From IMG/VR virus record IMGVR_UViG_3300021085_000100, positions 1 to 35,517 of that record: 35,517 nucleotides of DNA; one strand, 5' to 3'. Position 1 is the first letter of the stretch. Every line of letters starts with the position of its first letter. The stretch comes from a virus. Below are positions 1-35,517 of this stretch, one piece after another. Position numbers and translations under genes: made by a program. Below the pieces are notes generated by a model. It was not told the DNA's origin, ran no database searches, and saw only the letters and a program-made list of their open reading frames with translations.

Positions 1-126
1 GAAAAAAATTCTATTGTAAAAGGTTACGGATCATATTTCAATAATCAAGACAGTGACGGCGATATAATAAGAAGGGGCGCATACAGAAAGACGATTGAGG
101 AAAATGGCTACAGAGTTAAATATTTG
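1..126. repeat. Left copy of the 126-bp terminal overlap
   Basis: Bases 1-126 are identical to 35384-35509. The reading frame of the prohead protease passes through both copies in the same phase. This indicates a circular assembly, or a circularly permuted genome, written with a short overlap. The copies diverge at base 127. Confidence 0.95.
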
Positions 127-624
127 TATCAACATAATATGATGCAACCGATCGGAAAAATGAAAGAGCTATATGAGGACGAAAAAGGATTGGTGTTTGT
201 TGCTGAAGTTCCCAAAACCTCTTTAGGCAAAGATGTAATCGAACTAATGAAAGCCGGTGTTATTACAGAAAATTCAGTTGGTATTTTACCGATTGTAAAA
301 GAGGATCTAAAAGGATACAGAGAATTGAGGGAAGTTAAGCTTTTTGAAATATCTGCTGTTACAATGGCCGCTAATGATGAGGCAAAAATTCTAGACGTCA
401 AAGGACGTAAAGACATAAACTATGTGTATCAAAAATACGACAACTTGTGTAAACTTATAAGAAAAGGCGACATAAGTGACGAAATGGGATATGCTATTGA
501 ATCAGAAATATACAAGCTAAAATCTTTGTACATAAACGCTACTCAGCCAGCGCAAGTTACTGAGCCAGTTCAGAAAGAAGAAACGTTTGATGTTTATAAA
601 TATTTGTTAAATAATTTAAAATAA
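1..624 (+). CDS. HK97-type prohead protease (3' part; start lies at 35333 across the junction)
   Basis: This is the maturation protease that cleaves the capsid scaffold domain inside the prohead. The reading frame is open from base 1 and joins the 5' piece at 35333 when the genome is circularised, giving about 224 residues, normal for the U35 family. In that numbering His62 lies in QHNMMQPIGK and Ser109 in ENSVGILP, the expected His and Ser of the fold, followed by the FEISAVTMAAN strand near 132-142 that carries the family's acidic residue. The TTG at 124 could be taken as a start, but it would cut off the conserved N-terminal strands and the continuous upstream frame argues against it. It lies 11 bp before the capsid gene, the usual HK97 order of portal, protease and capsid. 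Confidence 0.93.
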   Translation, partial: EKNSIVKGYGSYFNNQDSDGDIIRRGAYRKTIEENGYRVKYLYQHNMMQPIGKMKELYEDEKGLVFVAEVPKTSLGKDVIELMKAGVITENSVGILPIVKEDLKGYRELREVKLFEISAVTMAANDEAKILDVKGRKDINYVYQKYDNLCKLIRKGDISDEMGYAIESEIYKLKSLYINATQPAQVTEPVQKEETFDVYKYLLNNLK

Positions 625-635
625 TTCTTACTAAA

Positions 636-1841
636 ATGGAAGAAAATGTAAAAAATCAGCTTGATCAATTAGGGAATTTAATCGATTCCAAAATTGAAAA
701 AGCTACTGGACAAGCACTAGAAAGTGCTAATGGTAAAGCTGATGAAGTGCTGAAAGGCGAAATATCAAACCTTACCACAAAATTCAATGAAAGAATGGAC
801 GCAATGGAAGTTGCGAACAAAAAACACCTTGAAGCGATTGAAGGCAAAAAAGCTGACAAATCATTCAAAGGAGGTTTAATTAAAAGTATCAATGACGGTG
901 CTTTAAATTCACTAAGAAACGGAAACGCAAGAAGCGCATCTTTTGAAGTAAAAGCTGACATGACTGTTGCTGCTGATTTCACTGGAGAAGTTATACCAGC
1001 ACAAAGAGTGCCCGGGTATAAATTTGATCCAGCAAGACCACAGCACGTGAGAGAGCTTATACCACAAGGATCAACTCAATCAGATGTTATTAGATTTGTA
1101 AAAGAATCTGGTTACAGTGATGGATCTGCTATGAAAGCAGAAGGTGCTACACTAGGTCAATCAGATTTTGATATGACAGCTAGTTCTGTAAATGTAGAAA
1201 AATTGGGAGCATATTTGAGAATTTCAGAAGAAATGCTTGCTGACACTCCACAATTAACAAGCTACATTTCGAACAGAGTACCATCAAAGCTTTTAACTGC
1301 TGAAGATGATCAATTATTAAATGGTAACGGAAGTGCGCCAAACTTATCTGGTATTATCACTGACGCTGCTGACTTTGATACTTCATCAAGTGGTGCTTTT
1401 TATCAATCAGTTAACGGAGCAAATCAATTTGACGTAATTATAGCTGCTTTAAATCAATTATCATTAAGCAACTACACTGCTGATAAAATTATAATGCACC
1501 CGACTGATTTCCACAAAATCTTATTATTAAAAGATTCAAACTTGTCTTATTTAAAAGATCAAGTGTTTAAAGGATTACAACCTGTATTCAATGGAGTACC
1601 TGTTATTCTTAACACAGCTATCGCTGCTGGATCTTATTTACTAGGTAATTTCTCACAAGGAACTCAACTATGGATTAGAGATAATGTATCAGTTGAATTC
1701 TTTAGAGAGGATGGAACCAATGTAAGAGACGGATTTGTTACTGTGAGATGTATGGAAAGAATTGCTTTAAGCAACTACTTGCCAAACGCTTTCGTAAACG
1801 GAACATTCTCTGCTGGTATCACTGCATTAGAAACGCCATAA
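636..1841 (+). CDS. HK97-fold major capsid protein
   Basis: This is the major head subunit, 401 residues. Residues 1 to about 100 form a charged, helical, coiled-coil-like delta (scaffold) domain rich in Lys, Glu and Ala. From about 107 the mature HK97 core begins (FTGEVIPAQ, then a long segment ending in NAFVNGTFSAGITAL). The length and two-part layout match HK97 gp5-like capsids, and the protease gene is directly upstream. Cleavage should fall near residues 100-110, where the sequence turns from helical and charged to beta-rich; the exact bond cannot be read from the sequence. A strong terminator follows 25 bp after the stop, so this gene ends the head transcription unit. Confidence 0.94.
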   Translation: MEENVKNQLDQLGNLIDSKIEKATGQALESANGKADEVLKGEISNLTTKFNERMDAMEVANKKHLEAIEGKKADKSFKGGLIKSINDGALNSLRNGNARSASFEVKADMTVAADFTGEVIPAQRVPGYKFDPARPQHVRELIPQGSTQSDVIRFVKESGYSDGSAMKAEGATLGQSDFDMTASSVNVEKLGAYLRISEEMLADTPQLTSYISNRVPSKLLTAEDDQLLNGNGSAPNLSGIITDAADFDTSSSGAFYQSVNGANQFDVIIAALNQLSLSNYTADKIIMHPTDFHKILLLKDSNLSYLKDQVFKGLQPVFNGVPVILNTAIAAGSYLLGNFSQGTQLWIRDNVSVEFFREDGTNVRDGFVTVRCMERIALSNYLPNAFVNGTFSAGITALETP

Positions 1842-1866
1842 TCGTTTTAAATAATGTTTTTAAATT

Positions 1867-1893
1867 AAGGGGGTTTTTAAATCCCCTTTTTTT
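1867..1893 (+). terminator. Rho-independent terminator after the capsid gene
   Basis: An AAGGGG/CCCCTT stem with a 10-nt loop is followed by a run of T. It separates the capsid gene from the islet of small genes starting at 2083. Confidence 0.85.
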
Positions 1894-2047
1894 ATGCCTT
1901 TTTTTGTCGTTTAAGCAACTTTCCACCCTCTAAGGTATTTATACATTCAAAATTTCTTTTCGTTTATTAGCGTAAAATCCCCACTGAGCAAAAAAAATAA
2001 TTAAAAAATAACTTAAAATTTTTTTTAAATATTAAAATATTTTTTTA

Positions 2048-2055
2048 TATATTCG
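2048..2055 (+). promoter_or_regulatory. Possible -7 promoter box (TATATTCG) for the small-gene islet
   Basis: TATATTCG followed by TA matches the Bacteroidetes -7 consensus TAnnTTTG except for one base. It lies 27 nt before the ATG at 2083, in the largest gap of the genome (1842-2082). That gap is otherwise occupied by the terminator and by very AT-rich sequence. No convincing -33 element is visible. Confidence 0.4.
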
Positions 2056-2082
2056 TACTAATTAAAACAAAAAAAGATAATT

Positions 2083-2442
2083 ATGAAAAACACTACTACT
2101 TACAATGGCTACAATTTATTAGAAAAAAACGTCAAAGGTTGGATCATTGAAGAATCCGTTGACCTTTGGGGTAGTCACCACTATCTTTATATGGTTAGCG
2201 GTTATTCACAAGACAGTTACAGATATTACTGTGTTAACCAAAACGGTATTACAATTAACAAAGAATCACATTTAATCAAAGAAGAAGCAAAATTTTCTTA
2301 TGACGAAAATCGTAAAGGTGCTGATAAAGGATTTATTGCTTGTTTAAAAGATCGTAAAATCTATGAATTGGATTTAATGTTTACCGAAACCGAGTGCGAA
2401 GCACAAAAAACTGTAATATTAAACGAATTAAATAAAAGATAA
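2083..2442 (+). CDS. Hypothetical protein, 119 aa
   Basis: I do not recognise this family. The protein is soluble, mixed alpha/beta and rich in Tyr and Lys, with no signal peptide, membrane segment or metal-binding motif. It is the first gene of the islet 2083-3833, behind the capsid terminator and the largest intergenic gap, so it is probably transcribed from its own promoter. The next ATG follows 2 bp after the stop, which suggests translational coupling. Being the first gene in a promoter-led set of small unknowns is typical of host-takeover genes, but that is inference from position only. Confidence 0.8.
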   Translation: MKNTTTYNGYNLLEKNVKGWIIEESVDLWGSHHYLYMVSGYSQDSYRYYCVNQNGITINKESHLIKEEAKFSYDENRKGADKGFIACLKDRKIYELDLMFTETECEAQKTVILNELNKR

Positions 2443-2444
2443 TT

Positions 2445-2618
2445 ATGAAACTCAACAAAAAAAATCTTGCTGTAATAGGCAACAAAGTATGGAGTTACAC
2501 AACCTGTGTAGCTACTATCAAAGGCGACAAATTACTTTCGCACGGTTATTATTCACAAACTACCACAAGACACATTAACTACGTTGCTGAGCAACTTAAC
2601 CTTAAAATTGTAAAATAA
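2445..2618 (+). CDS. Small hypothetical protein, 57 aa
   Basis: This short frame runs from ATG 2445 to TAA 2616-2618, whose last A is also the first base of the next ATG (TAATG). The protein is basic and compact, with a pattern (KVWSYTTCVATIKGD, then SQTTTRHINYVAEQLNL) that looks like small phage and plasmid proteins with an N-terminal beta hairpin and a C-terminal helix. I recall similar short proteins in unrelated phages but cannot name a function. The tight spacing to both neighbours, the normal amino-acid make-up and the absence of any overlapping gene support it as real. Confidence 0.72.
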   Translation: MKLNKKNLAVIGNKVWSYTTCVATIKGDKLLSHGYYSQTTTRHINYVAEQLNLKIVK

Positions 2619-2848
2619 TGTATTATCCACTAAAAGTCACAAAGCTAGCATATATACTTTACGTTGAGCATTTAGCCAGATACGGCTATTACATTGGAGA
2701 TGCGCTTAACCCTGTGTATAAAGATTATTGCGCTCAAAAACTTATTGACTATTGTAATTTTATGCAAGAAGAACACGGTGGCGAAGATCACTGGGATTAC
2801 AACGATAAATTAACCTTAAAAGACGACTGCGGTTATGAAGGTAAATAA
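2618..2848 (+). CDS. Hypothetical protein, 76 aa
   Basis: No family is recognised. The protein is aromatic-rich (many Tyr in the N-terminal half) and becomes strongly acidic after residue 50 (EEHGGEDHWDYND). It has no membrane segment. It starts on the last base of the upstream stop and its 3' end overlaps the next gene by 14 nt, so the genes 2083-3833 look like one translationally coupled set. Small acidic proteins in such sets are often inhibitors that bind basic surfaces of host proteins; here that is only a possibility. Confidence 0.72.
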   Translation: MYYPLKVTKLAYILYVEHLARYGYYIGDALNPVYKDYCAQKLIDYCNFMQEEHGGEDHWDYNDKLTLKDDCGYEGK

Positions 2849-3131
2849 AAACACTAGAGCCAGTGGACACGGCAAAAAAATATTTTGTCCAAAATGTAAC
2901 GCTCCATCAAGAGTTTATCACTTTTCTTGGTCAGCAATTCAATGCGGTACTTGTGACGATATGATCGATAAGTACGAATGGAATTTAAAACCCGTAGATC
3001 TACAAAATGAAACAGGTATCATCGAGGCACACAGAAAATTCTTGGCTCAAGATCCGGGGAACTGGAAGTGGTTAATTGCTTTTTATGTAGTGGCCCTTCT
3101 TTTAACAATTTTACTAACTATTAAAATTTAA
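2835..3131 (+). CDS. Zinc-ribbon protein with a C-terminal membrane anchor, 98 aa
   Basis: Two CxxC knuckles (Cys18/Cys21 in CPKC and Cys37/Cys40 in CGTC) make a classic four-cysteine zinc ribbon. A single hydrophobic helix at about 79-97 ends the protein, so the ribbon should face the cytoplasm from the inner membrane. A zinc ribbon on a C-terminal tail anchor is an unusual combination for a phage protein and the target is unknown. It overlaps its upstream neighbour by 14 nt and precedes the next by 3 bp. The ATG at 2835 is the only reasonable start. Confidence 0.78.
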   Translation: MKVNKNTRASGHGKKIFCPKCNAPSRVYHFSWSAIQCGTCDDMIDKYEWNLKPVDLQNETGIIEAHRKFLAQDPGNWKWLIAFYVVALLLTILLTIKI

Positions 3132-3134
3132 TTT

Positions 3135-3527
3135 ATGATAACTTTTAAAATAAACTTTAAAGCGTCTGTGTACGAAAATATATGTGATCTGTTAGAAATG
3201 GAAATGGATTACTATTTATCAGATTTTATAACTGAGGAAGAATGGAATGATGATATGCACTTTACTGATTCAGATGAATTAATGAATTGGCTTGAGGACG
3301 GTTATTGTTTTCAATGCGATACTATATATTACAGTGACGCTATGAAATACTTAAAAGAAAATGACGCAAGCTTAAATAAATCAATAGAGCTTGCAAATAA
3401 TGCTGGTTACGATTTGAGCTCAATCAACAGTACGTTATTAGCAGATCTTTTAAGAGAACACGAGATCAGAGAAGATTTTTATAAATGTAAAAATCAGATT
3501 GACGAAATATTTAAAACTTTATTATGA
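3135..3527 (+). CDS. Acidic hypothetical protein, 130 aa
   Basis: No family is recognised. The protein is strongly acidic, with Asp and Glu clusters in the first 60 residues (for example EMEMDYYLSDFITEEEWNDD), and predicted largely helical. It has no signal peptide or membrane segment. Its stop overlaps the next ATG as ATGA at 3524-3527, so downstream translation is probably coupled. The charge could suit DNA mimicry or binding of a basic host protein, but nothing in the sequence demonstrates this. Confidence 0.75.
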   Translation: MITFKINFKASVYENICDLLEMEMDYYLSDFITEEEWNDDMHFTDSDELMNWLEDGYCFQCDTIYYSDAMKYLKENDASLNKSIELANNAGYDLSSINSTLLADLLREHEIREDFYKCKNQIDEIFKTLL

Positions 3528-3682
3528 GCGCTAGATCTAGATTTGAACACAGATTAAAAGTTTTGAGAAGGATCCGAAAAATGGAATGCCCAAAGAATAA
3601 ACCCGGATTTAATAATTTAACCGATCAAGAAAAGCAAAAAGAGATGCTTAAATGGTCAAAATTTGTAAGAGATGTACGATAA
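3524..3682 (+). CDS. Small basic hypothetical protein, 52 aa
   Basis: The frame starts at ATG 3524 inside the upstream stop (ATGA) and ends at TAA 3680-3682. The product is very basic: an Arg-rich N-terminal helix (RSRFEHRLKVLRRIRKME) is followed by a Lys-rich helix. Such a composition suits nucleic-acid binding. The next gene overlaps it by 11 nt. Support comes from the tight coupling on both sides and a coherent helical sequence; there is no recognisable homologue. Confidence 0.65.
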   Translation: MSARSRFEHRLKVLRRIRKMECPKNKPGFNNLTDQEKQKEMLKWSKFVRDVR

Positions 3683-3833
3683 CACTAAAAAAGACAGATC
3701 GTTGCTTATAGCGTCGTTTCTGTTAGCTTTATGCCTAAGATCTTACTTTATTTTAGGCGATTTATTAACAGCCGCAATTTTTTGGATAATGGGGTTTTTA
3801 GTTCTGTTTAATTTGTTTTATAAAAAAAAATAA
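3672..3833 (+). CDS. Small two-helix membrane protein, 53 aa
   Basis: The frame runs from ATG 3672 to TAA 3831-3833. A short charged N-terminus (MYDNTKKDRS) is followed by two hydrophobic stretches at about 11-27 and 32-49 and a KKK tail, a hairpin membrane protein with both ends probably cytoplasmic. The size and topology resemble small holins or superinfection-exclusion peptides, but it lies far from the lysis genes, so I do not call it a holin. It is the last gene before the terminator at 3860. Confidence 0.65.
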   Translation: MYDNTKKDRSLLIASFLLALCLRSYFILGDLLTAAIFWIMGFLVLFNLFYKKK

Positions 3834-3859
3834 TTTGTTTAGTTTTGTTTTGGTTGTTG

Positions 3860-3892
3860 AAAACCCGGTTTAAGTTTGGCCGGGTTTTTTTT
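3860..3892 (+). terminator. Rho-independent terminator closing the small-gene islet
   Basis: A 9-bp stem, AAAACCCGG paired with CCGGGTTTT, has an 11-nt loop and a T-rich tail. It isolates the islet 2083-3833 from the endonuclease gene at 3904. Confidence 0.88.
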
Positions 3893-3903
3893 ATTTTTAA
3901 TAA

Positions 3904-4278
3904 ATGACACATAACCAAAAGGGTTGTTTTGCTGAATATCATTTTGCTTCAACAGCAATTTCTTTAGGTTTTAACGTCTCCACACCTTTATCAAGCTCGA
4001 GCTATTATGATTGTATACTGGAAAAAGATGGAAAGCTATTTAAAATACAAGTTAAATATTTAGGCAAAAACAGATTAAGACGAGGCAACAGCATGCAAAT
4101 AACATTGAGGCGAACCGGTTTACCAAACTACGAAAAAAAGTATGTAGATTTTTTTGCTTTATATGATGAGGAAAATAAAGGTTTTTTTATTATACCGAAT
4201 TTAGGGCAGAGTTGTTTAAAAATAAACATTAATGGTAAGTATAAAGAAAATTTTAATAACTTTGCTTTGATTTCATAA
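3904..4278 (+). CDS. PD-(D/E)XK endonuclease, group I intron/Holliday resolvase-like, 124 aa
   Basis: This is a probable small DNA endonuclease of the PD-(D/E)XK_5 type. Visible motifs are an N-terminal Glu in GCFAEYHFA (Glu11), the strand and turn SYYDCIL (Asp36), and KIQVKYL with Gln49-x-Lys51 where the family has the (D/E)xK pair; a Q in this place is known in group I intron-encoded PD-(D/E)XK enzymes. The gene stands alone between two terminators (3860 and 4290), so it forms a one-gene unit between the capsid and connector genes. That setting fits a free-standing homing endonuclease or another moron. A resolvase role is an alternative. The A-rich leader ends 4 nt before the ATG and no separate promoter is obvious. 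Confidence 0.8.
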   Translation: MTHNQKGCFAEYHFASTAISLGFNVSTPLSSSSYYDCILEKDGKLFKIQVKYLGKNRLRRGNSMQITLRRTGLPNYEKKYVDFFALYDEENKGFFIIPNLGQSCLKININGKYKENFNNFALIS

Positions 4279-4289
4279 ATTATCCTTTG

Positions 4290-4326
4290 AGTGTCACTGT
4301 TTAAAATACAGTGGCACTTTTTTTTT
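4290..4326 (+). terminator. Rho-independent terminator after the endonuclease gene
   Basis: GTGTCACTG pairs with CAGTGGCAC (one wobble pair) around a 9-nt loop, followed by nine T. The probable promoter box of the next gene (4326-4333) begins at the last T. Confidence 0.9.
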
Positions 4327-4333
4327 ATCTTTA
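4326..4333 (+). promoter_or_regulatory. Probable late promoter box (TATCTTTACA class)
   Basis: TATCTTTA followed by CA is one of eight boxes of form TAnnTTT(G/A)(T/C)A found before late genes. It starts right after the terminator and lies 16 nt before the ATG at 4350, where it would drive the connector and tail-joining genes. Confidence 0.5.
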
Positions 4334-4349
4334 CAATAAATTTTAAGCT

Positions 4350-4556
4350 ATGAAAATAAAATTAAAAATACCAATGATTATAGATGGTAAAGAAATTTCT
4401 GAAGGCGAGATAGTAAATATCAATGAAAACAATCTTGATAAATGGTTAAAAAAAGGTTGGGGATCAGTTATTGAAAAAGAACTAAAACCGAAGAAAAAAG
4501 AAACCAAAGAATTAAAAGTTGCTAAAGAAACTAAAAATGAGACAAATCAAGATTAA
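4350..4556 (+). CDS. Small Lys-rich protein before the head-tail connector, 68 aa
   Basis: The N-terminal 40 residues (KIKLKIPMIIDGKEISEGEIVNI and following) look like a small beta-barrel, similar to short proteins often found between capsid and connector genes in siphophages. Residues 45-68 form a Lys/Glu-rich, probably disordered or helical tail. The function is unknown; minor head or connector-associated roles are plausible from position. It is the first gene after a terminator and a promoter-like box, and its 3' end overlaps the next gene by 20 nt. Confidence 0.72.
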   Translation: MKIKLKIPMIIDGKEISEGEIVNINENNLDKWLKKGWGSVIEKELKPKKKETKELKVAKETKNETNQD

Positions 4557-5046
4557 TTCAACTACTGGTTCAGAAATTGTAACCACAAGTGAATTTAAAA
4601 ATTACGCCAGAATATCAACAAGCGCTGACGATACATTAATTGCTAATATTATTGTACAAGCTCGGATCTGGTGTGAAAATTATATTTCAAGAGATATTGT
4701 TGCGAAAAATAGAACTTATTATTTGCCGGAAACTACTGGAATATTTGATTTGCCTTTCGGTCCTGTATCAAGCATTACATCTGTACATATAGACGGTGTA
4801 GCACATACGGATTACACAACACCCGGTTTAGACAATGAAACAATAGATCTTGACGGCCCGGCTGACGAAGTTAAGGTTGTTTATGTTACAACTGGTTTAT
4901 CTGATAAGTTATTGGAACAAGCGATTTTACAATTTGCTACTACACTGTACGATAACAGACATGATTACGAAGTTGGAAAACAAATTACAGAAATACCTTC
5001 ATCAAGTAAAGATATTTTAAACAGTTACAAAAATATGTTTATATAA
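4537..5046 (+). CDS. Head-tail connector protein, HK97 gp6-like
   Basis: This adaptor binds the portal and continues the DNA channel. The sequence has the expected pattern: an N-terminal helix pair (TTSEFKNYARISTSADDTLI, then IIVQARIWCENYISRDIV), a central beta section (TYYLPETTGIFDLPFGPVSSITSV) and a C-terminal helix (LEQAILQFATTLYDNRHDYE). The ATG at 4537 (MRQIKIN) is preferred over an upstream ATG at 4519, because it follows an A-rich stretch and gives 169 residues with a smaller overlap. Head closure and tail completion genes follow in the usual order, each with a 1-4 nt overlap. Confidence 0.85.
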   Translation: MRQIKINSTTGSEIVTTSEFKNYARISTSADDTLIANIIVQARIWCENYISRDIVAKNRTYYLPETTGIFDLPFGPVSSITSVHIDGVAHTDYTTPGLDNETIDLDGPADEVKVVYVTTGLSDKLLEQAILQFATTLYDNRHDYEVGKQITEIPSSSKDILNSYKNMFI

Positions 5047-5378
5047 TGAACCCAGGAAAATTTAATAATGTCATTGAGTTTTTTATACCTTCTAAAACAG
5101 CAGACGGTTACGGTGGAACAACATTGTCTTCTTTTACATCTACAGCTACAATATGGGGGTTTGCTACTGAAATAAGTGGCAACATTGAACAAAGTGAAGG
5201 ATCTAGAAAATATAACAGAGTATCAGAAGTTATTGTGAGAAAAAAAGATTTTGATTTAGTTAGTTTATCCGGGGCCGTATTTAACATTGACGGGGCCGGT
5301 AAATATAGAATGAACGAACATTATGAAATCGTTGAGAATTATTATGTAAAATTCAAAGGCACATACGAACCAATATGA
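5046..5378 (+). CDS. Head closure (head-tail joining) protein, SPP1 gp16-like
   Basis: At 110 residues it has the size and pattern of the Phage_H_T_join family: an N-terminal start MNPGKFNNVIEFF, the segment DGYGGTTLSSFTSTATIWGF and the C-terminal strand pattern YRMNEHYEIVENYYVKFKG. It should form the stopper ring beneath the connector that retains DNA until ejection. Its ATG shares a base with the upstream stop (TAATG) and its own stop overlaps the next start by 4 nt. Confidence 0.82.
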   Translation: MNPGKFNNVIEFFIPSKTADGYGGTTLSSFTSTATIWGFATEISGNIEQSEGSRKYNRVSEVIVRKKDFDLVSLSGAVFNIDGAGKYRMNEHYEIVENYYVKFKGTYEPI

Positions 5379-5806
5379 TAGAGGTACAAGTTAATAAAGG
5401 CGATATAAATAAGTTGTTAGCAAAATTTGCTAAAATTAAAAACTTTACTAAAGATGAAACTGATCAAATATTTGGTTATACGGCATCACAAATATCAAAA
5501 CGAGCTAAATCAGATGCGCCTTATAAAACCGGGTTTTTGAGATCAAGTATTAATTACGGAAAAGATAAAAATGTGTTTGTAAGGGCCGAAGCAAAATATG
5601 CTCCTTATTTAGAATATGGAACAAAACCTCATACAATAAAAGTAAAGAATAAAAAAGTGTTATATAACAGTTTTAGCAAAACTTTTTTTGGTAAAGAAGT
5701 TCAACACCCGGGTACTAAAGCACAACCGTTTTTTTATGAAAATGCTAGAATTGAAATAAAATTAATGACTAACAGAATAAAAGAACAACTTAAAAAGCTG
5801 TTATGA
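5375..5806 (+). CDS. HK97 gp10-like tail completion protein
   Basis: The family signature is clear: DAPYKTGFLRSSI in the middle, YAPYLEYGTKPH after it, and HPGTKAQPFFYENA near the C-terminus. The length of 143 residues is typical. HK97 gp10-like proteins act at the head-tail interface between the head closure and tail terminator proteins. It overlaps both neighbours by 4 nt. CCCGGG occurs at 5707-5712 inside the conserved HPGTKA codons. Confidence 0.87.
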   Translation: MIEVQVNKGDINKLLAKFAKIKNFTKDETDQIFGYTASQISKRAKSDAPYKTGFLRSSINYGKDKNVFVRAEAKYAPYLEYGTKPHTIKVKNKKVLYNSFSKTFFGKEVQHPGTKAQPFFYENARIEIKLMTNRIKEQLKKLL

Positions 5807-6246
5807 GAGAAGCGATACAATTTATCAGACAAAAAATTTATACTGCTTTAAACGGCAATATTCCAAATATTAGCGGGAGTGTAGTCAACGTTTATAACAG
5901 AGTGCCTAGAAATGCTGAAACGCCATACGTTTGGGTGTATTCGGGATCTACAAACGAAATTAATCAAAACGCTCAAACATATTGTTTAGAATGTATTACA
6001 AGAATCGAATGTGTAACGAGATTTGACTCTGATATAGGCGGGGATCTAGACGTCAACACATTAGTTTCAGAAGTGTTATCTTTGTTGAGAACAAGGGCCA
6101 GTGGTTATTTTAATTTGAGCTCAAATAATTTTAATGTGTATATCAATGTTTTGGACGGAGTTACATACGAACAGATTGACAAATCAGATCACACATATTT
6201 TATAGGCATAATTGAATTATCGACTAGGGTTGAACAAACAAATTAA
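5803..6246 (+). CDS. Tail terminator protein (DUF3168-like)
   Basis: This 147-residue protein has the DUF3168-like layout: an N-terminal helix (MREAIQFIRQKIYTALNG), the segment VYNRVPRNAETPYVWVYSGS, a central LECITRIECVTRF strand and a long helix (VNTLVSEVLSLLRT). It should cap the tail tube and join it to the head. Position directly after the gp10-like gene supports this. The next gene starts 5 bp later. Confidence 0.8.
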   Translation: MREAIQFIRQKIYTALNGNIPNISGSVVNVYNRVPRNAETPYVWVYSGSTNEINQNAQTYCLECITRIECVTRFDSDIGGDLDVNTLVSEVLSLLRTRASGYFNLSSNNFNVYINVLDGVTYEQIDKSDHTYFIGIIELSTRVEQTN

Positions 6247-6251
6247 TAAAA

Positions 6252-6533
6252 ATGAGTAAAGTTTCAGAGAACACAGAATTAACACTAGATTTAAAAACGA
6301 TTGGAATTATTGTAGCCGGCGCAATATCGCTTGCTAGTATGTATTTTGCATTAACAGCAGAAATTGAAATAGCAAAACAACTGCCCGAACCTAGTATATC
6401 AAGAACCGAGTATGATTTAAAAGATCAATTAATAAGGGAAACCATTGAAAATACCGGTAAACAAGTTGAAGAAAATTCAAATAAACTAGATAAAATAGAT
6501 GAAAAACTATATGAGATTATACAAAAAAAATGA
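6252..6533 (+). CDS. Single-pass membrane protein with coiled coil, 93 aa
   Basis: One hydrophobic helix at about 17-36 (IGIIVAGAISLASMYFALTA) is followed by a charged coiled coil (residues 50-93). The layout suits an inner-membrane protein with the coil on one side. It begins the lysis region (secreted thioredoxin-like protein, M15 peptidase and holin follow), so a spanin-like or holin-accessory role is possible. No lipobox is present, so it is not an obvious o-spanin. It overlaps the next gene by 4 nt. Confidence 0.72.
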   Translation: MSKVSENTELTLDLKTIGIIVAGAISLASMYFALTAEIEIAKQLPEPSISRTEYDLKDQLIRETIENTGKQVEENSNKLDKIDEKLYEIIQKK

Positions 6534-6871
6534 AAAAATTAATTGCCCTAATTGTATTTTTTGTCTGTGTAACAAATAACGCACAAGATTTAAAAATAAT
6601 ACATATTAACGCTAAGTGGAATCAAAAAAATAATTACGATTATTTAGATGAATTACACAATGTTAAAGTTCAATATGGATATTTAGAGGATCAAGCGCCT
6701 TCGATAAAACAAAGCATTAAATCTGTTCCAACTATAATTTTAATGAAAGACGGTCGGCCCGTTTATATATGGAATGCTGATATATCATTAAAAATAAAAG
6801 CTACACCAACAGAAATACAAAATGTTATTAATAGTCAAAGAGCTACTTACAGAAGAAAATCTACTGATTAA
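6530..6871 (+). CDS. Secreted thioredoxin-fold protein lacking the CxxC pair
   Basis: A signal peptide at 1-18 (MKKLIALIVFFVCVTNNA) suggests export to the periplasm. The rest follows the thioredoxin pattern: a strand ending in INAKW at the place of the WCxxC motif, a helix, a second strand (VQYGYLED), and SIKSVPTIILMKDGRPVYIW with the conserved cis-proline at Pro67. The redox cysteines are replaced: the residues after Trp30 are Asn-Gln-Lys-Asn. The only cysteine, Cys13, is in the signal peptide. It therefore cannot be a classical disulfide reductase and is more likely a scaffold or binding module. It is coupled by 1-nt overlap to the endolysin, which suggests a role in lysis or in the periplasm. 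Confidence 0.72.
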   Translation: MKKLIALIVFFVCVTNNAQDLKIIHINAKWNQKNNYDYLDELHNVKVQYGYLEDQAPSIKQSIKSVPTIILMKDGRPVYIWNADISLKIKATPTEIQNVINSQRATYRRKSTD

Positions 6872-7341
6872 TGAATAAGATTAGCGAACATATATCTTAC
6901 ACAGAAGGCATTAAAAGCAACACCGCTTTACGTTTAGGCATAGAAAATAAGCCGGGTGAGTATGAATTACAAAATATGGAATTAATCGCAGAAAAAGTGT
7001 TTGAACCATTAAGAAAAGCAGTAAACGGACCTATAAAAATAAATTCATTTTACAGATGTGAAAAACTTAATAAAGCTATTGGCGGAAGCTCTAAATCACA
7101 ACATTGTCAAGGGCGTGCTATTGATATTGACGACGTTTATGGTTATGTATCAAATTCTTTTATGTTTTATTACATCAAGGATAATTTGGATTATGACCAA
7201 CTCATTTGGGAGTTTGGCACAGACGAAAATCCTGATTGGGTTCACGTGAGTTATGTTGACGCCGATTCAAACAGAAAAAGATGTTTAAAAGCTATAAAAG
7301 AAAATGGAAAAACAAAATACATTGATATAACTAATGTGTAA
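6871..7341 (+). CDS. M15-family peptidase endolysin
   Basis: This peptidoglycan peptidase (Peptidase_M15_3 type, 156 residues) has the zinc ligands in SQHCQGRAIDIDD (His78, Asp85) and WVHVSY (His125), with SFYRCEKLNKAIGG upstream as in other family members. It should cleave peptide cross-links or stems in the periplasm. It lacks its own signal peptide, so it needs the holin encoded at 7477 or another export route. It shares one base with both neighbours. Confidence 0.9.
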   Translation: MNKISEHISYTEGIKSNTALRLGIENKPGEYELQNMELIAEKVFEPLRKAVNGPIKINSFYRCEKLNKAIGGSSKSQHCQGRAIDIDDVYGYVSNSFMFYYIKDNLDYDQLIWEFGTDENPDWVHVSYVDADSNRKRCLKAIKENGKTKYIDITNV

Positions 7342-7487
7342 TGGAGTTTGCGATTGTATTTAATTTTGATGGATTTTTACTAGGTTTTAAATATTTTCCA
7401 AAACATTTTGAAGATGATTACAATGAATTTAATATATATTTATTATTTATAATTTTACATTTTAAGTTTTATAAAAATGAGCGATAA
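7341..7487 (+). CDS. Small hypothetical protein, 48 aa
   Basis: The frame opens at the ATG formed with the last base of the endolysin stop and closes at TAA 7485-7487, overlapping the holin start by 11 nt. The product is aromatic-rich (many Phe and Tyr), with a hydrophobic C-terminal stretch (FNIYLLFIILHFKFY). Short proteins of this kind between endolysin and holin genes are familiar in Bacteroidetes phages, but the function is unknown. A possible promoter box lies inside its 3' end (7450). Confidence 0.6.
   Translation: MEFAIVFNFDGFLLGFKYFPKHFEDDYNEFNIYLLFIILHFKFYKNER
7450..7457 (+). promoter_or_regulatory. Possible late promoter box (TAATTTTACA class)
   Basis: TAATTTTA followed by CA matches the TAnnTTTACA class seen before other late genes, 19 nt before the holin ATG at 7477. 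It lies inside the 48-residue ORF, so it may be a chance match in AT-rich codons. Confidence 0.3.
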
Positions 7488-7938
7488 AAAAAAATTTAAA
7501 GAAACCACAGTAGGCAAGTTATTATTTGGGGCCGCTTCAATGATAAATCCCACACTTGGTAAAGTATTAAGCGGTGTTAGTTCTCCACAAGAAGCGTTAC
7601 AAGAAATTAGTAAATCAAAAATATCTAATCAAGATAAAATAAAACTTCAACAAATGATTTACGAGCAACAAAATAAAGAAATTGAAGAAATTAGTAACAG
7701 ATGGAAAGCTGATTCAATGTCAGATTCTTGGTTGAGTAAAAACGTACGCCCTCTTGTTTTAGTTTGGTGTATTGTTGTTTTTAGTTTTGCCGGGATCTTA
7801 GACAGCATTGATTCGATTCCGTTTCATATAGGCGCCACTTGGAATGACACATTTGAAAAAGTGATGATGAGTGTTGTTTTAGCATATTTTGGCGGAAGGA
7901 CAACCGAAAAGGCAACAAGCTTTTTTAAGAGCAAATAA
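7477..7938 (+). CDS. Holin, 3TM-holin family
   Basis: The signature ISNRWKADSMSDSWLSKNVRPLV (about residues 72-93) is characteristic of the 3TM holin family seen in phages of Gram-negative bacteria. Hydrophobic helices follow at about 91-107 and 126-140, and the N-terminal part (KLLFGAASMINPTLGKVLSG) may form a third, weaker segment. The protein should permeabilise the inner membrane and release the M15 endolysin encoded upstream. A FFKSK positively charged tail ends the protein. The tiny basic ORF at 7939 follows with no gap. Confidence 0.82.
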   Translation: MSDKKKFKETTVGKLLFGAASMINPTLGKVLSGVSSPQEALQEISKSKISNQDKIKLQQMIYEQQNKEIEEISNRWKADSMSDSWLSKNVRPLVLVWCIVVFSFAGILDSIDSIPFHIGATWNDTFEKVMMSVVLAYFGGRTTEKATSFFKSK

Positions 7939-8070
7939 ATGGCAAATAAAATTTTATCCAATTACGTTTACAAGAACAAGCGCAAACGTCCCGGAAAACA
8001 CTCTAAAAATGCGTCTAAGGGCCAAAACGGTTATAAAAAAAAGTATATCGGGCAAGGTAAACGTAGATAA
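7939..8070 (+). CDS. Tiny very basic protein (KRPG...GQG type), 43 aa
   Basis: The frame starts at the base after the holin stop and ends at TAA 8068-8070. It is exceptionally rich in Lys and Arg, with KNKRKRPGKHSKNAS in the centre and YKKKYIGQGKRR at the end. Peptides with the same KRPG-H-K...YKK-Y-GQG pattern are common but unnamed in marine phages, so I regard it as a real conserved gene. Its charge suggests DNA or RNA binding, perhaps inside the virion. It precedes the promoter-like box at 8081. Confidence 0.72.
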   Translation: MANKILSNYVYKNKRKRPGKHSKNASKGQNGYKKKYIGQGKRR

Positions 8071-8080
8071 ATAAAAACCT

Positions 8081-8088
8081 TAAATTTG
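8081..8088 (+). promoter_or_regulatory. Probable late promoter box (TAAATTTGTA) before the fibre gene
   Basis: TAAATTTG exactly matches the Bacteroidetes -7 consensus TAnnTTTG and is followed by TA, as in three other late boxes of this genome. It is 14 nt before the ATG at 8103. No TTG is seen at the usual -33 distance. Confidence 0.6.
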
Positions 8089-8102
8089 TAAAAAACAAAT
8101 AT

Positions 8103-11100
8103 ATGGGTATTACATTAACAGGTAAAAGAGTTCAGAATACATATGATTCGCTTTTAAAGTTAAGCGACAATCAAAATTTAACCGGGACAGCGAAAATAAT
8201 TACTGATGGATATGGTAATGATTCTCCATTATATTTAAGCACATCACAGTTCGGTATAGGCATTACACCGTCATATCAATTTCATACAAGCGGAAATGCT
8301 AAAATTGGTGGCAATCTTATAATATCAGGAAACTTAACTGTAAATGGCACATTAACTTATTTGAATGTAACTGATTTACAAGTTGAAGATCCTCTAATAA
8401 AATTAGCCAAAGACAATACATCAAATACTTTAGACATTGGATTTTTTGGCAAATATGTTGAATCAGCTACAACAAAATATACTGGTTTATTTTGGGATGC
8501 AAGTACAGATAAATTTAGATTATATGAGGGTTTACAAGTTGAGCCAACAACAACTGTTGATGTAACTGGAACTGGATATACTAGATCGCTTTTAAATGCT
8601 GATTTAGAGGGTAACGTAACTGGTACTGTTAGCTCATTATCAAATCATGATACAAATGATTTAGTTGAGGGATCTGTTAATTTATATTTTACAACTGCTA
8701 GAGCTAGAGCTAGTTTTAGTGCTGGGGATGGTATTACTATAACAAATGGTGTTATAGCATCTGAGGGTGATGCTGAGGTTGCAAAAAGAATTGAAATAAC
8801 AGTTAAAAATGTTAGTGGAAGTGCTTTAGTTAAAGGTGCTGCTGTTCATGCCTCACCAACAGCGACACCACCTAGTGGGAATGTAATTGAAGTCATTGGT
8901 GCTGATAATGATGTAACTGCTAGTATGCCAGCAATCGGTATATTAAATGAAGCTATTGCAGATGAGGCAGAGGGACAATGTGTTATGGTTGGTTCGGTTA
9001 CTGGGATTAATACATCTAGTTTTACTGCTGGTCAAGAATTATATGTTGGAAGTACTGCTGGAGTTTTAACAAACACAAAACCAACATCAACATCAAATCA
9101 GATACAAAAAATTGCAGTAGTAATAAAATCACATGCAAGTAATGGACAAATAGAAGTGTTTGGTGCTGGGAGGGCAAATGATGTACCTAATCTAGTTAAT
9201 AGAACAATAACTTTTGATCCTAGTATAAATGTAACATCTTCGACTGGTTTAGCAAGTATTGAGGTTGGTGGTGCTAGTGGTGGTTTTATAGATTTAAAAG
9301 CACCAGCTAGTGATGATTATGATTTAAGATTTATTACAAGTCAGGGCGGAAATGAAATAACAACTGCTAGTGGTGATTTAAAAATAAATACTGGTAACAC
9401 TTTAGCATTAACCTTAGATGGCTCAACTCAGTCAGCAACTTTTACTGGTACATTGACAAGTGGTGATATATCAACAACTGGAATTACAGTTGATAGTAGA
9501 TTAGTAATACAAAATTCATTAATTTATGATAATGCAGCTAATGGTAACAATAAAGGATTTGGTATTGGTGGAGCTGGGTTAGTTCCTCTAAATGGCTCTG
9601 GTGTAGATACAAATAATCTAGTTGATATTGGAACATCAGATTATAAATTTAAAAATTTACATTTATCAGGTTTTATACAAGCAGATGGAAACATTACAAC
9701 AGATGGTATTTTTATTAATAATTCTGCACCAGATGATGAGGTTGTTCAATTTATACAAAACGGCAGAAAAACATCGCTTAAAACATATTTTTCAACTGGT
9801 GCAACTGGTAGTCATTTAGATTTTAGAATATCTGATGGATCAGCAACTGGTGGTTTTGACACGCCTCTAGTATTATATCCAGATCAAGTTAATATAAATG
9901 GCAAAGGTGTTATTACTACATTAATGACTAATAATATTGAAAAAGCTACAACTGGCTCACCAATCTTAATAAATTCTGGTTCAGATCCATCATTAGCTTT
10001 AAGGGTTTATTATGATATGCAACTATTTAACAGTTTATCTTTTACTGATGTTAGTTGGAATAATAAAGGTCGTATTTCAGCTAACAGTAGTGGTATTTTA
10101 GGCATACAAGGTGGCTCTGGAACAGACACAATATTTATAAATTCAACTGACCAAGTTAAAATTAGAAACAATGCTGATTTAGGTACTTACACTAGATTAG
10201 GGATTGCTATGGATATTGGTGGTAATGCGGCAAATTTAGATGAGTCAACTGATTATAATGCAATGAGTATTGCACCATATAGGGTTGGTTCTAGTTATGG
10301 AATGTATTTTGGTGGTGGTCATGGTTCAAGTAGCTCGGCTGGTTTTATACAAGGAGCAAAAATTGATGGTACAGATTCATCAACAATTAGTTTAAATCCT
10401 TTTGGAGGTGCTATCGGAATTAATACTGGTGTAAGTGACCCATCAAGTACTTTGCATATTAAAGGTAGTTTTCGTACACATTCTACTGGTACATATCCAA
10501 TGGGTATTTTAAATGAATTTGTTAGTACCACTGTTAGTAGAACAAAATTTGGAAACCTTGCAACATCATCAAATCTTGAAATATATTATGATATTTCTGG
10601 TAATGAGGAAGCTAGAATAACAAGAAATTATGCAAATGCAGCTTTAAAATTCATGAAAGGTAGTGATACACACATGGAAATTGATAAGGATGGAAATGTA
10701 TATATACCAACACAGGGTAAATTCTTAAAATTTGGCGGTTACAGTTACATTGGTGAAAGTATAGAGGATTTACATTCTTTAACAATAGCATCTGATTTTA
10801 CTGAATCAATAAGATTTTCACATTATAATAGAACAACATCAGCTTATGAGCTGAATATGATAATTAAAGATAATTCAAGAGTTGGAATTGGAACAGATAA
10901 TCCATCAACTTTATTATCTTTAAATTCTTTACTTAATGGTAGTTTAGGAGGTATTAGTTTAATTGGGAATGGTGCTGGTGATAAATTAAATATATGGGTA
11001 CAAGATATACATTCTAAATTACTACATACCGAAAATTCAACTGATGCTGTTAATGGATATGGTAGAATAGATTTTGAAACGAATGCTGCTGTAAATTCAA

Positions 11101-13511
11101 CACATCCAACAAGAGGTGGTTTTAGTTTTAAAACTGCTGGAGCTGGACAATTTGTAACTTTTACAAATACTGGTCGAGTTGGTATTGGAATTACCGACCC
11201 ATCAGCGGCAAAATTAGTTGTTAACTCTAGTTCAAACCCACAAATATTAGTAAAAAAACAAACAGCTGGTGGTGGTGCTGAAATATTATTTGAGCATAAT
11301 GATGGTGGTACTCAATATGCTAGTATAAAATATGACCAATCTGGTGATAATCAATTATACATAACAACTGGTTATGATTCGCCAAATGATTTAAACAGAA
11401 TTTATTTGCAACCTGGTGGCGAAACTGCTTTGACTTTATTTGGTGGTAACAATTCAACTGGTACTGCTGGAACTGTTACTTTAAATGTAAACGCTTGGTT
11501 AAAAGGTTATGCTGTTGCAAATTCATCACAACAAAATTTAATTCGTAGCCGAGCTATGGGTTATCCTGGCTATTATGGTTTACAAATTGGTCAAGAAACT
11601 AATCATATTGCTTTATTTATTGATCCTGGCTCTGTTGCTGGTGGTGCTTTTAGTGGTAACGTAAATGAAATAATGTTGCCTAACAAAGTAATATTTCAAC
11701 AAGCTAATTCTGGTGGTACTGATTGGTTAAATGGTCAATCAATAACTTTAGACAATGCAAAACTTGGATTGGGAATTAACACACCATTAACTAAATTTCA
11801 CATTCAAGATGGTGCTGGTGGTGGCAACCCAACCGATTCGAGAACTAAATTATATATAAATTCTAGTGGTGAAGCATACATAGGTATAAACGTACCTACA
11901 AATTCTTTTGGTGGTATTAGATTAGCCGCTGGTGGCTCTAACAAAGCATTTTTTGAATTATATGATAATACAACACAAGGTCAAAAATTAAGTTTAGGTA
12001 CTGTTGATGCTAGGGATGTTGTTATTAATACTACTAATACAGAACGTTTAAGAATTAAATCTAATGGTAATGTAAATCTTTTAAATACTAGCTCAACTGA
12101 TAGCAGACATTTTGGAATAACTAATGCGGCTGGAACAACTGGTTGGACATTTGGTAATGGTGTAATTGCAAATTCACATCAATTTGTTATTTATGATAAT
12201 ACAGCTGGTGATGATAGATTTTTAATAAATAGTAGTGGGGGTGTTGGAATAAACTGCGATGCTGGAAGTTATCGTTTTAAGATAAACAGTACACAATCAG
12301 AAACCGAAGCTATTAGGGTTGAAAAACCTTATAGCTCAGCACGAAATATCGGTAGTGTTGTACATGGCAACAACTTTGTAAGGAATTCCTACGATACGTT
12401 TACAATAGCACAATCAGATGTTTCTTGTTTAGTAATAACAGAAACTGTTGCCGCATCAAATCAAGGTGCTGAGCAAAGATTAACATTGACTGCTGGTGAT
12501 GGTAAATGTGTTATTGGTACATCATCAACTATAACTAATGGAATGTATTTTAATGTTGCTAGGTCAACAAGCTCACCTGGTTATGTAGCAACAAATGGAA
12601 TTACAGCATTAAGATTAAGAAATGATGGTGAAGCTATATTTGCTAATAATATACAAGTGCAAGACAGTATTTATGTTGCTGACTATATATATCATTTAGG
12701 TGACACAAATACATATTTAAGATTTACAGAAGATACATTCACATTTAGAACTGGTGGGAATGATAGAGCTATTTTAAATAATAATGCTTTGAATGTAGGA
12801 CCAGGTACAGCAACCTCATCAACAGTAAATGATGGACCACTAAGAGTTTGTAATAACTCGACTGGTAATAATGATATGGGCAGGGGAAGTGTTGCTGTTC
12901 AATTAGGACCAAAATCAACTAGAACTGCTACTGTTGGGAATTTTTATGGTGGAATCACTTGGAATGGTTTATTAAATTATGGTAACAACACAAGTTATGA
13001 TATAGCACCTCATGTATGGGTTGGTGCAAAAATGAAAGATTTTCCTGGCTCTGAAAGGTCAAGTTTTGTTGTAGGGGTTAAATCTGGTTCTGGTGTTACT
13101 GGAGGCGGCAATAATATACCAGTTGAAAGATTAGAGATTGATTACACAGGTAAAATGACTGTTAGTGGCAATGTTTTAGCTACTGGTAGTATTACAGCCA
13201 ATGGTGATGTAATTGCTTTTTCAGATAAAAGATTAAAAGAAAATATTAAGCCAATTAAAAATGCACTTAAAAAGGTTACAGAATTAAAAGGTGTTAGTTA
13301 TAATAGAATAGATATTGATGATAAATCCAATAAAATTGGTTTTATAGCTCAAGATGTTAAAAAAGTATTGCCAGAGGTTGTAAGTGATAATGAAAAATAT
13401 TTGGGTGTTAATTACGGCAATATTACAGCAGTATTGGTTGAAGCGATAAAAGAGCAACAAAAACAAATTGTATCTTTACAAAAAGAAATTAATAATTTAA
13501 AAAATAAATAA
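8103..13511 (+). CDS. Long tail fibre/spike with C-terminal S74 self-cleaving chaperone
   Basis: At 1,802 residues this is the longest gene. It carries many repeated beta-rich segments with GIG-type motifs (FGIGITPSY, VGIGTDNPS, VGIGITDPS, LGLGINTPL), typical of trimeric fibres. The C-terminal about 97 residues are an intramolecular chaperone of endosialidase (peptidase S74): FSDKRLKENI with Ser1707-Asp1708 as the predicted cut, then IGFIAQDVKKVLPEVV and a terminal coiled coil. After trimer folding the chaperone should release itself, leaving a fibre of about 1,707 residues. The N-terminal end (MGITLTGKRVQNTYDSLLKL) resembles attachment ends of marine phage fibres. The gene uses GGT, GCT and ACT heavily and contains no CCGG after 8185, unlike its neighbours. 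Confidence 0.9.
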   Translation: MGITLTGKRVQNTYDSLLKLSDNQNLTGTAKIITDGYGNDSPLYLSTSQFGIGITPSYQFHTSGNAKIGGNLIISGNLTVNGTLTYLNVTDLQVEDPLIKLAKDNTSNTLDIGFFGKYVESATTKYTGLFWDASTDKFRLYEGLQVEPTTTVDVTGTGYTRSLLNADLEGNVTGTVSSLSNHDTNDLVEGSVNLYFTTARARASFSAGDGITITNGVIASEGDAEVAKRIEITVKNVSGSALVKGAAVHASPTATPPSGNVIEVIGADNDVTASMPAIGILNEAIADEAEGQCVMVGSVTGINTSSFTAGQELYVGSTAGVLTNTKPTSTSNQIQKIAVVIKSHASNGQIEVFGAGRANDVPNLVNRTITFDPSINVTSSTGLASIEVGGASGGFIDLKAPASDDYDLRFITSQGGNEITTASGDLKINTGNTLALTLDGSTQSATFTGTLTSGDISTTGITVDSRLVIQNSLIYDNAANGNNKGFGIGGAGLVPLNGSGVDTNNLVDIGTSDYKFKNLHLSGFIQADGNITTDGIFINNSAPDDEVVQFIQNGRKTSLKTYFSTGATGSHLDFRISDGSATGGFDTPLVLYPDQVNINGKGVITTLMTNNIEKATTGSPILINSGSDPSLALRVYYDMQLFNSLSFTDVSWNNKGRISANSSGILGIQGGSGTDTIFINSTDQVKIRNNADLGTYTRLGIAMDIGGNAANLDESTDYNAMSIAPYRVGSSYGMYFGGGHGSSSSAGFIQGAKIDGTDSSTISLNPFGGAIGINTGVSDPSSTLHIKGSFRTHSTGTYPMGILNEFVSTTVSRTKFGNLATSSNLEIYYDISGNEEARITRNYANAALKFMKGSDTHMEIDKDGNVYIPTQGKFLKFGGYSYIGESIEDLHSLTIASDFTESIRFSHYNRTTSAYELNMIIKDNSRVGIGTDNPSTLLSLNSLLNGSLGGISLIGNGAGDKLNIWVQDIHSKLLHTENSTDAVNGYGRIDFETNAAVNSTHPTRGGFSFKTAGAGQFVTFTNTGRVGIGITDPSAAKLVVNSSSNPQILVKKQTAGGGAEILFEHNDGGTQYASIKYDQSGDNQLYITTGYDSPNDLNRIYLQPGGETALTLFGGNNSTGTAGTVTLNVNAWLKGYAVANSSQQNLIRSRAMGYPGYYGLQIGQETNHIALFIDPGSVAGGAFSGNVNEIMLPNKVIFQQANSGGTDWLNGQSITLDNAKLGLGINTPLTKFHIQDGAGGGNPTDSRTKLYINSSGEAYIGINVPTNSFGGIRLAAGGSNKAFFELYDNTTQGQKLSLGTVDARDVVINTTNTERLRIKSNGNVNLLNTSSTDSRHFGITNAAGTTGWTFGNGVIANSHQFVIYDNTAGDDRFLINSSGGVGINCDAGSYRFKINSTQSETEAIRVEKPYSSARNIGSVVHGNNFVRNSYDTFTIAQSDVSCLVITETVAASNQGAEQRLTLTAGDGKCVIGTSSTITNGMYFNVARSTSSPGYVATNGITALRLRNDGEAIFANNIQVQDSIYVADYIYHLGDTNTYLRFTEDTFTFRTGGNDRAILNNNALNVGPGTATSSTVNDGPLRVCNNSTGNNDMGRGSVAVQLGPKSTRTATVGNFYGGITWNGLLNYGNNTSYDIAPHVWVGAKMKDFPGSERSSFVVGVKSGSGVTGGGNNIPVERLEIDYTGKMTVSGNVLATGSITANGDVIAFSDKRLKENIKPIKNALKKVTELKGVSYNRIDIDDKSNKIGFIAQDVKKVLPEVVSDNEKYLGVNYGNITAVLVEAIKEQQKQIVSLQKEINNLKNK

Positions 13512-13512
13512 A

Positions 13513-13875
13513 ATGGCAGAAATTACTTATAAATGGCAAGTAGATAGCATGAATGAGGATCCTATACTTGATGATTTACAAAATGTTGTTACTTATGTTG
13601 GTTTTAGTTATGTTGGAACTGAGCCAATAGAAAATCCTGATGATCCAAAATTAAATTATTGGGTTGGATATTATAGTTTAAATAAAAAACTAGAAGCACC
13701 CGATCCTGATAATTTTAAACCATTAAATGAATTGACTGAAAGCGAAGTTTTAAGTTGGGTTATTGGCGACTATAATGTTGAAGATTTAAAACCAAGTATT
13801 TTACAACAAATTAATGATCAAAAACACCCAACGAATATTCCAATTAATTTGCCTTGGAATGATCCAAAAGAATAA
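13513..13875 (+). CDS. Fibre-associated small protein, 120 aa
   Basis: This acidic protein has a Trp/Tyr-rich beta N-terminal half (ITYKWQVDSMN, VTYVGFSYVG), then TESEVLSWVIGD and a C-terminal INLPWND. I recall similar short proteins downstream of fibre genes in marine myoviruses and siphoviruses, which have no experimentally assigned role. A fibre-assembly or fibre-tip role is inferred from position, 1 bp after the fibre stop. Codon use resembles the fibre gene. Confidence 0.7.
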   Translation: MAEITYKWQVDSMNEDPILDDLQNVVTYVGFSYVGTEPIENPDDPKLNYWVGYYSLNKKLEAPDPDNFKPLNELTESEVLSWVIGDYNVEDLKPSILQQINDQKHPTNIPINLPWNDPKE

Positions 13876-13877
13876 TT

Positions 13878-14402
13878 ATGGCTTGTCCAAATATTGCAAA
13901 TGATGAAATATCAATGCTTAAAACAGCTAGGGAAAGAACTGGAGCTGGTTATACATCAAATTTTTATATAGCACCTCCAATATATATGTCGGACATACAA
14001 AGATTAACTGGTGGCAATTCAAGTGGATCAGGTCGAAGCTATCCAGCAGTTGCATTAGCAAATCCAATTACTAACCGACCGGATGGTGAAAACCCATTAC
14101 AAATGTCTGAATTTAGTTTATACGATCAAAACCCTCCTAGAACTGCATTTATGTATAATTATAATAGTTCATCAAGTAGCAGTGCTTGTTCTTTAGCAAT
14201 TCCTTTTGACACATATTATCATGATGATGCAAATAATTTAGTGCCAAGTTCTTTAAATATATATACAGCATATACAACACAAACTGGAACAACAGTAGCA
14301 GCATCTGGTTACTATGCTATATATACAACTGGGGGATCACCAAGTGGTTATTGGATGCAAGTTGGAAACAATGGATTAATAATTGCAACTGGAAGTTGTT
14401 AA
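13878..14402 (+). CDS. Fibre-region structural protein, possible adhesin, 174 aa
   Basis: The protein has short motifs seen in phage tail proteins of marine viruses, IYMSDIQRLTGG and NPLQMSEFSLYD, around a Pro/Gly/Ser-rich centre, and then a Ser/Thr/Tyr-rich C-terminal domain (NYNSSSSSSAC onward) that looks like a beta-rich binding domain. There is no signal peptide or membrane segment. It follows the fibre companion by 2 bp and shares its composition, so it was probably acquired with the fibre. A receptor-binding or tip function is inferred. Confidence 0.7.
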   Translation: MACPNIANDEISMLKTARERTGAGYTSNFYIAPPIYMSDIQRLTGGNSSGSGRSYPAVALANPITNRPDGENPLQMSEFSLYDQNPPRTAFMYNYNSSSSSSACSLAIPFDTYYHDDANNLVPSSLNIYTAYTTQTGTTVAASGYYAIYTTGGSPSGYWMQVGNNGLIIATGSC

Positions 14403-14410
14403 AAAATTAC

Positions 14411-14418
14411 TAAATTTG
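14411..14418 (+). promoter_or_regulatory. Probable late promoter box (TAAATTTGTA) before the tail genes
   Basis: This is an exact TAnnTTTG match followed by TA, 20 nt before the ATG at 14439. The 36-bp gap holds nothing else. Confidence 0.58.
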
Positions 14419-14438
14419 TATAAATAAATTTTAAAAAA

Positions 14439-14675
14439 ATGAGCAAACTAGAAGAAAAAGAATTAAAAGAATTAAGGGAATCGATAGCAAAACCAAATCA
14501 AATTGCAACTGAGATTGGTTTGCGAGTAATTGCATACAAAGGTATTGACAAGCTTGTTGACGCTTTCGATGAAGCATCTAAAGATCAACAAGAGTTAATG
14601 AAAGAGATTGAAGAAAAACACGGCAAAGGTTCTTTAAATATTGATACTGGTGAAATCACTCCTTTAGACGAATAA
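14439..14675 (+). CDS. Small coiled-coil protein, 78 aa
   Basis: Residues 1-60 are strongly helical and charged (LEEKELKELRESI and DEASKDQQELMKEIEEKHGKG), followed by a short beta end, LNIDTGEITPLDE. Short proteins with the same helical body and a KGSLNIDTGEI-type end occur in many marine phages near tail genes; I know of no assigned role. It is 1 bp from the major tail protein gene, so an assembly-chaperone role is possible. Confidence 0.72.
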   Translation: MSKLEEKELKELRESIAKPNQIATEIGLRVIAYKGIDKLVDAFDEASKDQQELMKEIEEKHGKGSLNIDTGEITPLDE

Positions 14676-14676
14676 A

Positions 14677-15135
14677 ATGCCTGTAATAAATTCGTCAAGT
14701 TTTTTACTATTAAAAGACGAAGTTATTATTGGTCACAGTACTGAAACAACTTTTAGCTTAGATCTTGATTTGCCCGAATCAACTACAAAAGATAGTTTGG
14801 GTTGGAAAGAGTTTATTGCCTGTGTGAGAGGCGGTAAAATGACGGCATCAGGATTAACGGCTTACAATGATAGTTTAAATTTTGAACAGTTTGCTGATTA
14901 CGTAATTGGTAGATCTAAGGTTGTTTTTTATTTCAAACAAACAGATAATCCCGAGCTAATATGTAGGGGTGAAGGTTTTATTACCAGTGTAGACGAAGTC
15001 AGTGAACACGAATCTGTAACAGAGTTTAATGTTGATATTACACTAACCGGTACGGTTACAGCCGGGACCGATAAAAACTGGGAAAACATTTTTCAATTTT
15101 GGGAGGATATATCAGACGACTGGAATAATGTATAA
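14677..15135 (+). CDS. Major tail protein paralogue 1 (TP901-1 family)
   Basis: This protein aligns by eye with the one encoded at 15179: both have GHST followed by SLxxDLPxxTTKDSxGxxE, then G-x-L/M-x-x-x-GL-x-AY-(N/D)DS and a (R)-(S/T)-K-V strand. The motif DLPESTTKDS is typical of TP901-1-type tail tube subunits. The two copies share this core but differ in length, mainly at the C-terminus, where this one ends with an aromatic and acidic tail (NWENIFQFWEDISDDWNN). One of the two is probably the tube subunit and the other a minor or tube-end variant. Confidence 0.82.
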   Translation: MPVINSSSFLLLKDEVIIGHSTETTFSLDLDLPESTTKDSLGWKEFIACVRGGKMTASGLTAYNDSLNFEQFADYVIGRSKVVFYFKQTDNPELICRGEGFITSVDEVSEHESVTEFNVDITLTGTVTAGTDKNWENIFQFWEDISDDWNNV

Positions 15136-15147
15136 ATAATTTATTTG

Positions 15148-15155
15148 TATATTTA
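15148..15155 (+). promoter_or_regulatory. Probable late promoter box (TATATTTACA class)
   Basis: TATATTTA followed by CA lies 23 nt before the ATG at 15179 and is directly preceded by TTTATTTG. The same two-part arrangement is seen before the portal gene (32599-32614). Confidence 0.5.
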
Positions 15156-15178
15156 CATAAAATTTAAAAATTATAATT

Positions 15179-15601
15179 ATGCCTACAACTGGAGTATTTA
15201 ACGGAACAAATTTAATTTTAAAGTTTCACTCAACTGACGGATCCGAAGTTGCTGTTGGTCATTCAACAAGCGCAAGTTTAAGCTTGTCTGCTGATTTACC
15301 AGATGCTACAACTAAAGATTCAAGCGGTTACAATGAAGTAATTGCTGGAACAAGAACAGGTGAACTTTCCTTTGAAGGTTTAGTGGCTTATGATGATTCT
15401 AATAATGCGATTGAGGCATCTGATTATCTTTTGGCAAGAACAAAAGTGTATTGGGAATTTGGAACAAGTGTATCAGGTGACGATGTTTACTCTGGGGCAG
15501 GTTTCTTAAATTCAGTTGAAATGAGCGCAGAAATGGAATCGCCAGTTTCTTACAGTGGATCTATCACTGTGACTGGAGCCATTGCTAAAGCTGCAAATTA
15601 A
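15179..15601 (+). CDS. Major tail protein paralogue 2 (TP901-1 family)
   Basis: This 140-residue protein forms, or helps to form, the tail tube. The conserved core is GHSTSASLSLSADLPDATTKDSSGYNE with GLVAYDDS and VYSGAGFLNSVEMSAEMESPVSYSGSITVTG. It has its own promoter-like box and is followed by a stable hairpin at 15624, the expression pattern expected of the abundant tube subunit; I therefore favour this copy as the main tail protein. The tandem duplication with 14677 is clear from the shared motifs. Confidence 0.86.
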   Translation: MPTTGVFNGTNLILKFHSTDGSEVAVGHSTSASLSLSADLPDATTKDSSGYNEVIAGTRTGELSFEGLVAYDDSNNAIEASDYLLARTKVYWEFGTSVSGDDVYSGAGFLNSVEMSAEMESPVSYSGSITVTGAIAKAAN

Positions 15602-15623
15602 GATTAAAAAAAGTAAAATAACC

Positions 15624-15647
15624 AGGCACAGGTTCGTTCTTGTGCCT
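15624..15647 (+). terminator. Hairpin after the major tail protein gene, possible weak terminator
   Basis: AGGCACA pairs with TGTGCCT around a 10-nt loop. The following TTAATTTTA is a poor T tract, so this may attenuate rather than stop transcription. It may also protect the 3' end of the tail-protein mRNA. Confidence 0.55.
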
Positions 15648-15661
15648 TAATTTTATATATA

Positions 15662-16039
15662 ATGGCAAACAAGAAAAGAGGTTACTACACTGTTGAAATG
15701 GGTGGTAAACAAAGAACACTACATTTCTCAATGAATTTTTGGGCGAATTTTACTGATCAACTTGGTATATCGCTTGAAGATCTAGCAAACGTTTTTACAG
15801 ACGGAATTACACTATCACATATTAGATCTTTGATTTACTCGGGTTTACTAGCACACGATCAAGAACAAGGCAATATTATTGATTACAATGAATTTAAAGT
15901 AGGTATGTGGCTTGAAGATTTTGACTCACAACAACTTGAGCAAATCATAAATACTATGATGGAATCAAGAATTTTAGGAAACGATCTAAATGCTGGTTTG
16001 AGTAGAAACGTTAAAAAAACTACTAAAAAGGGAAAGTAA
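15662..16039 (+). CDS. Tail assembly chaperone (gpG-like), upstream part of a frameshift pair
   Basis: This is the short form of the tail assembly chaperone, 125 residues, lying between the major tail protein and tape measure genes as in lambda and most siphophages. It is largely helical (WANFTDQLGISLEDLANVF, QLEQIINTMMESRI) and ends in a Lys-rich tail. Its last two sense codons form the heptamer GGGAAAG (16030-16036, read G GGA AAG), followed at once by TAA. This is the same slippery sequence that produces gpGT in lambda. A -1 slip continues into the frame ending at 16374. Confidence 0.85.
   Translation: MANKKRGYYTVEMGGKQRTLHFSMNFWANFTDQLGISLEDLANVFTDGITLSHIRSLIYSGLLAHDQEQGNIIDYNEFKVGMWLEDFDSQQLEQIINTMMESRILGNDLNAGLSRNVKKTTKKGK
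16030..16036 (+). promoter_or_regulatory. Slippery heptamer GGGAAAG for -1 programmed frameshift
   Basis: Read as G GGA AAG in the upstream frame, with the TAA stop directly after it. Both tRNAs can re-pair with GGG and AAA after a -1 slip. The -1 frame is open from 16027 to 16374 and closed by TAA just upstream (16024-16026). Confidence 0.8.
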
Positions 16040-16374
16040 ACAGCCAGCTTGATTGGGATTCTTTGCTTGATTTTTACGTTGGTCAAGTTGGCGTACACCC
16101 TAAGGATTTTTGGCAACAGACGTGGAAGGAAAATCATCTAATGGGTGAATCATACCTTATTAAACAAAATTTAGAATGGGAACGGGTGCGCTATTTATCA
16201 ACAATGATATTTAACGTTAATTGTCAAAAAAGATCACAGATGATTAAACCGGAAAAATTATTTTCATTACCACAGGACGTATATTTAGAGATTGGTAAAG
16301 CAAAATCAACACCTGAGGAATACGAAGCATTTAAAAAACGTACTAATAATGTACAGTGGAAACCACTAGATTAA
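16036..16374 (+). CDS. Tail assembly chaperone extension (gpT-like), made by -1 frameshift
   Basis: This frame has no ATG in its upstream part; the first possible start is a TTG at 16063, which would drop the first conserved residues. By -1 slip at 16030-16036 it yields a fusion of about 237 residues (125 + 112), beginning V-N-S-Q-L-D-W-D-S-L-L-D-F-Y after the slip. The sequence LLDFYVGQVGVHPKDFWQQTWKE looks like gpT-type domains that bind the tape measure protein. The tape measure gene starts 30 bp later. Confidence 0.82.
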   Translation, partial: VNSQLDWDSLLDFYVGQVGVHPKDFWQQTWKENHLMGESYLIKQNLEWERVRYLSTMIFNVNCQKRSQMIKPEKLFSLPQDVYLEIGKAKSTPEEYEAFKKRTNNVQWKPLD

Positions 16375-16381
16375 TATTTAG

Positions 16382-16389
16382 TAAATTTG
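16382..16389 (+). promoter_or_regulatory. Probable late promoter box (TAAATTTGTA) before the tape measure gene
   Basis: This is an exact TAnnTTTG match followed by TA, 15 nt before the ATG at 16405, filling the only gap between the chaperone and tape measure genes. Confidence 0.58.
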
Positions 16390-16404
16390 TAAAAAATAAT
16401 TTCT

Positions 16405-18816
16405 ATGGCTAAAGAAGAAATCATTGTTGTATTTGGAACCGACATAAAAAAACTTGAAGCCGGTTTAAATACAGCCGGATCAAAAATTAAAAAATTTGGC
16501 GACAAAGTCACGGGCGTAGGCAAGAAATTAAGCATGAAACTTACGGCCCCTTTAACTTTTGCGGGCGGGGTTGCGCTTAGGTCAGCCGCTAAATTTGAGA
16601 AGCTTAGAACAACGCTAAACGTTTTAACCGGGTCAGCCGAAGCTGGCGGAAAAGCTTTTGAAAGATTAGTACAATTTTCAGCTAAAACACCGTTTCAATT
16701 AGACGATCTAGTAAAGGCAAATAATACAATGATGGGATTTGGTTTATCTGCTGATCAAGCATACGGATCCTTACAACAACTTGGTGATATTGCCGCAGTT
16801 GCTGGTGGAGATTTACAGCGTATTGCTGTAGCTTTCGGACAATCAGCAGCAGAGGGCCGAGTAATGACAAGAGACATTTTACAGTTTATCAATAACGGCG
16901 TACCAATGTACGATTTGTTAGCTGATGTAACAGGTAAAAGTGCTTCTGAGGTTCGTGCGCTTGCTAGTGAAGGAAAAATTACTTTTGATGTTTTACAGGC
17001 AGCATTTAAAAAAGCTACAGGTGAAGGCGGTAAATTTCATAAAGGAATGGACACTTTAAGCGGTACTTTAAACGGCTTATTTTCTACACTTAAAGACAAT
17101 TTAAACATAGCTTTTGCCGAACTTGGGCAAGAGATTGCTACAGCTTTTAACTTGTCAGAAAACATACCTAAATTGATTGAGTTCATAAAAGAAATGACTG
17201 CTAAATTTAAAGAGCTTTCGCCGGAAACTAAACGTTTTCTTGTGATAGCTACAGCAATAGCAGCAGCATTACCTCCACTGTTAGTAGTGTTCGGTACATT
17301 GATTACAAGCGTCGGATCTATTGTTACAGGGTTTTCGGGCGCAATAGGAGTTTTTACAAAATTTTTACCTAAAATAAAAAACGCTAGAAAAGGCATATTG
17401 GCTTTAAATTTAGCAATGAGAGCAAACCCGGCTATTTTGTTTGCATCAATAATATTGGGAGCAGCAGCAGCTTTATTCAAGCTTGGAAAAGCAAGAAGGG
17501 CCGCACAGATGGAAAAATTAAATGAAGAATTTAAAAAATTATCATTAGACGAAGCTGAAGAAAAATTAAAAAATCTTACAGCAACTTATGAAGGGAATAA
17601 TAAAATATTAGAAGAAAACAACAAATTAGCTTTTACAAGACGTAAACACATTTTAAATGATATTAATGGCGATCGAGTTAAAACAGGCACATTAAAATCA
17701 AAAAATAAAAAAGCTAAAGAAGAAATTGATCTGTTAAAAGAAATTATTGAGCTCAAAAAAGAACAAGCGTCATTAGATATTGATTCGCCTGATTTAGATA
17801 CAGGCGGTGGCGGTGATGCTCCGATTGATACTGGAGCTGAAGATCGAGCAGCAGCAGCATTAAAATTAAAAGAAGAAACGACACAAGCTTTATTAACCAC
17901 AGATCAAAAAAGATTTGAACACGAATATAAAAAGACAAAAGAGCATTATGATAGGTTAATAAAATTAAATAAAAATAACGCTAGTATTGTTGAACAATTA
18001 GAAAAATCGAAAGGCGAAAAGCTAAAAAGCTTATCAGATAAACATTATGAGGATCTTTTAAGCGCTTTTACTGATTACGGCGAAAAGAAAAAAGAAATGG
18101 AAACCTCAGTACAAGACGCAAGCGCTGTTACTGACGAACAGAAAAAACAACTAGAAATACAAAGAACTAAAGAATTTTACGCTGGTTTAATCGCTGAAGC
18201 TAAAAAATTTGGCATTGATACTTCCGCACTACAAGAAGCTCAAAAATTAAAAATTGCCGAAATAATAGCGAACTACACAGAACAACAAACCGGTTTTGCT
18301 ACAGCACAAGAAAATATAAATAGTGTTTTACAAGCGAGTTTTACAAATTTAGGGAACTCAATTACAAACGCTTTTGCCGGCTCAAAAACCGTTTTAGGTG
18401 CGTTTTTAGGCGCTTTTATACAAACAGCAACGTCTATCATGGCCGCAAATTTAGCAACGTCTATGTCAAGCGGTGTTGATTCGGCCGGTAAAACAGCAGC
18501 AAGCTTCGGCCCGGCAGCAGCATTTGTTTTACCCGGTTTAGTAGCTGGAGCAATGGCGGTTGTTAGTAAAGCTTTTAATAAAATTCCTAAATTTGCACAG
18601 GGTGGTATTGTTAGCACTCCAACACTTGGTATGTTTGGCGAATATCCGGGTGCTTCTAGAAACCCAGAGGTGGTTGCCCCATTAGATAAATTAAAAAATA
18701 TGATAGGCGGATCAGGTGGCGGAAAAGTACAGGTGGCCGGTGAATTTAGATTAAAAGGACAAGATTTAGTTGTAGCATTGGAACGAGCTAACACAAACAG
18801 AAATAGAATCATATAA
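16405..18816 (+). CDS. Tail tape measure protein
   Basis: The 803-residue protein sets tail length and travels with DNA at ejection. Residues 55-235 match the tape-measure N-terminal domain (AAKFEKLRTTLNVLTGSAEAGGK, FSAKTPFQLDDLVKA, GQSAAEGRVMTRDILQFINNGVPMYDLL, SEGKITFDVLQAAF). Hydrophobic segments at about 278-312 and 342-358, and a Gly/Ala-rich one near 705-730, could insert into the host membrane. Between them lies a long charged coiled coil (about 365-610). At about 0.15 nm per residue the tail would be near 120 nm, a siphovirus-like size; that figure is an inference. The last codons share a base with the next gene. Confidence 0.92.
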   Translation: MAKEEIIVVFGTDIKKLEAGLNTAGSKIKKFGDKVTGVGKKLSMKLTAPLTFAGGVALRSAAKFEKLRTTLNVLTGSAEAGGKAFERLVQFSAKTPFQLDDLVKANNTMMGFGLSADQAYGSLQQLGDIAAVAGGDLQRIAVAFGQSAAEGRVMTRDILQFINNGVPMYDLLADVTGKSASEVRALASEGKITFDVLQAAFKKATGEGGKFHKGMDTLSGTLNGLFSTLKDNLNIAFAELGQEIATAFNLSENIPKLIEFIKEMTAKFKELSPETKRFLVIATAIAAALPPLLVVFGTLITSVGSIVTGFSGAIGVFTKFLPKIKNARKGILALNLAMRANPAILFASIILGAAAALFKLGKARRAAQMEKLNEEFKKLSLDEAEEKLKNLTATYEGNNKILEENNKLAFTRRKHILNDINGDRVKTGTLKSKNKKAKEEIDLLKEIIELKKEQASLDIDSPDLDTGGGGDAPIDTGAEDRAAAALKLKEETTQALLTTDQKRFEHEYKKTKEHYDRLIKLNKNNASIVEQLEKSKGEKLKSLSDKHYEDLLSAFTDYGEKKKEMETSVQDASAVTDEQKKQLEIQRTKEFYAGLIAEAKKFGIDTSALQEAQKLKIAEIIANYTEQQTGFATAQENINSVLQASFTNLGNSITNAFAGSKTVLGAFLGAFIQTATSIMAANLATSMSSGVDSAGKTAASFGPAAAFVLPGLVAGAMAVVSKAFNKIPKFAQGGIVSTPTLGMFGEYPGASRNPEVVAPLDKLKNMIGGSGGGKVQVAGEFRLKGQDLVVALERANTNRNRII

Positions 18817-20825
18817 TGGCGTACGGCGTTAAATACAGATTAGAATTTTCAGACGATAATCTGAAAGGTAAAAAAATTGAAATATTAAAAAAAAATTACA
18901 CCGGATCTGTAAATGATATGGTGGCTACAAACGAACCTTGTGTTATAACTTGGGAATCTGACGACAATTTTTATTCTCCAATTAAAGGTTCTCAGTGTGA
19001 AATAAATCTATTTGTTACTGATGATGTTACTTACGACAATTTTTATGAATATGATGAAAGAGAATATCAAGTAAAAATATTTTACAAAGACACAAGTAAT
19101 AATTATCAGTTGTTTTGGATTGGTTGGCTAGTAAACGATCAGTTCACTGAAGCTCTACAAAGTACGCCTTTTCAAATATCATTAAAAGCAATCGACGGTT
19201 TAGGTACACTGAAAGGTTTTGATATGACATTGTATCAAGATTCTTACGGTTCAATATCTGCTAGACAGTGGATAACATCAACTTTAGATAATTTAGATTT
19301 AGATTTGGATATTTACGTCAGTCAAGACATACAAAAATTAAATCCTACAAGTACACAGTATACAATTTATGATATAATTTTTATAAATCCGTATACATTA
19401 ATGAAATCTAAATTAGATATAAACAACGCACAACATATTTTAGAGCAAATTTTAAAAATAACAAATGCTAGAATTTTCCAAAGTTTTGGAAGATGGTACA
19501 TAATAAATAATTCAAGCTACTCGGATCAAGCAGTAAAAGATACTTTAGCATCAACAGCACAAGGCGGAACGGTCCCAACTAATATTAAAGCGGCAGAATC
19601 ATCAAGCTTAATAAATAACGGCACAGAATCGCCAAAATTTGTTATATATAATTATCAGGGAACATATCAATCAGCGTCAAATATTGATATTTTAAAAAAG
19701 ATGCCTGTTGATTTACAACCTATAAATAACGATTTTACCAAAGAATATACAAGACCATTAAACGAGTTTATAATAACACATGAAACGTCTCAATATCTAG
19801 AAACCAATCAATTTCAGAACAGTGGATTTGAAAACGGTTTAACATTTTGGAACACATATACATCAACTGGAACAACATCTCCGGGCGTAATTTCAGACGA
19901 TTTTTCAAAACAAGGGAATCAAAGTTTCAAAAACTCACAAACACAAACTAGCACAAACACTAGAAAAACATTAACAAGCGGTGATGTATTTGTAGTTAAT
20001 TCAACACATTTAGGACATACTTTAAAAATAAATACTTATTTTGATGTAAATTCTAATTACGGCGCCGTCAGTTTTAGATGGCAATTAAGAATTGAAGACA
20101 ATACCCCAATACCGCCTACAGATCCGACTTATTATTGGAATAACGCCACTGAATCTTGGACGACAACAGCCGCAATTAATACACAAGATATAGAAGAAGA
20201 ACCGGATAAGTGGCAAGAATTTAGTTATGATTTAGGCAGTTTCCCTTATTCTGGTACAATTAAACTTGATTTATATGAACCTTATGTACAAAATAGCGGA
20301 GGTTTAAACGCCTTATATTATGATAATATAACTTTAGAATTTGACAGAAAAGACGGTGATAAAAGAGAACCTTTTTATGGTAAAATAGATGATTTTGAAT
20401 ATAAAAGAATAAGAACAACCGGATCTAATTTAACAGGCAGTTTAAAATTATCAGATCTAAGATTGTCACATAATAATTACGGCAATATATTAAGTAGCAC
20501 AACAAAAGTTGCTCGACCGAGAGACGAAAATACAAATTTTGCTACCACAATAGAAAAAATTATAACACAACAAGTTATAAACGATTACAGAAAAAATCTT
20601 GTAAAATACGAAGGCACATTGTATAATTTATTAAATGATCCGTTTGCTTTAAACAATAAAATATGGGTTAATTTTGGCATACCAGCTAGCGGAAATTTAA
20701 GAGAAGATGTCAGTTGTTACATTGATAGAATGACCTATAATGTAAAAAGAAATTCTTATGATGTAACAATGCACGTACCGAATCAAGACGACGATCAAAC
20801 AAGCACATTTAAAGCTAAATTTTAA
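18816..20825 (+). CDS. Baseplate/distal tail protein with a carbohydrate-binding-like insert
   Basis: The N-terminal 150 residues (MAYGVKYRLEFSDDNLKGKKIEIL, CVITWESDDNFYSPIKGSQCEINL, FWIGWLVNDQFTEAL) match a tail protein family common in Bacteroidetes phages and prophages, found right after the tape measure and probably equivalent to distal tail plus part of the tail-associated protein. Residues about 335-510 start with NSGFENGLTFWNTYTSTG and contain beta strands like CBM_4_9-type jelly-roll modules, which could bind glycans at the cell surface. The C-terminal 100 residues return to a tail-type fold (NYRKN-like region, IWVNFGIPASGNLRED). It is followed by a strong terminator and is the last tail gene. 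Confidence 0.78.
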   Translation: MAYGVKYRLEFSDDNLKGKKIEILKKNYTGSVNDMVATNEPCVITWESDDNFYSPIKGSQCEINLFVTDDVTYDNFYEYDEREYQVKIFYKDTSNNYQLFWIGWLVNDQFTEALQSTPFQISLKAIDGLGTLKGFDMTLYQDSYGSISARQWITSTLDNLDLDLDIYVSQDIQKLNPTSTQYTIYDIIFINPYTLMKSKLDINNAQHILEQILKITNARIFQSFGRWYIINNSSYSDQAVKDTLASTAQGGTVPTNIKAAESSSLINNGTESPKFVIYNYQGTYQSASNIDILKKMPVDLQPINNDFTKEYTRPLNEFIITHETSQYLETNQFQNSGFENGLTFWNTYTSTGTTSPGVISDDFSKQGNQSFKNSQTQTSTNTRKTLTSGDVFVVNSTHLGHTLKINTYFDVNSNYGAVSFRWQLRIEDNTPIPPTDPTYYWNNATESWTTTAAINTQDIEEEPDKWQEFSYDLGSFPYSGTIKLDLYEPYVQNSGGLNALYYDNITLEFDRKDGDKREPFYGKIDDFEYKRIRTTGSNLTGSLKLSDLRLSHNNYGNILSSTTKVARPRDENTNFATTIEKIITQQVINDYRKNLVKYEGTLYNLLNDPFALNNKIWVNFGIPASGNLREDVSCYIDRMTYNVKRNSYDVTMHVPNQDDDQTSTFKAKF

Positions 20826-20850
20826 ACTTTTTCTTTTCCTGTTTGCTGCT

Positions 20851-20889
20851 GGAATCCCCTTTGTTTATTCATTGGGGGTTCCTTTTTTT
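20851..20889 (+). terminator. Rho-independent terminator at the end of the tail module
   Basis: GGAATCCCC pairs with GGGGGTTCC (one wobble) around a 14-nt loop, followed by seven T. It separates the late tail genes from the replication and recombination genes. Confidence 0.9.
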
Positions 20890-20950
20890 ATTTAAAATAT
20901 TCTTTTTTTTTTAAAATATATTTTTATAAATTAGCTAAAAATTAAAAATT

Positions 20951-21136
20951 ATGTTTAAATATTATTTTGAAGAAGATCAGAAGGAATTGGGTTACAAAAA
21001 GTATGTAATATGTGAAATTCTTGGCTGTACGATGCCAACATTGGCCTCAAGATTAAAAAACCCGGGTACATTTAAAAGTAGCGAAATTCTAAAACTACAA
21101 GAACTCGGCTTTAAATCAATGAAACGTTTAACTTAA
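20951..21136 (+). CDS. Small HTH DNA-binding protein, Cro-like, 61 aa
   Basis: Residues 16-45 (KKYVICEILGCTMPTLASRLKNPGTF) fit a helix-turn-helix of the XRE/Cro type: a helix ending in LGC, a turn and the recognition helix PTLASRLKN. The SSEILKLQELGF end resembles the last helix of small Cro-like domains. As first gene of the replication set, behind a terminator and very AT-rich DNA, it is a plausible regulator of early transcription. There is no second, divergent repressor gene, so it is not evidence for lysogeny. Confidence 0.7.
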   Translation: MFKYYFEEDQKELGYKKYVICEILGCTMPTLASRLKNPGTFKSSEILKLQELGFKSMKRLT

Positions 21137-21151
21137 AAACACTATTAATTT

Positions 21152-21553
21152 ATGAATCAATTTCACAAGAAGCTTTTTATATTGCAGCAAGAAATAGGAG
21201 CAATATCAAAAGAAAGTAAAAATCCCTATTTCAAGTCAAAATATTTTGATATTAACAGTTTAATAAAATCTTTATTACCACTGTTAAAAAAACACAGAAT
21301 CTTATTACTACAACCTATAAAAGAAAACAGTGTATGTAGTATTTTACAAGATCTAGAATCAGAAGAAAGCATTATGTCGTCAATACCGCTAGGTGACATA
21401 TCAGATCCCCAAAAATTAGGTGGCGCCATTACTTATTACAGGCGTTATACTTTACAATCATTGTTAGGTTTACAAGCCGAAGATGATGATGGGAACACAG
21501 CAAGCGGTCGAAAGGTTGAAAATCAACCGAAATTTAATCAATCATTTATTTAA
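21152..21553 (+). CDS. erf: ERF-family single-strand annealing protein
   Basis: The 133-residue protein has the ERF hallmarks: an N-terminal helix (KLFILQQEIGAISKE), NPYFKSKYFDINSLIKSLLPLLKKH, and the C-terminal GGAITYYRRYTLQSLLGLQAEDDDGN. It should anneal complementary single strands in recombination and concatemer formation. It is followed by a small DUF736-like protein and a RecE-like exonuclease, the usual partners of an annealase. It is shorter than many ERF proteins, but the conserved core is complete. Confidence 0.9.
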   Translation: MNQFHKKLFILQQEIGAISKESKNPYFKSKYFDINSLIKSLLPLLKKHRILLLQPIKENSVCSILQDLESEESIMSSIPLGDISDPQKLGGAITYYRRYTLQSLLGLQAEDDDGNTASGRKVENQPKFNQSFI

Positions 21554-21558
21554 TAATT

Positions 21559-21804
21559 ATGGCAGAATCATTTAAACACAAACCCGGGAACGGATCCTTA
21601 TTTAAAAATAATTATAAGGAAAAAGAACAGCAACCTGATTTTCAAGGCAGTATTGTTTTACAAGACGGCACTGAACAACAGATAGCTGGTTGGAAAAAAG
21701 AAGGCGCAAACGGTCCTTTTATTTCTTTATCAATTTCAGATCCTTACGAAAAAAAGGATCAAAACAAACCTAGCGTCACAGTTGACGATCTAAATTTCGA
21801 CTAA
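21559..21804 (+). CDS. Small DUF736-like protein, possible ssDNA-associated, 81 aa
   Basis: The pattern NGSLFKNNYKEKEQQPDFQGSI followed by IAGWKKEGANGPFISLSISDPY resembles small beta-barrel proteins found beside recombination genes in phages and plasmids (DUF736-like). Position 5 bp after erf and before a terminator supports a helper role with single-stranded DNA. Similarity to DUF736 is from memory of the pattern and is not secure. Confidence 0.65.
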   Translation: MAESFKHKPGNGSLFKNNYKEKEQQPDFQGSIVLQDGTEQQIAGWKKEGANGPFISLSISDPYEKKDQNKPSVTVDDLNFD

Positions 21805-21819
21805 CAGTGACAGGAAAAG

Positions 21820-21848
21820 AGGGCAGCCATTCGGTTGCCTTTTTTTTT
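21820..21848 (+). terminator. Rho-independent terminator after erf and its partner
   Basis: AGGGCAGCC pairs with GGTTGCCTT around an ATTC loop, with one wobble pair next to the loop and another (G-T) near the base. A run of T follows. It divides the recombination genes from those starting at 21904; the AT-rich sequence after it may hold a new promoter. Confidence 0.85.
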
Positions 21849-21903
21849 GCTTTATTTGGAATTATTAAAATTTATTTATAATTTAAAAAAAAATTTATAA
21901 TTT

Positions 21904-22032
21904 ATGAAGAAAAGACAATACAGATCTAATCAGGGCCGAGATCCTAAAAAAGAAGAACAAACTTTTACAGTGATAAAAATAGCGTTTATCATTACTGTAA
22001 TAGCATTTTTAACACATTTAATATTAAATTAA
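21904..22032 (+). CDS. Small single-pass membrane protein, 42 aa
   Basis: The frame starts at ATG 21904 and ends at TAA 22030-22032, 3 bp before the next gene. A basic N-terminus (MKKRQYRSNQGRDPKKEE) precedes one hydrophobic helix, VIKIAFIITVIAFLTHLIL, so the tail should be cytoplasmic. No family is recognised. Position between the annealase and the exonuclease is unusual for a membrane protein. Confidence 0.62.
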   Translation: MKKRQYRSNQGRDPKKEEQTFTVIKIAFIITVIAFLTHLILN

Positions 22033-22035
22033 TTT

Positions 22036-22800
22036 ATGAAAATAGTAAAAGACAGCAATGATATGTATCATTCGCACGAATCAATAAGCGCAAGTGGTTT
22101 AAAAACCATAGCTAGATCATCAGTAAAACATTTTTTAGAACAAGATTTTAAAGAAACCGACGCAATGAAGTTTGGTACAGCAGTACATCAAGCGATTTTA
22201 GAGCCGCATGATTTCTATGACATTTATTATGCTTTACCAAATTTCGGGGATCTTAGAAAAAAAGAAAATAAAGAATTAAAAAAACAAGAAGAATTAAAAG
22301 CAGAGGGAAAAATATGTTTGTCTCATAACGAACACGAAGCAATTAAAAAGATTTTAGAAAATTATAATAAAAACGAGCTTGCTAAACATTATTGTAAAGG
22401 TGAGATTGAATTATCACATTACTTAAAACACGACGGTATTGATGTTAGAGTGCGCCCGGACGTAATAAACCGGGTTTCTGGTTTTATAGCCGACGTTAAA
22501 ACGACTAAAAATAATAATCCTGACAAGTTTAGGTGGACCGTTAGAGATTTTGGTTACCATATTCAAGCTGCTTTTTATATGGATATGCTTGGTGTAGATA
22601 CGTTTAAGATAATAGCAGTGGAAAACGTAAAACCTTATACAGTGAATGTTCAAACAATAGACAAAGAAAGTATTGAAAAGGGCCGAAAATTATATAAAAA
22701 AGCTCTTGACGACTGGAAACTATATGTGAGAGAAAATAAAATTAAATCTTATAGCTGGTCGTCTATGGCAGATGATGGATCTTATTTAATTAAAATATGA
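22036..22800 (+). CDS. RecE-like/DUF3799 PD-(D/E)XK exonuclease
   Basis: This 254-residue protein has the typical start HESISASGLKTIARSSVKHF, the FGTAVHQAILEP motif (about 46-57), the catalytic region GIDVRVRPDVINRVSGFIADVKTT (RPD and D-x-K) and YHIQAAFYMDML after it. It should resect double-stranded ends to feed the ERF annealing protein, in recombination and perhaps in repair during replication. It overlaps the next gene by 4 nt. Confidence 0.88.
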   Translation: MKIVKDSNDMYHSHESISASGLKTIARSSVKHFLEQDFKETDAMKFGTAVHQAILEPHDFYDIYYALPNFGDLRKKENKELKKQEELKAEGKICLSHNEHEAIKKILENYNKNELAKHYCKGEIELSHYLKHDGIDVRVRPDVINRVSGFIADVKTTKNNNPDKFRWTVRDFGYHIQAAFYMDMLGVDTFKIIAVENVKPYTVNVQTIDKESIEKGRKLYKKALDDWKLYVRENKIKSYSWSSMADDGSYLIKI

Positions 22801-23216
22801 AAGATATTCGAAAACTTGTTGAAAAACATTTTAATTTAGATATAACAGTGGCGTCTAGAAAATTTGAATATGTGTTTGCTCGAGCTTGTTATTATAAAAT
22901 TTGCAGAGATTATGGAGGTTACTCATATCAAAAAATAGCTAAATCTGTAAATAAGAATCACGCTACTGTTATGCATTCTTTAAAAGAAATTGAATACACT
23001 GCTAAACATAACGTTTATTATCTAAAAAAATATAATAAATTAATGAAAGAATTTAATTTAAAAGTATTTAAGACAGTAAATTTTGAAGATCGATACAAGG
23101 GCATTACATTACAACAGTTAGTTGTAGATTACAACTTATTATTGCTAGAAAATGACAAATTAAAGGCAGAAATTAAAGAGCTTGAAGAAAGTATCGGTCA
23201 TTTAGCGGATTTATGA
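22797..23216 (+). CDS. DnaA domain IV-like DNA-binding protein with coiled coil
   Basis: Residues 1-72 look like the DNA-binding domain of DnaA: MKDIRKLVEKHFNLDI, an ARACYYKICRDYGGYSYQKIAKSV helix pair and the signature NKNHATVMHSLKEIE, equivalent to the DnaA box-binding D-H-(S/A)-TV motif. No ATPase part is present. The C-terminal 40 residues form a heptad-like coil (LENDKLKAEIKELEESI), so it probably dimerises. It may mark a phage origin, recruit the host initiator or compete for host DnaA boxes. The neighbours are all recombination and replication genes. Confidence 0.82.
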   Translation: MKDIRKLVEKHFNLDITVASRKFEYVFARACYYKICRDYGGYSYQKIAKSVNKNHATVMHSLKEIEYTAKHNVYYLKKYNKLMKEFNLKVFKTVNFEDRYKGITLQQLVVDYNLLLLENDKLKAEIKELEESIGHLADL

Positions 23217-23247
23217 AAATTATTTTTTAATTTTATAAAAAAATTTT

Positions 23248-23373
23248 ATGAAAACAAACGCATTTGAAAACGAAATATTTGAAGCTTTCAGAATTAATGA
23301 AAGAAAAATTAATGAATCTAAAAAATTTTTAGAAGAAAACGGCTTTGAAGTTAAAAAAAAAGATAAAAAATAA
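23248..23373 (+). CDS. Small charged hypothetical protein, 41 aa
   Basis: The frame runs from ATG 23248 to TAA 23371-23373, 2 bp before the next gene, behind a 31-bp AT-only leader. The product is a charged helix ending in Lys (VKKKDKK). No family is recognised. It is supported only by position, start context and a plausible helical sequence. Confidence 0.55.
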   Translation: MKTNAFENEIFEAFRINERKINESKKFLEENGFEVKKKDKK

Positions 23374-23375
23374 TT

Positions 23376-23750
23376 ATGAAAAAAAATCCATTTTTTAAAT
23401 ATTTAGGAAAAGAAGATGTTATGCAGAATAAAATTATGAGATTTTTAGACATTAATTATCCGGGGGCGCTTTACACTCATGTAGCAAACGAAGGTAAAAG
23501 AACCCCTTTTGAACAATTTAAAATGAAATTTTTAGGCACTAAAGCCGGGATCCCGGACATTTTAATTTTTACTGCTAACAAAAAATATAATGGTTTAGCG
23601 ATCGAATTAAAAACAGGGTACAATAAACCTACTAAAAATCAGATGAATTGGTTGACTAAATTAAATGACAACAACTGGTTAGCTTGTTGGTTTAATGACT
23701 ACGATAAATGTATTACAACAATAATTAAATATTTTAACAACAATGAGTAA
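23376..23750 (+). CDS. VRR-NUC domain nuclease
   Basis: This 124-residue protein consists of one VRR-NUC domain. It has an N-terminal helix (EDVMQNKIMRFLDINYPG), HVANEGKR, the motif GTKAGIPDILIF with Asp61, then GLAIELKTGYNKPTKNQMNW containing Glu77-x-Lys79 and a Gln-containing helix. Stand-alone phage VRR-NUC proteins are thought to cut branched DNA, such as Holliday junctions, before packaging. It overlaps the next gene by 8 nt. Confidence 0.9.
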   Translation: MKKNPFFKYLGKEDVMQNKIMRFLDINYPGALYTHVANEGKRTPFEQFKMKFLGTKAGIPDILIFTANKKYNGLAIELKTGYNKPTKNQMNWLTKLNDNNWLACWFNDYDKCITTIIKYFNNNE

Positions 23751-23994
23751 ATCAAAAAAAATTTATTTTGAAGAAGAAGGGCAACGAGTGAGATGGACCC
23801 AATCAAGTTCAGATGAATTTAAGTATGATTACAAATATGTTGGCAATGCTTCGGAAGCAGAATTTGAAATGTTAATGGAATTACTTTGGTTTATGTATGA
23901 AGAAGATCCAATGACTTTTAATCAATTCTTTGATACATTTCTAGAATTAAGAAATTTTATTGATGGTTTAAAGGGTTTTATTGATAAACAATAA
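23743..23994 (+). CDS. Acidic hypothetical protein, 83 aa
   Basis: No family is recognised. The N-terminus is basic (MSKSKKIYF) and the rest strongly acidic, with a helical and aromatic second half (EFEMLMELLWFMYEEDPMTFNQFFDTF). No signal peptide or membrane helix is convincing. It lies between a VRR-NUC nuclease and the replication initiator-like gene. Confidence 0.7.
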   Translation: MSKSKKIYFEEEGQRVRWTQSSSDEFKYDYKYVGNASEAEFEMLMELLWFMYEEDPMTFNQFFDTFLELRNFIDGLKGFIDKQ

Positions 23995-24001
23995 AAAATT
24001 T

Positions 24002-24877
24002 ATGAAATATAATTTAATTATCAAACCTAAAAAGTTTGATTTTTTCACTGTCATACCTAGCTACATTCTTAGGCACAAAGGTATTTCTGTTGGAGCTACC
24101 GGCTTATATGCTTGGCTATTCAGTCACAAGTCAGAACAACAAATTAATGTAGAATTTATATGCGGGCATTTTAAAGAAAATCACAGCGCCGTTAGATCTA
24201 AAATCAACGAACTTATAAAGTTTGGATATTTAGAACGTAAAAGAATTTACGTCAATGGTAAAATAGCCGGGATAAATTATATGTTATCTGATAAACCTCT
24301 TAAAGCGGATAACCTTATTTCAGAAAACCTAGATTTAGAAAACCTTAATTTAGAAAATCAAGCACAAAGTAATATTAATAATAAAAGTAATATTAAAAAA
24401 GAAAGTAATAATAAAACCTTTTCTAAAACAATTTTAAATGCCTTTCCGCACTTTTTAAACCTTTTCCCAACACGATACTTGCCGGAAACGGAAACGCAAA
24501 AATTAAAGTGGTTAGATTGCTTAGAAAAATTAGAAAAAATTGAAAAAATAGATATTAAGCAACTTTATTTAGTTGTAAAATTTATTAGAGAACATGAATT
24601 TTGGTCCGAGCATTTTTTAACCTTATTAAAACTTAGAAATAAAGATAAAAACGGAATTAAATATGTACACAAATATTTTGAAACATATAAGAATGCAAAT
24701 AAACCTAAATTTTATTGGAAAATTAAAGGCATAATTAAATATTTTATTTATGAAGAAAATGGAAGCGAAAAAATTGGCGCAATTACTAAAACTGGAAAAT
24801 TAAACTATTTTAATTTAAATCAAGTTTTTAACAAACATCAATTAAAAGAATTAAAAGAATATATAAAAAATGAATAA
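24002..24877 (+). CDS. Replication initiator/helicase loader-like winged-helix protein
   Basis: From the ATG at 24002 the protein has 291 residues; a TTG 21 nt upstream is less likely. Residues 25-95 form a winged helix (GATGLYAWLFSHKSEQQINVEFIC, AVRSKINELIKFGYLERKRIYV) like the N-terminal domain of phage O-type replication proteins. A low-complexity Asn/Lys linker at about 110-140 leads to a C-terminal domain with FWSEHFLTLLKLRNKDKNGIKYVHKYF, a pattern common in Bacteroidetes phage replication proteins. It probably binds the origin and recruits the helicase encoded 0.5 kb downstream. Confidence 0.78.
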   Translation: MKYNLIIKPKKFDFFTVIPSYILRHKGISVGATGLYAWLFSHKSEQQINVEFICGHFKENHSAVRSKINELIKFGYLERKRIYVNGKIAGINYMLSDKPLKADNLISENLDLENLNLENQAQSNINNKSNIKKESNNKTFSKTILNAFPHFLNLFPTRYLPETETQKLKWLDCLEKLEKIEKIDIKQLYLVVKFIREHEFWSEHFLTLLKLRNKDKNGIKYVHKYFETYKNANKPKFYWKIKGIIKYFIYEENGSEKIGAITKTGKLNYFNLNQVFNKHQLKELKEYIKNE

Positions 24878-25370
24878 AGGAAAAGTATACATTTTAGACA
24901 AATATGAAAAACAGATAGTTGAACTATCAGCTCATCACAGACATCAAAATAAAATTGACACAGGTTGGGACGGTCACGGAACTGTGAACGAAAATTCAAG
25001 TTTTGAATTAGATCGTGACGGATTTGGGGCCGAATTTATTTTTGCTCGTGAGCTCAATTTATACCCGGATTTTAAAATACACAATACAAGTAAAAGATTA
25101 GGCACTGATTTTTATGATGCTCAATGGTGCGGTATGTCTGTTGATGTAAAAGTAAATAGAAACCCGGCCAACCCGTTAATGATCCCCGAATATTTAAAAA
25201 GCGAATGTCATTTATTTGCTTTGTTTTCTTGTAAATATCCTAAATATAGATTTGAAGGATTTGCTACTAACAGAATGATATTTAAAAAATCTAATTTAAA
25301 AATGACACGAGTAATGGCGTATGTACTTGATAAAAGTAATTTATTAGACATAGAGGATCTAGATATTTGA
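24870..25370 (+). CDS. PD-(D/E)XK nuclease-like protein, 166 aa
   Basis: The central part shows a nuclease pattern: GFGAEFIFARELNLYPDF (Glu55), LGTDFYDAQWCGMSVDVKVNR with Asp83 and Asp92-x-Lys94, then HLFALFSCKYPKYRFEGFA. Similar proteins lie beside primase-helicase genes in other phages. The N-terminal 40 residues are His- and Lys-rich. The substrate is unknown; it may act at replication or recombination intermediates, or on host DNA. The gene overlaps the initiator-like gene by 8 nt. Confidence 0.72.
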   Translation: MNKGKVYILDKYEKQIVELSAHHRHQNKIDTGWDGHGTVNENSSFELDRDGFGAEFIFARELNLYPDFKIHNTSKRLGTDFYDAQWCGMSVDVKVNRNPANPLMIPEYLKSECHLFALFSCKYPKYRFEGFATNRMIFKKSNLKMTRVMAYVLDKSNLLDIEDLDI

Positions 25371-25399
25371 AAAAAAATTTTTATATTTAAAATAAATTT

Positions 25400-27082
25400 A
25401 TGAATCACAGACAGGAATTAATATCATTGGGTATACCCTTAACACGGGGATCCGGACAACAAAAAACTAAATGTCCAAAATGTTCACATACTAGAAGAAA
25501 TAAAAGTGATGTATGCTTATCAGTAAATATTGATGAGGGTTTATATAATTGTCATAATTGCGGTTGGGGTGGCAATGTAAAATTTAAGAAAAAAATTGAA
25601 TATATAAAACCAATTAAAATTAATTCTAATTTAAATGAAAAAATTATAAAGTGGTTTGAAAAAAGAATGATTACAGAACCTACTTTATTACACTGGAAAA
25701 TAGGTGAATCATTAGAATTTATGCCACAAGTAAAAGCAAAACGCAGATGTATAAATTTTAATTATTACAGAAATAAAGAATTAATAAATGTAAAATTTAG
25801 AGATAGTCAAAAAAATTTTAAATTAATATCCGGGGCCGAGCTTATTTTTTACGGTTTAGATAATATAAAAGATTTAAAAAAATGTTACATTGTTGAAGGT
25901 GAAATGGACGCTTTAAGCTTACACGAAGCGGGTTTATACAGTGTATGTAGTGTTCCAAACGGAGCAAGTAAAGGATCTCAAAAATTAGAATATTTAGACA
26001 ACTGTTATAAATATTTCAAAGACAAAGAAGAAATTATTTTATGCACTGATAATGATGAACCCGGTTTACAATTAAGAAATGAACTTGCTAGAAGGTTTGG
26101 CGCTTATCGTTGTAAATATGTTGATTTCGGCGATTTTAAAGACGCTAATGAGGTATTAATCAACAAAGGTTCAGAAACTCTCAGAAATATCATTAAAAAT
26201 TGTAAAGATTTTCCGATTGAAGGCGTTATAAATATAAATAATATTTGGAAAAATGTTTTAAATTATAATGAAAACGGCGTAGTAAATTACAGCATTGGAT
26301 TAGAAAATTCAGATGAATATTTTAAAATGGCTATGGGCGAATGGAGTGTTGTCAGTGGAATACCTAATAGCGGTAAATCAGATGTATTGGATCAGGTTTT
26401 ATGTAATATTTCAATAAAACACGGTTTTAGGTGTGCTATGTTTTCGCCTGAGAGTTTTCCATATGAGGGACACATTAAAAGAATAGCAAATAAATTATTA
26501 GAAAAAAACGCTAATAATGAAGATCTTAATCAAGTAAAAGATTTTATCGAAGAACATTTTTATTGGATAAAAATTGATTTAGAAAATTTAACTTTAAAAG
26601 CTATTCTTGACGCTTTTCGTCAATTAGTATTTCAAAAAGGTATTAACGTATGTGTAATAGATCCTTGGAATATGTTGGATCACTCGGCTCAAAGAGATCA
26701 CAGTTACATTGGAAAAACATTAAGTCAATTAACTCAGTTTTGTCAACAAACTAATACACATATGTATTTAGTTGCTCACCCTAGGAAAATTGAAAGCGAA
26801 GGTGGACAATATAAAAAACCTACACTGTATGATATATCTGGTTCGGCTGATTTTTTTAATAAAGCTTACAACGGATTAATTGTTTACAGAAGCATTGGTC
26901 AAAAAACAAGTTACGGATCCGATGCTGTAAAAATATATGTAGAAAAAGTCAAAAGAAAAGAAAACGGCCAACTAGGTTATTTTGAGCTTGCTCCTGATTT
27001 TAAAAACGGGGGCGTGTATAAATGTGTAACAGAAAAAGATAAAAAATTTAAAATAATTAAAGACAATGATGTCCCCTTTTAA
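25400..27082 (+). CDS. Bifunctional primase-helicase, T7 gp4-like
   Basis: The domain order is zinc finger (Cys25, Cys28, Cys51, Cys54 in CPKC and CHNC), toprim primase (VEGEMDA at 165-171 with Glu166, then CTDNDEPG with the DxD pair at 217-219), and a RecA-like DnaB-type helicase core (Walker A SGIPNSGKS at 319-327, Walker B VCVIDPWNML around Asp421, YLVAHPRK motif near 456-463). At 560 residues it matches T7 gp4 in length. It should unwind the fork and prime lagging-strand synthesis. The genome has no DNA polymerase, so the host enzyme must extend the primers. Confidence 0.92.
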   Translation: MNHRQELISLGIPLTRGSGQQKTKCPKCSHTRRNKSDVCLSVNIDEGLYNCHNCGWGGNVKFKKKIEYIKPIKINSNLNEKIIKWFEKRMITEPTLLHWKIGESLEFMPQVKAKRRCINFNYYRNKELINVKFRDSQKNFKLISGAELIFYGLDNIKDLKKCYIVEGEMDALSLHEAGLYSVCSVPNGASKGSQKLEYLDNCYKYFKDKEEIILCTDNDEPGLQLRNELARRFGAYRCKYVDFGDFKDANEVLINKGSETLRNIIKNCKDFPIEGVININNIWKNVLNYNENGVVNYSIGLENSDEYFKMAMGEWSVVSGIPNSGKSDVLDQVLCNISIKHGFRCAMFSPESFPYEGHIKRIANKLLEKNANNEDLNQVKDFIEEHFYWIKIDLENLTLKAILDAFRQLVFQKGINVCVIDPWNMLDHSAQRDHSYIGKTLSQLTQFCQQTNTHMYLVAHPRKIESEGGQYKKPTLYDISGSADFFNKAYNGLIVYRSIGQKTSYGSDAVKIYVEKVKRKENGQLGYFELAPDFKNGGVYKCVTEKDKKFKIIKDNDVPF

Positions 27083-27091
27083 AATAAAATT

Positions 27092-27430
27092 ATGGAAAAA
27101 AAAGAATTAAACAGCGTAAAAAAATATTTGCTAGAAAAAGCAGATGAAATTATGAATAAAAAACAACCTGAATATACAAATCAAGATTTAGATGTTTTAA
27201 ACAACTTTAAAACAAGCGCAAAGCTTATAGGCATAACACCGTCTGAAATATGGGCAGCGCATTTTACAAAGCATGTACAATCAATTTTAAGTCACGCTCA
27301 TAATCCGGGAATGCAACAAGCCGAGCCAATAGAAACTAGATATGCTGACGCATTAAATTATCTGTTTTTAGGATTTAGTTTAATTGTTGAAAAAGAACTT
27401 GACAAGGATATAATCAGTGGAACCGAATGA
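27092..27430 (+). CDS. MazG-like/DUF1599-like nucleotide-metabolism protein, 112 aa
   Basis: The pattern DEIMNKKQPEYTNQDLDVLNNFKTSA, GITPSEIWAAHFTKHVQSIL, then EPIETRYADALNYLFLG resembles the all-helical phage family related to MazG-type nucleotide pyrophosphohydrolases (DUF1599/DUF6378 type): a Glu in the first helix, a K-(x)-D/N motif and an E...R..D..NY motif. A function in clearing unwanted dNTPs is possible, which would fit its place before the base-modification genes. Catalysis is not proven; several of these proteins have no assay. Confidence 0.65.
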   Translation: MEKKELNSVKKYLLEKADEIMNKKQPEYTNQDLDVLNNFKTSAKLIGITPSEIWAAHFTKHVQSILSHAHNPGMQQAEPIETRYADALNYLFLGFSLIVEKELDKDIISGTE

Positions 27431-27654
27431 ACATATATTTAGAGGCACAAAGCTACTGTTTATCAAAAGGTGTTAAAATATACATTGTACCTATTAAAGG
27501 TAAAAAAGAATGTTTTTTGGAAGTTGACAACAATGGTCAAATTATAAAATCGCCTATAAGTTACAAAGATCAAAAAGTTGCTTCTGACAAAATTTGGGAT
27601 TTATATTTACATTTGTATAAAAAATTAAAAAATGATAAAAACAGTAAACATTAA
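27427..27654 (+). CDS. Hypothetical protein, 75 aa
   Basis: No family is recognised. The protein has an N-terminal helix (IYLEAQSYCLSKG), a beta segment with GKKECFLEVDNNGQI and a Lys-rich C-terminal helix. It overlaps both neighbours (4 nt and 23 nt), so it belongs to the same transcript as the modification genes. Confidence 0.68.
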   Translation: MNIYLEAQSYCLSKGVKIYIVPIKGKKECFLEVDNNGQIIKSPISYKDQKVASDKIWDLYLHLYKKLKNDKNSKH

Positions 27655-28222
27655 AGAAATTAAAGAAAATTCTGAAAATCCTAGGTTTATCAAGGATCAT
27701 AAATTTAAAAAATTAGTACAATCATTAAAAGATTTTCCTGAGATGTTAGAAAAGCGTCCAATGGTTGTAGATGAAAATATGGTTGTGCTTGGCGGGAACA
27801 TGAGATTAAAAGCTTGTAAACACGCCGGGTTTAAAAAAGTACACATAATTATAGCTAAAAACTGGACCGAAGAACAAAAACGTCAATTTATAATTAAAGA
27901 CAATGTTTCATATGGTGAATGGGATTATGATATTTTGGCTAATGTTTGGGATAATCAACAATTAATTGATTGGGGTTTAGATTTACCGAAATGGGATAAT
28001 GATATTGAATTTGAAGTTGGAAATGACAATGAACTTGAATTTGAATACCCGGACGAAATAAAAGATTCACATGTAAAAATGGTACAACTTTTTTTGACTA
28101 CTGAAACCGAACCACAGTTGAGAAAAATGGAACTTGAATTGAGAGGTCTGTTACAAACAGATAATTTAACAGATAGTATATTTGAAGCAATAAAAAAATT
28201 ATACAATGATAACAGAGCATAA
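27632..28222 (+). CDS. ParB-like protein linked to DNA modification
   Basis: The N-terminal 100 residues are a ParB/sulfiredoxin-like domain: MIKTVNIKEIKENSENPR, DFPEMLEKRPMVVDENM, the LGGNMRLKACKHAG motif (GGNMR at 54-58) and then EEQKRQFIIKDNVSYGEWDYDIL. In phages this domain is often fused to or encoded beside DNA methylases and other base-modifying enzymes. Here no methylase domain is fused; residues 130-196 are an acidic linker and a helical end. It overlaps the TET/JBP gene by 17 nt. It may recognise DNA or nucleotide for the pathway. Confidence 0.85.
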   Translation: MIKTVNIKEIKENSENPRFIKDHKFKKLVQSLKDFPEMLEKRPMVVDENMVVLGGNMRLKACKHAGFKKVHIIIAKNWTEEQKRQFIIKDNVSYGEWDYDILANVWDNQQLIDWGLDLPKWDNDIEFEVGNDNELEFEYPDEIKDSHVKMVQLFLTTETEPQLRKMELELRGLLQTDNLTDSIFEAIKKLYNDNRA

Positions 28223-29099
28223 TGTAATGCCTAAAATGTCTGATAAAGAAGCTAATAAATTGGCTGGCAAGCTTTTAGGCGAAAAAGATTACAATTTATT
28301 GATTAATTATGATGCTGATGTAATATGTCAAGAAACTGGGAACGTAATTGCGAAATTTAGAAAAAACATAATCCCGGGGAACATAGCAAAAGCTGGTTTT
28401 GAAAATTTAAAAACAGCAGCTAAACATACAAATAACAGAGGTGTTAGCAGTGGAGATGTTGAGATTGATATTTTGAAAAGACGTCCAGTAAAAAAAGACG
28501 GTACAATGTCAAATACTAATAAAGCGTTACAGAAGGTTAACAGTGGTATTATAGGTTTTTTCGATCGCAATGCTAGATTTCCATATTGTCGTCAAACAGC
28601 TTTTAACGAACACGAATTTAAAAAATTTAAAAAAGCATATCCAATTATAAAATTCGTTGATAAAACTTACTCTGAATTAATGCCGGATCATTACAAGCTC
28701 CAAAGACAAATAGCTGACGAAACCTCCCCTGATTTCGTTATACCTGATACAGCGTTTACAACTGTCACAGTAAATAAAAATTGGCAAACAGCCGTACACA
28801 CAGATAAAGGCGATTTTCAAAAAGGTTTTGGGAATCTAGTTGTGTTAAGGAAAGGCAGATACACAGGAGGTTATTTTGTTGTTCCTAAATGGGGAGTGGC
28901 TTTTGATATACAGAACTGTGATTTATTACTGGTAGACGTACACCAGTGGCACGGCAATACACCTATAAATAAAATAGATGAAGAAGCTACAAGAATTTCA
29001 TTAGTAATGTATTACAGGGAAAAAATGATTTCTTGTGGTAGTGCTAAAGAAGAACTTAACATTGCTAAAAATAGATCTAGAGGCCAAAAAATTTACTAA
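28206..29099 (+). CDS. TET/JBP-family 2-oxoglutarate/Fe(II) dioxygenase acting on DNA bases
   Basis: The C-terminal half has the double-stranded beta-helix signature of TET/JBP enzymes: VTVNKNWQTAVHTDKGDF (His198-x-Asp200), FGNLVVLRKGRYTGGYFVVPKWG, then VDVHQWHGNTPI (His249, or His246, as third iron ligand) and TRISLVMYYREKM with Arg263 for 2-oxoglutarate. The segment RFPYCRQTAFNEHEF before it is also typical. It should oxidise the methyl group of 5-methylcytosine or thymine in DNA. An ATG at 28227, 4 bp after the upstream stop, is an alternative start that loses seven residues. The residue numbers use the start at 28206. Confidence 0.86.
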   Translation: MITEHNVMPKMSDKEANKLAGKLLGEKDYNLLINYDADVICQETGNVIAKFRKNIIPGNIAKAGFENLKTAAKHTNNRGVSSGDVEIDILKRRPVKKDGTMSNTNKALQKVNSGIIGFFDRNARFPYCRQTAFNEHEFKKFKKAYPIIKFVDKTYSELMPDHYKLQRQIADETSPDFVIPDTAFTTVTVNKNWQTAVHTDKGDFQKGFGNLVVLRKGRYTGGYFVVPKWGVAFDIQNCDLLLVDVHQWHGNTPINKIDEEATRISLVMYYREKMISCGSAKEELNIAKNRSRGQKIY

Positions 29100-29710
29100 T
29101 GTGTGGAATTATTGGTTACAGCTCGAAAAATCCTACTGAGGAACATTTTAACATTTTACAAAAATTAATTTTACAATCAAAAATAAGAGGTTTACACAGC
29201 TTTGGTTTTAGTTATGTAAAAAACGGATTAAAAACTGTAAAAAAAACTGACGTTACTGATATTAAATTACCAATGGTAAATAAATTAATATTTCACAATA
29301 GATACTCTACAAGCGGTGATTATAAAATCGAAAAAAACAATCAACCTATTATATCAGAAAATAATACAGTTGTGTTTAATGGGGTTCTTGATATGAGCTC
29401 AAAATTAGAAATGGAAAAAAAATACAATGTAAAGATGAACACTGAAAATGACGGCGAATTAATAAGCTTATTATGTGGAATTGATAAAGAAAAAATAAAA
29501 GATTTTATTACAACTACCTCCGGGAGCATAGCCGGTATGCAATTAACAGAAGAAAATAAACTGTATTTATTTAGAAATGAAAACCGGCCCGCATGGATTT
29601 TAAAACATATAAACGCAATATTTATAGCATCTACAAAAGACATTTTTAAAAGAGTTGATGCAAGCTACAACCCGGAACTTGTTGCACCATACAAAATTTA
29701 TGAGCTATAA
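29099..29710 (+). CDS. Class II glutamine amidotransferase (Ntn type), stand-alone
   Basis: The protein starts MCGIIGYSS, so Met removal exposes the nucleophile Cys2. The glutaminase pocket residues are present: Arg68 in FHNRYSTSGD, Asn94-Gly95 in FNGVLD for the oxyanion hole, and Asp118 in ENDGELI. At 203 residues it contains only the glutaminase domain, with no synthetase partner domain. It must therefore pass ammonia, or an acyl group, to another protein, most likely an enzyme of the neighbouring modification genes. It shares a base with the TET/JBP gene and overlaps the next by 11 nt. Confidence 0.86.
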   Translation: MCGIIGYSSKNPTEEHFNILQKLILQSKIRGLHSFGFSYVKNGLKTVKKTDVTDIKLPMVNKLIFHNRYSTSGDYKIEKNNQPIISENNTVVFNGVLDMSSKLEMEKKYNVKMNTENDGELISLLCGIDKEKIKDFITTTSGSIAGMQLTEENKLYLFRNENRPAWILKHINAIFIASTKDIFKRVDASYNPELVAPYKIYEL

Positions 29711-30575
29711 TTACATAGATTATCACATAAAATCATCAAAGGCAAAAGACATTGACCCGAGCAACGATTGTTTAAAATATATTTCAGACAGATTTGAGCT
29801 CAATATTGAACAAAGATATTGGCTTGCTTTTTTATATGGCACTTGTTATTCAGCTACAACAGTATATTATATGTACAATGAATTTCCAGATTACGAAAAC
29901 GTCAATGTAAATAGATTAGAAAAATGGTGGAATAAAAACAAGCATAAAACTATATTTCAAACAGATCGATTAAGAATTAAATCATCAAATAAATTTGTAG
30001 AAAGTTTTGTGAGTTATAAAAATATGATAGGCGATATGACACAAGCTGATTTTTTTTCGAGTTTAAAACAACCGACATCACAGATGACTTATGATAATTG
30101 TTTTACTAAACTAAATGAAATTAAAAATTTCGGACGCTTTACGCTTTTTATATATATAGAAATGATAAATGTTTTGACTAACTACGATTTAAAACCCACT
30201 TTTTTGGACCTTAGGCAAGCCGAGAGCTGCCGAAACGGTTTAGTTGAGTATTTAGACAAAAAAGAATTATACACGCATAAAAACGACAGAAAATTGTCTA
30301 AAAATCAATTTAATTATTTACAATATGAATTTAGACGATTAATGGAAAAAATTAACGATTATGATATACAACACAAAAATATATGGAATGTTGAAACAAC
30401 TTTATGCGCTTATAAAAAATATAAATTAGGTAAAAGATACATTGGATATTACATTGAAAGGCAAAAAAAAGAAATAATAAAAATTCAAAATCTAGTAAAA
30501 GACGGTGTTGACTGGGACGTCTTGTGGGATTTTAGAGTAGAAAACTATGATAAAAAATGGCTAACAGAATACTAG
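29700..30575 (+). CDS. Alpha-glutamyl/putrescinyl-thymine pyrophosphorylase-like DNA transferase
   Basis: The protein resembles aGPT-PPlase (amino acid:DNA transferase) enzymes that attach amines to activated hydroxymethylpyrimidines. Motifs by residue (start 29700): FLYGTCYSATTVY 44-56, FQTDRLRIKS 86-95, KNFGRFTLFIYIEM 142-155, ESCRNGL 175-181, TLCAYKK 234-240, KRYIGYYIERQ 245-255 and DGVDWDVLWDFR 268-279. The ATG at 29700 is preferred to an in-frame TTG at 29655 because the extra residues are unlike the family and would overlap the amidotransferase far more. The expected substrate is a pyrophosphorylated base in DNA made by the kinase encoded next. Confidence 0.78.
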   Translation: MSYNYIDYHIKSSKAKDIDPSNDCLKYISDRFELNIEQRYWLAFLYGTCYSATTVYYMYNEFPDYENVNVNRLEKWWNKNKHKTIFQTDRLRIKSSNKFVESFVSYKNMIGDMTQADFFSSLKQPTSQMTYDNCFTKLNEIKNFGRFTLFIYIEMINVLTNYDLKPTFLDLRQAESCRNGLVEYLDKKELYTHKNDRKLSKNQFNYLQYEFRRLMEKINDYDIQHKNIWNVETTLCAYKKYKLGKRYIGYYIERQKKEIIKIQNLVKDGVDWDVLWDFRVENYDKKWLTEY

Positions 30576-31072
30576 CGATTGGCGGAAAACCGGCTACAGG
30601 TAAAACAACAATAATAAAAGAAATTATAAAAGCTTTTAAACCTTATGTGAAGTTTAAGTTTGGCTTAGTACGGGGAATGTATTTTGATAAACAACAATTA
30701 TATATTATAGGCATTTATGATAAATCAGTATTTAGCGGCACTGATAAACTTTCAATGGCTGTACAACCTGATTTTATTAGATTTTTAAAAAAAATAGACA
30801 ATGGTAAAATAATATTTGAAGGTGACAGATTATTTAATCAAAGCTTATTTAATAAAATTAAATGTGATATAATGGTTTTAGAAGTCAATAATGAAACAGA
30901 AAAATACAGACATAAAAAAAGAAATGACAATCAATCAGTAAAATTTATAAAATCTAAAGAAACTAAAATTGAAAATATTAAAAAAAATAATATTGTTAAA
31001 GTGTATAGAAATGACACTAAAAATGAATATAAAACGATATTAGACAAAATAAAGTATTTTTGTACTAAATAG
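30557..31072 (+). CDS. P-loop kinase, hydroxymethylpyrimidine DNA kinase-like
   Basis: The Walker A motif is GGKPATGKTT (9-18). Further motifs typical of phage 5-hydroxymethyluracil DNA kinases are VRGMYFD, LYIIGIYDKSVFSGTDKLSMAVQP in the middle and IIFEGDRLFNQSLF after it. At 171 residues it is a single-domain kinase. It should phosphorylate the hydroxymethyl group created by the dioxygenase, giving the activated base used by the transferase at 29700. It overlaps that gene by 19 nt and lies 6 bp before the terminase small subunit gene. Confidence 0.84.
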   Translation: MANRILAIGGKPATGKTTIIKEIIKAFKPYVKFKFGLVRGMYFDKQQLYIIGIYDKSVFSGTDKLSMAVQPDFIRFLKKIDNGKIIFEGDRLFNQSLFNKIKCDIMVLEVNNETEKYRHKKRNDNQSVKFIKSKETKIENIKKNNIVKVYRNDTKNEYKTILDKIKYFCTK

Positions 31073-31078
31073 ACAATA

Positions 31079-31435
31079 ATGGACACTAAACTTGCTAAAA
31101 AAGCATTTATTGACGCTTATACGAAAACGTTTGGAAACGTTACTATGTCTTGTAACAGGACCGGGATAGCTCGAAGCACATATTATAATTGGATTAATAA
31201 TGACGACGAATTCAATGAAAAAATAAATAACATTGAACCCAAAGAGTTATTTTTAGATTTCGTCACAAGTAAGCTTGTAGAAAAAATAAATGAAGGTGAT
31301 AAAGCTTCGATCATATTTGCTCTAAAAACCATTGGAAAAGAAAGAGGTTGGGTTGAAAGACAAGAAATACAACACGAAGCAAATCCACCCGAAAACCTAT
31401 TAATTGAATGGACGCCAGCAACAGAAAAAGATTAA
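31079..31435 (+). CDS. terS: Terminase small subunit
   Basis: The N-terminal 50 residues form a helix-turn-helix (KKAFIDAYTKTFGNVTMSCNRTGIARSTYYNWINNDDEF), as in phBC6A51-type terminase small subunits. Residues 58-90 are a helical oligomerisation region (LFLDFVTSKLVEKINEGDKASIIFALKTIGKERGW), and the C-terminus reaches the large subunit. It recognises phage DNA for packaging. It overlaps the large subunit gene by 28 nt. If the genomic DNA is hypermodified, this protein must bind modified DNA. Confidence 0.88.
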   Translation: MDTKLAKKAFIDAYTKTFGNVTMSCNRTGIARSTYYNWINNDDEFNEKINNIEPKELFLDFVTSKLVEKINEGDKASIIFALKTIGKERGWVERQEIQHEANPPENLLIEWTPATEKD

Positions 31436-32586
31436 AAGAATATTGTAATAAACAATTTTATCAGGCAATAGAATCTAAACAAAGATTAAAAATTTTTCAA
31501 GGCGGTACTCGGTCCGGGAAAAGTTGGTCATTGATGCAATATTGTTTATATAGAATGTCAGTGGAAAAAGATCCGCTAACTATATCCATTGTAAGAAAAA
31601 CACTTCCGGCCCTTAAAAGATCTGTATTAAGAGATTTTTTACACATAAGTAAACAATTAGGAATTTATTGGCTAGGTAAACATAACAGATCAGATAACAC
31701 ATTTACATATAACGGGCATACACTGGAAATGTTTAGTGCTGACGATGCTCAAAAAATAAGGGGATCCGCTCGTGATATATTATGGATTAATGAAGGCAAT
31801 GAGCTTTATTTTGAAGATTATCAACAGTTAGCAATGAGAACTAGGAATGAAATTTTAATTGATTTCAACCCTTCGGACCCAATACATTTTTTATATGATC
31901 TATCAGAGCGTGATGATGCTGATTTATTTATTAGCACATATAAGGATAATAAATTTTTACCACAAGAATTAATTGATGAGATTGAAAGAATACGGGACCG
32001 GGATCCTGATTATTGGAGGGTTTACGGTGAAGGACAAAGGGCCATATTTAGCAACAGGCAGATATTTACTAATTGGAAATACATACCACATATTGAGTTC
32101 CCGGAATTTAATGAAACAGCACTGGGCATAGATTTTGGTTACTCGAATGATCCCGCAGTGGTTTTACAAGTTGGAAAAGTTGGCGATAAATTATATGTAC
32201 ACGAATGGTTATATAAAAAGGGAATGACTAACCGGGATCTAGCGGAGTTTTTAAAAAACAATAAATTAAATGATATTTTAATGTATTGTGATAGCGCTGA
32301 ACCTAAATCAATAGAAGAATTGAGACAGATGGATTGCTTGGCTAAACCGTCAATCAAAGGTCAGGGATCAATCAATGCCGGTATAAGTTTAGTAAAAGAA
32401 TTTGAAGTTATTATATCCAATGAGAGTAAAAACATAAAAAAAGAACAATTAACGTATTTTTGGGAAGAAATGAAAGATGGTACAATCATCAATAAACCTA
32501 TACCAAAAAACGATCATTGTATGGACGCCCTGAGGTATGTTGTTTACAGTAGATATAAAAACAGATATGATTTTTTCGTCATATAA
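31408..32586 (+). CDS. terL: Terminase large subunit
   Basis: The ATPase has Walker A GGTRSGKS (32-39) and a Walker B-like strand DILWINEGNE with Glu129. The C-terminal RNase H-like nuclease carries acidic residues in LGIDFGYSNDPA (Asp242), MYCDSAEP (Asp295) and HCMDALRY (Asp373). The length of 392 residues is slightly short but typical for this TerL group (Terminase_3/6-like). Packaging type (pac or cos) cannot be read from this sequence; the closed circle without a large direct repeat leaves both open. Confidence 0.95.
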   Translation: MDASNRKRLKEYCNKQFYQAIESKQRLKIFQGGTRSGKSWSLMQYCLYRMSVEKDPLTISIVRKTLPALKRSVLRDFLHISKQLGIYWLGKHNRSDNTFTYNGHTLEMFSADDAQKIRGSARDILWINEGNELYFEDYQQLAMRTRNEILIDFNPSDPIHFLYDLSERDDADLFISTYKDNKFLPQELIDEIERIRDRDPDYWRVYGEGQRAIFSNRQIFTNWKYIPHIEFPEFNETALGIDFGYSNDPAVVLQVGKVGDKLYVHEWLYKKGMTNRDLAEFLKNNKLNDILMYCDSAEPKSIEELRQMDCLAKPSIKGQGSINAGISLVKEFEVIISNESKNIKKEQLTYFWEEMKDGTIINKPIPKNDHCMDALRYVVYSRYKNRYDFFVI

Positions 32587-32606
32587 AAAAAGAATTTATT
32601 ATTTTG

Positions 32607-32614
32607 TATTTTTA
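32607..32614 (+). promoter_or_regulatory. Probable late promoter box (TATTTTTACA class) before the portal gene
   Basis: TATTTTTA followed by CA, directly preceded by TTATTTTG, is 16 nt before the ATG at 32631. The arrangement copies that at 15140-15157. Confidence 0.52.
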
Positions 32615-32630
32615 CAGAAAATTTATATAA

Positions 32631-34523
32631 ATGGCATCATTTCTTGACCGATTTAAAAATCTATTATCTAAAAACGCACAATCAACAGCAAAAGAATACA
32701 ATCAAGCTATTTATAATTGGCTTGGTGAAAGCATAGTATGGAACCCGGAAAATGACGAAACTTATGTCAATGAAGGTTACAGAAAAAACGCAACAATATA
32801 TTCTTTAGTTAATTTAATTACTAAAGCAGCATCAACAATTCCTGTATGTGTATATCAAAAAGTAAACGACAATGAGCTGAAAAGATATAAGGCAATGACA
32901 AGCGGTACTGTTGACGGAACTATATTACATAAGGCGAACATGATTAAAAAAAGCGCTTTAGTTGAATTACAAGATACAGAATTACATGAGTTATTAGAGC
33001 GACCGAACCCGGCTCAATCATACGCTACATTTATCAGCGAATTAATAGCGTTTGGTAAATTAACAGGGAACAGATATATTTACGGAATTGGGCCCGACAC
33101 TGGAGACAATACAGGTAAATTTAAAGAGCTATATGTAATGCCTAGTCAAATTATGGAGATCGTAAGTGGCGGAATGTTTGAACCTGTAAAAGAATATAGA
33201 ATTGAATACAATGGAACTTATAATATGCCGGCTGACAATATATGTCACATAAAAGATTTTAACCCGTATTATGACGGGACCGGATCTCATCTGTATGGTC
33301 AATCTCCATTAAGGGCCGGTTTAAGATCCTTAACTACAAATAATGAAGCTGTACAAACAGGTGTAAAATATTTACAGAATCAAACTGCTAGGGGTGTTTT
33401 AATGAGTGATGAAGGGGATCTTAACGAAGTTCAAGCACAACAATTAAAAGATAAATTTAGATCAACTTATCAAGGATCTAATAATGCCGGTGATATAGTT
33501 ATTACACCAAAAAAATTAAGTTGGGTAAATTTTGGATTATCGGCCGGGGACATATCGTTGTTGGAACAATATAACGCTAGTATAAAAGATTTATGTAACA
33601 TATATTCAGTGCCTTCTCAACTACTTAATAATGATAAAGCAAGCACATATAACAATATGAAAGAAGCAAAAAAAGCTTTATATCAAAATGCTGTTATACC
33701 GGAAATGCTTAAAATTAGAGACGAACTCAACAGATGGTTAGCGCCTAAATACGGTGAAAAATATTACATTGATTACGATTTTTCTGTTATACCAGAACTA
33801 CAAGAAGAAATGGACAAAGTTGTTGATCAAATGACGAAGGCGTGGTGGATTACGCCAAACGAAAAAAGAGCGTCAATGAGTTATGCCGAAGAAGAAAATC
33901 AAGCGCTAAATGAATTTTATGTGCCAGCAAATTTAATTCCGATGTCTGGTGAAAATATTGAAATAGAACCTCAACCGGCCGAAGAAGAAAAAAACTATAA
34001 TTACACATATAAAAGTGTAGTGCCGGGAATGACTGATGTATATACAACACAAGCTGAAGCTGAAGCAAGAGCAAGAGAGCTTGGGGGATCCGGTTCACAT
34101 ATACACGATTTCGACGGTGAAGATGTTTATATGCCTTTTAATACACATGAAGAATATCAAGAAGCAATTAAAGGTTACGGAAATGAGGAAAAAAAAAGCG
34201 AGGGTTACACTGATTATCCTCAATCAGCTACTAACAACGCAAAAAGAATGATAGCTTGGAAGGAAAAATATGGTGACGAAGTTAAAGGAGGCACTGAGAT
34301 CGGTTGGCGCAGAGCTTCACAATTAGCGTCAAGATCTAATATTTCAAGAGACGTTGTATCAAGAATGGCACAATTTAATCGTCATAGATCTAATTCAACT
34401 ATTGATCCAAAATTTAAAGATACACCTTGGAAAGACAGAGGATATGTGGCTTGGAATTTATGGGGTGGAACGAGCGGTGTTGATTGGGCAATTAGAAAAA
34501 TGAAACAAATAGACAAAGAATAA
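32631..34523 (+). CDS. Portal protein (HK97 family) with C-terminal fused domains
   Basis: Residues 1-440 form an HK97-type portal: NATIYSLVNLITKAASTIPVCVYQ, ELHELLERPNPAQSYATFI, LTGNRYIYG, the central HIKDFNP and LYGQSPLRAGLRSL, and YSVPSQLL. The C-terminal 170 residues are extra. First comes MTDVYTTQAEAEARARELGGSGSHIHDFDGEDVYMPF (about 468-504), then SEGYTDYPQSATNNAKRMIAW, GGTEIGWRRASQLASRSNISRDVVSRMAQFNRH and GYVAWNLWGGTSG (about 525-620). Both pieces are phage head-associated domains that I have seen fused to proteases, portals and other head proteins, with no known activity. The gene shares a base with the next. Confidence 0.9.
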   Translation: MASFLDRFKNLLSKNAQSTAKEYNQAIYNWLGESIVWNPENDETYVNEGYRKNATIYSLVNLITKAASTIPVCVYQKVNDNELKRYKAMTSGTVDGTILHKANMIKKSALVELQDTELHELLERPNPAQSYATFISELIAFGKLTGNRYIYGIGPDTGDNTGKFKELYVMPSQIMEIVSGGMFEPVKEYRIEYNGTYNMPADNICHIKDFNPYYDGTGSHLYGQSPLRAGLRSLTTNNEAVQTGVKYLQNQTARGVLMSDEGDLNEVQAQQLKDKFRSTYQGSNNAGDIVITPKKLSWVNFGLSAGDISLLEQYNASIKDLCNIYSVPSQLLNNDKASTYNNMKEAKKALYQNAVIPEMLKIRDELNRWLAPKYGEKYYIDYDFSVIPELQEEMDKVVDQMTKAWWITPNEKRASMSYAEEENQALNEFYVPANLIPMSGENIEIEPQPAEEEKNYNYTYKSVVPGMTDVYTTQAEAEARARELGGSGSHIHDFDGEDVYMPFNTHEEYQEAIKGYGNEEKKSEGYTDYPQSATNNAKRMIAWKEKYGDEVKGGTEIGWRRASQLASRSNISRDVVSRMAQFNRHRSNSTIDPKFKDTPWKDRGYVAWNLWGGTSGVDWAIRKMKQIDKE

Positions 34524-35299
34524 TGCCTAAAAATGATAAATACAATAAAGCTTATCAAAAAAAATTAAAGGCAGCAGAAAACAAGATACTGCCCAAAATT
34601 AAATCATTCTACAATACAGAATATAAAAAAGGAGTTGATAAATTTATTGAAACGAATCAAACTGATTATCAAAGTTTATTTCAATATAATTATATTAAGC
34701 AATTTTATGTAGAAATGTATAAAAGTATTGGAATGGATATGGCCATCTGGTATGGTAAAAACTATCAAAAATATTTAAAAAAACAAGATCCGATTAGCGA
34801 TAATATACAGATGTGGACAGCCATATTTATTGATTACGCTAACAGAGTAGCAGCAACAAACGTTTCTTTAGTCAGTGGAACCGCACAAAAAACATTAATA
34901 AAAATAACACAGCGTATTTTAAGAGATCCCGAGCTTTCAATGTTAGGCGCTCAAGAAAAGGCAAGAATATTAATGAATCAATTTAATAAATATAGTTCGT
35001 GGCAAGCTTTAAGATTAGTGAGGACCGAAAGCAACAGAATAGCAAATTACGCTACACAACAAACCGCATTAAGCATATTTGGTAAAGATAATCTACAAAA
35101 AACTTGGTTACATAGTTTTGGGCCCAATGAAAGATCTTGGCATGTAGCTCTTGATGGCGTTACAATACCGTATGAACAAAAATTTATGGTGGGCACTGAA
35201 TTAATGGAACGGCCCGGGGAAGGATCCGCCGAAAACATTATAAATTGTAGATGTACAATAAATTATGAGCCGTTAGAAATACCCGGATTTCCATTGTAA
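34523..35299 (+). CDS. Mu gpF/SPP1 gp7-like minor head protein
   Basis: The C-terminal part has the family signature: ALRLVRTESNRIANYATQQTAL, TWLHSFGPNERSWHVALDGVTIPYEQKFMV, RPGEGSAENIINCRCTINY. The N-terminal 150 residues are helical. Proteins of this family enter the head with the portal and affect DNA entry or exit. At 258 residues it is of normal size. It is followed by a 33-bp gap with the box for the protease gene. Confidence 0.9.
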   Translation: MPKNDKYNKAYQKKLKAAENKILPKIKSFYNTEYKKGVDKFIETNQTDYQSLFQYNYIKQFYVEMYKSIGMDMAIWYGKNYQKYLKKQDPISDNIQMWTAIFIDYANRVAATNVSLVSGTAQKTLIKITQRILRDPELSMLGAQEKARILMNQFNKYSSWQALRLVRTESNRIANYATQQTALSIFGKDNLQKTWLHSFGPNERSWHVALDGVTIPYEQKFMVGTELMERPGEGSAENIINCRCTINYEPLEIPGFPL

Positions 35300-35310
35300 A
35301 TTAAATTTAT

Positions 35311-35318
35311 TATTTTTG
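35311..35318 (+). promoter_or_regulatory. Probable late promoter box (TATTTTTGTA) before the prohead protease gene
   Basis: This is an exact TAnnTTTG match followed by TA, 14 nt before the ATG at 35333. A TTG at 35294-35296 is too close (14 bp) for a normal -33 element. Confidence 0.58.
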
Positions 35319-35332
35319 TAAAAAATATATAT

Positions 35333-35517
35333 ATGGATTTTCTATACAAAGCGTCACCGCTAGGTGAATTAACAGATTACGATGAAAAAAATTCTATTGT
35401 AAAAGGTTACGGATCATATTTCAATAATCAAGACAGTGACGGCGATATAATAAGAAGGGGCGCATACAGAAAGACGATTGAGGAAAATGGCTACAGAGTT
35501 AAATATTTGAAATATGA
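35333..35517 (+). CDS. HK97-type prohead protease (5' part; continues at base 1)
   Basis: The ATG at 35333 opens the protease gene whose main part is at 1-624. Its 17 codons before the repeat encode MDFLYKASPLGELTDYD; from 35384 the sequence equals the left end and continues in the same frame, including GSYFNNQDSDGD near residues 27-38 and the RRGAY segment typical of the family. The last eight bases (35510-35517) differ from 127-134, so the last two codons here are not the ones in the left copy. They are either an assembly-edge error or real variation in the phage population. Confidence 0.9.
   Translation, partial: MDFLYKASPLGELTDYDEKNSIVKGYGSYFNNQDSDGDIIRRGAYRKTIEENGYRVKYLKY
35384..35509. 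repeat. Right copy of the 126-bp terminal overlap
   Basis: This is identical to bases 1-126. The repeat sits inside a gene and has no special structure, which fits an assembler overlap better than a biological terminal repeat. Confidence 0.95.

Follow-up and report, generated by a model that had tools for sequence, protein, structure and literature searches.

In the known routes of thymidine hypermodification, large phages rebuild their nucleotide pool, and the process begins ahead of replication. The Pseudomonas phage M6 (5-NedU) and the Salmonella phage ViI (5-NeOmdU) make hydroxymethyl-dUMP before replication; a kinase and then an aGPT-PPlase/amino acid:DNA transferase (ADDT) act on 5-hydroxymethyl-dU in DNA, and PLP or radical SAM enzymes take part as well. 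ViI-like transferases presumably attach serine. In the M6-type pathway, the 5hmdU DNA kinase acts ahead of amine transfer (PMC6449724). The PaMx11/Ab18 pathway, which yields N-alpha-glycinyl-T and 5-aminomethyl-dU (PDB 8z2m, 8z2n, and 8z2o), is encoded in Ab18 in the order ADDT, flavin lyase, acetyltransferase, kinase, and thymidylate-synthase-like dUMP hydroxymethylase.

A hydroxymethyl handle can also be made in DNA itself by TET/JBP enzymes: the characterised phage TET is a partner of a C5-methyltransferase and of glycosyltransferases in the hypermodification of cytosine at C5, according to the summary in PMC12730594. In kinetoplastids, a TET/JBP enzyme hydroxylates thymine in DNA, and glucosylation follows as the second step to base J. 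As regards nitrogen, the class II glutamine amidotransferase (GAT) domains of PurF and GlmS are fused to synthase domains and serve small-molecule substrates; in PurF, ammonia set free in the GAT domain takes the place of a phosphate group. In the archaeosine pathway of phage 9g, a GAT domain fused to QueC is the nitrogen donor for a modified DNA base, a 7-deazaguanine formed via preQ0 (PMC6884629).

The DNA analysed here (the window) is the whole 35,517-nucleotide stretch of the IMG/VR record IMGVR_UViG_3300021085_000100, a phage of 35.5 kb. Five overlapping genes of the same direction, in the order ParB-like, TET/JBP, GAT, ADDT, and P-loop kinase (KIN), occupy positions 27632-31072 and very probably represent a post-replicative DNA hypermodification cassette. 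In our best reading, this cassette varies known thymidine hypermodification, with a TET and a glutamine amidotransferase where other phages use different enzymes. The relevant features are as follows:

27632..28222, + strand: ParB/Srx-like N-domain protein, 196 aa (ParB_N, 4.5e-5; phage ParB-like families)
28206..29099, + strand: TET/JBP 2-oxoglutarate/Fe(II) dioxygenase, 297 aa (Tet_JBP, 1.5e-28)
29099..29710, + strand: stand-alone class II glutamine amidotransferase (Ntn) domain, GAT, 203 aa (motifs, fold)
29700..30575, + strand: ADDT, amino acid:DNA transferase of the aGPT-PPlase superfamily, 291 aa (PF18724, fold match)
30557..31072, + strand: P-loop kinase KIN, 171 aa (Walker A GKPATGKT, FEGDR, and RHxxRxDxQ motifs)
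31079..31435, + strand: terminase small subunit (weak matches to terminase small subunit families; neighbour outside the pathway)
31408..32586, + strand: terminase large subunit (Terminase_3, 2.4e-20; neighbour)
35384..35509, + strand: repeat of 126 bases, identical to positions 1-126 of the window

The original prediction had placed five overlapping genes beside the terminase genes, and all five are present in the ORF listing at the positions given; only the listed ADDT start (TTG, 29655) was dropped in favour of the ATG at 29700, on the basis of the gene overlap and of its conservation in relatives. The cassette sits directly upstream of the terminase genes. Its successive overlaps measure 17, 1, 11, and 19 bases, and dN/dS, calculated against one close relative, is lower than 0.2 for each of the five genes. 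The 126-base repeat suggests that the genome is circular and that the window covers nearly all of it, which makes the absence of a gene informative. No phage DNA polymerase was found among the large ORFs of the window, which fits a post-replicative start, and this 35 kb phage shows no obvious nucleotide-metabolism genes.

Profile searches of the cassette proteins upheld the five family assignments proposed earlier, although at different levels: TET (Tet_JBP, 99.5 bits; cut-off 34.9) and ADDT (PF18724, 8e-17, 62 bits; cut-off 26.2) exceeded the cut-offs, whereas ParB_N fell just below it, GATase_6 (1.2e-4) was below it for the window protein alone, and the curated P-loop kinase models gave weak matches below their cut-offs. 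The ParB-like protein matches phage ParB families up to 6e-26 and its gene lies upstream of TET in most relatives; it is possibly a DNA-targeting or NTP-binding partner. In HTVC112P, a ParB-like gene adjoins TET without an ADDT.

The window TET possesses the iron motif H198-x-D200, the distal H249, and the 2-oxoglutarate-binding R263, and it aligns with the HxD and His/Arg motifs of TET2, the only solved structure matched (weak hits). Among 33 TET sequences, H198, D200, and R263 are invariant and H249 is nearly invariant (at least 90%); the motifs named originally are real and conserved. The role proposed for this enzyme is hydroxylation of a DNA pyrimidine at its 5-methyl group. The identity of the base was also sought in the TET residues: D203, which in the alignment faces the Asn in HRDxHN of TET2, is common to TETs of both glycosyltransferase and ADDT contexts and allowed no decision.

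Class II GATs are recognised by an N-terminal catalytic Cys, an Arg and an Asp at the glutamine head, and an Asn-Gly oxyanion hole. The corresponding residues of the window GAT (C2, R68, N94-G95, and D118), four of which had been pointed out beforehand (Cys2, Arg68, Asn94, and Asp118), are invariant in 47 aligned GATs, all of which are matched by GATase_6 (best value 5e-14). Predicted structures were considered for GAT and ADDT only. The GAT AlphaFold model (pLDDT 93.8) matches the glutaminase domain of GlmS (Z 21.1), PurF (20.9), and EgtC (18.3). The 203-aa protein stops at the end of the GAT domain, with no fused synthase domain. We propose GAT as the source of glutamine-derived nitrogen. 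The GATs of LUZ24-like phages were set aside as a different system, being fused and adjoining RimK- and UPF0131-like genes.

The AlphaFold model of ADDT (pLDDT 96.5) shares the all-helical fold of the PaMx11 5-phosphomethyl-deoxyuridine (5-PmdU) glycinyltransferase 8z2n, and the match extends along almost the entire protein (Z 19.4; 255 residues; rmsd 3.3); the profile-profile match to M6 gp51/PaMx11-type transferases has an E value of 9e-11. These data, together with PF18724, bear out the aGPT-PPlase-like assignment, and the protein is proposed to transfer nitrogen to a phosphomethyl base. Within the superfamily, the cassette ADDT is closer to ViI-like transferases (E 1e-34) than to the glycine type. 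KIN was matched by hhalign to M6 gp54 (probability 94, E 2e-7) and, at the profile level, to Ab18 ORF12 (E 4e-6); on these similarities it is proposed to be a 5-hydroxymethyl-pyrimidine DNA kinase.

Compared with PaMx11/Ab18, the window shares the P-loop DNA kinase and a transferase of the same fold, but it has TET instead of the thymidylate-synthase-like dUMP hydroxymethylase, GAT instead of the flavin lyase, and an ADDT of the ViI-like branch. No dUMP hydroxymethylase (PF00303) was retrieved from the window and 30 other viral records, while Ab18 was positive; in the gene order, TET replaces this last Ab18 gene in the relatives of the window. Many of them also possess the acetyltransferase. 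Neither a flavin lyase nor a PLP or radical SAM tailoring enzyme is present in the window cassette, whose phage is also smaller than M6 and ViI; the flavin lyase was found only in relatives of the L009/L010 type. The claim that no described pathway has exactly this set agrees with the literature searched; the main earlier hypermodification papers lie outside it, so an earlier prediction is possible.

To evaluate the recurrence of the set, we considered the 49 ADDT loci flanked by 2.5 kb or more of DNA on either side. GAT and TET each lie beside ADDT on the same strand in 47 of them, KIN in 46, and ParB in 43, which argues that the clustering is not due to chance; the gene order is kept in about 100 contigs from diverse phages. 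The distance correlation between GAT and ADDT (r 0.91) is the highest among cassette pairs, all values being inflated by shared descent. Moreover, two relatives (L009 and L010) with a syntenic backbone at 60-79% identity retain ParB, TET, and KIN, but have a glycinyltransferase-like ADDT (E 2.5e-14 with a PDB transferase) and a flavin-dependent lyase (profile E 1e-29) in place of GAT and ADDT. GAT and flavin lyase are mutually exclusive: among 120 contigs, 84 harbor the former and 8 the latter, none having both. The two alternative pairs in one lineage offer a ready comparison for the role of GAT.

According to the reading that we prefer, TET, perhaps guided to DNA by the ParB-like protein, would act on phage DNA that is already replicated and hydroxylate a pyrimidine, most likely thymine, at its 5-methyl group; 5-hydroxymethyl-dU would then arise with no need for a hydroxymethylated nucleotide pool. 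KIN, judging from its homologs, would phosphorylate the hydroxymethyl group; ADDT would then displace the phosphate with a nitrogen nucleophile, GAT supplying the nitrogen from glutamine, and the base would end up carrying an amine, as in 5-aminomethyl-dU. Most GAT cassettes also encode an acetyltransferase, and acylation of this amine by a GNAT enzyme might follow in most relatives. The modification would probably serve as protection from host nucleases. The order of oxidation, phosphorylation, and amine transfer had been suggested before and is still the best reading, strengthened by the predicted fold match of ADDT to the solved 5-phosphomethyl-dU glycinyltransferase and by the swap of GAT and ADDT for a glycinyltransferase-like ADDT and a flavin lyase. 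We regard thymine rather than cytosine as the likely modified base, and slightly favour the placement of glutamine-derived nitrogen on it; for the full reading (TET oxidation, KIN phosphorylation, and amination of a pyrimidine in DNA by GAT and ADDT), the case seems evenly balanced. Counted against it are the lone GAT, lacking a synthase domain or a proven channel, the good structural match of GAT to the hydrolase EgtC, the ViI-like affinity of ADDT, the preference of characterised phage TETs for 5-methylcytosine as substrate, which host methylation could supply, the partial C5-methyltransferase hits in the records of three relatives, and two carriers without TET (L097 and a Prevotella MAG, L203), in which no hydroxymethyl source was found in the viral records and MAG searched.

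If true, a 35 kb phage would modify finished DNA throughout, starting from TET, by a fully post-replicative route from thymine to aminomethyl-uracil, without a modified nucleotide pool or a phage DNA polymerase. TET/JBP enzymes would open amine chemistry on DNA besides glycosylation: the first step would resemble that of base J, with phosphorylation and amination following instead of glucosylation. A common environmental cassette would, in turn, write a modified base. As a more specific and tentative possibility, the stand-alone GAT and ADDT might form a split PurF-like DNA amidotransferase, in which ammonia would displace the phosphate of 5-phosphomethyl-dU in double-stranded DNA and yield 5-aminomethyl-dU directly, after TET action on thymine. 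As in PurF and GlmS, which share the catalytic residues, ammonia would reach a phosphorylated acceptor; unlike in phage 9g, the proposed acceptor is a pyrimidine and GAT stands alone. Such a glutamine-dependent pair would be a useful tool for placing reactive amines in DNA.

The ADDT homologs with solved structures are amino acid:DNA transferases (with M6, PaMx11, and ViI as precedents), and the nearest ADDTs come from ViI-like phages; the phosphomethyl base might thus receive an entire amino acid, be it glycine, serine, glutamine, or glutamate, with GAT acting later or elsewhere, either in EgtC-like trimming of a gamma-glutamyl amide, as its match to EgtC would allow, or as a source of ammonia for the amidation of a carboxylate. 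We consider this possible, albeit doubtful. An amidoligase-like ORF adjoins GAT in L171/L177, but a ligase that could carry out the amidation is absent from the window; side-chain amides are poor nucleophiles, which makes a gamma-glutamyl adduct awkward in chemical terms; and GAT is closer to the ammonia-donating GlmS and PurF (Z about 21) than to EgtC, and takes the position of a flavin lyase, an enzyme with relatives that yield a free amine.

A role on cytosine, with TET oxidising 5-methylcytosine made by the host or by an undetected methyltransferase and the later enzymes acting on 5-hydroxymethylcytosine, is unlikely. It has a precedent in the characterised phage TET (summarised in PMC12730594), and the alignment of D203 with the TET2 Asn is in its favour; nevertheless, no C5-cytosine methyltransferase (PF00145) was found in the window, with partial hits in only 3 of 31 viral records, no TET-associated glycosyltransferase (PF20691) was detected in the window or the four relatives tested (P12024L and L016 being positive), and the kinase and ADDT relatives all come from thymidine pathways. 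That the targets are nucleotides, RNA, or protein instead of DNA bases, or that independent genes share a moron locus here, is highly improbable: the functions are predictions and LUZ24-like phages have GAT clusters without DNA-modification partners, but DNA is the substrate of both the TET/JBP and the ADDT family and the set keeps its order across diverse phages, with parts swapped for pathway-equivalent ones.

Lastly, a search of genome contigs for a prophage with a named host gave one relative only, in the uncultured Prevotella MAG mentioned above, which has a single thymidylate synthase, distant from the cassette relative. The terminase large subunit of the window matches Parabacteroides/Bacteroides phages at 37-38% identity; judged by this protein, the nearest cultured relatives infect Bacteroidota.

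The 35,517 bases of the window form one complete IMG/VR virus record, in which positions 35384-35509 are an exact copy of the first 126 bases, as in a circular assembly, suggesting that the genome is probably nearly complete. Its genes include those for capsid, tail, ERF, primase-helicase and terminase, with no DNA polymerase seen among the large ORFs. The nearest relatives of the large terminase are those of Parabacteroides and Bacteroides phages (37-38%), which makes a Bacteroidota host likely but unproven.

The cassette comprises, in this order, genes for a ParB-like protein, a TET/JBP dioxygenase (TET), a class II glutamine amidotransferase (GAT), an amino acid:DNA transferase (ADDT) and a P-loop kinase (KIN), followed by the small and large terminase subunits. 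The original prediction of a five-gene set adjoining the terminase genes was borne out: the genes overlap mutually, are under purifying selection and keep their order in relatives. Curated family models support TET (1.5e-28) and ADDT (8e-17) strongly, ParB and GAT moderately, and KIN weakly.

The interpretation of the cassette is anchored by ADDT. For its structure model (pLDDT 96.5), the PDB offers a single clear structural relative: the 5-phosphomethyl-dU glycinyltransferase of Pseudomonas phage PaMx11 (8z2m, 8z2n; Z 19.4 over 255/291 residues). Moreover, its profile matches the M6/PaMx11-type transferases (E 9e-11), with which it shares the DxDP and ExET-LC motifs; by sequence, ViI-like transferases are closest (Vibrio phage D506 protein, E 1e-34). 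These matches place ADDT in a superfamily with established activity towards phosphomethyl-dU in DNA.

All 47 aligned GATs matched the GATase_6 model, and the predicted catalytic motif (Cys2, Arg68, Asn94, Asp118) held, with C2, R68, N94, G95 and D118 invariant among them. The GAT model (pLDDT 93.8) resembles the GlmS glutaminase domain (Z 21.1), PurF (Z 20.9) and the hydrolase EgtC (Z 18.3). By analogy with PurF, our preferred reading is that GAT would donate ammonia to ADDT; less probable alternatives are that GAT trims a glutamine adduct in the manner of EgtC, or that ADDT uses a whole amino acid and GAT acts elsewhere. In phage LUZ24 (gp19-gp22, L020:5001-8174), a 510-aa GAT protein near RimK-like and UPF0131 proteins belongs to a different phage GAT system.

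Two relatives, L009 and L010, share upstream genes (60-79% identity) and ParB, TET and KIN (56-76%) with the window; GAT is gone, and a distant ADDT type (26%) replaces that of the window. This ADDT resembles amino acid:DNA transferases of known structure (E 2.5e-14), and the gene after it matches the flavin-dependent lyase whose structure is solved (profile E 1e-29). In PaMx11, this pair is described, in the title of Wen et al. 2024 as cited in PMC11946847, as yielding N-alpha-glycinyl-T and then 5-aminomethyl-dU. GAT and the flavin lyase never occurred on one contig (84/120 and 8/120, respectively; Fisher p 4e-5, contigs counted regardless of relatedness). Given this mutually exclusive swap, the simplest inference is that GAT and ADDT reach an equivalent amine. 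The acetyltransferase GNAT of most GAT contigs, which in Ab18 lies beside the flavin lyase, fits an amine acylated afterwards. TET, glycinyltransferase-like ADDT, flavin-dependent lyase and kinase co-occur in L009:5095-6593, L010:5060-6558, L148 and L151-L157, probably representing a TET-started route to 5-aminomethyl-dU, while L145/L146 carry such an ADDT without the lyase.

The proposed mechanism builds on what was observed of the genes present, their order and conservation, the catalytic residues, the folds and the swaps: TET would hydroxylate a base in DNA, KIN would phosphorylate the hydroxymethyl base, and the phosphate would be displaced, with nitrogen drawn from glutamine. The one potentially surprising step would be the action of a glutamine amidotransferase on a base in DNA. 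The cassette is best read as a variant of the known phage thymidine hypermodification, and the same set may already be predicted in the literature; Iyer 2013 reportedly suggested that hydroxymethyl bases made by TET are substrates on which further modification builds, and Lee 2022 is said to have pointed to numerous permutations of such genes in viral metagenomes.

In M6-like phages, the transferase is always accompanied by a thymidylate synthase homologue (PMC9599517). None was found in the 31 viral records of this set, whereas Ab18 was positive, nor was a C5-cytosine methyltransferase found in the window; three relatives gave partial matches to the latter. Thymine already bears the 5-methyl group that TET requires and is therefore favoured, with good probability, as its substrate. 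TET would thus take the role of the dUMP hydroxymethylase, and the entire route could run on replicated DNA. Two carriers, L097:6346-11164 (41 kb record) and L203:4866-8854 (Prevotella MAG), have GAT-ADDT-KIN without TET or a nearby thymidylate synthase, and no hydroxymethyl source is visible in them; in L097, a radical SAM and TAGT fusion adjoins the kinase. TET accompanies a TET-associated glycosyltransferase in L002:7920-9545 (Nonlabens phage P12024L) and L016:5974-8446, records with no detected C5-cytosine methyltransferase, where base-J-like glucosylated hydroxymethyluracil is possible.

Scans with TET, ADDT, GAT and KIN retrieved 120 distinct contigs, whose commonest cassette order is ParB-TET-GAT-GNAT-ADDT-KIN, followed by ParB-TET-GAT-ADDT-KIN; GNAT occurs in 55/84 GAT contigs. 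At 49 well-flanked loci, ADDT neighbours GAT in 47, TET in 47, KIN in 46 and ParB in 43, and the distances of GAT and ADDT correlate better than those of any other pair (r 0.91, n=57, inflated by shared descent). The cassette is real and conserved. Pelagibacter phage HTVC112P (L003:5363-7582) lacks ADDT but has a ParB-TET pair with an FkbM-type methyltransferase after it, so that ParB seems to go with TET and not with amination. In the L167 group (L167:2821-3558, L168, L170, L172, L173, L174 and L176), a Rossmann-like 246-aa protein with an EYFAGxG motif and no Pfam match takes the place of GAT, between TET and a longer ADDT, and is possibly a methyltransferase-like tailoring enzyme. An amidoligase-like ORF between GAT and GNAT (L171:4268-5125, L177:4663-5535) suggests a further amide-forming variant.

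The KIN profile matches M6 gp54 (E 2e-7) and Ab18 ORF12 (E 4e-6), both annotated as 'terminase small subunit'. The same label is carried in phage databases by the hypermodification DNA kinases phrog_800 (PHROG) and Cr30 gp114, probably because kinase genes adjoin terminase genes. Caulobacter phage Cr30 (L021:1653-10546) encodes TET, an ADDT-like protein, TAGT, inositol-1-phosphate synthase and this KIN-type kinase, all within 9 kb.
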